Positions 1 through 64,000 of a stretch of 64,000 nucleotides of DNA are shown here, in pieces. Numbering within the stretch: the stretch's first letter is position 1; each line of letters starts with the position of its first letter. Position numbers and translations under genes: made by a program. The stretch lies in the NCBI GenBank assembly GCA_001464545.1, contig LNFC01000006.1, positions 1-64,000 on the forward strand, in the 5' to 3' direction. Source of the DNA: Acidobacteria bacterium Ga0077551. Lineage in GTDB: Bacteria > Pseudomonadota > Alphaproteobacteria > Caulobacterales > Hyphomonadaceae. The notes beneath the pieces are model-generated. The model saw nothing but the letters and a program-made list of their open reading frames with translations. It was not told the DNA's origin and made no database searches.

Positions 1-35
1 TCGGCGCCGGCGTCGTGTCGGAAATCAAGAAGTAA
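1..35 (+). CDS. tuf: Elongation factor Tu, C-terminal end (partial, truncated by window edge)
   Basis: Frame reads GAGVVSEIKK* , the typical EF-Tu C-terminus; followed by a terminator hairpin. Confidence 0.7.
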   Translation, partial: GAGVVSEIKK

Positions 36-57
36 GCTGCCCTGCAGCCCAAAACAC

Positions 58-90
58 AAAGGCCGCTTCCGAAAGGAGGCGGCCTTTTGC
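58..90 (+). terminator. Rho-independent terminator after tuf
   Basis: GGCCGCTTCC-gaaa-GGAGGCGGCC followed by TTTTGCTTT. Confidence 0.75.
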
Positions 91-108
91 TTTGGGGGAA
101 TTCTCTAA

Positions 109-142
109 ACCGCTCATCCCCGCCTTCGCGGGGATGAGCGGT
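109..142. repeat. REP-like perfect palindrome
   Basis: ACCGCTCATCCCCGC-cttc-GCGGGGATGAGCGGT, 15-bp perfect stem, 4-nt loop, intergenic. Confidence 0.6.
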
Positions 143-367
143 ATCTGGCCGATATCAAACCGGCACCAGGTGGTAAAAAATGAGAATGAATGAGAAAGAC
201 TGAGAAGAAATCAGCATCCGGAGTGCACGCCCTGCAGGGCTTTGGCGCGCTCTGGCGGGGGCAGACCGCCGCCCTTGCGCCTACAAAATCCGCCCCTCCC
301 GGAAAATAAAATCCAGCACCCTCAAGCGCTTGCGAAATACTTCCCGAATCCTTCCGCCACACCTCAG

Positions 368-390
368 TGCACGGAGTTATACTCCGTGCA
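368..390. promoter_or_regulatory. Perfect 23-bp palindrome, operator-like
   Basis: TGCACGGAGT-TAT-ACTCCGTGCA, no T-tract on either side. Confidence 0.5.
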
Positions 391-429
391 TGATCACTCA
401 GGAAACTTTCAGGCAAAAACCCCCGCGCG

Positions 430-1248
430 CTACCGCGCCGTCAGGCCGCCATCGACGACATGTTCCTGCCCGGTCGTGAAGCTCGAGGCATCCGACGCGA
501 GGAACAGGATCAGCTCGGCCACTTCCTCCGGCCGGCCCGCGCGGCCCATCGGCGTGCCGCCGAGCGCTACGATGTTGGGGTCCAGCGAATTGCCACCCGA
601 ATGCGCCGTCAGCGCGCCGACCTGCTCTGCCGTCATCGTCTCGGTGACGCGGGTGATTTCCTTCTGCCAGATCGGCGTGTCGATGATGCCGGGGTGGACC
701 GAGTTCACGCGGATCTTCAGCCCCAGCGCGGCGCACTCGACGGCTGCCGCCTTGGTGAACAGCCGCACCGCCCCCTTTGAGGCGCAATAGGCCGCAACCC
801 CCGGCGAGCCGCGCAGGCCCGCTACCGAGGACAGGTTGATGATCGACCCGCCGCCGGTCTTCATCGCCCGCATCGCGGCGCGGGTGCCGAGGAATACCGA
901 GTCGGTGTTGACCGCCATCTGGCGCTGCCAGTCGGCCAGAGAATAGTCCATCAAGGCCCCGGCAATCGCGATCCCGGCATTGTTGACCAGCACATTGGGC
1001 GTGCCGAACAGGCTCGTCGTTTCAGCGAAAATGGCGTCCCAGCGCTTCTCGTCGATGACGTCCTGTTTGGCGACGGCAACCGTCCCCCCGGCCTTGGAAA
1101 TGAGGGCCTGGGTCTCTTTCAGGCCCGCCTCATCAACATCCGTGGCCATGACTTTGGCCCCCTCGCGGGCGAGCGCAATCGCCGCTGCGCGCCCGATTCC
1201 GCTGGAAGCGCCTGTAACTATTGCAATTTTACCGTTTACCTGTCCCAT
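430..1248 (-). CDS. SDR family NAD(P)-dependent oxidoreductase
   Basis: TGASSGIG cofactor motif, NNAG, YxxSK (YCASKGA). Confidence 0.92.
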   Translation of the reverse strand: MGQVNGKIAIVTGASSGIGRAAAIALAREGAKVMATDVDEAGLKETQALISKAGGTVAVAKQDVIDEKRWDAIFAETTSLFGTPNVLVNNAGIAIAGALMDYSLADWQRQMAVNTDSVFLGTRAAMRAMKTGGGSIINLSSVAGLRGSPGVAAYCASKGAVRLFTKAAAVECAALGLKIRVNSVHPGIIDTPIWQKEITRVTETMTAEQVGALTAHSGGNSLDPNIVALGGTPMGRAGRPEEVAELILFLASDASSFTTGQEHVVDGGLTAR

Positions 1249-1363
1249 GTATTCCTCCCTGTTTATGCCCCCACACTAGCAGCCGCTGCGCTTGACGCGA
1301 GCATCAGATTGGTGTTTTACCCGCAACTTCATGACGGGGTGGTGCGGTGCCGCCGTTGTAATC

Positions 1364-1388
1364 GTGGGCTCGAACGAGCTGAGCCCAC
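1364..1388 (+). promoter_or_regulatory. Stem-loop in the rpsD leader
   Basis: GTGGGCTC-gaacgagct-GAGCCCAC, perfect 8-bp stem 30 nt before the rpsD ATG. Confidence 0.45.
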
Positions 1389-1417
1389 CGGCCCGCGCTG
1401 AAAATTGAGGTACTGCC

Positions 1418-2035
1418 ATGTCACGTCGCCATAGCGCGAAGTACAAGATCGACCGTCGCGTCGGTGAAAACATCTGGGGCCGCCCCAAGTCTCCCTTCAA
1501 CAAACGCGCCTACAAGCCGGGCCAGCACGGCCAGAACCGCCGCAACAAGGTCTCCGACTTTGGCATGCAGCTGATGGCGAAGCAGAAGCTGAAGGGCTAC
1601 TACGGCGACATCACCGAGAAGCAGTTCTCGAAAATCTACGAAGATGCAGCCCGCATGAAGGGCAACTCGGCCGAGAACCTTATCGGCATCCTCGAGTCGC
1701 GTCTCGACACCATCGTCTATCGCGCCAAGTTCGTCCCGACGATCTTTGCCGCCCGCCAGTTCGTCAACCACGGCCACGTCACCGTGAACGGCAAGCGCTG
1801 CAACATCGGCTCCGCCCGCCTGAAGGCCGGTGACGTCGTGCAGGTTCGCGAGAAGTCGCGCAACCTCGCCCTCGTCCTCGAAGCCCTGGGCAGCGCCGAG
1901 CGCGACATTCCGGACTATGTGGAAGTCGATCCGAAAGCGATGACCGCCGAGTTCAAGCGCATTCCGGTCCTGTCGGATGTGCCGTACCCGGTGAAGATGG
2001 AACCGGCCCAGGTGGTCGAATTCTACTCTTCGTAA
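1418..2035 (+). CDS. rpsD: 30S ribosomal protein S4
   Basis: [13 protein letters not shown]...[28 protein letters not shown]4 domain. Confidence 0.97.
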
Positions 2036-2062
2036 GGTACTTGAATTCCTTGAAGTTTCGGA

Positions 2063-2092
2063 AAGGCCGCGCCAGACTGGTGCGGCCTTTTC
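2063..2092 (+). terminator. Rho-independent terminator after rpsD
   Basis: AAGGCCGC...GCGGCCTTTT. Confidence 0.75.
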
Positions 2093-2109
2093 ATTTTGGA
2101 TCCTGAGCC

Positions 2110-2937
2110 ATGGCCATTCCCTCGATCGCTGCCGTCCGCAAGGCGCTGATCGCCACACCCGGCAAGCCGTTTGACCTGTCGGTGCGCGACACCTCCGGCC
2201 GGGATGTGTTCCCGGACAAGGCGGAAGCGGAGACCAGCCTCAAAAAGGACGCCGCCGTCATCAACGAGCTGAAGGACATGCTCTACGCCGAAGGCAAGCG
2301 CTCCCTGCTGGTGATCCTCCAGGGCATGGACACGGCGGGAAAGTCCGGCACGATCAAGGCGGTGTTCTCGGACACGACCCCGCTCGGCATGGAAGTGAAA
2401 GCCTTCAAGGCGCCCAGCAGTGAGGAACTCGCACGCGACTATCTCTGGCGCGTCCACAACGCAGTGCCCCGCCGGGGAAATGTCGGCATCTTCGACCGAT
2501 CCCACTATGAAGACGTTCTGGTGGTGCGCGTGCGAGAATTTGCGCCGCTCAACGAGGTCGAGAAGCGCTACGAGCAGATCAACGCGTTCGAAAAACACCT
2601 CAGCGAGAACGGAACGGTCGTCCTCAAATTCATGCTGAATGTCGGCTACGAGGAGCAGGGGATCCGGCTGAAGGAACGCCTCGCGGAGCAGCACAAGCTC
2701 TGGAAATTCAATCCGGTCGATCTCGATGACCGGGCCCGGTGGCCGGAATTCATGGCGGCCTACCAGCTCGCGGTGCAGCGCTGCTCCACCCGCCATGCGC
2801 CCTGGTACATCATCCCGTCGGACAGCCGCACCCGGCGCAATGCCGCCATCGCCCGGGTGGTTCGCGGCGCGCTGGAGGGGATGGATCTCAAATGGAAGGA
2901 CCCGGGCCTGAAGCCCGAGTCCTTTGATTTCGGCTAG
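2110..2937 (+). CDS. ppk2: Polyphosphate kinase 2 family protein (polyphosphate:nucleotide phosphotransferase)
   Basis: Walker A GMDTAGKSGT, DRSHYEDV, PPK2 fold motifs. Confidence 0.9.
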   Translation: MAIPSIAAVRKALIATPGKPFDLSVRDTSGRDVFPDKAEAETSLKKDAAVINELKDMLYAEGKRSLLVILQGMDTAGKSGTIKAVFSDTTPLGMEVKAFKAPSSEELARDYLWRVHNAVPRRGNVGIFDRSHYEDVLVVRVREFAPLNEVEKRYEQINAFEKHLSENGTVVLKFMLNVGYEEQGIRLKERLAEQHKLWKFNPVDLDDRARWPEFMAAYQLAVQRCSTRHAPWYIIPSDSRTRRNAAIARVVRGALEGMDLKWKDPGLKPESFDFG

Positions 2938-3872
2938 CCGGTGAAGCTGACTGAGCCGCCGCTGGATTTCGATCCGTCCTGAGTGGCCGGCTTGCCGGCG
3001 ATCGTCACATCCGCGCCGCTCGACGCCTTGGCCGTGGCTGCGCCCGTTGCGAAGGCGTCCACATCGGCGCCGCTCGAGGCGCTGACCGTGACGCTGGCGC
3101 AACGCAGGTCACCGGCTTCCACATCTGCGCCGGAAGAGGCCGACACGGTCATGGCGTTGCAGCTGCCTGAAAGCTCGACATTGGCGCCTGACGACGCGCT
3201 GACATCGAAGGTTGCCGCTGCGGCGGAGTTGAGCGTGACGTCGCCCGAGGACGATGCGCTGATCGAGGTCTCGCCGGTACCGGTTACCAGCACGTCCGCG
3301 TCACCGCTCGATGAGGCTGAAACGTTCAGTGTACCGACGGCAAACCCGGCTGCCTCCACTTCGCCCGAGGACGAGGCGGACAGCGACGCCGACGTCGCGG
3401 TGCCGGCCAGCGTGACCGCGGCGCTGGAAGAGGCGCTCGCTTCAAACGTGGAAGCCTTGATCGTGGCCGATTCAAAGCGCGACGACTCCGAGGCTTTCAC
3501 GCCTTCGAGGTCCGGGCCGGTGACGTAGACAGTATAGACCGGTTTCTTCTTGCCGTTGACCTTCACGGTCTTGCCGTCGTCCGAGACGCTGAGCGAGCGG
3601 CTACCCCAGGAGAAGAAGCCGCCTTTCTTGCCGGCGCTGACGCGGGAGACGACGAGCGTGTCCCCGTCATTCTCGATCCTGGCATCGGAGAAATCGCCGC
3701 CACTGGTTTCGACCTTCACGGACGTCTGCGGCGCGGTTTTGTAGACGACGTTCATCGCGCCTTCGACTTCGATGCGCGAGAAGTCAGAGGCGGAGAAGGA
3801 TTTGCTTTCAGCGAGCGCGGCAGGCGCCAGCAGTAGCGAAATCGTGGCGACGGCGGTGAGTGTCTTGTTCAT
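2934..3872 (-). CDS. DUF2807/GIN-domain-like secreted repeat protein
   Basis: Signal peptide; about nine ~18-21-aa repeats with core SASS(S)G(A/D)DV. Confidence 0.8.
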   Translation of the reverse strand: MNKTLTAVATISLLLAPAALAESKSFSASDFSRIEVEGAMNVVYKTAPQTSVKVETSGGDFSDARIENDGDTLVVSRVSAGKKGGFFSWGSRSLSVSDDGKTVKVNGKKKPVYTVYVTGPDLEGVKASESSRFESATIKASTFEASASSSAAVTLAGTATSASLSASSSGEVEAAGFAVGTLNVSASSSGDADVLVTGTGETSISASSSGDVTLNSAAAATFDVSASSGANVELSGSCNAMTVSASSGADVEAGDLRCASVTVSASSGADVDAFATGAATAKASSGADVTIAGKPATQDGSKSSGGSVSFTG

Positions 3873-3901
3873 TTGGGGTCCTCCCGTATGCGGTGAAACC
3901 T

Positions 3902-3948
3902 CTATGGATTATCGAAATACGATATGTCAATCATTGTTTTTCGATAAT
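3902..3948 (-). promoter_or_regulatory. Promoter/operator of the DUF2807-like gene
   Basis: Minus-strand TTGACA (3925-3930) then spacer palindrome TATCGTATTTCGATA (3910-3924); further half-site TTTCGATAAT at 3939-3948. Confidence 0.6.
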
Positions 3949-3963
3949 TTCCGAAACCCGTGA

Positions 3964-4941
3964 TCAAACAGGGCTGTTGGTGCGGCCCTGACGGCGCAGC
4001 ACCATCGGCGGCTGACCATAGGCGCGCATGAAGGCGACGCGCATCCGCTCCGGATCACCAAAGCCCGTCTTCGCCGCAATGGCTTGCAGGGGCAGGGTGG
4101 TGGTCTCGACACTCTGGCGCGCGGCTTCGAGGCGCAGCTTCTCCACGAAACGTGCAGGGGTTGCGCCGGTCTCGGCGCGGAAGACGCGGGCGAAGTTGCG
4201 CGGGCTCATGGCGGCGCGGGCTGCCAGCGTATCGACGTCCAGAGAGGCCGCGAGATTCGTCCGTACCCAGCCGATCAGCTCGTCGAACCGGCCGGATGCG
4301 AGGCGCACGTCCTGCATCACGGAGAACTGGGACTGACCGCCGGCACGGCGCTGGTGCACGACCAGTTCGCGGGCTGCGCGGCGCGAAACTTCCTCACCCA
4401 GATCATCCTCGATCAGCGCCAGGGCGAGATCTATTCCGGCGGTGATGCCCGCGGAGGTCCAGAACTTGCCGTCGCGCACATAGATGCGGTCGGCCTGCAG
4501 ATTGGTATCCGGAAAGGCGCGCCGAAAGGTTTCTGAGCGGCGCCAGTGGGTCGTTGCGCTGCGTCCTTTCAGCAGGCCGGCCGCCGCGAGGACGAAAGAG
4601 CCTGAGCAGACCGAGCAGGTGCGCCGGGTGCGCTGCGAGAGATCGCGGATCGCTTCGAGCAGTACTTCATCCGACATCGCCTCGCGCGTGCCTTCGCCGC
4701 CGGAGACGATCAGCGTGTCCAGCTTCAGCCCCGGGGGCAGGACTTCGGTCATCATCGACAGGCCGCAGGAAGCCCGCACGGGGCCACCCTCCAGCGAGTA
4801 GAGCGACAGCCGGTAAGGCGGCGGGGACATTCCCCGGACTGGCATTTCGAACGCGCCGATGGGCCCGGCAGCGTCGAGCAGCTGGAAGCCGTCGAACACG
4901 AGCATGCCGATTTCGCGGGTTCGGAGTTTGGCGGAAACCAT
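3964..4941 (-). CDS. GlxA family transcriptional regulator (DJ-1/PfpI-like domain + AraC HTH)
   Basis: DJ-1-like N-terminus with CSGSFVLAAAG and C-terminal AraC HTH; start moved to MVSAK (4941), preceded by AAGGAAA. Confidence 0.88.
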   Translation of the reverse strand: MVSAKLRTREIGMLVFDGFQLLDAAGPIGAFEMPVRGMSPPPYRLSLYSLEGGPVRASCGLSMMTEVLPPGLKLDTLIVSGGEGTREAMSDEVLLEAIRDLSQRTRRTCSVCSGSFVLAAAGLLKGRSATTHWRRSETFRRAFPDTNLQADRIYVRDGKFWTSAGITAGIDLALALIEDDLGEEVSRRAARELVVHQRRAGGQSQFSVMQDVRLASGRFDELIGWVRTNLAASLDVDTLAARAAMSPRNFARVFRAETGATPARFVEKLRLEAARQSVETTTLPLQAIAAKTGFGDPERMRVAFMRAYGQPPMVLRRQGRTNSPV

Positions 4942-5007
4942 GGGAAGAATTTCCTTTCTGCCAAACCGCATTTAGGCGACAAATCACCTGTCAGCAAGGA
5001 GGCCGCC

Positions 5008-5715
5008 ATGAGCCAGACACCTTTCGTCACCGTTTTCGCGATCTATCCCAATCTCACCCAGCTGGATTTCACCGGTCCGCATCAGGTGCTTTCCCGCCTG
5101 CCGGGCGCCACCACGATCGTGGCGAGCCGCGACGGCGGCGAGATCGAGGCCGAAGGCGGCCTCGTGATCGGCCGTACACGGAAATTGTCGGAGATCGAAC
5201 GCTGCGACCTGATCTGCGTGCCGGGTGGATCGGCCGCCACCGAAACCGCGCTGGACGAAGAGTTTGTCGCCGAAGTGCGCCGACTAGCGCTGGGCGCGAA
5301 ATACATCACCTCGGTCTGCACCGGATCGCTGATCCTAGGCGCTGCGGGCCTGCTGCAAGGCAAGCGCGCCGCCTGTCACTGGGCCTGGCGCGGCCTGCTG
5401 ACCGAGTTTGGCGCGATCCCCGATCCGGCACGGGTCGTCCGTGACGGGAACATCTTCACCGGCGGCGGAGTGACCGCGGGCATCGACTTTGCTTTCACGA
5501 TGCTCGCTGAAATCGCCGGGGAGGGATATGCCAAGGCGCTGACGCTCGGGCTCGAGTATGCGCCTGCGCCGCCCTATGGGTGCGGGCGGCCGGAACTCGC
5601 CGATGACGAGACGCTGAGGCGGGTCTCAGGAAACATGGACAAGGTGATGGCGCAGCGGATTGCAGAAGCGAAGGAGGCCGGGGCGCGGCTCAGCCGCTAT
5701 CCGGTTTCGCCGTAA
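5008..5715 (+). CDS. DJ-1/PfpI family protein, isonitrile hydratase-like
   Basis: [13 protein letters not shown] nucleophile-elbow region, TAGIDF. Confidence 0.85.
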
Positions 5716-7055
5716 AGATCGTAATCGTCCGCGCCGGTGATCTTGGTGCGGACGATGTCGCCGGACTGCAGGGTTTTCTTGCTGGTGACATAGACCACGG
5801 CGTCGACTTCCGGCGCGTCGGCCTTGGAGCGGCCGATCCATCCGCCGGGTGACTGGTCGTCAGCGCCGTCGATGATCACATCGAGTTTCTTGCCGACCTG
5901 CGCCGCCGCGCGTGCGGCGGACACTTCGGCCTGCACTTCCATGAACCGGTGCCAACGCTCTTCCTTCACGTCTTCGGGCACATGGCCCGCGAGCTTGCCG
6001 CTTTCGGCATGCGCGACGTTCTCGTACTTGAAGCAGCCGGCGCGGTCGATCTTCGCCTCGCGGATGAAGTCGAGCAGGATCTGGAAGTCTTCTTCGGTCT
6101 CGCCGGGAAAGCCGACGATAAAAGTGGAACGGATCGCGAGGTCCGGCACGTCGCTGCGCCATTTGGCGATGCGGGCCAGTACCTTGTCCTGATTGCCCGG
6201 CCGCTTCATCGCCTTGAGAACCGGCGCGGAGGCGTGCTGGAAGGGGATGTCGAGGTAGGGTGTGATCAGGCCTTCGGCCATCAGTGGGATCACATTGTCG
6301 ACGTGCGGGTACGGATAGACATAGTGCATCCGCGTCCAGACGCCGAGACTGCCGAGGCCTTTGGCGAGGTCCAGGAAGCGCGTCTCGTATTCGGCGCCGC
6401 GCCAGGTTTCCGGCTTGTACCTGATGTCCAGTCCGTAGGCGGAGGTATCCTGGCTGATGACGAGGAGTTCCTTCACGCCGGCGGCGACGAGCTTTTCGGC
6501 TTCCATCAGGACGTGATGGATCGGGCGGGAGGCGAGGTCGCCGCGCAGCTTCGGGATGATGCAGAAGGAGCAGCGATTGTTGCAGCCTTCGGAAATCTTC
6601 AGATAGGCGTAATGGCGCGGGGTAAGGCGCAGGCCGCTTTCGGGCACGAGGTCGAGGTGTGGATTGTGCGGCGGCGTCAGGTGCGTGTGCACCGCGTCCA
6701 TTACTGCTTCGTACTGGTGCGGACCTGTGACCGCGAGCACCTTGGGGTGGGCGCGCTGGATCACTTCGGGCTCGGCGCCGAGGCAGCCGGTGACGATCAC
6801 CTTGCCGTTTGCCTCGATTGCTTCGCCGATGGCGGCGAGGCTTTCGTCACGGGCGGAGTCGAGGAAGCCGCAAGTGTTGACGAGCACGAGGTCGGCGCCG
6901 GCATAGTCGGGCGCAATCTGGTAGCCCTCGGCGCGCAGGCGAGTGATGATGCGTTCAGAGTCGACGAGTGCCTTCGGGCAGCCGAGCGAAACAATGCCGA
7001 CTTTCGGCGTCTTGGCCGGTTTGATCGGGGCGAGGGCGGGGGGTGTGATCGACAT
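5697..7055 (-). CDS. rimO: Ribosomal protein S12 methylthiotransferase RimO
   Basis: MiaB/RimO family: [12 protein letters not shown], radical-SAM [12 protein letters not shown] domain. Confidence 0.95.
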
Positions 7056-7114
7056 GGCGGCCCTGCTAGCGCGAAACCGCGCAGCGGGAAAGCCGCCCCG
7101 TCACGTGCAGCAGA

Positions 7115-7453
7115 TCAGCTCGCGGCCAGCTCGATACCCTTTTCGGCGAGCAGGTCCTTCAACTCGCCGTTCTCGAACATTTCCTTGACGATGTCGCAGC
7201 CGCCGATGAATTCGCCCTTCACGTAGAGCTGCGGAATGGTCGGCCAGTTGGTGTATTGCTTGATCCCGTCGCGGACAGCGGCGCTTTCAAGCACGTTGGT
7301 CGAGACATATTCGACACCAAGGTAATCAAGGATTTGCACCACGGTGGACGAGAAACCACACTGCGGGAAAGTCGGCGTGCCCTTCATGAAGAGGACGACG
7401 TCGTTCTGTTTTACGGCCTTGTCGATGGCGTCGAGGGTGGCTTGGTCGGTCAT
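7115..7453 (-). CDS. grxD: Monothiol glutaredoxin, Grx4 family
   Basis: CGFS active site, [12 protein letters not shown]. Confidence 0.94.
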
Positions 7454-7530
7454 GGTTTGGCTCCGGATCTGCCTGACATGTGAGGTGGAGGCCGGGCGGC
7501 GTCAAGGTTGGCGCGCCGCCCGGGGTGGGT

Positions 7531-9363
7531 TTACCAGCCGCAGGTCTGGCCCTGGTTCTCTTCCTTCAGGTAGACGATCAGCGGGTCGAAATACTCGATG
7601 ATCGCGCTGCCATCCATTTCGCGGGTGCCGGTGAACTTCTCCAGCGTGTCCGGCCAGGGCTGCGAATTGCCGGCTTGCAGCATCTCGTTGAAGCGGGCGC
7701 CGACTTCCTTGTTCCCGTAAATCGAGCAGCGGTGCAGCGGGCCTTCCCAGCCGGCCTGCTCGCAGGCGGCCTTGTGGAACTGGAACTGCATGATGAAGCT
7801 GAGGAAGTAGCGCAGGTAGGGCGTGTTGCCGGGGATGTGGTACTTGGCGCCGGGGTCGAACGCATCGGCCGGGCGCGGGCCGGGCGGGATGATGCCCTGG
7901 TTCTTCAGGCGGATGTCAGTCCAGGACTGGTTATAGTTCTCCGGCGGGGTCTCGCCGGCCAGCACGCCCCAACGCCAGCTATCGACCGAGATGGCGAAGG
8001 GCAGGAACGCGATCTTGTCGAGCGCGGTCTGCATCAGCAGGGCTGTATCGGATTCCGGGGCCGGCATTTCTTCGGCGGTGATCAGGCCGATCTGCTTGAA
8101 GTATTCCGGGGTGATCGACAGCGAGATGAAGTCGCCGATGGCTTCGTGGAAGCCGTCATGCGCGCCGTTCTTGAACAGGAAATCCTGGTCCTTGTAGGCG
8201 CGCTGATAGTAGTTGTGACCGAGTTCGTGGTGGACGGTGTAGAAGTCTTCCGAGTTCACCTCCGTGCACATCTTGATGCGGACATCCTCCTCGTCGTCGA
8301 GGTTCCAGGCCGAGGCGTGGCACTGAACTTCCTTGCCTTCCGGACGCACGATCATCGAGCGTTCCCAGAACGTCTGCGGCAGCGGGTCGAGGCCGAGGGA
8401 CACGAAGAAGGCTTCAGCCGTCTCAACCATCTTGATCGGGGTATAGCCCTGCTGAACGAGGCGCTCGGTGACGTCATACTTCAGGGGCGCCGTCGGCGGC
8501 TGGACGACGTCATAGATGTTCGACCATTGCTGCGCCCACATGTTGCCGAGCAGGTCTGCCCGGATCGGGCCGGTGGCCGGCTGCACGGCGTCGCCGTATT
8601 TCTGGTTCAGCCTGGTGCGGGTGTAGCAGTGCAGCTCCTTGTAGAGCGGTTCGACCTGGCCCCAGAGGCGCGCGACTTCGGCTTCCATCTGCTCGGGCGG
8701 CATGTCGTATCCGGACAGCCACATCTGGTCGAGGCTGGGATAGCCGAGCTCCCGGGCGCCTTCATTGGCGAGCGAGACCATCGCGGCGTAGTTATCCTTC
8801 ATGGGCGGTGCAATCGAGTGCCAGCCCTCCCAGATGGCTTTCGTCACGTCCGGATTGCGCGAGGTTTCGATGATCGTCGAGGCTTCGTCCAGGGTGATCA
8901 TTTTGCCCTGGTATTCGAACTTGCCGGTGCCGTAGGCGGCGTCCAGGTCAGTCGTCAGCTTGGAGAGCTCTTCGGCTGCGCCCTCACGCGAAGGAGCGGG
9001 GATGGTGATGCCGCCGCGCAGGATGCGGATCTTGCGGGCGAGGTCCGGTGGCAGGACCGACACGTCGAACTTCTTGGACTCGTTGGCGAATGATACGGCG
9101 AGCTTGGTGGCTTTCGCGCCTGCCTCGGCAGCGGCGGCATTGGTTTCCGGCGTGATATTGGTCGCCTGGTTCCAGTAAGCCTGTGCGGCCTCCTTGTTCA
9201 TCGCGGCCAGTTCGGTTTCGACCTTGGAGATGAAGGTGCGCGCCTCGATCGCCATTTCTTCGGCGGCGATGGCTGCTGGGTCTACCCGGTCCTGGTACGG
9301 GGTGCAGGAGACCAGCAGGAGGCCGAGCGCAGCGGCGCTGACCGATTTCATCAGATTCGACAT
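7531..9363 (-). CDS. M2 family metallopeptidase (peptidyl-dipeptidase A / ACE-like), lipoprotein
   Basis: HHELGHNYYQ zinc motif, lipobox LVSC, full-length ACE-like sequence. Confidence 0.92.
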   Translation of the reverse strand: MSNLMKSVSAAALGLLLVSCTPYQDRVDPAAIAAEEMAIEARTFISKVETELAAMNKEAAQAYWNQATNITPETNAAAAEAGAKATKLAVSFANESKKFDVSVLPPDLARKIRILRGGITIPAPSREGAAEELSKLTTDLDAAYGTGKFEYQGKMITLDEASTIIETSRNPDVTKAIWEGWHSIAPPMKDNYAAMVSLANEGARELGYPSLDQMWLSGYDMPPEQMEAEVARLWGQVEPLYKELHCYTRTRLNQKYGDAVQPATGPIRADLLGNMWAQQWSNIYDVVQPPTAPLKYDVTERLVQQGYTPIKMVETAEAFFVSLGLDPLPQTFWERSMIVRPEGKEVQCHASAWNLDDEEDVRIKMCTEVNSEDFYTVHHELGHNYYQRAYKDQDFLFKNGAHDGFHEAIGDFISLSITPEYFKQIGLITAEEMPAPESDTALLMQTALDKIAFLPFAISVDSWRWGVLAGETPPENYNQSWTDIRLKNQGIIPPGPRPADAFDPGAKYHIPGNTPYLRYFLSFIMQFQFHKAACEQAGWEGPLHRCSIYGNKEVGARFNEMLQAGNSQPWPDTLEKFTGTREMDGSAIIEYFDPLIVYLKEENQGQTCGW

Positions 9364-9434
9364 GGTGGGGAGCCCTCCCTTGGAGTTTGCCGCACCTGAC
9401 AGCGAACCGGCCGCTGCGTCAATCTGGCGGGCGC

Positions 9435-9665
9435 CTAGGGTGCCCGTGTTTTCAGGGCCAGGGCGTGCAACACCCCGCCCATATGACCCTGCAGGGCGTC
9501 GTAGACCATCTGGTGCTGGCGCACGCGGGGGACGCCCGCGAACTGCGCGCTGACGATCTCGGCTTGCCAGTGGTTGTTGTCGCCTGCGAGGTCGGTCAGC
9601 GTGATTTCGGCGTCCGGGAACCCCTCGCGCAGGAATTTCATCAGCGTGTCTTCGCTCATGCCCAT
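9435..9665 (-). CDS. BolA family protein
   Basis: MGMSEDTLMKFLREGFPDAEITLTDLAGDNNHWQAEIVS...; start trimmed from the ORF-track call. Confidence 0.9.
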   Translation of the reverse strand: MGMSEDTLMKFLREGFPDAEITLTDLAGDNNHWQAEIVSAQFAGVPRVRQHQMVYDALQGHMGGVLHALALKTRAP

Positions 9666-9753
9666 GTGACGTGTCCTTTCAAGGCTTTGGCTAGGCAGAT
9701 GGCGCCCAGACGGGCTAGGGTCAAGCATCGCGACTCGAGCGCCGGAGCCCTCC

Positions 9754-10788
9754 TTGACCTCAAAACGTGCCTTTGCCCTCGCGGCGCTCCTCGGCTTCGC
9801 GGCAATCCTGCTTGGCTGGTTCCTGCTGTCACAGGGCCTCAAGGAAGATGAACTGCCCGGGGTCACCTACAAGCCGGTCTATGTGGGTGCCGGGCCGATG
9901 CTGCATCTGGTCGATGTGCTGGCCTCTGACGCACTCGAAGGCCGCGGCGCCGGCACCCCCGGCAACGAGGCCGCGCGCGGCTTCATCCGCAAGCGCTTCG
10001 AGGATATCGGCCTGACGCCCTACCTGGACAGCGGCTGGGAACAGCCGGTGGCGATCATTCCGCGCGAGGGGCTCGACAATCCCGGCCCCGGTGCCAACCT
10101 GATCGGCTGGGTGCCCGGCGAGACGCCTGGCGCCGGCCCCATGATCATCGTCACCGCGCACTTCGATCATCTCGGTATCCGCGAGGGGCAGATCTACAAC
10201 GGCGCCGATGACAACGCGTCCGGTTCTGCGGCGCTGGTTGCGATGGCCGACTATTTCGTGCGCCAGCCGCCGAAGCACGATATCCTTTTTGTTGCGCTGG
10301 ACGGGGAGGAGGTTGGCTTCCTCGGCGCCCGCGCGCTGATGCGGAGCAAGCAGATCGACTTCTCCCGCGCCGCGCTCAACATCAACCTCGACATGGTGAG
10401 CCGCTCGGACAAGGGCGAACTCTATGCTTCGGGGACCTTCCACACGCCGGAGCTCGTGGACCTTATTGCAGGTGTGGCGGAGACGGCGCCGGTCAAGCTG
10501 CTGATGGGCCACGACCGGCCGGAGGACGGGCCGAACGACTGGACGACCCAGTCTGATCATGCGGTCTTCTATGCCGCCGGGATCCCGCACCTCTATTTCG
10601 GGGTGGAAGACCATCCGGGCTACCACCAACCCTCGGACGACTTCGCCGCCATCACCCCGGACTTCTACGTCCGCGCCGCCGACACGCTGGTCTCTGTCGC
10701 ACTGGCGGCGGACGCACAGCTTCCCCAGATATACGCCCTACGCCGCCCGCCGGCCGAACCCGATCAACCAGAAGGAACGCCTGAATGA
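9754..10788 (+). CDS. M28 family peptidase, N-terminally anchored
   Basis: TAHFDHLG, NGADDNASG, DGEEVGFLGA, SDHAVF metal-ligand motifs. Confidence 0.9.
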   Translation: MTSKRAFALAALLGFAAILLGWFLLSQGLKEDELPGVTYKPVYVGAGPMLHLVDVLASDALEGRGAGTPGNEAARGFIRKRFEDIGLTPYLDSGWEQPVAIIPREGLDNPGPGANLIGWVPGETPGAGPMIIVTAHFDHLGIREGQIYNGADDNASGSAALVAMADYFVRQPPKHDILFVALDGEEVGFLGARALMRSKQIDFSRAALNINLDMVSRSDKGELYASGTFHTPELVDLIAGVAETAPVKLLMGHDRPEDGPNDWTTQSDHAVFYAAGIPHLYFGVEDHPGYHQPSDDFAAITPDFYVRAADTLVSVALAADAQLPQIYALRRPPAEPDQPEGTPE

Positions 10789-11288
10789 CCTCGGTCTCTT
10801 ACCAGCTCAAATCTGCCACCAACCAGACGCTCGGCGCCCTCAAGGGCATTCTCGCGAAGGGCGAGGCCTATGCCGCCACGCTGAAATGCGAGGAGAGCGC
10901 GCTGCTTTCCCAGCGCCTCTATCCGGACATGTTTGCCCTGCCGCGGCAGGTGCAGGTCGCTTGTGACACGGCCGCCCGGGGCGCCGCCCGTCTCGCGGGG
11001 AAAGAGATGCCGAACTTCCCGGACACCGAGCAGACCTTTGCGGAGCTGATCGCGCGCTGCCAGAAGGCGATCGACTACGTCAACGCTATCGACGACGCGG
11101 CGATCGATGCGACCGCCAAGACCACGCTGCAGATTCCGATGGGGCAGGCGACGATGCCGATGACGGGCGAGCAATACCTCTCCGGCTTCATCCTGACCAA
11201 CCTGCATTTCCATGCGGCGATGGCTTACGGCCTCCTGCGCACGCAGGGCGTGCAGATCGGCAAGCGGGACTATCTCGTTCCGGCCTGA
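10785..11288 (+). CDS. DUF1993 domain-containing protein
   Basis: Overall similarity to the DUF1993 family; ATGA overlap with upstream gene. Confidence 0.75.
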   Translation: MTSVSYQLKSATNQTLGALKGILAKGEAYAATLKCEESALLSQRLYPDMFALPRQVQVACDTAARGAARLAGKEMPNFPDTEQTFAELIARCQKAIDYVNAIDDAAIDATAKTTLQIPMGQATMPMTGEQYLSGFILTNLHFHAAMAYGLLRTQGVQIGKRDYLVPA

Positions 11289-11452
11289 TGTACCGGGTGC
11301 AATAATCCGGAAACGGATAAATCTTCGGGGCGGCGGGCTGGAACGCTCGCCGCTTTCGTTTGTATTCACAGGGTTTTCCGGAATCTCAGTTAACGCTGGC
11401 TTTATGAACTGTGGCCTCTCGGCAACAGGCTCCGTATGCGCACATTTGAGCC

Positions 11453-11478
11453 GGAACCAACGCGCCGGGGTGCCCGTT
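11453..11478 (+). promoter_or_regulatory. Candidate EcfG-type promoter upstream of OMP gene
   Basis: GGAAC (11453-11457)-N17-CGTT (11475-11478). Confidence 0.55.
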
Positions 11479-11541
11479 ACTTGGTTGTCTTGCCCGAATG
11501 GCAGGCACTGAACTTCAGTTGCGTTCCTTAAAGGAGAACCC

Positions 11542-12147
11542 ATGTTCCGAACCCTTCTCATCGCCACGGCCGCCACCGCCCTGGCTGCTTCCGCCCATGC
11601 CCAGGATACCGGCTTCTATCTTGAAGGCGGGTACCAGTATTTCGATATCAAGCCGGACGGCGCCGACAGCGGCGTGGATACCAACGGCATTGCCGCACGG
11701 GCCGGCGTGAAGCTGAACCCGTACTTCAGCATCGAGTCCGAACTGGCCACCGGCATCCAGGATGGTGATTTCGACTTCAATACCGACGAAGACGAGTTCA
11801 ACTTCGACGACAACAATGACGGCGATCTCGGTGACGTGATCGCGGCGTCAGGTGATCTGGGGCTCAACTATCTTGTTGGCCTCTACGGCAAGGCAGAGCT
11901 TCCGCTCACGGAGCGTCTCGGCGCCTATGCGCGGGCTGGCTATGCCTATGTCGACCTCGATGCGTCGCTTGAGACGCCGGGCGGCCTCAACATCAACGTG
12001 GAAGACTCGGCTGATGGTCCGGCCTTCGGCGCCGGCCTGCAGTACGGCCTCACCGACAACCTCTACCTCAAGGGCGACTACACCTACTACTCGTTCGACA
12101 GTACCGATACCAGCGGTGCCATGCTGGGTGTCGGCTGGAAGTTCTGA
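11542..12147 (+). CDS. Outer membrane beta-barrel protein (porin/OmpA-like)
   Basis: Signal peptide; alternating beta-strands; C-terminal aromatic residue (GVGWKF). Confidence 0.85.
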   Translation: MFRTLLIATAATALAASAHAQDTGFYLEGGYQYFDIKPDGADSGVDTNGIAARAGVKLNPYFSIESELATGIQDGDFDFNTDEDEFNFDDNNDGDLGDVIAASGDLGLNYLVGLYGKAELPLTERLGAYARAGYAYVDLDASLETPGGLNINVEDSADGPAFGAGLQYGLTDNLYLKGDYTYYSFDSTDTSGAMLGVGWKF

Positions 12148-12177
12148 TCCGTACCCGGAACTTATAGCCGGCGATAG

Positions 12178-12210
12178 CGCCCTCTCCCGTTTACCGGGAG
12201 AGGGCGTTTC
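12178..12210. terminator. Intergenic hairpin, likely bidirectional terminator between convergent OMP and purL genes
   Basis: CGCCCTCTCCCG-ttta-CGGGAGAGGGCG then TTTCCTT. Confidence 0.7.
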
Positions 12211-12211
12211 C

Positions 12212-14473
12212 TTATCCGACGGCGTTCATGTATGCCGGCATCCAGCCTTCGTGGGCGGCGCGGAGGTCGGCGAGCTTCACTGCAAACTCCGGGGCCTCCT
12301 TGCCCCAGCCGGTTTCCAGCACCACTGCGTCGCCGCCGAACACGCCGAGGCGTCCCGGCATAAACCCGCGGGAATCCCATTTCTTGAGTTGTGCTTCGCT
12401 GACAGCGACGAGATAAAGCGCTGACGCTTCGCCGAAAAGACAGGCTTCATCGCGCTTGTCGTCCGGCTCGCGGTTGCCGACGAGGCGAACGCCGATACCG
12501 GAGGCGAGCGCCATCTCGGCCGCCGCGCAGGCGATGCCGCCATCGCTGACATCGTGCACGGCATTGACGAGGCCGGCATTGATCAGGCTGCGGATGAAGC
12601 CGCCATTCTTCTTTTCGGACTCAAGGTCTACCGTTGGCGGCGGGCCGAGATCGTCGCCCTTCAGGCCGAGCCAGACGCGCGCATAGAGGGAGGCGCCGAG
12701 ATGGCCCGGCGCTTCGCCGATCAGGATAAGCGCGTCGCCGTCCTGCGCGCCTTTCAGCGTGGCGGTCTTCGACAGGTCTTCGATCAGGCCCACGCCGCCG
12801 ACCACGGGGGTCGGCGGGATCGCCTTGCCGTCGGTCTCGTTGTAGAGCGATACGTTACCGGAGACGACCGGGAAATCCAGGACGCGGCAGGCTTCCGCCA
12901 TGCCTTCGATGGACTTCACGATATAGCCCATCGTGGCGGGCTTCTCGGGATTGCCGAAGTTCAGATTGTCGGTGATCGCGATAGGGAGCGCGCCGACGGC
13001 GGAGAGGTTGCGGTAGGCTTCCGCCACGACCTGCTTGCCGCCTTCGTAAGGGTCGGCGGCCACATAGTGCGGGTTACAGTCGGAACAGATCGCCAGCGCC
13101 TTGTTGGTGCCGTGGACGCGCACGATGGCTGCGTCGCCGCCGGACTGGGAGCTGTCGAGCGTATCGCCCATGACGTGCCGGTCGTACTGTTCCCAGACCC
13201 AGCGCTTGGAGGCCATGTCCGGCGTCGACATCAGCTTCAGCAGCACCGCGCCATAGTCTTTTGGCTCCGGAAACTTCGTAACGTCAAAGGCGGCGCGCTT
13301 TTTCGGTTCCGTCCACGGACGGTCGTAGTTCGGCGCGTCTTCGCCGAGCGGTGCGACCGGGATGTCGCAGACCACTTGCCCGAACTGTTTCAGTACGAGG
13401 CGACCCGTGGTCGTCGTGATGCCGATGACTTCGGCGTCGAGGTCCCACTTGTCGAAGATCGCTTTTGCCTGTGCTTCTTTGCCGGGCTTCAGGATCATCA
13501 GCATGCGTTCCTGGCTTTCGGACAGCATGATCTCGTAGGCGGTCATGCCAGTCTCGCGCTGCGGCACCGCGTCGAGGTTCATCTCGATGCCGACGCCGCC
13601 CTTGTCCGCCATCTCGACGGAGGAGGAGGTGAGGCCTGCAGCACCCATGTCCTGGATCGACTGGATCGCGTCGGTCGCCATCAGTTCAAGGCAGGCCTCG
13701 ATCAGCAGCTTCTCCGTGAACGGATCACCGACCTGTACGGTCGGGCGGTTGTCTTCTTCGCCTTCGGTAAACTCAGCCGAGGCCATCGTGGCGCCGTGGA
13801 TGCCGTCGCGGCCCGTTTTCGAACCGACGTAGAGGATTGGCAAGCCGGGCAGGGCGCCGCGCGCGTAGAAGATCTTGTCCTGATCGGCGAGGCCGACGGC
13901 CATCGCGTTGACGAGAATGTTGCCGTTATAGCCTTCGTCGAACTGCGTCTCGCCCGCGACCGTCGGCACGCCCACGCAGTTGCCATAGCCGCCGATGCCG
14001 GCGACGACGCCGGAGACGAGCTGGCGCGTTTTCGGGTGGCTGGGGTCGCCGAAGCGCAGCGCATTGACCAGCGCGATCGGGCGCGCGCCCATCGTGAAGA
14101 CGTCGCGCAAAATGCCGCCGACGCCGGTCGCGGCGCCCTGGTAGGGCTCGATGTAAGACGGGTGGTTGTGGCTCTCCATCTTGAAGATGGCGGCCTGGCC
14201 ATCGCCGATGTCGATGACGCCGGCGTTCTCGCCCGGGCCCTGGATGACTCGCGGGCCTTTGGTCGGGAACTTTGCGAGGTGGCGGCGGGAGGATTTGTAG
14301 GAGCAGTGTTCGCTCCACATCACGGAATAGATGCCGAGTTCGACGAGGTTGGGCATGCGGCCGAGGCGCGAGACGAGGCGCTCCCACTCATCGGCCTTGA
14401 TGCCATGTTCCACGCCGGAACTGGCGTCCTGTTCGGCGGTGAGATGGGCGAGAATCGCGGTCGTGTCAGTCAT
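12212..14473 (-). CDS. purL: Phosphoribosylformylglycinamidine synthase subunit PurL
   Basis: Full-length; [37 protein letters not shown]. Confidence 0.97.
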
Positions 14474-14505
14474 GGATGGGGTCCGGCAATTGGGTGTCGA
14501 CTGCG

Positions 14506-15966
14506 CTAGTTCGATTTGCCTGCTGATTCAATCGCGAGCAGGGCGCTCAGCGCCGGATGCGGCGGCAGGGACCTGAAGTACTGTTCGTAGTTCTTCCAGC
14601 GCCCGATTGACCGGTCGTGAAGCGGTTCGCGGACCTGCCAGACACTGGCGGTCCTTACCGCTCTTGTTGATTGATGGAACTCCAGGCAGGCGGGTTCAAA
14701 AGGCAGGTTCAGGAATGACAGAACGCGCCTGATTTCCGGTTCCGGATTTTTCACAAGCTGCTCATATTGAACCGAAAGGATATCGCCCGGATAGAGACGC
14801 TCCCAATGCGCCACCGGCGAATAACCGTAGGCGAGGGATGAACTGAGATACTGCGTCCAGACCGACACCAGCGTATCCAGCGGATGGCGGACCGTGTTCA
14901 GAATCCTGGCGCCTGGGAACATCCGTTTGATGAGCCCGACAAACCAGAAATTGTCAGGGCGTTTGTCGGTCACGACCGAGGCTGCGGGGTACAAGGTCCG
15001 GGTGCGCTGCAGGTATGCGCGGGCATACTCCTCAATGGTGTCAGCGGGCGCCGCGGCAATGGCTGCGGGATCCCATCCAAGGCCACGTGCAATGCGCGGC
15101 ACCATCTCCAGTTCACCGCCCGCCGTGATCTGCGAATGCGAACCCAGGATCTGTTCGAGCAGGGTCGATCCCGAGCGGAACATCCCCAGAATGAAGACAG
15201 GCTGCGGCGACGGCTGCAACAGGCCGCCCATCCGCGCGTTAGGCGTTGAAAAGGCTGCAGCGAAACGATCCGCGCGCACCAGTTCGTCAGGCCCGCTATA
15301 GGGCGCCACGTTACCGCTCGCCGCGATTCGCGCGCCGCCATTTGCGGCTGCAAAACTTTCGGCCGCCGCCCCAAATGCGCCGCAGCTATCTAGCAGGCGG
15401 CCCAACGCGAACAGCAGCAAGGCCCTGTCGGCCGGCAGCAGCATGCCCGAACCCAGCGCAGCCTTGATCCTGAGGATCATCGGGTCATCAGGGGAAGTTG
15501 CTCGCCCGAGCCCGGCCAGCCGGGACAGGGCGATGGCATTGTTCGGCTTCAGTTCGATCGCGCGAAGATAGGCGGCTTTGGCGCCTTCCCGGTCGCCGAG
15601 ATCCTCTTGCAGGTTGCCGAGGTTCAGGTAGGCGGGCAGGTAGGCGGGGTTGAGGGCAATGGCCTTTTCAAGGTCGGCCTTGGCGTCTGCTGGCCTCGCC
15701 ATTGCGTCGGAATACAGTGCAGCCCGGTTGAGGTAGACTTCCTCGGCGCCCTGGATGCCGCGCTTCAGGGCTTCATCATAGGCTGCCATCGCATCGCTCG
15801 CGAGGCCCGCCTGGCGGCAGAGATAGCCGAGATTGTACCAGCTGTCCGGCAGGTCGGGATAGGCCGCCAGCAATGCGCGGTAGGCGGCGATGGCTTCCGG
15901 CACACGCCCCAGTTCGCGCAGGCGGGAGGCGGTGTTCAGGAGGTCTTGCTGGCGTGCATCGGTCAT
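14506..15966 (-). CDS. Tetratricopeptide repeat sulfotransferase family protein
   Basis: N-terminal TPRs; PAPS-binding [17 protein letters not shown]. Confidence 0.88.
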
Positions 15967-16020
15967 TTCTGGCCTCTAGCCTGCCGGAGGCCGGCGTTCC
16001 AGCCTCAATCTGTGATCTGG

Positions 16021-17025
16021 TCAGCCGGCCGCCGCGTCCACAGCGGCGCTGTGTTTCGCTTTTGCCGCCTCCGGCAGGAAGCTCGCGGTGAAGCTGTTGC
16101 GGGCGAGCGTCACGATCTGGGCGTCCGACAGACCCAGCGCCTCGGCGGTCTTCTCGTAATTGCGGCCGATATAGCCACCGAAATAGGCCGGGTCGTCGGA
16201 GTTCACCGTCACCATCAGGCCCGCCTCGAGCTGCGCCTTTACCGGGCTGTCCTTCAGGTCCTTGATCACGCAAAGCGACAGGTTCGACAGGGGGCAGTTG
16301 GTCAGCGGCGTCTGGGTGTCCTTCAGGATCTGGATCAGTGCAGGGTCTTCCATCGACCGGTTCCCGTGGTCGATCCGGTCGACGCCGATGTCGATCAGCG
16401 CTTCGCGCACGTATTGGGGGGGGCCTTCCTCGCCGGCGTGCATGCACAGCTTGAAGCCCATGTCGCGGCACCGCTTATACAGGCGCTCGAACTTCAACGG
16501 CGGATGCCCCATTTCCGAGGAATCGAGGCCGACGCCCACGAACTTGTCGTGCCAGCCCTCGGATTCCTTCAGCAACGCAAAGCCGTCTTCTTCAGAGAGG
16601 TGCCGAAGGAAACTGAGGATCAGGTAGCTGGTGACGCCGAGTTCCTTTTCCCCGCGTTTCAGCGCTGCGAGGATGCCTTCGGTGACGACGCCGAACGGCA
16701 CGCCGCGCGCCGTATGCGCCTGCGGGTCGAAGAACATCTCGACATGGCGAACATTGTCGGCCGCCGCGCGCTGGAGGTAGGCCCAGGTGAGGTCGTGGAA
16801 ATCTTCCTCGGTGCGCAGCAACTGCATGCCCTCGTAGTAGAGGTCGAGGAATTCCTGCAAGTTCGAGAAATCATAGGCGGCCTTCGCCTCGTCCAGCGTC
16901 TTGAAGCGCAGGTCGATCCTGTTGCGGGCGGCCAGCTGCATCATCAGCTCGGGCTCGAAACTGCCCTCGATGTGCAGGTGAAGTTCAGCCTTGGGCAGGC
17001 GCTCGATGAGGTCGCGTTGGGTCAT
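16021..17025 (-). CDS. add: Adenosine deaminase
   Basis: LPKAELHLHIEGS, HAGEE, SLNSDDP-like (VNSDDPAYF). Confidence 0.93.
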   Translation of the reverse strand: MTQRDLIERLPKAELHLHIEGSFEPELMMQLAARNRIDLRFKTLDEAKAAYDFSNLQEFLDLYYEGMQLLRTEEDFHDLTWAYLQRAAADNVRHVEMFFDPQAHTARGVPFGVVTEGILAALKRGEKELGVTSYLILSFLRHLSEEDGFALLKESEGWHDKFVGVGLDSSEMGHPPLKFERLYKRCRDMGFKLCMHAGEEGPPQYVREALIDIGVDRIDHGNRSMEDPALIQILKDTQTPLTNCPLSNLSLCVIKDLKDSPVKAQLEAGLMVTVNSDDPAYFGGYIGRNYEKTAEALGLSDAQIVTLARNSFTASFLPEAAKAKHSAAVDAAAG

Positions 17026-17069
17026 GGATCAAGACGTAAACGAACGCTCTTGGGGCGTCCAGAACAGGC

Positions 17070-17489
17070 TTACTCTGCGGGGCCTGACTGCACGGATTTC
17101 AGGTAGTCGACGAGACCGGCGGCGTCGATTTGTTCAAACTGCCAGTCGGGCATGTCGGGATGGTCACTGATGCTGCCGTCCGCGAAGCGCGCTTCGAGCG
17201 TGTCGAGATCGATGGTCTGGCTCAGAAGGCGCAGCGGCGGCGCATCGGGATGCGGGCTTTCATCTGCAGCGCCAAGCGCGTGGCAACCAGCGCAGGCGGT
17301 CTCGGCAATCGCTTCGCCGCGTCCAACGCTTTCTTCCTCTTCCGTGAATTCGAAGTCATCCGCAGCGGCGGGCACTGCGACCGAAGCCTCAGGTCCCGAA
17401 TCTGTTGGGAGACTGTCGGAAGATCTGGAGCAAGCCGGCGAGACGAGGACAAGGATCAGGGTGAGAAGGCCGGCCCCCGATCTCATCAC
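17070..17489 (-). CDS. c-type cytochrome, probable lipoprotein
   Basis: CAGCH heme motif, distal DMPDW, lipobox-like SPAC. Confidence 0.8.
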
Positions 17490-18154
17490 GCCGCTGCCAT
17501 CAGGCTTTCAAACAAGCGGGTACCATCCGCCCCGCATTCGGCGCCGCCAATCGCGCGTTCGGGGTGGGGCATCATGCCGAGCACGCGGCCATTCTCTGAG
17601 AGGACGCCGGCGATATCCCGGGCTGCGCCATTCGGGTTCTCGCCTGCGGCATAGCGGAACGCCACGCGGCCATCGCCTTCGAGCCGGTCCAGCATAGCCG
17701 CGTCGGCGTAGTAGTTGCCTTCCGCGTGCGCGATCGGGATCACGATCTCGCTGCCGCCGGTATAGGCGCTCGTGAAGGCGGTATTTGCGCTTTCCACCTT
17801 CAGCTTCTGCGGCCGGCAGACGAAATGAAGGGACGCATTGCGGACAAGCGCACCAGGCAGCAGGCCCGTCTCGGTCAGGATCTGGAAGCCGTTACACACG
17901 CCGAGCACATAGCCGCCGCGCTCGGCATGGGCCTTGAGCTGGGAAATGATCGGCGAGTTGCCGGCCATCGCACCGCAGCGCAGGTAATCGCCATAGGAAA
18001 AACCGCCGGGCACCATCACGAGGTCAGTGCCTTCAGGGATCACCCCGTCCTTGTGCCAGACCATCGCAGGTGGCTTGCCGGTGAGCCTGGCCAATGCGTC
18101 ATGCGCATCGCGGTCGCAGTTCGAGCCCGGAAAGACGATAACAGCTGTTTTCAT
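17486..18154 (-). CDS. purQ: Phosphoribosylformylglycinamidine synthase subunit PurQ
   Basis: [29 protein letters not shown]; start trimmed to MKTAV. Confidence 0.96.
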
Positions 18155-18321
18155 GCCGCGCTTCTTAGCAGGGAGTCGGCGTGCTTGAAAACTGGTCCTG
18201 CACCCCGGAACACACTGAGACATTTTGGCAACAGAGGCCTCGTGATTCCAAATCTGATCTCTTGCCCTGTCTCAAGTGCAAGGTCATTCTCCTCCGTATC
18301 AACCAAGCAGGAGATTGATAC

Positions 18322-18474
18322 ATGAAAAAATTCGCAGCCGTTCTTCTCGCCGTCGCTCTGATCCCGACCCTCGCCGCCTGCAACACTGTCAAAGGCGTGG
18401 GCAAAGACGTCCAGGCTGGCGGCGAAGCCGTCGAAGAAGTCGCCAAAGAAGTCGAAAAAGAAATCACCGAGTAA
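18322..18474 (+). CDS. Entericidin A/B-like small lipoprotein
   Basis: MKKFAAVLLAVALIPTLAACNTVKGVGKDVQAGGEAVEEVAKEVEKEITE (50 aa); absent from the ORF track because of its length. Confidence 0.85.
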   Translation: MKKFAAVLLAVALIPTLAACNTVKGVGKDVQAGGEAVEEVAKEVEKEITE

Positions 18475-18530
18475 TCGGACGGGGGCTGGCGAAGCCATGA
18501 GGCTTCGCCGGCAGCTTTCCACCTGCCAGA

Positions 18531-18875
18531 CTAGCTTTTGCCCTGGAAGATGAACCAGGCGCCGAGCGCGATCAGGCCGAACCCGATTGCGTGGTTCCAG
18601 CCGAGCGGCTCCTTCAGAACCCAAACCGAAAATCCCGCGAAGACGATCAGGGTGATCACCTCCTGGATCGTTTTCAGTTCAGCCGCAGAATACACGCTGT
18701 GCCCCCAGCGGTTGGCGGGGACGGCAAGACAGTATTCGAGAAAGGCGATGCCCCAGCTGACGAAGATGACGAGCAGCAGGGGCGCTGCCTTGAACTTCAG
18801 GTGGCCGTACCAGGCCAGCGTCATGAACAGGTTCGAAATCGACAACAGGACGATCGGCAGGATGTGCGGGGGCAT
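18531..18875 (-). CDS. DMT family protein (DUF486)
   Basis: Four-TM pattern with LFMTLAWYGHLKF and NRWGHSVYSAAELKTIQEV. Confidence 0.87.
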   Translation of the reverse strand: MPPHILPIVLLSISNLFMTLAWYGHLKFKAAPLLLVIFVSWGIAFLEYCLAVPANRWGHSVYSAAELKTIQEVITLIVFAGFSVWVLKEPLGWNHAIGFGLIALGAWFIFQGKS

Positions 18876-18975
18876 GCATCGGCTCCGGGAAAGCGCAGGC
18901 GCTGGGGTAGAAAGAATGGAAAAAGGGCCTTATTTCAACGAGACTATTTCGGCAGATCGGACTTTGAACGGAGAT

Positions 18976-19206
18976 ATGGCCATGAAGCGCCTCAAACTTG
19001 TCGCGGGCTCCGTCCTCGCCCTGATGATGGTCACCGGTTGCAATACCATCGCTGGCCTTGGCCAGGACCTGCAGGCTGCAGGCTCAGCGATCAGCGAAAC
19101 TTCGGACGAAGTGCGCGACGCCGTGATCAACTCTGATGGCACCAACCAGACGGCGTCCGCTTGCGACGAGCCGGCCGGCCGAAGCACCCGATCGAACTGT
19201 CGGTAG
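18976..19206 (+). CDS. Entericidin-like small lipoprotein, second paralogue
   Basis: MAMKRLKLVAGSVLALMMVTGCNTIAGLGQDLQAAGSAISETSDEV...; lipobox, CNTxxGxGxDxQ. Confidence 0.72.
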   Translation: MAMKRLKLVAGSVLALMMVTGCNTIAGLGQDLQAAGSAISETSDEVRDAVINSDGTNQTASACDEPAGRSTRSNCR

Positions 19207-19224
19207 TTTGCGCCCGGCAGCGCC

Positions 19225-20001
19225 TCAGTCCGCGAACGTCGCGATGACGGGCACGTGGTCCGATGGTTTTTCGAGAGCGCGCGCCTTGCGGTAAATCTCT
19301 ATACCCTGCAGCCGGTCCGCCATGCGGGGGCAGGCGAGGACGTGGTCGATGCGGATGCCGTGATCCTTCTGGAAGGCGCCGGCCTGGTAGTCCCAAAACG
19401 TGTATTGGTGCGCCCGGCCATCGCAGGCCTCGAAGGCTTCGGTCAGACCGAGATACTTCAGGCGGCGGAAGGCGGCGCGGGTTTCCGGCAGGCCGAGCGC
19501 GTCGGTTTTCCAGACGGTATCGTCCCAGCAGTCATCCGGCGCCGGAATGCAGTTATAGTCGCCGCAGATCACGAACGGTTGTTCAGACCGGAGCATGGCA
19601 GCGGCCTGATGTTCCAGTGCCTCCGACCATTCCAGCTTGTAATCGTATTTCTCACCCGGCGCGGGATTGCCGTTCGGTACATACACGCCCGCGACCCTGA
19701 CCGGGCGGGGGCTCATGACGGTTGCCTCGATATAGCGGGCCGCATCGTCTTTCAGAGTCGTCATCTCCTTCGAAATATCCTCCAGGGAGAATTTCGAGAG
19801 GATCGCGACCCCGTTATAGGTCTTCTGACCATGAACGGCGCAGTTCCAGCCTCTTTCCTCGATCTCGAGGTAAGGGAAGGCGCCGGTCTCGCACTTCAAT
19901 TCCTGAAGGCACACGACGTCCGCCGCGATGCCGTCCAGGACTTCCAGCACGGTCGGCAGCCGTGCCTTGATAGAATTCACGTTCCAGGTAGCGATGCGCA
20001 T
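19225..20001 (-). CDS. xth: Exodeoxyribonuclease III
   Basis: [29 protein letters not shown]. Confidence 0.94.
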
Positions 20002-20081
20002 GCGTCCTCATAACAGCTTCGCCCCATTGTTCCAGCGGGACGGGGGGCCTATACTTGGGCAAATCTTCAGGAGAATTGCGC

Positions 20082-20291
20082 ATGGCACCCGGTTGGATGC
20101 AGATTTTGTTGGTTGCGGTCGTCGCGATCCTCCTGTTCGGCGGCCGAGGCCGCATCTCCAACATCATGGGTGACATGGCAAAGGGGATCGGCGCGTTCCG
20201 CAAAGGTCTCAAGGACGACGACAAGCCGGCCGACAAGGACGAGCTCGTCAACATCACCCCGAAGAAGGACGAAACGAAGTCCTCTTCGTGA
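20082..20291 (+). CDS. tatA: Sec-independent translocase subunit TatA
   Basis: Single TM plus amphipathic helix, [24 protein letters not shown]; start trimmed. Confidence 0.9.
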
Positions 20292-20317
20292 TTGCCTGAC
20301 CCGGAGGGCGCATCGCC

Positions 20318-20674
20318 ATGCTGCCCGGTATCGGGTTTTCCGAAATCCTCGTGCTTGGGCTGGCGGCGCTGATCTTCATCGGCCCGAAGGACCTGCCGAT
20401 GCTGATGCGCAAACTCGGCCAGTTCGTTGGCAAGGGCCGGCGGATGGCGCGGGAGTTCCAGGCTGCGTTCGACGATATCGCCAAGCAGAGCGAACTCGAT
20501 GAACTCAAGAAAGAGATCGAGGCCCTGAAACGCTCCAACCTGATGACGCAGGCGCAGGAAGACCTCGCCAATGTCGAGGCAGACATCAACTCCGCTGTGA
20601 TGCGCCAGAGCGCTGAGCCCATCTCTCCGCCTGAACCGGCGCCGCCGCAGGTCACCGGGGAGGAGAAGGCATGA
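20318..20674 (+). CDS. tatB: Sec-independent translocase subunit TatB
   Basis: MLPGIGFSEILVLGLAALIFIGPKDLPMLMRKLGQ; upstream of tatC. Confidence 0.93.
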   Translation: MLPGIGFSEILVLGLAALIFIGPKDLPMLMRKLGQFVGKGRRMAREFQAAFDDIAKQSELDELKKEIEALKRSNLMTQAQEDLANVEADINSAVMRQSAEPISPPEPAPPQVTGEEKA

Positions 20675-21489
20675 GCTATACACCCCCCGCCGACGAGAAG
20701 CCGGAGATCACCGACGATGTGGAATCGAGCCGCGCGCCGCTGCTTGAGCATCTGAATGAGCTTCGCGGCCGGCTGATCAAGTCGATCCTCGCGCTGTCCG
20801 TATCGACAGTCATCTGCTTCTTCTTCGCCGAGGACATCTACGGCTTGCTGGTACATCCGTTTGCCACCGTGGCGGAAGAGGTGCGCGGGTCCCAGCTGGA
20901 GTTCATCTTCACCGCGCCGATGGAATACTTCTTTGCGCAGCTGAAGCTTGCTGTGTTTGCAGGCCTTTTCCTCGCTTTTCCCGTTATTGCCTGGCAGATA
21001 TATGCCTTCGTCGCCCCGGGGCTCTACAAGTCGGAGCGTGGGGCGTTCTGGCCCTATCTCGTGATGGCGCCGGTCCTGTTCGCGCTGGGCGCCGTGTTCG
21101 TCTACTACCTGATGCTGCCGATGCTCGCCCGCTTCACGGTATCGATGGAGCAGGTCGAAGCGGCCGGCACGACGATCCGCATGATGCCGAGGGTGGGGGA
21201 CTATCTCTCCCTCGTCATGGCGTTGATGCTGGCGTTTGGCCTTTCGTTCCAGCTGCCGCTGGTGCTGACCCTGCTTGGCCGGATCGGGATCGTCTCCGCC
21301 AGCATGCTGGCCAAGGGCCGGAAATACGCGATTGTCGGTATCCTGGCTTTCTCTGCGGTGTTTACGCCGCCGGACCCGATGTCCCAGATCCTGCTCGCGG
21401 TGCCGGTCTACCTGCTCTACGAAATCTCGATCCTCTGCGTAAAACTGATCGAGAAACGCGCAGCCAAGGCGGAGTCCGCTACGGCATAG
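20671..21489 (+). CDS. tatC: Sec-independent translocase subunit TatC
   Basis: APLLEHLNELRGRLIKS and six-TM pattern. Confidence 0.96.
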   Translation: MSYTPPADEKPEITDDVESSRAPLLEHLNELRGRLIKSILALSVSTVICFFFAEDIYGLLVHPFATVAEEVRGSQLEFIFTAPMEYFFAQLKLAVFAGLFLAFPVIAWQIYAFVAPGLYKSERGAFWPYLVMAPVLFALGAVFVYYLMLPMLARFTVSMEQVEAAGTTIRMMPRVGDYLSLVMALMLAFGLSFQLPLVLTLLGRIGIVSASMLAKGRKYAIVGILAFSAVFTPPDPMSQILLAVPVYLLYEISILCVKLIEKRAAKAESATA

Positions 21490-21599
21490 TCCCACTCGGG
21501 AATTTACGGCCTGTCGTAGCCCCGTTGCATTTTTCTTGCAGGTGTCGATTGTGGGCGGCTGGTAATCAACCGGGTCCCGAGAAGCGAGGAACCTCCCGC

Positions 21600-22604
21600 G
21601 TGGCGCGCGTACGAAGCGTTTTGCTGGTCGATTTCGACAACATCTACGGCGCGACCAGCGAGGACGTGGTCAATAGCCTGTCTAACTGGTTGTTGTGGCT
21701 GGAAGACGGCGCGCTGTCGCATGGGCAGAAACGGCGCACTTTCGTGCATAAGCGGGTGTACTGGAACCTGCAGTTCGACAAGTACCGTCCCGATTTCGAA
21801 CGGGCGGGATTTGAGGCGTTCAACTGCCGGGCCCTGGCCAAGCGGAAGATCAGCGCGGGCAAAAGTTCGGCCGATATCGTCATCACCATGGATGCAATCG
21901 AACTCGCCCTGCAGACGAAAAATCTCGATGAGTTGATAATCCTTACCACCGATTCTGACTTCGTACCGGTTGTGAACCGGGTCCAGAACCCTGGCCTGCG
22001 GGTCGTGACCGCCGGCAAGGAAACCGACCCGACCTACGAACTCTTCAGCCAGCATGCCGACGCCGTGATGCATATCGCGGCGCTGAAATCCGCCTTCGAA
22101 TACCAGCGCGGGGCGCGCAAATGGTATCAGCTGCGCTCGCCGGCGCCGGTGATTGCGCCGCTGACCCTGCAGCGCGAGCGCCAGTCGCCATTGATGGGCC
22201 GGGTGCGCGCCGCGCTGAACGGCGAGGCCAATGGGCCGTCGGAGCTGCAAAGGGCCGCCGACATCATCAAGGCGCTGGGCGAGCGGATGCCGGACCAGGT
22301 GCTGTCCAAGACCAAGATCGTGCGGGCGCTGACGGCGTTGCCGGAGTTTACCCCGGCCTACGAGAACGGCATCCGCCCCTGGCTGGGCCACAAGAACTTC
22401 GCGGCGATGATGCGGCATCTCGAGAAGCTGCAGCCGGAAATCCAGGTCAACCATCTCGGCAAGGGGCGGATCGAGGTGATCTACCGCGAGCCGGGCGGTG
22501 CGAGCCGGACCAGCCGGGCCGAGGCGATGGGCGAGGCGCGCGCGAATGTGAACGAGGACGAGACCGAATCGCCGCTGCCGGCAGGGTTTGGTTCGCCTGC
22601 CTGA
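21600..22604 (+). CDS. NYN domain-containing protein (PIN-like nuclease family), probable C-terminal OST-HTH-like region
   Basis: LLVDFDNIYG, SADIVITMD, TTDSDF acidic motifs; GTG start inferred with upstream GAGGAA. Confidence 0.85.
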   Translation: MARVRSVLLVDFDNIYGATSEDVVNSLSNWLLWLEDGALSHGQKRRTFVHKRVYWNLQFDKYRPDFERAGFEAFNCRALAKRKISAGKSSADIVITMDAIELALQTKNLDELIILTTDSDFVPVVNRVQNPGLRVVTAGKETDPTYELFSQHADAVMHIAALKSAFEYQRGARKWYQLRSPAPVIAPLTLQRERQSPLMGRVRAALNGEANGPSELQRAADIIKALGERMPDQVLSKTKIVRALTALPEFTPAYENGIRPWLGHKNFAAMMRHLEKLQPEIQVNHLGKGRIEVIYREPGGASRTSRAEAMGEARANVNEDETESPLPAGFGSPA

Positions 22605-22676
22605 GTGTGGACAGGAGGGGGCGGCGCGGATTAGAGCCTGTCCCCAGAAACCTGACCCTTCAAGGCACTGAAACCC

Positions 22677-23978
22677 ATGTTCGATATCCGCGCGATCCGC
22701 GAGACCCCTGACGTTTTCCGCAAGGCCTGGAACCGCCGCAAGGCGGGACTTGGGGATGAGACCGTCTCGCGCATCCTGGAGCTCGACACCGCCTGGCGCG
22801 CCGCGACGACCGCCAAGCAGGACGCCGAAAGCGCGCGCAATGCGAACTCGAAGCTGATCGGGCAGGCGAAGGCCAAGAAGGACGAGGCGGAAGCCGCGCG
22901 CCTGATGGCGCTGGTGGCGGACGCGAAGACGGCCATTGAAGCCGCAGAGGCCGAAGAGAAGACGAAGCGCGCCGCGCTCGATGACCTGTTGATGGGCCTG
23001 CCGAACCTGCCGCTGGACGAAGTGCCGGAAGGCACAGATGAGGATGGCAACGTTGAGAAATCGCGTTGGGGCACGCCGAAGGGTATCAACAATCCGAAGG
23101 ATCATGCAGACCTTGGCGAGGCGCTGAAGGTGCCGAGCGGGTTTTCCATGATGGACTTTGAAGCCGCCGCGAAGATGAGCGGCGCGCGGTTCGTGGCGCT
23201 GCGCGGGCAGCTGGCGCGGATGGAACGGGCGCTGGCGAACTTCATGCTGGATATTCAGACCGCGGAGCATGGGTATCAGGAGACCAGCACTCCGATTCTC
23301 GTTCGTGAACAGGCGCTTCTGGGAACTGGCCAACTTCCCAAGTTTGAAGAAGACATGTTCAAGACAACGACAGGCCACTATCTCATTTCGACCTCCGAGA
23401 TTTCGTTGACGAACCTTGTGCGCGAGCAAGTCGTTGAAGTATCGCAACTGCCCATCCGGATGACTGCCCACACGCCGTGCTTCCGGTCGGAAGCCGGCAG
23501 CGCCGGGCGTGATACCAAGGGCATGATCCGGCAGCACCAGTTCTACAAGGTCGAACTCGTCTCCATCGTTGCGAGCGAAGCCGAAGGGCTCGCTGAACTC
23601 GACCGGATGACGGCCTGCGCCGAGGAAGTTCTGAAGCGGCTGGAACTGCCGTTCCGCCGCATGCTGCTCTGCACCGGCGACATGGGGGCAGGGGCCCGCA
23701 AGACGTTTGATCTTGAAGTCTGGCTGCCCTCGCAGAACACGTACCGCGAAATCTCGTCCTGCTCCTATTGCGGGGATTTCCAGGCGCGACGGATGGATGC
23801 GCGGTACCGCGTAGACGCCAAGTCCAAGCCCGAGTATGTGCATACGCTGAACGGGTCGGGGCTGGCTGTCGGGCGCACGCTGGTGGCTGTGCTTGAGAAT
23901 TATCAGAACGCGGATGGGTCTATCACGGTGCCGGCGGCGCTGCGGCCGTACATGGGCGGCGTTGAGGTGATCCGGTGA
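22677..23978 (+). CDS. serS: Serine--tRNA ligase
   Basis: [14 protein letters not shown], class II aaRS motifs, [24 protein letters not shown]. Confidence 0.97.
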
Positions 23979-24736
23979 GAATCCTCCTCACCAATGATGA
24001 TGGCATCAATGCCCCCGGTCTTGCGGTGCTCGAAGAGATCGCCAAGCAGCTGTCCGATGACATCTGGATTGCCGCGCCCGAGGAGGAGCAGTCCGGCAAG
24101 GGGCGGGCGATTTCGCTGACGCAGCCGGTGCGTGTACGGAAGGTCGGGGCGAAGGCCTGGGCGATTGCCGGCACGCCTTCGGACGCCGTCCTGCTGGCCT
24201 ACAAGGACCTGATGCCGGAGCCGCCGGACCTTGTGCTGTCCGGCGTCAACCGGGGACAGAACATTGCCGAGGATACGAGTTTTTCCGGGACGGTGGCGGC
24301 GGCGATGTTCGGGATGCAGATGGGCGTGCCGTCGATTGCGTTGAGCCAGGCGCAGAATTTCCGGGACCGGGGCTCGCTGCCCTGGGAGACGGCCAAGGCC
24401 TGGGGGGCGAAGACGCTAGCGCCACTGCTGAAAATGGGCTGGCCGAAGGATGTGGTGATCAACGTCAACTTCCCGGATGTCGAGCCGGAGGATGTGCGCG
24501 GCATCCAGATCACGCGACAGGGCTTCCGCGACGAGACGATCATCCATACCGACCGGCGCGAAGACCTGCGCGGCAATGATTATTACTGGATTGGCTACCG
24601 GGGCAAACTCTCCCGGCCGAGCGAGGGCACCGACTTGCGCGCGATCTATGAGGGTTTTGTCTCCGTCTCGCCGCTGCATGTGGACTTGACGCATGAGGCC
24701 TTCCTGCGGACGCTGCAGACGACATGGCCGGATTGA
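23975..24736 (+). CDS. surE: 5'/3'-nucleotidase SurE
   Basis: [24 protein letters not shown]. Confidence 0.96.
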
Positions 24737-25377
24737 TTGCTGACCCGTTCCGCGCGGCGCGCCTGTTGCTGCACCTTCGCCAGGAAGGCGTGACCGATGC
24801 GCGCGTACTGACGGCGATGGAGACCATCGACCGGGCGGCGTTCGTGGACGATCCGGCGCTGGCGCCGCTCGCCTTCGAGGATGCCATGCTGCCGATCCCG
24901 TGCGGGCAGGTGATCCTGCGGCCGGCGGCGACCGGGCACCTGCTGCAGGCGCTGGCGCTGCCCGAGGATGGCTCGGCGAAGGTCCTGCTGATCGGGTTTG
25001 GCTCGGGCTACATGGCGGCGCTGGCGGCGAGCCTGTCGCGGCAGGTGCATGCCGTGGACCGCTACGCGCGCCTTGTGCGCGAGGGCGAAGCGCGGCTGGC
25101 GCGGCTGGGCATCGGCAATGTCACGGTGCGCCAGGCGGACGGGCAGGATGGCTGGCCGGAGCAGGGGCTGTTTGACCGGATTGTGCTGGCCTGCGCGGTG
25201 ACGGAGGTGCCGGATCTGCTGCTTAGCCAGCTGACGCAGGGCGGCCGGCTGGCGGCGCCGTTGGTGCGGGGCAATGACCGGGCGATTGTGTCGGTCACGC
25301 TGGGCGCCGGGTTGCTGCGAACGCCATTTTTCCAGCACGTTCCGGCGATGACCGAAGGCAAGGCTGCGGTTCTTTGA
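24724..25377 (+). CDS. pcm: Protein-L-isoaspartate O-methyltransferase
   Basis: Pcm-like SAM-MTase; overlaps surE by 13 bp. Confidence 0.88.
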   Translation: MAGLIADPFRAARLLLHLRQEGVTDARVLTAMETIDRAAFVDDPALAPLAFEDAMLPIPCGQVILRPAATGHLLQALALPEDGSAKVLLIGFGSGYMAALAASLSRQVHAVDRYARLVREGEARLARLGIGNVTVRQADGQDGWPEQGLFDRIVLACAVTEVPDLLLSQLTQGGRLAAPLVRGNDRAIVSVTLGAGLLRTPFFQHVPAMTEGKAAVL

Positions 25378-25465
25378 AGCCTGCAGGCGGGGTTTGCAAA
25401 CCCGGCCCCCCCTAGTTATACGCAGGCAACTTCTTACATGTGGCTGGAATCAGGGAGAAATAGGC

Positions 25466-25837
25466 ATGCGGAACAAAATGTTGATTGCGGGCCTTTTGCT
25501 CCCCTTCGGGGCCTCGCCCGCGCTGGCGCAGGCCGCTGCGGCGCCTGCCGGTCCAAGCCTGATTACCCAGCTGCTGTTCTTCCTGCCGCTGATCCTGATC
25601 TTTTATTTCCTGCTGATCCGGCCGCAGCAACAGCGCGCCAAAAAGCACACCGAAATGATCGCCGCCATCAAGCGCGGCGATACGGTCGTCACGTCCGGCG
25701 GCCTGATCGGCAAGGTCAACAAGGTCAATGACGGCGAAATCTCGCTGGACCTCGCCGAGAACGTCCGCGTCCGCGTGATCAAGGCGATGATCATCGAAGT
25801 GCGCAACAAGGCCGAGCCTGTTCCCGCGAACGACTAA
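25466..25837 (+). CDS. yajC: Preprotein translocase subunit YajC
   Basis: IFYFLLIRPQQQRAKKH, GDTVVTSGGLIGKV. Confidence 0.94.
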   Translation: MRNKMLIAGLLLPFGASPALAQAAAAPAGPSLITQLLFFLPLILIFYFLLIRPQQQRAKKHTEMIAAIKRGDTVVTSGGLIGKVNKVNDGEISLDLAENVRVRVIKAMIIEVRNKAEPVPAND

Positions 25838-25880
25838 GGCTCCCCGGCCGGCATCGCCCGGCTGAAATCAGGAACGCGCC

Positions 25881-27488
25881 ATGCTTCAGTTTCCCGCCTG
25901 GAAAGTCCTCCTTGTTCTGGCCGTACTGGCCTGGGGGGTGGTGATGTCGCTGCCCAATGCGGTGAACATGTCCGGTGCGCCTGATTGGGTGCCCAAGAAG
26001 GCCGTGAACCTGGGCCTCGACCTGCGGGGCGGCGTTTATCTCGAAATGGAAATCCGCCCGCAGGATGTGATCGGCGGCCGGCTGGAAGTGTTTGCGCGCG
26101 ATGTGCGCACGGCGCTGGCGCGCACCGATACGCAGGACCCCGTGGCGCACCTGGCGGAAGTGAACGGGCGCACGATGACGATCAAGCTGACCCGCGCGGA
26201 TGCCTCCGGCAATTTTCCGGTCGCGGATGCAATTGCCCGCATCGAGAAAGTGAATGGCCCTGTCGAGGGCGGACTGGCCGGCGGGAAAACCTTTGACGTT
26301 GCGCGCGCCGGTCCGGACACGATTGCGATCACGGTGCCGGCAAATTCCGAAAACCTGATGATGGCGGATGCGCTCGCCAAGACCGAGACGATCGTCCGCC
26401 GCCGGATTGACCCGGATGGTGTCGCCGAAATCTCGATCACGCGCTCGGGCTCGAACCGCCTGATCCTTGAGGCGCCCGGTGAGCCCGACCCGCAACGCCT
26501 GAAGGACCTGCTCAGCCGGGATGGCCGAATGACGTTCAACATCGTGGATGACAGTGCCTCCTCGATTGCCGCCGCCCAGGCAGGTGTCGTGAAGCCTGGT
26601 TTCCGGCTGATTTCCGGGCCGACGACCGGTCCGCTGCTCATCCGTTCGATCCCGGAGATCGTCGGCTCCGACATCGCCAGTGCCAGCCAGGGCAATGACG
26701 AGGCCAACCGGCCGCAGATCAACTTCCGCCTCAACTCCAACGGCGCGCGCAAGTTCTTCGAGACGACGCGGTCGAATACCAACAAGCGGTTCGCGATTGT
26801 GCTCGACGACTCGATCATGTCAGCGCCGAGCATCAACGAGCCGATCCCCGGCGGCAACGTGCGCATCACGGGCGATTTCACGATCGAGGAAGCGCAGGAC
26901 CTGGCCGCGATCATCTCCGCTGGCGAGATGCCCGCGAAGGTGCAGTTTCTCGACCAGCGTGTGGTTTCCTCGACGCTGGGGGAGGATTCGATCAGGTCCG
27001 GCTATCTCGCAGCCGTTGTGGGTCTAGCTCTGGTCGGGTGCTTCATGATCCTGGCCTACGGTGCTCAGGGCGTCTTCGCGGTGGCATCGCTAGCGATGAA
27101 CATCGTGCTGATCTTTGCGTCTCTGACGCTACTCAACGCGACGCTGACGCTGCCCGGGATCGCGGGCATCATCCTCACCATCGGTATGGCGGTCGACGCC
27201 AACGTGCTGGTGTTCGAGCGCATACGGGAAGAACAGCGAAATGGCCGCTCGATCTGGACAGCCGTGCAGGCGGGCTATGAGCGCGCGCTGATCACCATCC
27301 TCGATTCCAACATCACGACGCTGTTTGCGGCAGGCATCCTCTACGCGCTCGGCTCCGGCCCGGTGAAAGGGTTTGCTGTCACGCTGGCGCTCGGCATCAT
27401 CACCTCCGTGTTCACGGCTTTCATATTCACCCGCATGCTGACGGTCTTCTGGATGAAGATCGCCAAGCCCAAGCGGTTTGCGATCTAG
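25881..27488 (+). CDS. secD: Protein translocase subunit SecD
   Basis: LGLDLRGGVYLEME, GMAVDANVLVFERIREE. Confidence 0.97.
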   Translation: MLQFPAWKVLLVLAVLAWGVVMSLPNAVNMSGAPDWVPKKAVNLGLDLRGGVYLEMEIRPQDVIGGRLEVFARDVRTALARTDTQDPVAHLAEVNGRTMTIKLTRADASGNFPVADAIARIEKVNGPVEGGLAGGKTFDVARAGPDTIAITVPANSENLMMADALAKTETIVRRRIDPDGVAEISITRSGSNRLILEAPGEPDPQRLKDLLSRDGRMTFNIVDDSASSIAAAQAGVVKPGFRLISGPTTGPLLIRSIPEIVGSDIASASQGNDEANRPQINFRLNSNGARKFFETTRSNTNKRFAIVLDDSIMSAPSINEPIPGGNVRITGDFTIEEAQDLAAIISAGEMPAKVQFLDQRVVSSTLGEDSIRSGYLAAVVGLALVGCFMILAYGAQGVFAVASLAMNIVLIFASLTLLNATLTLPGIAGIILTIGMAVDANVLVFERIREEQRNGRSIWTAVQAGYERALITILDSNITTLFAAGILYALGSGPVKGFAVTLALGIITSVFTAFIFTRMLTVFWMKIAKPKRFAI

Positions 27489-27508
27489 CCAGGCGAGGAC
27501 ATGCACCC

Positions 27509-28501
27509 ATGCTGATCAAATTCTGGCCTGCCGAAACCAAGATCCCCTTCATGCGCTACCGCTATGTTGGCGTGACGCTGTCGATCCTGATGATCATCGG
27601 ATCCTTCTTCCTGCTGGCGACGCGCGGACTGAACCTCGGCGTCGACTTTGCCGGCGGATCGGTGATCGAACTGACCGAATCCGAGACCGTGACGGTGTCG
27701 GAAGTTCGCAGCAAGATCGGCAATGGCCTGACGGTCAACTCCGCCACCGACACAGACGGCACAAGGCGCATCGTGATCCGGTTCGGAGACCTCGATGAGT
27801 CCCTGCTCGGGCCTGAATTCGCGGCCTTGTCGCCCGAAGAGAAAGTTGAACGCGCCTCCTCTGCGTCGAACACCTTCGTCGTGAACGAGATCAAGAGCAC
27901 GTTCAACCTGACCGACCAGGATATCCTGCGCAACGACTCCGTGGGCCCGAAAGTCTCCGGCGAACTGTTCCGTGAGGGGATGATCGCGCTCGGCGTCGCA
28001 ACGGTCATGATGCTGCTCTACATCGCGTTCCGGTACAGCTGGTCTTACGCCATCGGCGGCGTTGCTGCGCTGGCGCATGACGCGATCGGCACGATGGGGC
28101 TCTTCGCGCTCCTGCAGATCGAGTTCGACCTGACGACCGTTGCGGCCCTGCTGACGATCATCGGTTACTCGATCAACGATTCGGTCGTTGTGTTCGACCG
28201 GATCCGCGAAGTGCGCCGAAAGTACAAGCAGATGCCATCGAATGAAGTCATCGACATCGCGACGAACCAGACCCTGTCGCGCACGTTCCTCACGGCCGGC
28301 ACGACCCTGATTGCCATCCTGGCTATCACGATCTTTGGCGGGCCAGTGCTTCAGGGCATGAGCATCGCGATGATCTGGGGCATCTTCATCGGCACGTATT
28401 CGTCGATCTTCTTCGCTTCGGCCATCGTGATGGCGCTCGGCACCGACATCCGCAGGCCTGGCGTGCCGGACGACACGCCGGGTTTCCAGGGCGCGTCGTA
28501 A
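27509..28501 (+). CDS. secF: Protein translocase subunit SecF
   Basis: GVDFAGG, GYSINDSVVVFDRIRE. Confidence 0.97.
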   Translation: MLIKFWPAETKIPFMRYRYVGVTLSILMIIGSFFLLATRGLNLGVDFAGGSVIELTESETVTVSEVRSKIGNGLTVNSATDTDGTRRIVIRFGDLDESLLGPEFAALSPEEKVERASSASNTFVVNEIKSTFNLTDQDILRNDSVGPKVSGELFREGMIALGVATVMMLLYIAFRYSWSYAIGGVAALAHDAIGTMGLFALLQIEFDLTTVAALLTIIGYSINDSVVVFDRIREVRRKYKQMPSNEVIDIATNQTLSRTFLTAGTTLIAILAITIFGGPVLQGMSIAMIWGIFIGTYSSIFFASAIVMALGTDIRRPGVPDDTPGFQGAS

Positions 28502-28508
28502 ACGAAGT

Positions 28509-29606
<1,098 letters not shown>

Positions 29607-29761
29607 GGCGCCTTGCACTCCGGATTAGCTGAACCGGCGCATTAGCCCCTTTTGCCGCCCGAAAACAGGCACAAAAATCGCTTCGCAGCTTAAATGGCTG
29701 GCTTGGCCGTGCCGCGGGGGTATTCTCCCGTGGTTAACCGTATCAGAAGGGTACACGCCCC

Positions 29762-30724
29762 ATGAGTTATGACGTCTTCCTGGTGTCCGCGATCGAGGAC
29801 CGGGACACCGCCAAACTGGTGGCGCGGCGCCTGCGCGCGCTCAAATTCCGCGTCTGGCTGGACCAGAAGCAGGAAGACGAGACCTTCGACGCGAAGGACG
29901 CGCGCGATGCGATGAACTCGCAGACGATGCTGGTGCTGTGGTCGGCCAATGCCGTGAAGAGCGACTGGGTGCGGGCGGCCGCGGCGGTGGGAAATTCCCG
30001 CGCGGGCACGCTCGCCGAAGCCGCGCTCGACAAGACCATTCCCTATGAACCTTTCCGCACGCACAAGCGGTATGCGCTTGATGGCATGACGTCGCGCAAG
30101 TCGCCCCCCGCCTTTGCGGACCTGATCGATGAACTTGGCCGCCGCCAGGGCCGCAGCGACCTGCGAGAATGGAACGCGTTCGGCGCGCAGGACGAGGACA
30201 AGCGCCTCGACTGGCTCGCCGCCCACCCGAATGACCCGCTGGCGCTGGACGCCAAGAAGAAGCGCGAGAAGGATCTCGGCATCAAGCCCGCGCCTGCGCG
30301 CGAAGCCATCGGCGCCGCAGCGCTCGCCGCCGCCTCGTTGCGCGGTACGACCTCCGCGCCGCCGCCGGCGAGCACGCTATCGCCGCAGCGCACAAATGGT
30401 GCGGTGCCGCTCGCCTCGGACGGCGCCATCGCCTCGGCCAACCTTGCTGGGGAAGCGCTTGGCTTCGGCACGATGATGGCCGTCAGCCTTGCGATTGGCG
30501 CGATGCTGATCCTTGCCTGGGCCTTCCGCTCGCAGCCCGCTGCGACGGCGCCAGGCATGATGCCCGCGATCGCCAATGCCAGCCTGGCGCCCGCAGCTTG
30601 CCCGGCCGGCACCGTGCCGCGCTCGATGCTCCGTGTACTGGAGCCCGGCCCGATCATTGACGATACGCGACCACCGCTCGAGCCGGGTCCGATCATCGAC
30701 GATACGACGGAACAACCGGGCTGA
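29762..30724 (+). CDS. TIR domain-containing protein with one predicted TM and a C-terminal 13-aa repeat
   Basis: MSYDVFLVSAIEDRDTAKLVARRLRALKFRVWLD...; TM TMMAVSLAIGAMLILAWAF; LEPGPIIDDT twice. Confidence 0.85.
   Translation: MSYDVFLVSAIEDRDTAKLVARRLRALKFRVWLDQKQEDETFDAKDARDAMNSQTMLVLWSANAVKSDWVRAAAAVGNSRAGTLAEAALDKTIPYEPFRTHKRYALDGMTSRKSPPAFADLIDELGRRQGRSDLREWNAFGAQDEDKRLDWLAAHPNDPLALDAKKKREKDLGIKPAPAREAIGAAALAAASLRGTTSAPPPASTLSPQRTNGAVPLASDGAIASANLAGEALGFGTMMAVSLAIGAMLILAWAFRSQPAATAPGMMPAIANASLAPAACPAGTVPRSMLRVLEPGPIIDDTRPPLEPGPIIDDTTEQPG
30638..30706 (+). repeat. 39-nt tandem repeat in the TIR protein C-terminus
   Basis: LEPGPIIDDTRPP / LEPGPIIDDTTEQ at a 39-nt period. Confidence 0.7.
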
Positions 30725-30744
30725 GGCGCGCCTCGCTGATAAAG

Positions 30745-30777
30745 AAAAAAGCCGCCGGGCGAACCGGCGGCTTTTTT
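30745..30777. terminator. Bidirectional terminator between TIR gene and atpF
   Basis: AAAAAAGCCGCCGG-gcgaa-CCGGCGGCTTTTTT. Confidence 0.88.
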
Positions 30778-30802
30778 GTTCCCTCACGGAGCGTCAGTCG
30801 CT

Positions 30803-31387
30803 CTATTTGAGGACGCGTTCGATCTCGCGGGCTGCGGCTTCGAACTGGTCGACGCCGGTCTGGTTTGCCATCACGCGCCGAGCTGCCTCAGTCGCTGCAT
30901 CGGCAGCAGCGCGCCGCACTTCGCTGGCCGCTTCGGCTTCTGCGCGCGCGATGCGGGCGGCGGCCTGCGCTTCGCGGCGGGCAATTTTTTCAGCGAGATC
31001 TTTCTTTGCTTCATCGAGAAACGCTTTTGCTTCGACCTTTGCCTGCTCGATGATGGCTTCGGCTTCCTTGTCAGCATCCTGCTGGCGGCGTTCAGCCAGG
31101 GCAAGGGCTTCTGCCGCCTGTTCACTCAGGTTGGCTGCCTGCTCCAGTTCGGCCTTGATGGCGTCCACGCGGGCATCCAGACCGCCGAGTATGGCCTTGA
31201 ACGCGCCCATGCGGCCTGCAATGAGCAGGAACACGACCATGGCGAGGAAGGCCGTATGGGTGACCGGATCCTTGAGGGCATAAAGGAGACCGGCAACGAA
31301 GGCGCCAGAGCCGTCGCTTTCCGGTGCTGCGGCAGCTGCGGGCACCAAGAGCGCCGACAGAAGAAGAAGCGAGGACATTTTCTTCAT
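30803..31387 (-). CDS. atpF: F0F1 ATP synthase subunit B
   Basis: N-terminal TM, long charged helix, position in F0 operon. Confidence 0.87.
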   Translation of the reverse strand: MKKMSSLLLLSALLVPAAAAAPESDGSGAFVAGLLYALKDPVTHTAFLAMVVFLLIAGRMGAFKAILGGLDARVDAIKAELEQAANLSEQAAEALALAERRQQDADKEAEAIIEQAKVEAKAFLDEAKKDLAEKIARREAQAAARIARAEAEAASEVRRAAADAATEAARRVMANQTGVDQFEAAAREIERVLK

Positions 31388-31391
31388 CGGA

Positions 31392-31925
31392 TCACTCCAG
31401 CGCCTTGGCGACAGCCTTGCCGAGTTCGGCCTTTGTGGCCTTGACGCCGAACTTGCCGATCATCGCCTCGGCGGCGTCCACGGCAATCGCTTCGACGTTC
31501 TTCATGGCGTCAGACCGCAGGCGCTTGATTCGCGTTTCAGCAGCTTCCAGCTTCTTGCTGACGTCAGCGTCGACACGGGCTGTCTCCGAAGCAAGTTCGG
31601 CTTCGGACTTGACGCGCGCCTTCTCTGCTGTTTCCCGCGCTTTCGAACGGGCTTCCGCCAGGCGCAGCTCAAGCGCCTTGCGGGCTTCGACCGCCTGGTT
31701 GTTAAGCCGGGCGGCTTCATCGAGGCCAAACGCAATACGGTTGGCGCGTTTCTCGATAGTGTCCGAAAGCTTGGGAAGTATGTAGCGTGAAAGCGCTACA
31801 TACAGGGCCATGAAAAGGATCGCCAACCAGAAGAGCTGGGACGGCATATGCCACGTTTCGAAGGGCGGAAATGCCGCGCCTGCGTCTGCGTCGCCTGCAG
31901 TCTCAGCAAGGAAAGCGAAGATCAT
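31392..31925 (-). CDS. F0F1 ATP synthase subunit B'
   Basis: MPSQLFWLAILFMALYVALSRYILPKLSDTIEKR. Confidence 0.9.
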   Translation of the reverse strand: MIFAFLAETAGDADAGAAFPPFETWHMPSQLFWLAILFMALYVALSRYILPKLSDTIEKRANRIAFGLDEAARLNNQAVEARKALELRLAEARSKARETAEKARVKSEAELASETARVDADVSKKLEAAETRIKRLRSDAMKNVEAIAVDAAEAMIGKFGVKATKAELGKAVAKALE

Positions 31926-31966
31926 GTTGTTACTCCGGCCCGGTTGGTCGCCCTAGTACTGGATGA

Positions 31967-32203
31967 TCAGGCGACGAACAGGATCAGGATGGCGATCAGC
32001 ACCGAGAAGATGCCAAGTGCTTCTGCCAGGGCCATACCGATGAAGAGGTTACCGGTCTGCTGCGGTGCTGCCGACGGGTTGCGCATGGCAGCGTCAAGGA
32101 AGCTGGCGAAGATGTTGCCCACGCCGAGCGCGGAACCGATCATGCCGAGCGTAGCGAGGCCAGCGCCGACATATCTCAGGCCTTCGGTGATGTTGCCTTC
32201 CAT
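31967..32203 (-). CDS. atpE: F0F1 ATP synthase subunit C
   Basis: GLRYVGAGLATLGMIGSALGVGNIF...GMALAEALGIFSVLIAILILF. Confidence 0.96.
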   Translation of the reverse strand: MEGNITEGLRYVGAGLATLGMIGSALGVGNIFASFLDAAMRNPSAAPQQTGNLFIGMALAEALGIFSVLIAILILFVA

Positions 32204-32318
32204 GAAGGGTCTCCTTTGAAAAAGTTGATCAGGGTGATTGATGGCCCGTGAACCTTGTTCGCCGGGCTCCGTCAAGCAGTTTGATGCGGGATATCGTGAC
32301 GCAGCCTGACCGGCCGCC

Positions 32319-33089
32319 TCAGTGATCCCCCGCATGCAGTGCGTCGTTGAGGTAAACGCAGGTAAGGATTGCGAAAACATAGGCTTGAAGGCCTGCGACA
32401 AGGAATTCCAGCGCGTTGAGGGCGACCCCCATGCCGAAGGCCAGGAGCGCGACGGGAAGGTAGATCGTGCCGGCGCCAACCAGCGCAACCGCAAAGCCGG
32501 CGAAAAGCTTCAGCATGATGTGCCCAGCCAACATGTTCGCAAACAGGCGCAAGGCAAGCGTCAGGGGCCGCGCGAGGAAAGAGATGATCTCGATCGGTGT
32601 CAGGATGATGTAGATGTACCAAGGTGCGCCCGAGGGGGCGAACAGCTTGAAGAAGCCCAGCCCGTTCTTGAGCAGACCCACCACCACGACCGTCACGATC
32701 ACGCTCATGGCCAGGGCGCCGGTCACGATGATGTGGCTGGTCGTCGTGAACGCATACGGCACCATGCCGATGAGGTTTGCGAACAGGATGAAGAAGAACA
32801 ACGTGAAAACGAAGGGGAAGAACTTCAGTCCTTCCTCGCCGGACGAGCTGCGCACCATGTCGGCAATGAACCCGAAGCCCATCTCGGCGGCCGACTGGAG
32901 CCGGGAAGGCACAAGTTCGCCGCGGCGCGCTGCGATGCCGAAGAAAGCGATAACCAGGACCACGCCCAGCAGCATGAAGCCGGACGCATTGGTGAATGAG
33001 ATATCGAAGCCGCCGAGCCGGAGATCGATCCACTTCTGGACTTTGAACTGGCTGATGGGATCAAGCGCAAGGGCCGGAGAGAATATCAT
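32319..33089 (-). CDS. atpB: F0F1 ATP synthase subunit A
   Basis: FANLIGMVPYAFTTTSHI, LRLFANMLAGHIML; start trimmed to MIFSP. Confidence 0.96.
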   Translation of the reverse strand: MIFSPALALDPISQFKVQKWIDLRLGGFDISFTNASGFMLLGVVLVIAFFGIAARRGELVPSRLQSAAEMGFGFIADMVRSSSGEEGLKFFPFVFTLFFFILFANLIGMVPYAFTTTSHIIVTGALAMSVIVTVVVVGLLKNGLGFFKLFAPSGAPWYIYIILTPIEIISFLARPLTLALRLFANMLAGHIMLKLFAGFAVALVGAGTIYLPVALLAFGMGVALNALEFLVAGLQAYVFAILTCVYLNDALHAGDH

Positions 33090-33445
33090 GCGTCTTTCGT
33101 TTCGTCGTCTGGGGCGCTGATGCCCTGTGAATTCTTGAGCGCGCGGGCATTCAGCTCGCGGTAGGCTCTCATTATTGAGCGGATTGCTGCTGCAAACCCG
33201 AACCCGATCATCACCAGAAGGCCCCAAGGGTGCGTGCCCGCCCACTGGTCGATCCAGTAGCCGAGAAAGCCTCCTACGAACACACTCGCGACAAACTCAA
33301 TTCCGAACCGCAGCGCATACGCGCCTGCCGAGACAGTACTATCGTCGGATGCCTGCTTGCGCTTCTTCGCCGTTTCCCGGGCCTCGCGATCAGCCAGTGC
33401 CTTTGCGATCCGGTCGCTCAGGTCATCAGGCTGCTCGCTGGACAT
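33086..33445 (-). CDS. atpI: AtpZ/AtpI family ATP synthase accessory protein
   Basis: GYWIDQWAGTHPWGLLVMIGFGFAAAIR; precedes atpB. Confidence 0.88.
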   Translation of the reverse strand: MSSEQPDDLSDRIAKALADREARETAKKRKQASDDSTVSAGAYALRFGIEFVASVFVGGFLGYWIDQWAGTHPWGLLVMIGFGFAAAIRSIMRAYRELNARALKNSQGISAPDDETKDA

Positions 33446-33507
33446 GGGCTTGGCGCTCCCTGCACGCGATTCCGATCCGATGGAGGTACCCTCCCAGATT
33501 GCGGCGC

Positions 33508-33536
33508 AAGCTATGAGGGTGGCCTTGGCAAGTCAA
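33508..33536 (-). promoter_or_regulatory. Candidate promoter of the F0 ATP synthase operon
   Basis: Minus-strand TTGACT-N17-TAGCTT, 60-90 nt upstream of atpI. Confidence 0.45.
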
Positions 33537-33557
33537 CGGGGCGTTTGAAATGTTAGA

Positions 33558-33585
33558 GCTCTGTATTATATAGAAAATATAGAGC
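33558..33585 (-). terminator. AT-rich hairpin downstream of smc
   Basis: GCTCTGTATT-8nt-AATATAGAGC, 10-bp stem with one G-U; no strong T-tract. Confidence 0.4.
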
Positions 33586-33595
33586 GCCGCCTGCG

Positions 33596-36500
33596 CTACT
33601 CCGCCGCAACAAGCCGCTCTGCTGCAGCAAGGTCCACGGAAACCAGTTTCGACACGCCTTTTTCGCGCATCGTGACCCCGAAAAGCCGGTCCATCCGGCT
33701 CATTGTCACTGGATTATGGGTGATCACGACGAATCGGGTGTCGGTTCGCTGGCGCATCTCGTTCAACATGTTGCAGAACCGGTCGACGTTGGCGTCATCA
33801 AGGGGGGCATCGACTTCGTCGAGCACGCAAATCGGGGCGGGGCGCGACAGGAACACGGCGAAGATCAGCGCCGATGCCGTCAGGGCCTGTTCGCCTCCGG
33901 ACATGAGCGCGAGTGTGCCGAGCTTCTTGCCGGGGGGCTGCGCGAAGATTTCGAGGCCTGCTTGCAGAGGGTCCTCGGCATCCACCAGTCGCAATTCGGC
34001 CTGCCCGCCGGCAAAGAGCGCGACGAAGAGCGCCTTAAAGTGCATGTTTACCGCATCAAACGCCTCGATAAGACGTTGACGTCCTTCGACGTTCAGCGCC
34101 TCGACGCCTTCGCGCAGCTTGGCGATGGCGGCGGCCAGGTCATCGCGTTCGGCAATCTGGGTGCCGAGGCGGGATTCGAGCTCTTCCGCTTCTTCCTCGG
34201 CATTCATGTTCACGCCGCCGAGCTGATCACGCTCGCGGCGCAGACCATCGAGACGCGATTCAGCTTCGCGGGGCGTGAAGGCGCCGAGGGTGTCTTCGTC
34301 GAGACCGGCTTCCGCAATCGCGAGCAGGCCTTCAGGCGTGCGCTGGAAGGCGTTGCGGGCGTGCTCGACGCTTTCGGTCAGCTTGGCTTCGGCATTTTCG
34401 AGTTTCACTTTCCAGGCCGCCAGCTGCTCGCGGGCTTCCGCCGCAGCGGTCGCGGCCTTGCGGGCAGCGGCATCGGCTTCGCGGATCGCGGCTTCCTTGC
34501 GGGCGAGCGCATCGGCGGCGGCCTGGCGTTCAGTCTCGAGCGTCTCAGTCTCGGCGGCAAGACCGTCGATTTCGGCGCGCAAGGCTTCCGGCCGTTCACG
34601 CGAGGTCTGGACGGTCGCGGCTACGTCTGCGCGCCGCTCGGTCACCTGCGCGAGGCGTTCGTCCGCAGAGGCAAGGCGTGTGGTCCATGCCTCAACGTCG
34701 CGGGCCAAGGCAGCGCGGCGAGCCACAGCTTGTTCGTGGCCCCGCAACAGGTCGGCGAGCTGGCCTCGCGCTTCCGTTTCTGCCGCGCGGGCCGCTGTCA
34801 GCGTTTCCCGGGCGTTCGTCATCGCCGCTTCAAGCGCGGTGTCTTCGTCAGCCCCGCCGCCGGGTGTTGCGAGGGCGAGCATCTCGGCGATGGCCGAAAG
34901 ATCGGCTTCCGCACGGGCGAGAGCGTCGGTGCCTGCTTCACGCTTCAACTGCGTGCGTTCGTTGGCCTGCGTCGCTTCAATCGCAGCGGCGCGGGCATCG
35001 GTGAGGGAGCGCTGGGCCGGGGCGATGAACTGGCGCAGGTGGCGGAGGTTTTCTTCTGCCGAAAGGCGGGCCTTGCGGGCAGCTTCAAGGTTGGCGGCGA
35101 GTTCGTCTGATTCGGATTGGCGGGCGATCAGCTCTGCCTGGGCTGCTTCCACGCGTGCCTTCTGTTCCAGACGTGTGGCTGCGCTGACGGGAGCATCTGG
35201 CGTGCGAATGAAACCATCCCAGCGCCAGAGGTGTCCTTCGCGGGAGACGAGCCGCTGGCCGGGCTTGAGGCTGGTGAACAGACGCGCACCCTCCGACGGC
35301 GATACGAGACCGCACTGCGAGAGCCGCGGCGCCAGTTCGCCCGGCGCCTCGACGAATTTCGTCAAAGGCTCTACGCCGTCCGGAAGTGCCTGCGAGATCG
35401 ATCCAGCGCCGCTCCAAAAAAGGGCCGCAGTGCGATCTGTCGAAGCTTCGATATCGTCGCCCAGCGCGGCCGCAACGGCGCGCTCGTAGCCTTCAAGCGT
35501 GCGCAGGCGATCCAGCACAGGCGGCGCCGCGGAGGGATCCGAGCGGCGCATCAGGCGTGCGAGACCGGCAATCTCTGCTTCGAGCGCGCGCACGGCATGG
35601 TTGGCTGCATTGAACGGCGGCTCAGCTTCGCCTTCGGACACGCGGGCGCGGGCCAGATCGGATTCGGCCAACTCCACGGCGCGTTCCGCGTCGCCCAATG
35701 CGATCTCGGCTTCGGCTTCGGCATTCTTGGCCTGGCGCAGGTGAAGCAGGTTTATGCCCGCATCTTCGAGGCCGGTCATCTCGGCGCGCAGGCGCGCAAT
35801 CTCTGTGGTCAGGTGTTCCTTGCGGCGGGACTGTGCGGCGGCGCTCTCTTCCGCGGCCCGGCGGCGGGCGCGCAGTTCGGAGAGACGCTGCTGGGCGTCG
35901 TCCGCGGCGCGCTCGGCATCCGCGAGATGGGTCCGGGCTGTTTCAAGTGCAGCGCGGGCGTCCGCATCACGGCGGGCCGAGAGCGCTGCATCCTCCTGCG
36001 GCAGGGAGGCGAGCTCTTCCTGGGCTTGCGCAAGGGCTGCGGCGGCTTCCTCGCGCGCCGTCGACTCGCGGTTGAAGTCGATCGACAGGCGTAGCGATTC
36101 GGCCTCGAGCCGGGCATGCGACTCGGCGGCTATGCGCCGCTCGGTTTCGAGTTTCGCCAGCGTGATGCGGGCCTGGCCAAGCCGCGCGGCGGCGTCCATT
36201 TCTGTTTCGCGCAGCGGCGCAAGGCCGTCTCCCGCTTCAATCCTCTCCTTCTCGCGCACCGCATCTTCGCGGGAGAGGTCTTCCACCTGGCGCTTCAGCG
36301 TATCCAGCTGCGCGCGCGCGGTTTCAGCGGAGAGGCGCGCCTCTACCCAGCGCAGGTGCGCAACGAGGGCCTCAAGCGCCTGGATTTCTTCGGTCAGTTT
36401 GCGGTAACGGCGCGCCTTGGAAGCTTGCCGCTTGAGGCTGCCGAGTTGGCGTTCGACCTCGGCCGAGACTTCAGCGAGACGCTGGAGGTTGGCTTCGGCG

Positions 36501-37057
36501 CCGTCGAGCTTCAGCTCGGCCTCGTGGCGGCGGCTGTTGAGACCGGCGATCCCGGCGGCTTCCTCGAGGATCCGGCGCCGGTTCTGTGGCTTGGAGCCGA
36601 TCAATTCCGAAATTTGTCCTTGCCGGACGAGGGCGGGGGAGTTCGCGCCGGTGGACGCGTCGGCGAACAGCAGCTGGATATCCTTGCCGCGCACGGTGCG
36701 CCCGTTGATGCGATAGCTGGAGCCCGCGCCGCGCCGCAGCTTTCGTTCGATCTCAAGCTGGTCTGCGCCGTTGAACTCCGGCGGGGCTGTCCGCTTGGAA
36801 TTGTCGAGCACCAGGATGACCTCGGCCGTCTCCCGCGCCGGGCGGCCGTCAGCGCCGTTGAAGATCAGGTCGTCCATCTCGCCGCCGCGCATGGCCTTGG
36901 CAGAGTTGGCGCCCATCGCCCAGCGCAGGGCTTCCAGCAGGTTTGACTTGCCGCATCCGTTCGGGCCGACGATGCCGGTCAGGCCCGGCTCGATCGGCAC
37001 AGTTTGCGGGTCTACGAACGACTTGAAGCCGGCAATGCGAAGCTCAGTGATCTGCAT
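33596..37057 (-). CDS. smc: Chromosome segregation protein SMC
   Basis: 1153 aa; FKSFVDP, Walker A GPNGCGKSNL, ABC signature MSGGEQ, Walker B VLDEVDAPLDD. Confidence 0.97.
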   Translation of the reverse strand: MQITELRIAGFKSFVDPQTVPIEPGLTGIVGPNGCGKSNLLEALRWAMGANSAKAMRGGEMDDLIFNGADGRPARETAEVILVLDNSKRTAPPEFNGADQLEIERKLRRGAGSSYRINGRTVRGKDIQLLFADASTGANSPALVRQGQISELIGSKPQNRRRILEEAAGIAGLNSRRHEAELKLDGAEANLQRLAEVSAEVERQLGSLKRQASKARRYRKLTEEIQALEALVAHLRWVEARLSAETARAQLDTLKRQVEDLSREDAVREKERIEAGDGLAPLRETEMDAAARLGQARITLAKLETERRIAAESHARLEAESLRLSIDFNRESTAREEAAAALAQAQEELASLPQEDAALSARRDADARAALETARTHLADAERAADDAQQRLSELRARRRAAEESAAAQSRRKEHLTTEIARLRAEMTGLEDAGINLLHLRQAKNAEAEAEIALGDAERAVELAESDLARARVSEGEAEPPFNAANHAVRALEAEIAGLARLMRRSDPSAAPPVLDRLRTLEGYERAVAAALGDDIEASTDRTAALFWSGAGSISQALPDGVEPLTKFVEAPGELAPRLSQCGLVSPSEGARLFTSLKPGQRLVSREGHLWRWDGFIRTPDAPVSAATRLEQKARVEAAQAELIARQSESDELAANLEAARKARLSAEENLRHLRQFIAPAQRSLTDARAAAIEATQANERTQLKREAGTDALARAEADLSAIAEMLALATPGGGADEDTALEAAMTNARETLTAARAAETEARGQLADLLRGHEQAVARRAALARDVEAWTTRLASADERLAQVTERRADVAATVQTSRERPEALRAEIDGLAAETETLETERQAAADALARKEAAIREADAAARKAATAAAEAREQLAAWKVKLENAEAKLTESVEHARNAFQRTPEGLLAIAEAGLDEDTLGAFTPREAESRLDGLRRERDQLGGVNMNAEEEAEELESRLGTQIAERDDLAAAIAKLREGVEALNVEGRQRLIEAFDAVNMHFKALFVALFAGGQAELRLVDAEDPLQAGLEIFAQPPGKKLGTLALMSGGEQALTASALIFAVFLSRPAPICVLDEVDAPLDDANVDRFCNMLNEMRQRTDTRFVVITHNPVTMSRMDRLFGVTMREKGVSKLVSVDLAAAERLVAAE

Positions 37058-37072
37058 GCCGGCGCCTCATCG

Positions 37073-37762
37073 TTACTGAACGCCCTTCTCGGCGAGCAGG
37101 GCGTCAATCTGCTTCGAGAATCCTTCAACGGTACGGTAGTCGCCCTCGAAATTCCGAACCTTGCCATCGAGAATGAACGTCGGCGTGCCATTGACGCCGA
37201 ACTGTTCGGCCGACTGGTACACGGCGGCCAGCTGGTCGCGGTACTCCGGGTTCGCAAGGCAGGCATCGAACTCTTCGTCGGTTTCGATCCCGTGGCGTTT
37301 GGCGACGGTTTTCAGCATGCCGCCGAGCGCGCCGACATTGGCAGCTTGAACAATGCCTTCCTGATTCTCGAATAGGTCATCCAGCACGTCAAAATACTTG
37401 TCTTCGCCGGCGCAGAGCGCAACCACATAGGCGGCCACATCGGCCTGGCCGTGAATCGGGAACTCGCGGAACACGAATTTCACCTTGCCCGTCGACACAT
37501 ATTTCTCTTCGAGAGCCGGAAAGACTTCTTCGTGGAAATACTTGCACGCCGGGCAGGTGGGTGAGGCGTACTCGATCAGGGTGATCGGCGCGTTGGGGTC
37601 GCCTTTGACATGGCCCAGCTCGCCCGAAACGGCAGCGGCAGGGGCGCCTGCGCCGGGCTTCGGGGTCGTGGAGCTGTCGCCTGTAGCTGCGCCGCAGGCA
37701 ACGACTGCCAGTACGGGAAGAGCCATCAGGGCCAAACGCCGGGAAAGAGATGCCATGGTCAT
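37073..37762 (-). CDS. DsbA family thiol oxidoreductase
   Basis: CPAC motif, GVNGTPTFILDGK, lipobox-like VVAC. Confidence 0.9.
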   Translation of the reverse strand: MTMASLSRRLALMALPVLAVVACGAATGDSSTTPKPGAGAPAAAVSGELGHVKGDPNAPITLIEYASPTCPACKYFHEEVFPALEEKYVSTGKVKFVFREFPIHGQADVAAYVVALCAGEDKYFDVLDDLFENQEGIVQAANVGALGGMLKTVAKRHGIETDEEFDACLANPEYRDQLAAVYQSAEQFGVNGTPTFILDGKVRNFEGDYRTVEGFSKQIDALLAEKGVQ

Positions 37763-37771
37763 GAGCCTCGC

Positions 37772-37814
37772 GTTAAGGAATGAGTCGCACCGGTTGCCAA
37801 ATAGTTAAGGAATC
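37772..37814 (-). promoter_or_regulatory. Duplicated element with GANTC sites upstream of dsbA-like/smc
   Basis: GTTAAGGAAT at 37772-37781 and 37804-37813; GANTC at 37782-37786 and 37810-37814. Confidence 0.5.
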
Positions 37815-37826
37815 TGGCCCGGCTGT

Positions 37827-38366
37827 TTACGGATCTGCCGATAGCACAGCCTTGCCCAGAGCAACAATTGCGGCGCGCAGGCGCGGATTTTCGATGCGGT
37901 TGGCTTCGGTTTCCAAAGCTTGCGCCTCATCCGGGGTCAGAGGGCGGGCTTTCGGGCGATAGGCGACGGTTTCGGCGCCGCGCTGGATGGGTCCCTGTAC
38001 GATGCGGATAGCCGAGATGTCGCCGCCGGCGGCGACGGATACTCGTTGGCGGATTGTCTCCGACTGGTGCTGAACCAGCGGCGCCGCTTGCGGAATGACC
38101 CGCAGGGTGAGCACGCGGCCGTCCTTGGAGGCGCTGATCTTTTCGGGGTGGGAGAACTTGTAGATCTGCTCGCCCGCAATCTCCCGCCAGCGCGCTTGCA
38201 ACAGCTTGAGCGGCGGCAACTTGCCGGCCCCGGATTTGCGGCCGACCCGGTCAGCCGAGATCGCGACTGCCTTCATCGGCGGACGAAGCGCGCGGGCCCG
38301 CGTGTAGCGCAGCTTGACGAGCGCGCGCGCCTCTTCCAGCGGATCGAGGGTTGATCTTGTGACCAT
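37827..38366 (-). CDS. DUF721 (DciA-like) family protein
   Basis: LPPLKLLQARWREIAGEQIYKFSHPEKIS..; start trimmed to MVTRS. Confidence 0.82.
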   Translation of the reverse strand: MVTRSTLDPLEEARALVKLRYTRARALRPPMKAVAISADRVGRKSGAGKLPPLKLLQARWREIAGEQIYKFSHPEKISASKDGRVLTLRVIPQAAPLVQHQSETIRQRVSVAAGGDISAIRIVQGPIQRGAETVAYRPKARPLTPDEAQALETEANRIENPRLRAAIVALGKAVLSADP

Positions 38367-38405
38367 GATCGCAAATCTGCACGGCTTCTGAGGCAAGGAA
38401 AAGGC

Positions 38406-39452
38406 ATGCGCGCGAAAAGTGATCAGCCGCTTGCCGGTATCGTCCCGAAGCTGCTCGCATGGTTCGACCGGTCCGCGCGCACGTTGCCCTGGCGCACTGC
38501 GCCTGGCGTGGGGCGCGATCCCTACCGCGTCTGGCTGTCTGAAATCATGCTGCAACAGACGACTGTGCCGCACGCAGCGCCGTACTTTGCTGCATTTACG
38601 ACGCGCTGGCCGACAGTCGAGGCGCTTGCGGCGGCGCGGGACGACGACGTGATGCAGGCCTGGGCGGGACTCGGCTACTATGCGCGCGCCCGCAACCTGC
38701 TGAAATGCGCACGAGAGGTCGCCGCGCGGGGAGGTTTTCCTGAGACGGAAGCTGGGCTGAGGACGCTCCCGGGGATCGGCCCCTATACGGCAGGTGCCAT
38801 TGCGGCGCTGGCCTTTGGGGAGAGGACGCCCGCGGTCGACGGAAATGCGGAGCGGGTGTTTGCGCGGCTTCTGGCGATCAAGGAAGACTGGGCGGCCGCG
38901 AAGAAACGTATCGCCTTGCTCGCGCGCGATCTTGTGCCGGAAGATCGTCCCGGCGCGTTTGCCGAAGCGCTGATGGATCTTGGCGCGACCATTTGCACGC
39001 CCCGGAAACCCAACTGCGCAATCTGTCCGGTGGCAGCGTATTGCCGGGCGTTCGATGAAGGGGAGGCCGAGAGTTACCCGATCAAGCCCGAGAAGATTGC
39101 GCGGCCTGAGCGGTTTGGCATTGTCTATGTTCTGCGCCGTGGCGGGTACATCTGGGTTGTCCGGCGGCCGCCTTCGGGGCTGCTTGGCGGGATGCTGGCT
39201 CTGCCTTCTTCGGAGTGGAGCGAAACCCGGCAGGACGCAGCCGCGCCGGTGGACGCTGAATGGGAAGTGCTGGGCGAAGTGCGTCACGTGTTCACGCATT
39301 TCAGCCTCAAGCTTGACGTATGGTTCGCCGAAACGCCGGACACGGATTTGCCAGAAGGCTTCTGGACTTCCGAGGACGAGATTGACGGATTGCCTACCGT
39401 TTTTGCAAAGGCGGCGGCGCTTGCCGGCCTCAGCGCGCGGCGAAAACGTTGA
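38406..39452 (+). CDS. mutY: A/G-specific adenine glycosylase
   Basis: LPWR, SEIMLQQTTV, LPGIGPYTAGAIAALAFGE, Fe-S Cys cluster CTPRKPNCAICPVAAYC. Confidence 0.95.
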   Translation: MRAKSDQPLAGIVPKLLAWFDRSARTLPWRTAPGVGRDPYRVWLSEIMLQQTTVPHAAPYFAAFTTRWPTVEALAAARDDDVMQAWAGLGYYARARNLLKCAREVAARGGFPETEAGLRTLPGIGPYTAGAIAALAFGERTPAVDGNAERVFARLLAIKEDWAAAKKRIALLARDLVPEDRPGAFAEALMDLGATICTPRKPNCAICPVAAYCRAFDEGEAESYPIKPEKIARPERFGIVYVLRRGGYIWVVRRPPSGLLGGMLALPSSEWSETRQDAAAPVDAEWEVLGEVRHVFTHFSLKLDVWFAETPDTDLPEGFWTSEDEIDGLPTVFAKAAALAGLSARRKR

Positions 39453-40050
39453 TCTGGACGAAGGCGGCCATGTTGATGGCAACGGTCATCCAGAACAGTG
39501 TACGGAAGGTTTTCTTCTGCGTCTTGTGACGGAACACTTCCTGCGCGACGATGGCGCCTGGCCAGCCTCCGACGAGGCCGATGAGCAACAGGATCGTTTC
39601 AGAGACGCGCCACTGTTTCTGGCTCGCTGCGGCCTTGTCGAGCCCGTAGCCCGAGAAGCAGGCGACGCTGGCGACCCCGTAGATGATGAACCAGTTCGAC
39701 GAAATCGGCTGTACGGTCGAGATGGCAACCACGATGAACAGAAATGCTGCGATGACCAGAAAACGCGGTCCGCGCTGCAGGAATTGCGAGAGAACGGTGG
39801 GGCGGGCTTTCGGAACGGCAACGTAAGCTACGCGCTTCGCCTTAGGGCGCCCGTCCTTGCTCATGTCGAGGTCGAATTCGTAGTCGCCGCCGACTTCGAT
39901 ATGGCGGCCTTCCTTGGCAAAGGCGCTGGCATGCACGAACACGTCCTGTCCGCCGCCGTCAGGGGCAATGAACCCAAAACCGCGCTCGTCATTCCAGCTG
40001 ATCAGGCGTCCACGCGAGCGCGCGGCGGCAGGGGGCGCTATCGCCTTCAT
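39430..40050 (-). CDS. Cold-shock domain fused to DUF1294 membrane domain
   Basis: [31 protein letters not shown] then TM segments and [20 protein letters not shown]. Confidence 0.9.
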
Positions 40051-41154
40051 GACGTCTCTTCGCGTGCGACCGAGGCGGCGAGAGAAGCCGACAGGAACCG
40101 GTCAATGTCGCCATCAAGGACGCCGCTTGTGTCGGAGGTCTCAACGTCGGTACGCAGGTCTTTCACCATCTGATAAGGCTGCAGCACATAGGAACGAATC
40201 TGGTGGCCAAATCCGATGGCGCTCTTGTCTGCATACTGCGCGTCTGCAACGGATTTTCGCTTTTGAAGTTCAATCTCGTAGAGCTTCGAGCGTAGCATCT
40301 TCCAGGCTTCGTCACGGTTCTGGTGTTGCGAACGGCCGTTCTGGCAGGACACGACCGTGTTGGTCGGAATGTGAGTCAGTCGCACGGCGGAGTCCGTCTT
40401 GTTGATGTGCTGACCGCCGGCGCCGGAAGCTCGGTAGGTGTCGGTCCGCACATCGGACGGGTTGATCTCGATCTCGATCTTGTCATCGATTACGGGTGTG
40501 ACACCTACGGACGAAAACGATGTGTGGCGCCGCGCTGACGAATCATAGGGCGAGATTCGCACGAGGCGGTGGACGCCGGTTTCCGACTTGAGCCAGCCAT
40601 ATGCGTTCTCGCCCTTGATCTGGATCGTCGCGGACTTGATGCCGGCTTCCTCGCCTTCGCGCTCGTCGAGTTCCTCGACCGTGTAGCCGTGCTTCTCCGC
40701 CCAGCGCACATACATGCGGCGAAGGATCGAGGCCCAGTCCTGGCTTTCCGTACCGCCTTCGCCGGCATTGATTTGCACGTAGCAGTCGTTGGCGTCGGCT
40801 TCGCCTGAGAGCAGCGCGGCGAGTTCAGCCTTCTGCGCCTGGTCGGCTGAGAGGGCGAGCGACGATTGCAAATCGGCCAGCAGGCCCGCGTCGCCCTCTG
40901 CGAGTTCCATGAACTCCGGTGCGTCGGCAATTTCCTTTTCCAACGACTGAACAATGGCGATGCCGTCCGCCAGTTTCTGGCGCTCGCGCATCAACTTCTG
41001 CGCTTCCGCCGGATCATTCCAGAAGTCAGGGCGCTCCGAGAGGGCGGTCAGTTCGTCGAGGCGCTTTGTGGCTGTATCCCAGTCAAAGACGCCTCCGTAG
41101 CAAGGCGGCGGACTGGCGGATCTGTTCAATCAGGGATCGGATTTCGGCGGACAC
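40047..41154 (-). CDS. prfB: Peptide chain release factor 2 with programmed +1 frameshift
   Basis: GTG start 41154 (AGGAGG upstream); [23 protein letters not shown] then CTT TGA C (TGA 41083-41085), continuing [12 protein letters not shown] motif. Confidence 0.93.
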
Positions 41155-41196
41155 GGGCGCGCCTCCTTCAGGTAAACGTTTGATGGGTCTGGACGC

Positions 41197-41225
41197 GCTA
41201 TAGACGTGCCCGAAGGCACGGTCAA
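41197..41225 (-). promoter_or_regulatory. Candidate prfB promoter with hairpin-forming spacer
   Basis: Minus-strand TTGACC-N17-TATAGC; spacer region holds CGTGCC-TTCG-GGCACG. Confidence 0.5.
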
Positions 41226-41250
41226 AGCAAGGATCGCTGGAGCGGCTGCG

Positions 41251-43824
41251 TCAGAATATTCCGTCAAGGTTCTCGTCTGCGGTGTCGGCCGGGTCGGTGC
41301 CGTCGGGCATCGTGCCCGCCGTCTGGGTGCCATCGCCGCAGGAACCTGAGATTGACAGGCAGTCTTCCTGGCCAGTGAACACGTTCAAGCCGGGTTCGGT
41401 GCCGGGACGGAATGCCTCGTCGATCACGCCGGGGCCGCCGCCGGGAGACGGCGCGCCGGTGCGGGCGTCGACTTTCACAAGACGCACGCCGGGCGGAATC
41501 CGGAACGGCGTGGCCGGATTTTTCTCGAGCGCGACTTCCATGAACTCCGTGAAGATCGGCACCGCAACCGAGCCACCGGCTTCGCCTTCGCCCAAAGAGC
41601 GGTTGTCATCAAAGCCGATGCGCACGCCCACCACAAGGTCCGGCGAGAAGCCGACGAAGATGGCGTCGCGGTAGTCGTCGGTCGTGCCGGTCTTGCCGGC
41701 AACGGGCTTGCCGATGCGCAGCGCGCGGCGGCCGGTTCCGCGTTCGACAACGCCTTCCATCATGTGCGTGACCTGATAGGCCACAATCGGATCGAGCACC
41801 TGGTCCCGCGTATCGGCGAGCACCGGAGGTTCTTCGCCGTCCCAGTCGGCTGCCTGGCACCCGTCGCAGGCGCGCTGGTCATTGCGGTAAAGTGTACGGC
41901 CGTAACGGTCCTGAACCCGGTCAAGAAGGGTAGGAGTCACCATCTTGCCGCCGTTCACAAAAGCCGCATAGCCGCGTACGAGATTGATCAATTCGGTGTC
42001 GCCGGAGCCAAGTGACATGGCTGCGTAGGGCGGCAGCTTTTCATAGATGCCGACGCGTTCTGCAAGGTCCGATACCGACTGCATGCCGATATCCTGCGCT
42101 ACCCTGGCGGTAACCTGGTTCAGCGACTTCTCGAGCGCCACGCGCAGGGTCACCATCCCGTAGGACTGGCCGGCTGTGTAGTTCTTTGGCGCCCAGTATT
42201 TCTTGGTCGAGACGTCATACGATACGAACGGCGCATCCAGCATCCGGCTCGCCGGCGTGTAGCCCTTCTCGAGCGCGGCCGCATAGACGAACGGTTTGAA
42301 GCTGGAGCCCGGCTGGCGCTTGGCCTGGGTCACGCGGTTGAAGCTCGACTTGAAGAAGGAATATCCGCCCTGCATCGCCAGCACGCGGCCGGTATGCGGG
42401 TCGATGGCGATCAATGCGCCGTCGACTTCGGGTACCTGGCGCAGTGTCGCGTTGCCGACCGGAACCATCACCGGCTCGATCGGGGCAGCCGCTTCTTCAT
42501 TGCCTTCGGCAGACGCGGGTGCCGCTTCGCCCTTTTGTTCCTGGCGTTTGAACTCGGCCAGAATGACGTGGCCGACCTGCAGGCCGGCTTTGCCTTTCTC
42601 CGGCTTGAACGTCTGGGCCCATTTGATTTCGTCCGAGGGCATCTTGATCGTGGCGCCGTCGGTAAGCAGCAATTCGGCGGAACTGGAGCCGACCTTGGTC
42701 ACCAGCGCGGCTTCCCAGGTCCCGTTGCCGCCTGGCAGTTTTACAGCCTTGAGGGCTTCCGCCGCCGCGTCATCCACCGGAAGCGTCGTGATCGGCCCGC
42801 GCCAGCCGTGGCGCCGGTCGTAGGCGATGAGGCCGTTCTGAAGCGCGGCCTGCGCCGCGAGCTGAAGGCGTGTGTCAATGGTGGAGCGGATCGAAAGACC
42901 GCCCTGTTCGAGCGTGTCTTCGCCATAGGTCTTGATCAGGTCCCGGCGCAGTTCCTGCACGAAATAGGTCGTCGCCACGAATTCCGGGCCGCGCAGCCGG
43001 CGAACCGTCGAAAGGGGCCTCGCGAGGGCTTCGTCCATCTGCTCGCGCGTGATGTAGCCGTCCTCGCGCATCCGCTCGAGGACGTAGTTTCGGCGCTGGA
43101 GCAGGCGCTCGGGGTTCGAATAGGGGTTCACCCGGCCCGGGAATTTCGGCAGCGAGGCGAGCGTGGCCGCTTCGGCCAGATCGAGTTCGGTCAGGGATTT
43201 GTTGAAATAGTTCAGCGAGGCCGAGGCAACACCATAGGACTGGCCGCCGAGATAGATCTCGTTGAGGTAGAGCTCCAGGATCTGGCCCTTGGTAAACTCT
43301 TTTTCGATACGCTGGGCGACGATCGCTTCCTTCGCCTTGCGCTCGATATTCTGGTCCTTGGTCAGCAGCATGTTCTTGGCGACCTGCTGCGTGATGGTCG
43401 AGCCACCCTGCATGCCGCCGCTGCCGGTGATCTTGTTCTTGGCCGTATTAACCGCGCCGCGCGTGATGCCGGCATAGTCGAGGCCCTCATGCGTGAAGAA
43501 GTTCTTGTCCTCGGCAGCCACGAAAGCCTGCACGACATGCTCCGGGATCGATTCGTACGGCACGAACACCCGGTGCTGGTCGGCAAACTCGGCAATCAGC
43601 GTTCCGTCGCCGGCATGCACCCGTGAGGTGATCGGCGGTTCGTACTGCTTGAGCTTGGAGATCGACGGTACGTCGCGGCCGAGGGCAGCGAAATAGGCCC
43701 AGACCGCAATCAGGGCGATCACGCCCAGCACGAAGAGCGCAATCGCACCCCGGCGGGCCCATTTCAGGGGCCCGGAATACTTCTGCAGGGTCGCGCGGAA
43801 AGTCGGAGGAGGAGCGTCAGTCAT
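41251..43824 (-). CDS. Penicillin-binding protein 1A
   Basis: GT51 EDKNFFTHEGLD, TP SSFKPFVYAAAL, KTGTTDDYRDA; start trimmed to MTDAPP. Confidence 0.95.
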   Translation of the reverse strand: MTDAPPPTFRATLQKYSGPLKWARRGAIALFVLGVIALIAVWAYFAALGRDVPSISKLKQYEPPITSRVHAGDGTLIAEFADQHRVFVPYESIPEHVVQAFVAAEDKNFFTHEGLDYAGITRGAVNTAKNKITGSGGMQGGSTITQQVAKNMLLTKDQNIERKAKEAIVAQRIEKEFTKGQILELYLNEIYLGGQSYGVASASLNYFNKSLTELDLAEAATLASLPKFPGRVNPYSNPERLLQRRNYVLERMREDGYITREQMDEALARPLSTVRRLRGPEFVATTYFVQELRRDLIKTYGEDTLEQGGLSIRSTIDTRLQLAAQAALQNGLIAYDRRHGWRGPITTLPVDDAAAEALKAVKLPGGNGTWEAALVTKVGSSSAELLLTDGATIKMPSDEIKWAQTFKPEKGKAGLQVGHVILAEFKRQEQKGEAAPASAEGNEEAAAPIEPVMVPVGNATLRQVPEVDGALIAIDPHTGRVLAMQGGYSFFKSSFNRVTQAKRQPGSSFKPFVYAAALEKGYTPASRMLDAPFVSYDVSTKKYWAPKNYTAGQSYGMVTLRVALEKSLNQVTARVAQDIGMQSVSDLAERVGIYEKLPPYAAMSLGSGDTELINLVRGYAAFVNGGKMVTPTLLDRVQDRYGRTLYRNDQRACDGCQAADWDGEEPPVLADTRDQVLDPIVAYQVTHMMEGVVERGTGRRALRIGKPVAGKTGTTDDYRDAIFVGFSPDLVVGVRIGFDDNRSLGEGEAGGSVAVPIFTEFMEVALEKNPATPFRIPPGVRLVKVDARTGAPSPGGGPGVIDEAFRPGTEPGLNVFTGQEDCLSISGSCGDGTQTAGTMPDGTDPADTADENLDGIF

Positions 43825-43930
43825 CAACTGTACCTGTGCGGTGATTCGACTGCCATAAGCCACATTTGCCCATGTTCAGGGGTGTGCGGAGGAGTTCGCA
43901 CGCGTTTCCGGCGATACTATGGCGCGCCGC

Positions 43931-43948
43931 GGCCCCGCAAAAGGGGCC
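43931..43948 (-). terminator. Hairpin downstream of TPR gene
   Basis: GGCCCC-gcaaaa-GGGGCC, just past stop at 43953. Confidence 0.45.
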
Positions 43949-43952
43949 GATG

Positions 43953-45854
43953 TCAGATGTCCTGACGTTCTACCTCAAGGTCTTCGAGCGAAATCTCGGG
44001 AAGGGGGCGCTTTTCCGGTTTGGGCGTCGTCAACCCATCCTTGAGCTTGGTGGCAATCTGGTCGCGCTCGGAACGGGGGGGGTAATTGTCGAGTGCCTTC
44101 TGCCAGGCAGCGCGGGCATCGTCCTTGCGGTCTAGGTGCCAGTAGATGTCGCCCAGGTGGTGCTCGATTTCCCAGTGGCTCTTGGGTGCCAGCTCGTCCC
44201 GGGCGCTTTCGATCAGGCCCTTGGCACGCTCCAGATCGCCCAGCTTGTAGAGCGACCAGCCGAAGGAATCGGCAATGTACGGGTCGGAATCTGCCAGCAG
44301 CAGGGCACGGGCAAGAACTTTGTAGCCCTCCTCGTACTTGTCGGTCCGCGTGATCAGGAAATAGCCCAGCGAGTTGAGCGTGTAGGGGTCGTTCGGCCGG
44401 GCGAGACGTTCGGACCGCAGGATTACAAGTGCGTCATTGATCAGGCCCGCTTGGCCGAGTGCATCCGCCAGCACCATCCGGCGCTCATGGGTATCGTCCA
44501 ACGCCCGTGCATCGCGGGCATGGTCCGCGGCCTTCATCACATCGCCGAAGTGGAGATAGACCGAACTTGCGGCGCCGTGCGCTGCGGCCTGTTCGGCGGC
44601 GTTCTCGGCAAGGCTCAGGAGCTCTGGGACCAGATCGTAAGCCGCTGTCTTGTCGTCGAGCAGGGCACGCAACTGGAGGGCGCCGTAAAGCGTCGAAAGG
44701 CGGTCGGCGTCGTCGCTGATATCGAGGGCGGCGTCGATGGCATCGCGCGCGCCAGGCTCATCACCGTTCATCAAAAGCGCCTGCGCCGCTGAAATCTGCA
44801 GCGAAGGCGAAGCTTCCGGCGCCGTCCGGGCCACATGCGCCGCGCCGGCATAGAGGGCTTCGGAGTAGAGCGCGTCGATGACGCCGCTGCGTACGTTCTC
44901 ATTCTCAGGGTCGATCAACAGGATCACGAGATCAAATGCGGCGCGCTTGTCATCGAACCCATCGATGTTGCCGCCCATCATAACGGTCTGGATGTAGCGC
45001 TGCTGCTGCATCGAATAGGAGACGTCTGACAGCGCCAGCGCAAAGCCGGTCTGCACGGTCAGGGGCTTGTTCTCGAGGTTCTTGCCGGTCTCAAGGCTGT
45101 CGATAGCCGCGGCGTAGCTGGTGGCCTGTTCCGGCTCTGCGTCCGCGAGCTTCTGGTAGACCAGCTTCGATTCCTCGATCCGCCCCATCCGCTGAAGCAG
45201 CAATGCATGGCGAACGATGACCGTGCTGACATGCGCAAAGACGATGCCCTGCGGGTCAAATTCGTGTTCCGGCGCCTCGATGATGGTCGGCGTCAGGGCG
45301 TCATAAACGGCGAGGGCTTCTTCGTTCCGGCCGGCTGCTTCCAGCATGGCCGCGAGCGAAAGGTCGGCTGTAATTCCGGGCATGCCGCCGGCGACTTCGC
45401 GGTGGCGGTTGATGGCACCTTCCAGATCGCCTTCGAGCGCGGTCAGCCAGGAGTCGATCCAGAGATAGAAGCCCGGTTGCTCGAAATCGTCAGCGGCGTC
45501 GCCCGTCAGGCCGAGATAGGCGCGGGCGCCGGCCATGTCGCCGGCTGCCGCCCGGTCGATCGCCAGATAGGCATTGAGGAACCGGTCATCGCCGCGCTCA
45601 TCCTCGGTCTCCGCCGCGAGCAGGGTCAGGTACCCTGCCGTATCCCCGGCTTTCAGCGCCTCCACCGGTGTTGCGTAGATCACCCGAAGGCCATTCGGTT
45701 GGCGGATCGACGTGGCGAGCGCCGCGGACGACAAGGCTGGTCCTGCAGTTTCTGCGGCCAACTCTGAGGGAGCAGCTTTGCTCGACGGCAGACTTGTACA
45801 GGCTGAGGTGCCAAGCAGAAAAGCGAGGGCGATCAGGGACGGCTTCAGGGGCAT
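43953..45854 (-). CDS. Tetratricopeptide repeat lipoprotein
   Basis: Lipobox LLGTSAC; multiple TPRs; start trimmed to MPLKPS. Confidence 0.88.
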   Translation of the reverse strand: MPLKPSLIALAFLLGTSACTSLPSSKAAPSELAAETAGPALSSAALATSIRQPNGLRVIYATPVEALKAGDTAGYLTLLAAETEDERGDDRFLNAYLAIDRAAAGDMAGARAYLGLTGDAADDFEQPGFYLWIDSWLTALEGDLEGAINRHREVAGGMPGITADLSLAAMLEAAGRNEEALAVYDALTPTIIEAPEHEFDPQGIVFAHVSTVIVRHALLLQRMGRIEESKLVYQKLADAEPEQATSYAAAIDSLETGKNLENKPLTVQTGFALALSDVSYSMQQQRYIQTVMMGGNIDGFDDKRAAFDLVILLIDPENENVRSGVIDALYSEALYAGAAHVARTAPEASPSLQISAAQALLMNGDEPGARDAIDAALDISDDADRLSTLYGALQLRALLDDKTAAYDLVPELLSLAENAAEQAAAHGAASSVYLHFGDVMKAADHARDARALDDTHERRMVLADALGQAGLINDALVILRSERLARPNDPYTLNSLGYFLITRTDKYEEGYKVLARALLLADSDPYIADSFGWSLYKLGDLERAKGLIESARDELAPKSHWEIEHHLGDIYWHLDRKDDARAAWQKALDNYPPRSERDQIATKLKDGLTTPKPEKRPLPEISLEDLEVERQDI

Positions 45855-45935
45855 AGGCGCGGGAGCTCCACCTTGCAGGAAGCGTGAGTGAAGCAGGCCC
45901 TCGGGGCAAGAGCAAGGCGTAGGCGGCTGTGAATG

Positions 45936-45960
45936 CGCAGGCGCGGGGCTCACGCCTGCG
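45936..45960 (-). terminator. Hairpin downstream of ETF-QO gene
   Basis: CGCAGGCG-cggggctca-CGCCTGCG, perfect 8-bp stem just past the stop. Confidence 0.5.
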
Positions 45961-45966
45961 TTACAC

Positions 45967-47646
45967 TCACATGTTTGGGTAGGCCGGTCCGCCGCCACCT
46001 TCGGGCACTGTCCAGTTGATGTTCTGGTTCGGGTCCTTGATGTCGCACGTCTTGCAGTGGATGCAGTTCTGCGAGTTGATCTGGAACTTCAGGTCCGCAC
46101 CGGAGCCCACCCACTCATACACGCCTGCCGGGCAGTACCGCGCCGAAGGGCCTGCATAGACATCGTGCTCGGACGATTTCTGCAGCGCCATGTTTGCGAC
46201 GATCAGATGCACAGGCTGATCTTCACCGTGATAGGTATTGGTGAACGATACGTTGGTCAGCTTGTCGAAGCTGATGACGCCATCGGGCTTCGGATACTCG
46301 ATGGGCTTGAAGTCCTTGGCGGGTTTCAGGGACTCTGCGTCCGTCTTGGTGTGATGGAGTGTCGGGAGGAATCCGAAGCCGAACAGGACCCGCATCCACA
46401 TGTCCGGTACGCCGATCATGGCGCCCATCAGGGTGCCGAATTTCGACATCAACGGTTTCATGTTGCGCACGGGGGAAAGGTCCTTCCAGACCCACGAGGT
46501 GCGCACGGCGTCCGGATAGCTCTCGAGCACGTCGCTCTGTCGGCCGGCCTTGATCGCATCGAAGGCTGCTTCGGCCGCGAGCATGCCGGTCTTCATTGCG
46601 TTGTGCGTGCCCTTGATGCGCGGCAGGTTTACGAATCCGGCCGAGCAACCGATCAGCGCGCCGCCCGGGAAGGACAGGTTCGGGATGGACTGGATACCGC
46701 CGGAGGTAATGGCGCGTGCGCCATAGGCAACCCGCTTGCCGCCCTTCAGGTAGCGGACGACATCAGGGTGATGCTTGTAGCGCTGGAACTCGCTGTAGGG
46801 TGCGAGGTAGGGATTCTTGTAGTTGAGGTGGACAACGTAGCCGACCGAGACGAAGGCCTCGCCATTGTCGCGGAAGTGATAGAGGAATCCGCCGCCATCC
46901 CCGTTCTTGCCCATGACCGGCCAGCCGAACGTGTGCTGCACAAGGCCTTCCTGGAAAATCTCCTCCGGCACGGACCAGACTTCCTTCAGGCCGATGCCAA
47001 ACTTCTGCGGATCGCTGTCAGCACAAAGGTCGTACTTCGCCATCAGCTGCTTGGTCAGCGAGCCGCGTGCGCCTTCGGCGAACAGCACGTACTTGCCGAA
47101 CAGTTCCATGCCCGGCTGGTAGTCCGGACCCGGCTTGCCTTCCTTGTCGATGCCCATGACGCCGGCAACGATGCCGCGCACCGCGCCCTTGTCATCATAG
47201 ACGACTTCCGAGGCGGCAAAGCCCGGGAACACTTCGACTCCAACCTTCTCAGCTTCGGCGCCGAGCCAGCGGCAGACGTTCGCCAGTGAGCCGATGAAGC
47301 AACCATGATTGCTCATGAGAGGCGGGAAGGGCGCCCAGCCGACTTCGGCCGAGCCGTTCTCGCCGAGCAGCTTGTAGCTGTCGGTCTTCACCTCGGTTGT
47401 CAGAGGGCGATCTGCGCGGGTGCGCCAGTCTGGCAGCAGTTCGTCCAGTGCCTTGGGGTCAAGCACGAGGCCCGACAGGATGTGCGCGCCGATCTCGCCG
47501 CCTTTTTCGATGACCACGACCGACAGCTCGTGGCCCGCTTCGGTGGCCAGTTGCTTGAACCGGATGGCGGCGGACAGGCCCGCGGGGCCGCCGCCGACGA
47601 TCACCAGGTCAAACTCCATCGACTCGCGTTCGGGGGCATCGGCCAT
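45967..47646 (-). CDS. Electron transfer flavoprotein-ubiquinone oxidoreductase
   Basis: FAD motif GGGPAGLSAAI, C-terminal ferredoxin-like NCIHCKTCDIKDPNQNINW. Confidence 0.96.
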   Translation of the reverse strand: MADAPERESMEFDLVIVGGGPAGLSAAIRFKQLATEAGHELSVVVIEKGGEIGAHILSGLVLDPKALDELLPDWRTRADRPLTTEVKTDSYKLLGENGSAEVGWAPFPPLMSNHGCFIGSLANVCRWLGAEAEKVGVEVFPGFAASEVVYDDKGAVRGIVAGVMGIDKEGKPGPDYQPGMELFGKYVLFAEGARGSLTKQLMAKYDLCADSDPQKFGIGLKEVWSVPEEIFQEGLVQHTFGWPVMGKNGDGGGFLYHFRDNGEAFVSVGYVVHLNYKNPYLAPYSEFQRYKHHPDVVRYLKGGKRVAYGARAITSGGIQSIPNLSFPGGALIGCSAGFVNLPRIKGTHNAMKTGMLAAEAAFDAIKAGRQSDVLESYPDAVRTSWVWKDLSPVRNMKPLMSKFGTLMGAMIGVPDMWMRVLFGFGFLPTLHHTKTDAESLKPAKDFKPIEYPKPDGVISFDKLTNVSFTNTYHGEDQPVHLIVANMALQKSSEHDVYAGPSARYCPAGVYEWVGSGADLKFQINSQNCIHCKTCDIKDPNQNINWTVPEGGGGPAYPNM

Positions 47647-47733
47647 CGGTCAGCTCCTTGTTTGCGCTTTGCGCCTTATCTCTATCCGGGTAAGCACTTA
47701 CAGCCTGTTTCCTCAAGGTCCAGCCCGTCCGCA

Positions 47734-48528
47734 ATGCCAACCCCTGCGTCAAGAGAGCCAATTTCTGCGCTCACCGAATGGTGGGCCGACATGGGCGTGA
47801 GCGTGGATACCGCACTTGTGGACGCGCTGCTCAAGTCCGCGCCCCGTCCGGAGAAGGCGGAACGGGCAGCTGAACCGGCCGCTCCCGTACAGGTCCGGCG
47901 CGGCTCCAAAACCGTTTCGGACTGGGCGAACGAGGCCCGGGCCGCTGCGAAATCTGCGAAGACGCTCGACGCCCTCGCTGACGCCATCCGGGCGTTTGAC
48001 GGCAGTCCGTTGAAGGCCGCCTGCGAACAGGCGGTCGTCTTTGACGGTGTTCCAGGTTCCAGCCTGATGGTGATCGGGGAGGGCCCAGGCGCCGAAGAGG
48101 ACCGGCGCGGATTGCCTTTCGTCGGCAAGGCCGGCCAGCTGCTCGACAAGATGCTCGCCGCCATCGGCCGCTCGCGCACCGAGAATACCTTCATCACCAA
48201 CGTCAATTACTGGCGTCCCCAGGGCAACCGGAATCCGGAAGCGGACGAACTCGCTGTCTGCCGCCCCTTCGTCGACCGGATGATCGAACTGGTGCAGCCG
48301 AAACTGATCATCGCGGCGGGCGGCGTGCCTGCCGTGTCGCTGCTCGCCAGCAAGGACGGCATAATGAAGCTGCGCGGCAACGAATACGCGTATTCGACAC
48401 CGGACGGCTTCAAGGCGCCGATGATCCCGATCCTGCATCCCGCCTATCTGCTCCGCCGTCCGCAGGACAAGAGCCGGGCATGGCGAGATCTGATGCTGAT
48501 CGAGAAACGGCTGACTGAACTGTCGTAG
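47734..48528 (+). CDS. Family 4-like uracil-DNA glycosylase
   Basis: GEGPGAEEDRRGLPFVGKAGQLLDKML, NVNYWRPQGNRNP, LHPAYLLRRP. Confidence 0.9.
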   Translation: MPTPASREPISALTEWWADMGVSVDTALVDALLKSAPRPEKAERAAEPAAPVQVRRGSKTVSDWANEARAAAKSAKTLDALADAIRAFDGSPLKAACEQAVVFDGVPGSSLMVIGEGPGAEEDRRGLPFVGKAGQLLDKMLAAIGRSRTENTFITNVNYWRPQGNRNPEADELAVCRPFVDRMIELVQPKLIIAAGGVPAVSLLASKDGIMKLRGNEYAYSTPDGFKAPMIPILHPAYLLRRPQDKSRAWRDLMLIEKRLTELS

Positions 48529-49005
48529 TCAGTCCTCCAGCGCATTTTCGGCTTTTTCGTCCACCAGCCCGCGCTCTTCTTTCTTTTGGCGAGTGAAGTC
48601 CCCGCCAAGGTCGCCGCGCTCGTCCGCGCCGATGACCTCCCGGGCGATCGGGAAGACGTCGTCTTCCTCTTCCTTGACATGATGCTCGTAGCGCTCCTTC
48701 AGCGTGCTGAACCGGGCCATCCAGCCGGGTGCGCCGAAGTCCATATCGTTCAGACCCTGGATCAGGTCGTCGAGTTCCTTGTGCTCCGCGACGGAGTGGC
48801 GCCCTTCGGACTGGCTATCGGATTCGGCAATCAGCTTGCTGTAGAAGGCGAGTTCTTCGGCAGCGGCGTGCGCGCCGGCGTCATAGTAGAACGTTTTCCA
48901 CAGCTTGCGGCGCTCTCCGGAATCGCCTTGGGTCGCGGCCAGCTTCTTCAGCAAGTCCCGGTGTTTGTCATGGTCGGATTTCAGCGCGTCATAAATCGTC
49001 GGCAT
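48529..49005 (-). CDS. Hemerythrin domain-containing protein
   Basis: MPTIYDALKSDHDKHRDLLKKLAAT...AAEELAFYSKL...KERYEHHVKEEEDDVFP. Confidence 0.88.
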   Translation of the reverse strand: MPTIYDALKSDHDKHRDLLKKLAATQGDSGERRKLWKTFYYDAGAHAAAEELAFYSKLIAESDSQSEGRHSVAEHKELDDLIQGLNDMDFGAPGWMARFSTLKERYEHHVKEEEDDVFPIAREVIGADERGDLGGDFTRQKKEERGLVDEKAENALED

Positions 49006-49036
49006 GGCAGTCGCTCCTGTGATTATCTCGGGATGC

Positions 49037-49061
49037 AACGTCTGAGCATGCCTTCCGTTCC
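49037..49061 (-). promoter_or_regulatory. Candidate EcfG-type promoter of the hemerythrin gene
   Basis: Minus-strand GGAAC (49057-49061)-N16-CGTT (49037-49040). Confidence 0.65.
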
Positions 49062-49092
49062 CCGTATCCGCGCCGCCTGAGCATCGCCCCAG

Positions 49093-49776
49093 ATGCCCGC
49101 GCCGCTCTCTGTCATCTTGCCCACACTGAACGCGGCGGCCGACTTGCCCTTGGCGCTTGAGAGCTTGCTGCCGGGTCTCGAAGCCGGTCTCATCCGCGAG
49201 GTGATCATCGCCGACGGTGGGTCGACCGATGCCACACGCGCGATCGCCGGATCGACGGGTGCCACAGTCATTGATAGCGCTCCCGGCCGGGGCCAGCAGC
49301 TGCGCGCTGGTGCCGAGGCTGCGCGCGGTGAGTGGCTGCTGTTCCTGCATGCCGACACCGCGCTGTCGCGCGACTGGCCCGAACGCGTGGGCGCCCACAT
49401 CGACACCCGGCCTGGCATGGCGGCAGCGTTCCGGCTGAAGTATCGCTCCGACGCGTCTGAAGCCCGCTGGCTCGAGGCGCGCGCCAACCGCCGCGCCCGC
49501 TGGCTCGGCCTGCCGTACGGCGATCAAGGCTTGTTGATCTCGCGCGCGCTCTACACCGAAGTCGGCGGCTATCAGGATGTGCCGTTGATGGAAGACGTGA
49601 TGATCGTGCGCGCGATCTCGAAGAAGCGTCTGGTCATCCTCGATGCCGAGGCGCGCACGTCTGCGGCAAAATACGAACGCGATGGCTGGCGCAAGCGGGC
49701 ATGGTCAAATGCCTGGCTATTGTCTCGCTTCCTGATGGGCGCGAGACCTGAAACGCTGTCGAAACTTTATCGTTAA
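49093..49776 (+). CDS. rSAM/selenodomain-associated transferase 2-like glycosyltransferase (TIGR04283-like)
   Basis: SVILPTLNAAADLPLALESLLPG..EVIIADGGSTDATRAIA..GRGQQLRAGAEAARGEWLLFLHADT. Confidence 0.88.
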   Translation: MPAPLSVILPTLNAAADLPLALESLLPGLEAGLIREVIIADGGSTDATRAIAGSTGATVIDSAPGRGQQLRAGAEAARGEWLLFLHADTALSRDWPERVGAHIDTRPGMAAAFRLKYRSDASEARWLEARANRRARWLGLPYGDQGLLISRALYTEVGGYQDVPLMEDVMIVRAISKKRLVILDAEARTSAAKYERDGWRKRAWSNAWLLSRFLMGARPETLSKLYR

Positions 49777-50303
49777 TTCTCTTCTGACCACCAGGCAGGG
49801 TCGGCGAATTTCTCCGCATAGTCCGTGATCAGAAATTCCCGCAACCCGGCAAGGTCCGTCACCGTGCACGAATAGGCATCGGTCCGCACCATGCCGAACT
49901 GGTCGTCGCGCGCCTTGTCGAGGTCGCTGCAGGACGGCATCGCAATCTCGTAGCGCGGCGCGCCATCAACCGACGCACTGGTCGGCCGGGCGACGATGTA
50001 GCTCCAGGCGGTGTCGTCTCCGTCACCTAGTTCTGCCTCGCCGAGATAGACCGGTACGCCGGCTGCTTCGGTCAGCGCTTCGAAACGAAGGTGGAGATCT
50101 TCTTCGCCTTCTTCTTCGGAGGGGATGACGTAGCCATCACCCGAAGGGTAACCAATCTTGCAGGGTGGCTCGTCGGGTGTGCAGAATGCAACGGGGCCCC
50201 GCGCCAGCATCACGCCGGTTTTGATGCGCGGTTCGGCGGACATGAAGCAGCCGCTCAGCACTGACAGGGCCAGAAGCGGGATCACGTAGACGTGCGGCTT
50301 CAT
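49773..50303 (-). CDS. Hypothetical lipoprotein
   Basis: Lipobox LSVLSGC; coding frame between two oppositely oriented genes. Confidence 0.65.
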   Translation of the reverse strand: MKPHVYVIPLLALSVLSGCFMSAEPRIKTGVMLARGPVAFCTPDEPPCKIGYPSGDGYVIPSEEEGEEDLHLRFEALTEAAGVPVYLGEAELGDGDDTAWSYIVARPTSASVDGAPRYEIAMPSCSDLDKARDDQFGMVRTDAYSCTVTDLAGLREFLITDYAEKFADPAWWSEEN

Positions 50304-50383
50304 AACAGCTTGAATTCCTTGCGTTTCTCTAAGGCGTCAGACAGTCTCGTCCTTCTTTCCGGCAAATCAAGGGCCTTGCGTAC

Positions 50384-50980
50384 ATGCGACCTGCGACCCT
50401 CCTCGTTTTCGCAAAGCCGCCGCGCATTGGCCTGTCGAAGACACGCCTCGCGAAAGGCATGGGACCGACTGCAGCGCGCCGGATCGCGAGCTTTACGCTC
50501 TCCCGAACACTGAGGGCCGCAGACGCCAGCGGATGCCGGGTGATCGTTTATGTGTCGCCGGACAGCCAGGCTTGCAACGCGCGGGGCTCCTTCAAGGGCT
50601 TCGAGCTAAAACCGCAGGGACCCGGCGACCTGACCCGTCGCCTAGGCCGGGGCCTCAGGGAAGCGCCGCCTGGCCCGGTCATGTTCATCGGCGCCGATAC
50701 GCCGGACTTAAGTCCCGCACGCCTGAAGCAGGCGGTCTCGGCTTTGAGACGCAACGACGTCGTCTTCGGTCCCGCGCGCGATGGCGGGTTCTGGCTGTTC
50801 GGGCTGCACAAGGGACCGCAGACCAAGGCGCCGTTCGAAGGCGTCCGCTGGTCCGGCCCGCACGCGATGGAGGACGTCTGGAGCCGCCTGCCACCGCGCA
50901 GCCGTATCGGGCTGCTGGACCAGCTGATCGACATCGACGAGATCGCCGATTGGAAACAGTGGACCCGGCGGAAGCGCTGA
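50384..50980 (+). CDS. rSAM/selenodomain-associated transferase 1-like (DUF2064/TIGR04282-like)
   Basis: LLVFAKPPRIGLSKTRLAKGMG, FIGADTPDLSPARLKQAV, FGPARDGGFWLFGL. Confidence 0.9.
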   Translation: MRPATLLVFAKPPRIGLSKTRLAKGMGPTAARRIASFTLSRTLRAADASGCRVIVYVSPDSQACNARGSFKGFELKPQGPGDLTRRLGRGLREAPPGPVMFIGADTPDLSPARLKQAVSALRRNDVVFGPARDGGFWLFGLHKGPQTKAPFEGVRWSGPHAMEDVWSRLPPRSRIGLLDQLIDIDEIADWKQWTRRKR

Positions 50981-50998
50981 ATTCCCCAAAAGGCTCGC

Positions 50999-52177
50999 AT
51001 GAAGTTCTTGCTTTGTTCTTTTTCCTGTGGCTTCTCTCAAGCCATGAGAACCGGACAGAAACTGAAGCGGACAGGACGTGTCACGCTGATTGAAGCGGCT
51101 GAGGCCGCCGAGCGGTTCGAACATCGCGGGCGAGGCGCCATCTCGAACCAGACGGGGCGTTTCGAGCGTCAGATCCACAACCTGTTCGATGATGGCTGGG
51201 GCACCATCGAAGATGACGCGGCGCCGCTGGAGACCATCCTGATGGACGACACGGCCAAGACGATCATCACGTTCAACAATTCGCCCGACATCAGCTTTGA
51301 CCGGACGGTCAATCCCTACCGGGGCTGCGAGCATGGCTGCATCTATTGTTTCGCCCGGCCGACCCATGCCTGGGCGGGACTGTCTGCGGGTCTCGATTTC
51401 GAGAGCCGGCTGTTCCGCAAGGCAAATGCGCCTGAACTGCTGATAAAGGAATTGTCGCGGCCCTCCTATGTTCCAAAGCCGATCGCCCTCGGCATGAATA
51501 CCGATGCCTACCAGCCGGTGGAACGTGAGCAGCGCCTGACGCGGCGGCTTCTCGAAATCCTCTCCGCCCACAACCATCCCGTCACCCTGCTGACCAAGTC
51601 GGCGCTCATCCAGCGCGACATCGATATCCTGGCGCCGATGGCCGAGAAGGGGATTGCCCGCGTTGGCGTGTCGATCACGACGCTGGACCGCAAACTCGCC
51701 CGCAAGATGGAGCCGCGCGCTGCGACGCCGGAGCGGCGGCTGGAGACGGTGCGGGCGCTGTCGCAGGCCGGCATCCCGGTGCTTGTGATGACGGCGCCGA
51801 TCATCCCGGGACTGAACGATCACGAGATCGAGGCGCTGCTGGACGCTTCCGCCGCGCATGGCGCAGCGGGCGCGGGATATGTCGTCCTGAGGTTGCCTTA
51901 TGAAATAAAGGATCTCTTCCACGAGTGGCTGGCCCAGCACGTGCCGGACCGGGCGGCGCGGGTGATAAACCTCACGCGCGAGATGCGCGGCGGCAAGGAT
52001 TATGACGCTGAATGGTTCCAGCGCGGACGAGGCCGCGGACCGATGGCGAACCTGATTTCACAGCGGTTCCAGAAGGCCGCGTTGCGCAACGGGCTCAGCA
52101 GCCAGAGGCCGGCATTGCGCACCGATCTCTTCCGTCCGCGCGAGTCCATTGGCGGCCAGTTCCTGCTTGAACTGTAG
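50999..52177 (+). CDS. PA0069 family radical SAM protein
   Basis: NPYRGCEHGCIYCFARPTH (CxxxCxxC), NTDAYQPVE; start may be downstream at MRTGQK. Confidence 0.9.
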   Translation: MKFLLCSFSCGFSQAMRTGQKLKRTGRVTLIEAAEAAERFEHRGRGAISNQTGRFERQIHNLFDDGWGTIEDDAAPLETILMDDTAKTIITFNNSPDISFDRTVNPYRGCEHGCIYCFARPTHAWAGLSAGLDFESRLFRKANAPELLIKELSRPSYVPKPIALGMNTDAYQPVEREQRLTRRLLEILSAHNHPVTLLTKSALIQRDIDILAPMAEKGIARVGVSITTLDRKLARKMEPRAATPERRLETVRALSQAGIPVLVMTAPIIPGLNDHEIEALLDASAAHGAAGAGYVVLRLPYEIKDLFHEWLAQHVPDRAARVINLTREMRGGKDYDAEWFQRGRGRGPMANLISQRFQKAALRNGLSSQRPALRTDLFRPRESIGGQFLLEL

Positions 52178-52205
52178 ATGCGGCAGCAGGCGCGCCGCGC
52201 TTGCG

Positions 52206-53377
<1,172 letters not shown>

Positions 53378-53380
53378 GCG

Positions 53381-54727
53381 CTACGAATAGGCGGTCAGCA
53401 CTTCGTCGATCGCCTTTTCAAGGTCTTTCAGCGTCGCCACATGACTCATCTGTGCACAGAAGGGTTCATAGCGCGGAATGACGCTATCGCCTGTGCCCCA
53501 GAGCGCGCGCCCTTCCGGGTTCAGCCAGATGACCCGCTTCGCGCGGCCCGCGAAGTCGCGGAACAGGTCGAGGCGCGGGTCGCCATAGTTTGAACGGCCA
53601 TCGCCCAGAATGATAATGGTCGTGCGCCGGTCGATCTTGTTCTCGTGCTCCATCTTGAAATCCGAGAAGGCCTGGCCATAGCTGGTCGAGCCGAGGCCGA
53701 TCTCGCGCAGGATCTTCTTGATCGCCGCGTCGAACTCCATCGTCTCCAGAATGTCGTCCACAGACTTCAGCCGGTAGGAAAACGCGAAGGCGTGGAGGTC
53801 AGGTATCGCTTCCTTCATCGAGAACAGAAGCAGCAACAGGAAGCGCACATACAGCGCGACCGATCCGGACACGTCGCAGATCACGATGATCTTTGGCCGG
53901 TCCTTCTTCTTCTGCCGCCAGATCACGTTGAACGGGATGCCGTCGACGCCGGCATTGGCGCGCATCGTGCGGCGTACGTCGAGCAGGCCGCGCTGCGTGC
54001 GCTTGCGCCGGCGCGAGTGTTTTACGGCGAGCCGCTTGGCGACTTTTGCCACCAGCTGTTTCATCCGCGCCATGTCGTTCGCCTCGATCGCGGACAGGCG
54101 CTTCGTGGCGGCGACTTCATCGCGGAACTTTTCGGTCTCGGCCGCGCCGAAGATCTGGAAGGCGCGCTCGGCCCGCTCCCGCGCCGTCATTGTCAGGGTA
54201 CGGCGGACGTCGATCAGGCGCTGCGCTTCGGCGTCGGCATCCGGCGTGCGACCCTGCAGCGCTTCGAGCAAACGCGCCTGCAGCTGTTCGCCCCCCATCG
54301 CGCGCACCATCGATTGTGCGAAATAGGCGACCTGCGTTGAGAATCGGATGTCGTTGAGCCCGGCTTGTTCTGCGGCCCGCTCAATCGCCGTCGCAAGGGC
54401 CTGTTCGTTGCCTTGCTGCGTCAGCTGGGACAGGCGTTCGGCGGCGTCCTTCGGATCTTCGGTGGGCTCGCCGTCATTCTCGGTGCCGGCGCTTTGCACG
54501 GCGGATCCCGCTGGCGCGGAAGAGAAATAAAGCTCGAACAGACGGTCATGGATCTGCTTTTCGGATTCCGATTTCGCCAGCACGCAGGCCAGCGAATCCT
54601 TCATCAGCGCCCGGTCGTCATAGCCGATCATCGCCACTGTGCGCGCGGCGTCCAGCGCTTCGCCGGTGGAAACCCGTACATCGGCGGATCTCAGCGCACG
54701 GATGAAGTTGGAAATCTGCTTTTCCAT
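53381..54727 (-). CDS. VWA domain-containing CoxE-like protein
   Basis: MIDAS-like VICDVSGSV, ILGDGRSNYGDP. Confidence 0.88.
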   Translation of the reverse strand: MEKQISNFIRALRSADVRVSTGEALDAARTVAMIGYDDRALMKDSLACVLAKSESEKQIHDRLFELYFSSAPAGSAVQSAGTENDGEPTEDPKDAAERLSQLTQQGNEQALATAIERAAEQAGLNDIRFSTQVAYFAQSMVRAMGGEQLQARLLEALQGRTPDADAEAQRLIDVRRTLTMTARERAERAFQIFGAAETEKFRDEVAATKRLSAIEANDMARMKQLVAKVAKRLAVKHSRRRKRTQRGLLDVRRTMRANAGVDGIPFNVIWRQKKKDRPKIIVICDVSGSVALYVRFLLLLLFSMKEAIPDLHAFAFSYRLKSVDDILETMEFDAAIKKILREIGLGSTSYGQAFSDFKMEHENKIDRRTTIIILGDGRSNYGDPRLDLFRDFAGRAKRVIWLNPEGRALWGTGDSVIPRYEPFCAQMSHVATLKDLEKAIDEVLTAYS

Positions 54728-54741
54728 GGCGGGCAGCGCCC

Positions 54742-55734
54742 TCAGCCCATATCCGGATAGCCCGATGCCAGACGCCCGCGCGCATCCGGCCCGGTCGCCT
54801 CGCGCACCATCTTGCCGATGGCGGGCGAAACGGCGGCAATGTCGCTCTCATGCTTCAGCAGCACGTTCAGCGTGTCGCGAACAAAGGCCTCGTCCAGCGT
54901 GCTCGCATGCAGCAGCAGCAGTGTGCGCGCCCAGTCCACGGTCTCGGCGATGGAGGGGCGTTTCTTGATGTCGGTCTCGCGAACCGATTGCACGAACCGC
55001 ACCAGTTGGTTCAGCAGCGTGTCGGAAATCCCGTCCACCCGTGCACGGACGATCCGCTGCTCGCGCTCATGATCGGGGAAGCCGATGTGCAGGTGCAGGC
55101 AGCGCCGCTTGAGTGCATCGCCAAGCTCACGCACGTTGTTGGAGGTCAGAATCACGAGGGGCGGCACGTTCGCCTTGATCGTGCCGATCTCGGGCACCGT
55201 CACTTGGTAGTCCGACAGCACTTCCAGCAGGAATGCCTCGAACGCCTCGTCCGACTTGTCGATCTCGTCGATCAGCAACACAGAGCCCCTGTCCTGTTGC
55301 ATGGCATGGAGCAGGGGGCGCGCTTCCAGGAATTGCGGTGAGAAGAACAGGTCCTCGAAGCCGGACAGCTTGCTCAGCGAATCTTTCAGCGTTTCGGCGC
55401 CGCCGAGCAGCTCGTTGAGCTTCTCTTTCAGTATCTGCGTATAGAGGAGTTGCTTGCCATACTTCCACTCGTACAGCGCCTTGCCCTCATCGAGGCCTTC
55501 ATAGCACTGCAGGCGGATCAGCGGCAGGTTCAGCCATTTCGACAACGAGGCCGCGAGGTCGGTCTTGCCGACGCCGGCCGGGCCTTCGATCAGGATCGGC
55601 TTGCGCAGCCCGTGGGCGAGGAAAACCGCCGTGGAAATCTGCGAGATCGAAATATAGCCGACCGTGTCCAGCCCTGCGGTGATTGCCTCGATCGAGGTCA
55701 TCGGCTCGTAGCCGGTTTTCTTGTCTTTAGCCAT
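54742..55734 (-). CDS. MoxR-family AAA+ ATPase
   Basis: Walker A GPAGVGKTDLA, Walker B VLLIDEIDKSD, upstream of VWA gene; start trimmed to MAKDKK. Confidence 0.9.
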   Translation of the reverse strand: MAKDKKTGYEPMTSIEAITAGLDTVGYISISQISTAVFLAHGLRKPILIEGPAGVGKTDLAASLSKWLNLPLIRLQCYEGLDEGKALYEWKYGKQLLYTQILKEKLNELLGGAETLKDSLSKLSGFEDLFFSPQFLEARPLLHAMQQDRGSVLLIDEIDKSDEAFEAFLLEVLSDYQVTVPEIGTIKANVPPLVILTSNNVRELGDALKRRCLHLHIGFPDHEREQRIVRARVDGISDTLLNQLVRFVQSVRETDIKKRPSIAETVDWARTLLLLHASTLDEAFVRDTLNVLLKHESDIAAVSPAIGKMVREATGPDARGRLASGYPDMG

Positions 55735-55811
55735 GAAACGAGGGGTAGGGCGCACCCGGCTGAGAGGCAAGGCGTGACGCGGCGATAGGGCAGCGCTAGG
55801 AGGCATGCACC

Positions 55812-57980
55812 ATGCCCATCGCCCGGATTCTCTTCACGATGCCGTTGCCGGAACCGTTTGACTACACGGTGCCGGAGGGCATGGATCTGGTGCCGGGGGC
55901 CTACGTTGCGGCGCCGGTCGGCCCCTATGACCGGCTGGGCATGGTCGTCGAAGTGCTGCCCGACCAGCCGGGCACGAACCGCAAGCTGAAGGCGGTTACC
56001 GCCGTCTACGACGTGCCGCCAATGGCCGCGCCGATGCGGGAGTTCCTGACCTGGGCCTCGCGCTACACGGTCAGCCATCCGGGCACGATCCTGTCGATGG
56101 CGCTGCGTGCGCGGGAAGCCCTCGTGCCGTCGCCGGTCGAGCTTCGCTACCAGCTGGCAGGTCCGCCGGAAGGTCGCCTCACGCCTGCACGGGCGAAGGT
56201 GCTGGAGCAGGCCGCCGCACTCGGCAGTGTCTCGTCCAGTGAGCTTGCGGCCGCGGCAGGCGTCTCGTCGAGTGTCGTCAAAGGCCTGGTGGGCATGGGC
56301 GCTCTGGAGGAGATAGAAGAACAGGTCGACCTGCCGTTCCTCACGCCCAATCCCGATCTGCCCGGCGCCGTACTGACGGGCGAACAAGCCTCCGCTGCCG
56401 AAGAACTGCGCGAAGGCCTGCGCAAGGGCGGCTTCTCGGCGTACCTGCTCGACGGCGTTACCGGCTCAGGCAAGACGGAAGTGTACTTCGAGGCCATCGC
56501 CGAAGTGCTGCGCTCGGACCCCGAGGCGCAAATCCTTGTTCTGCTTCCGGAAATCGCCCTCACACAGGCCATTCTCACCCGGTTCGAGCAGCGCTTCGGC
56601 GCCGCGCCGGCGCCCTGGCATTCCGGGCTGAATCCGAAGGAGCGTCGCCGCACCATGCGCGAAGTGTTGCATGGCCGCGCCCGGATCGTCATCGGCGCGC
56701 GTTCGGCGCTGTTCCTGCCATTTCGCAGACTGAAGCTCATCATTGTCGATGAGGAACATGACGGCAGCTACAAGCAGGAAGACGGCGTGACCTATCACGC
56801 CCGCGACCTTGCGGTGATGCGCGCCAAGCTGGAGGAGGGCGCCGTGGTGCTCGCCTCGGCGACGCCCGCACTGGAGACGGTCGTCAACGCGGAAGCCGGG
56901 CGGTACATCCGCCTCCGCCTCGCCGCGCGGCCGGGTACGGCGCGCCTGCCGGAGATCGAATTGATCGACCTCAGGAAGGCGCCGCCGGAAAAGGGAAAAT
57001 GGCTGTCGCCGTTGCTCGCGCTCAGCCTGGCGGAGACGCTGGCGGCGGGGGAGCAGTCGCTGCTCTTCCTCAACCGGCGGGGTTATGCGCCGCTGGTGAT
57101 CTGCAAGGCGTGCGGGGAGAAGCTCAAGTCCCCCGGGACCGAGAACTGGCTGACCGAGCACCGCTATTCGGGCCGCCTCGTCTGCCACCTCACCGGATAT
57201 TCCATCCCGAAACCTGCGACCTGCCCGAAATGCGGCGCCGCTGATTCGCTGATGGGGGTCGGCCCGGGGGTCGAGCGGGTGGCGGAAGAGGTCCGGGTCC
57301 TGCTGCCAAACGCCCGGATCGAGATTTTCTCGTCTGACACCGCCCAGGGCGGCGAGGCGACGCGGGGGATTGTGGATCGTATGGCGGCCAGCGAGATTGA
57401 TGTGCTGATCGGCACCCAGATCGTCGCCAAAGGGCACAATTTTCCAAATCTCACGCTGGTGGGGGTGGTTGATGCCGATAGCGGCCTCAAGGGCGGGGAC
57501 CTCAGGGCAGGAGAGCGCACATACCAGCTCCTGAGCCAAGTCGCCGGCCGCGCCGGGCGGGCCGAGCGGCCGGGGAAGGCATACGTTCAGACCTACACGC
57601 CGGACAACCCGGCCATGCTGGCGCTGGCGGCGAATGACCGCGATGGTTACCTCGCGATCGAACGGGAAGTCCGGTCGGAACTGGGCCTGCCGCCGTTCGG
57701 ACGGCTTGCCGCGATCGTGCTGTCCGCCCCGTCGGCAGAGCTTGTAGACAAGGCCGCGCTGGAGATTGCCGCAGCGGCCCCGAATTCAGAAGGCATCGAA
57801 CTGTTTGGACCTGCACCCGCCCCGATAACGGTCCTGCGGGGGCGTCACCGGAGGCGATTCCTTGTAAAGAGCCCGCGTTCGGTCGATCTTTCGGCATATA
57901 TGACGGCTTGGGTGGGTCGTTTGAAGCTGCCATCGCAGGTGCGTCTGGCAGTCGATATCGACCCGTACTCCTTCCTGTAA
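55812..57980 (+). CDS. priA: Primosomal protein N' (replication restart helicase)
   Basis: DGVTGSGKTEVYFEAI, DEEHDGSYKQ, Cys-rich zinc region, GTQIVAKGHNFPNLTLVGVVDAD. Confidence 0.96.
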   Translation: MPIARILFTMPLPEPFDYTVPEGMDLVPGAYVAAPVGPYDRLGMVVEVLPDQPGTNRKLKAVTAVYDVPPMAAPMREFLTWASRYTVSHPGTILSMALRAREALVPSPVELRYQLAGPPEGRLTPARAKVLEQAAALGSVSSSELAAAAGVSSSVVKGLVGMGALEEIEEQVDLPFLTPNPDLPGAVLTGEQASAAEELREGLRKGGFSAYLLDGVTGSGKTEVYFEAIAEVLRSDPEAQILVLLPEIALTQAILTRFEQRFGAAPAPWHSGLNPKERRRTMREVLHGRARIVIGARSALFLPFRRLKLIIVDEEHDGSYKQEDGVTYHARDLAVMRAKLEEGAVVLASATPALETVVNAEAGRYIRLRLAARPGTARLPEIELIDLRKAPPEKGKWLSPLLALSLAETLAAGEQSLLFLNRRGYAPLVICKACGEKLKSPGTENWLTEHRYSGRLVCHLTGYSIPKPATCPKCGAADSLMGVGPGVERVAEEVRVLLPNARIEIFSSDTAQGGEATRGIVDRMAASEIDVLIGTQIVAKGHNFPNLTLVGVVDADSGLKGGDLRAGERTYQLLSQVAGRAGRAERPGKAYVQTYTPDNPAMLALAANDRDGYLAIEREVRSELGLPPFGRLAAIVLSAPSAELVDKAALEIAAAAPNSEGIELFGPAPAPITVLRGRHRRRFLVKSPRSVDLSAYMTAWVGRLKLPSQVRLAVDIDPYSFL

Positions 57981-58169
57981 ACACTTGGGATTTTGGCGAA
58001 GTGCACAGCTTTGCCATTTCGCCGCAGCATCCGGCAGGGCGGCCATGTTGTCAGCACAGTTTTCTGGTGTTAAGCGCCGCGCAGTTCAGCACGCACGCCC
58101 GGGTTGTGGCCGCCTGCAATTGACATTTTTCGGGGCATTTCCGCCCTCCAACCGTGACGGATATCGACT

Positions 58170-58730
58170 TTGCCGGCATCGAGCGTGACGCAGACGAATG
58201 AAGCAGCGCAGCGCTACGCCAGCGCGCTGTTCGAACTGGCGCAGGACAAAGGCGCTCTGGCAGCCGTCTACAAGGACTTCCGCGCGTTCGCAGAAAGCGT
58301 GCGCACATCGAAAGACTTGACGACGCTGCTCAACTCGCCCGCCTTTGGGCGGGACGTCAAAGTGAAGGCGCTCGGCGAAGTGGCCAAGAAAGCCGGTTAC
58401 TCGCCGATTTTCGGCAAGTTTCTCGGTGTGATGGCCACCAATGGCCGCGCGAAAGACATCCTTGGCGCCGAAGTCGCGTTCGATCAGATGTACGCCAACC
58501 AGCGTGGCATCAAGCGGGCTGTCGTCCGCACCGCCAAGGAAATGAGCGGCGCTGAACGGGCACGTATCGAATCACTGCTGGCCAAGCTGGTCGGGGGTGA
58601 AGTGGAACTTTCCAGCGAGGTTGACCCCTCGCTGATCGGCGGCATCCAGCTGCGCATCGGCTCCAAGCTTGTTGACGCCAGCGTTGCCGCCAAACTTAAT
58701 CGCATGAACACCGCAATGAAGGGAGCATAA
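58170..58730 (+). CDS. atpH: F0F1 ATP synthase subunit delta
   Basis: [17 protein letters not shown].., first gene of F1 operon. Confidence 0.93.
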
Positions 58731-58738
58731 GAAGCTCG

Positions 58739-60274
<1,536 letters not shown>

Positions 60275-60314
60275 GCCCATCCCGTTCGCGCCGCCTAAGG
60301 AATAAAGGCCCCTC

Positions 60315-62662
<2,348 letters not shown>

Positions 62663-62688
62663 GCGCACTGCCTGAGGGAAACTGAACG

Positions 62689-63096
62689 ATGGCCGACAAG
62701 CTGCACTTCTCGCTCGTCTCGCCCTCCCGGGAGTTGTTCTCGGGTGAGGTCGATCACGTGATCGCTCCGGGTACGGAAGGCGAGTTCGGGGTGCTGGCGC
62801 ACCACGCGCCGTTCATGACGACACTGAAGAACGGTATTGTTCGCGTGCTCGAAGGCGACGCCGTGAAAATGCGCATCTATGTGCGCGGCGGTTTTGCCGA
62901 TGTGACGCCCGCCGGCCTGACAATCCTCGCTGAAGAAGCGCGCAACCTGACAGATGCGAAAGCGGAAGACGTTGACGCGGAAATCGAAGCGGCGCGTCTC
63001 AAGCTACTCGCACTCGACTCCGGCGACACCAAGCAGTTCGCACTGCAGGAACAGATCGCCTATCTCGAAGGCATCCGGGCTGCACTCGCGAACTGA
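62689..63096 (+). CDS. atpC: F0F1 ATP synthase subunit epsilon
   Basis: FSLVSPSRELFSGEVDHVIAPGTEGEFGVLAHHAPFMTTL. Confidence 0.95.
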   Translation: MADKLHFSLVSPSRELFSGEVDHVIAPGTEGEFGVLAHHAPFMTTLKNGIVRVLEGDAVKMRIYVRGGFADVTPAGLTILAEEARNLTDAKAEDVDAEIEAARLKLLALDSGDTKQFALQEQIAYLEGIRAALAN

Positions 63097-63160
63097 ACGG
63101 TCTCAGGCCGCCTAAGCTGGTGGTCTGAAATTTTCCAAATATCGTTTCGCGAGCCCGGTC

Positions 63161-63949
63161 TCAGGCGAATACGGCGATCGTTTGCCGGCCGATCATGACG
63201 GGTTCGCCCGCTGTGTTCCACATCGACATCGCCTGGCTTGAATAGCCATTGCGCGCCGTCTGTGCCGTGTGGCGGGCGAGAAACCAGCGCGCGTCGGTCT
63301 CGATGGTTTCGGTGAGGAACTCCGCCATCCAGGTCATCGAGCTGATGCGGCCGGGCGCGGTGAACATCGACATGGCGGCCGGCGGCGGCGCATCGGCGAG
63401 CGCGAGCAGGGCGACCGCGTCATTCAGCGTTGCCGGATCCTTGTGGCGCATCCAGATCGAAATGTCCGCTTCGGCGGCGCCGCTCATCGGCGGGTTGCCG
63501 CCGGCGAGGAGGATATCGAAGTTCTGCGCGAAGGTCGGGCCTTGCCCTTCCTTGCGGAAGTAATTCGGCGCCGTCGCCGGCGGCGGAACCTCCGGGGGCG
63601 GAAGATGCGCGAAGTCGAGCGCAGACGTGCGCGCCGCGCCGAAGGTGATGATCGCCTCGGCCAGTACGCCGTCCTCGCCCGTCATGCGGACAGACGTGAA
63701 GACCGTATTTTTGCCTTGGCGCAGAACTTCCGGCTTGCAGACGGCCGTGCCGTTCACCGGTCCCACGAACGCAACCTGCACGGCGCGAACGGGCAGCCCG
63801 CCGCTGAGCGGAATGGCGGCCTCGAGGCAGAGCGCGGCGGTGAGCCCGCCATAGGCGGTGCGGCCTTGCATCCAGTTTTCCGGGATCGCTGTGGCGCGGG
63901 CCGGAGCGTCCGCGGGCGAGACCGAGGCGAGCAATTGGGTGAAGTTCAT
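63161..63949 (-). CDS. Thioesterase family protein (TesB-like acyl-CoA thioesterase)
   Basis: Double hot-dog-like pattern; NWMQGRTAYGGLTAALCLEAA. Confidence 0.82.
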   Translation of the reverse strand: MNFTQLLASVSPADAPARATAIPENWMQGRTAYGGLTAALCLEAAIPLSGGLPVRAVQVAFVGPVNGTAVCKPEVLRQGKNTVFTSVRMTGEDGVLAEAIITFGAARTSALDFAHLPPPEVPPPATAPNYFRKEGQGPTFAQNFDILLAGGNPPMSGAAEADISIWMRHKDPATLNDAVALLALADAPPPAAMSMFTAPGRISSMTWMAEFLTETIETDARWFLARHTAQTARNGYSSQAMSMWNTAGEPVMIGRQTIAVFA

Positions 63950-64000
63950 GGCGCAGCTCCTGGGAGGGATGAGGCAGTCCTACCCGGTTCCGAAAAGGAA

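Follow-up and report, generated by a model that had tools for sequence, protein, structure and literature searches.

A core, membrane-anchored TIR domain protein with a degenerate NADase site encoded beside ychF in Hyphomonas and related bacteria

Introduction

Most work on bacterial TIR domains has treated them as immune enzymes that consume NAD or as virulence factors. Their NADase glutamate is the E of the WxxxE motif, at Trp+4 (PMC11374754). Because this Glu is conserved in >70% of all TIRs and is lacking in somewhat under 30% (PMC7075850), its absence from a single protein is weak evidence, and orthologues were therefore collected for the protein described here, which is encoded in a 64,000-nucleotide window of contig C6, part of a 3.08 Mb genome most closely related, among named organisms, to Hyphomonas.

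Compared with the TIR NADases AbTir, BtTir, TcpC, and BtpA/TcpB and with the TIR domain of SARM1, this protein has the same TIR fold and keeps the Trp of WxxxE, but in its family, which we call pseudo-TIR, the Glu is replaced by Ala, Ile, Met, or Leu, the box-1 SYK is lost, and the BB-loop Gly is mostly lost; it differs further in having a membrane anchor and a tail that is probably periplasmic, and in being neither a mobile nor a defence gene. A second comparator is the animal TLR, MyD88, and MAL group, which likewise has a TIR without the NADase chemistry that appears to be lost here, and of which MyD88 and MAL are fold matches. As in the TLRs, the predicted topology is single-pass with the TIR in the cytoplasm, but the pseudo-TIR domain is N-terminal (the reverse order), the ectodomain is tiny, the protein is bacterial, and the link is one of fold only. 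The TIR domain is of a known kind, and its core, membrane-anchored, catalytically decayed, and ychF-locked form is new; the literature searched contained no paper on the pseudo-TIR family or on the pairing of a TIR gene with ychF.

Results

A TIR domain joined to a single transmembrane helix and a short tail

The gene starts with ATG, an ORF check found its coordinates and translation to be exact, and the protein runs from TIR domain through helical extension, linker, and one TM helix to the tail (Table 1). The TIR-like fold assigned to the N terminus by a sequence-only reading is borne out, with a score against Pfam TIR_2 (PF13676) of 35.3 bits (E 1.9e-8), above the curated cut-off of 28 bits. 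TIR_2 is matched by 32 of 32 diverse orthologues (E<=1), and members from genus g7 and genome G241 score under the cut-off. The AlphaFold model of residues 1-175, for which 11 relatives were included in the input, has a pLDDT of 85.5 and a pTM of 0.83, and the full-length model is poor everywhere but in the TIR and TM-helix regions. In a Foldseek search of the PDB with this fold, the top 50 matches are almost throughout TIR domains, both enzymatic (SARM1, AbTir, BtTir, BtpA, SPARTA) and adaptor (MyD88, MAL). Against the isolated TIR domains of SARM1, MyD88, and MAL the target TM-scores are ~0.6-0.7. A sequence search of solved structures with a narrow alignment gave a weak BtTir match only (E 0.14), plus chance reductase matches. 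The protein belongs to the TIR domain superfamily, with a predicted flavodoxin-like TIR fold.

Table 1. Features of the pseudo-TIR locus, in window coordinates.
Feature	Position	Strand	Basis
Pseudo-TIR membrane protein CDS, 320 aa + stop	29762..30724	+	orthologues aligned
TIR domain, residues 1-100 (Pfam TIR_2 at residues 5-75)	29762..30061	+	profile match, fold model
Degenerate WxxxE, W69-V-R-A-A73, Ala at catalytic Glu position	29966..29980	+	orthologue alignment
Helical extension, residues 101-170 (GRxDL...HPxDPL)	30062..30271	+	also found in the most closely related Glu-bearing TIRs of the order
Ala/Pro-rich low-complexity linker, residues 171-232	30272..30457	+	model confidence mostly low
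Single transmembrane helix, residues 233-257	30458..30532	+	hydropathy maximum; model helix 234-256
C-terminal tail, residues 258-320, probably periplasmic	30533..30721	+	G241 peptidoglycan-binding member, K/R count
CPxGxxP tail motif, C280-P286	30599..30619	+	68/68 full-length orthologues counted
13-aa repeat, two copies (LEPGPIIDDT + 3)	30638..30715	+	only two PGPIIDDT DNA sites in genome
ychF, Obg-family ATPase, invariant divergent neighbour	28509..29618	-	synteny across orthologues
143-bp divergent intergenic region between pseudo-TIR gene and ychF	29619..29761	.	sequence
Strong bidirectional terminator-like hairpin	30745..30777	.	-26.7 kcal/mol, z -4.6
atpF-type F1Fo subunit b gene; adjacent in part of Hyphomonas only	30803..31387	-	synteny

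The NADase site is degenerate throughout the family

The earlier reading had taken the segment SDWVRAAAAV, which it read correctly, to have Ala in place of Glu at the third position after Trp. The catalytic site is Trp+4 rather than Trp+3, but as A72 (+3) and A73 (+4) are both Ala, the conclusion that the catalytic Glu is missing stands despite the miscount. None of the 72 orthologues has Glu at Trp+4: the residue is Ala in 49, Ile in 11, Met in 8, and Leu in 2 of the 70 aligned, and Leu and Ile in the two fetched later. Conservation of the Ala, which had been proposed as a check, holds in that Glu never appears, but the residue itself varies, and drift among A, I, M, and L is what would be expected without catalysis. 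Other, non-orthologous TIR loci of the genus carry Glu in 30 of 33 cases, Asp in two, and an unclear residue in one. The loss extends beyond this position, since the box-1 sequence DVFISYK of Glu-bearing relatives has become DVFLVSA in the pseudo-TIR family, and nearly all members have a shorter, substituted BB-loop sequence in place of SG (D here). The 320-residue protein has none of the TIR NADase hallmarks (Trp+4 Glu, box-1 SY(K/R), BB-loop Gly), and it retains Trp69 and the TIR fold.

A different Glu placed in the catalytic pocket would have overturned this reading. Conservation among orthologues gives no sign of this: every Glu of the TIR core varies within the family, which speaks against another Glu taking over catalysis. 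A pseudogene or one-strain mutation is ruled out by the family-wide loss and by purifying selection, the TIR-domain dN/dS being 0.03-0.16 in close pairs, so that the protein is maintained and not decaying. From these alignments we strongly infer that NADase catalysis has been lost in the pseudo-TIR family, and the suggestion that the protein does not deplete NAD gains strong support from active-site loss throughout. A residual or altered enzyme, in which the TIR domain would bind NAD or another nucleotide and use a different catalytic residue or act in an assembly-dependent manner, could account for the retention of Trp69 and the fold and for the acidic residues D4, D13, and D90, which are strongly conserved in orthologues. 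It also has a precedent in Glu-independent TIR effects, namely that the toxicity of amoeba TirD is independent of Glu and that under crowding an E-to-A mutant of TirC is active (PMC13142454), which counts against taking Glu loss to imply inactivity. Such an enzyme seems improbable to us, given that three active-site elements are gone together, that Trp+4 drifts, and that the best-conserved Glu of the TIR core, E96, is Glu in only 57 of 70 orthologues and is located after strand D.

Topology and the conserved tail

The single TM segment noted earlier is confirmed as one helix by hydropathy and by the model, and it is the hydropathy maximum in every full-length orthologue. The TIR domain probably lies in the cytoplasm and the tail in the periplasm, because the distant G241 member has peptidoglycan-binding domains after its TM; the charge distribution agrees with this, with the 60-residue flanks of the TM having 6.4 K/R on the N-terminal side and 3.1 on the other, which favours the N-terminal side inside. 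The G241 protein (L116:1517-3115, minus strand; 533 aa) comes from another family of the same order and shares with the pseudo-TIR protein Ala at Trp+4, a TM, and divergence from ychF, but it differs in carrying two PG_binding_1 domains after the TM (Pfam E 4.5e-27) and in lacking the CPxGxxP tail. This TIR-TM-PG_binding arrangement was the sole case seen among 60 genomes of its family and comes from a single assembly.

The CPxGxxP motif is present in 68 of 68 full-length orthologues counted, and an orthologue fetched later (L213) has a variant CPNG in its place. The sequence LEPGPIIDDT follows the motif in many orthologues and not in all. The 13-residue tail repeat reported previously is real and has two copies, LEPGPIIDDTRPP and LEPGPIIDDTTEQ, but the second copy is not conserved, being degenerate or absent in most orthologues. 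PGPIIDDT has just two DNA sites genome-wide, and no second protein with the same tail was found elsewhere in the genome. A longer tandem array in the tail was ruled out: there are two copies, TRF reported none, and the repeat is degenerate in orthologues. The g7 orthologues L085:4375-5541 (minus) and L088:4397-5521 (minus) have ~100 extra helical-looking residues before the TM (LSLIGGIADHVRLEMRKRGVGTLALLATLP...), which had no Pfam match in the one orthologue scanned; their tails keep CPxGxxP and lack PGPIIDDT.

A core gene fixed beside ychF

A strong orthologue is found in 72 of 105 Hyphomonadaceae genomes, comprising the window's own genome, 41 of 41 genus-mates, and members of g2, g3, g6, g7, and g9 (genus counts were taken by hand from the orthologue table). 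It is absent from 6 of 29 genus-g3 genomes and from 15 of 15 genus-g10 genomes, and the gene is therefore not universally required. In a maximum-likelihood tree of TIR domains all Glu-less orthologues fall on one side of a branch with support 100/99, and the G241 protein groups with them on long branches; its orthology rests on more than the tree because of its Ala at Trp+4 and its divergence from ychF. The pseudo-TIR family is a core, vertically inherited, single clade.

The window ORFs confirm the neighbours named in the sequence-only reading, ychF and an atpF-type subunit, with no adjoining defence gene. The ychF gene is the divergent neighbour in 72 of 72 orthologues and in G241, with a start-to-start spacing of ~130-165 bp in most orthologues and 222 bp in g7. 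The opposite flank varies: part of Hyphomonas has ATP synthase genes there, others have a thioesterase-like gene, and most g3 genomes, like g2, g6, and g9, have pth-rplY. Genomes that lack the pseudo-TIR gene commonly have the order rplY-pth-ychF, and in the simplest history the gene would have inserted once between pth and ychF, after which the locus would have been rearranged and the gene occasionally lost. The invariant pairing, the compact intergenic region, and the changes on the opposite flank (atpF, thioesterase, pth) might point to a factor linked to YchF, co-regulated with its gene and acting at the membrane in some process of translation or stress. We consider this improbable, as ychF is present in 29 of 30 genomes tested and the TIR gene is not universal, as genomes without the TIR gene commonly have ychF behind rplY-pth, and as shared promoters alone can preserve divergent adjacency.

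A promoter scan found nothing. On the ychF side of the intergenic region a stretch is conserved across the genus (aaaaacaggc...tcgc), which is perhaps a ychF promoter or leader. The hairpin of Table 1 sits between the pseudo-TIR gene and the convergent ATP synthase genes and is likely a bidirectional terminator; A and T runs lie on its flanks, and a simple terminator scan missed it. A functional tie to ATP synthase was ruled out, since atpF adjoins only in some Hyphomonas and the strong hairpin lies between.

Defence links and other TIR loci

Searches of phage and plasmid collections gave no match to the pseudo-TIR family, and defence models gave no match to the window protein better than E 0.0045. 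None of the partners that mark Thoeris, TIR-STING, TIR-SAVED, and SPARTA defence systems was found, whether as an adjacent gene (such as ThsA, cyclase, or Argonaute) or as a fused domain; the neighbours are ychF, atpF, thioesterase, or pth-rplY. The patchy, mobile distribution typical of defence systems is not seen either, the gene being present in 41 of 41 genus-mates at a constant locus. One could still see in the protein a part of a defence system, such as a membrane adaptor needing a remote partner: TIR domains are common in bacterial defence, and PADLOC models show a weak resemblance (PDC-S66, with 1.4e-5 as the family's best E; ThsB, 0.0079). This is very unlikely for a core gene that has a fixed locus, is subject to purifying selection, lacks an adjoining defence partner, and is unmatched in phage and plasmid records. 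The earlier view that the protein is not a defence effector is thus strongly supported by its core status, vertical inheritance, and fixed synteny, and by the lack of a phage or plasmid match or of a clear defence-model match in these searches.

Besides the pseudo-TIR gene, the window genome has seven TIR_2 loci, of which six encode Glu and one Asp, and the closest paralogue, L003, has the helical extension in common with the pseudo-TIR protein. Both points are compatible with a regulatory decoy, a dead TIR that would bind and restrain the active TIRs of the cell much as an immunity or dominant-negative subunit would. The other TIRs, however, differ from genome to genome (1 to 18 TIR_2 matches per genome), yet the pseudo-TIR gene is always kept in the genus, there is no fixed partner, and the sole TIR_2 match of G052 is the orthologue itself; we regard a decoy as improbable.

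Discussion

The reading that we favour, with a probability of roughly 0.55, is that of a domesticated, non-enzymatic TIR which gives a single-pass envelope protein its assembly module, rather than that of a defence effector. A scaffold or membrane-signalling role, as first proposed from the sequence, is plausible and is suggested by analogy. In such a protein the TIR domain would face the cytoplasm and no longer process NAD, and its fold would be retained for TIR-TIR contacts, so as to serve as an assembly or docking module. The flexible linker and TM helix would join it to the short periplasmic tail, where the CPxGxxP motif would probably pair, by a disulfide or by docking, with an envelope component. 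Contact with the envelope, made through C280 or the tail, would be coupled to TIR-TIR or TIR-partner assembly, and the whole would act as a single-pass scaffold or signal relay in the normal envelope physiology of Hyphomonadaceae. A bolder and tentative version, which we hold to be possible but unlikely, is a Toll-like arrangement in which a cytoplasmic non-enzymatic TIR on a single-pass protein, its outer part touching the envelope (peptidoglycan in the case of G241), would form assemblies that relay or organise envelope state, as a housekeeping protein domesticated once from an NADase-type TIR.

A core, membrane-anchored TIR family with a decayed site suggests a non-immune, non-enzymatic bacterial use of the TIR fold, in which an immune-type enzyme fold may have been repurposed as a housekeeping component, structural or signalling, in Hyphomonas and related marine bacteria. 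The family also makes the role of catalytically dead bacterial TIRs testable in a culturable genus.

The closest sequence relatives of the pseudo-TIR family are Glu-bearing TIRs of the same order, such as L003, which have in common with it the TIR and an extension ending in a HPxDPLA-type motif, but which keep SYKREER, the BB-loop SG, and WVRAEA and are encoded elsewhere in the genome. L003, unlike the pseudo-TIR protein, is a longer protein that carries its TIR at the C-terminal end. L001 and L004 are Glu-bearing TIRs followed by a TM and then, by eye, a formylglycine-generating-enzyme-like domain, and TIRs resembling them recur in the genus. Finally, in a second TIR-like Hyphomonas family (L187, L008), whose members are ~463 aa long and score weakly against TIR_2, Asp replaces the catalytic Glu (SKWVRQDVEAA), and matches of this length recur in many genus genomes.
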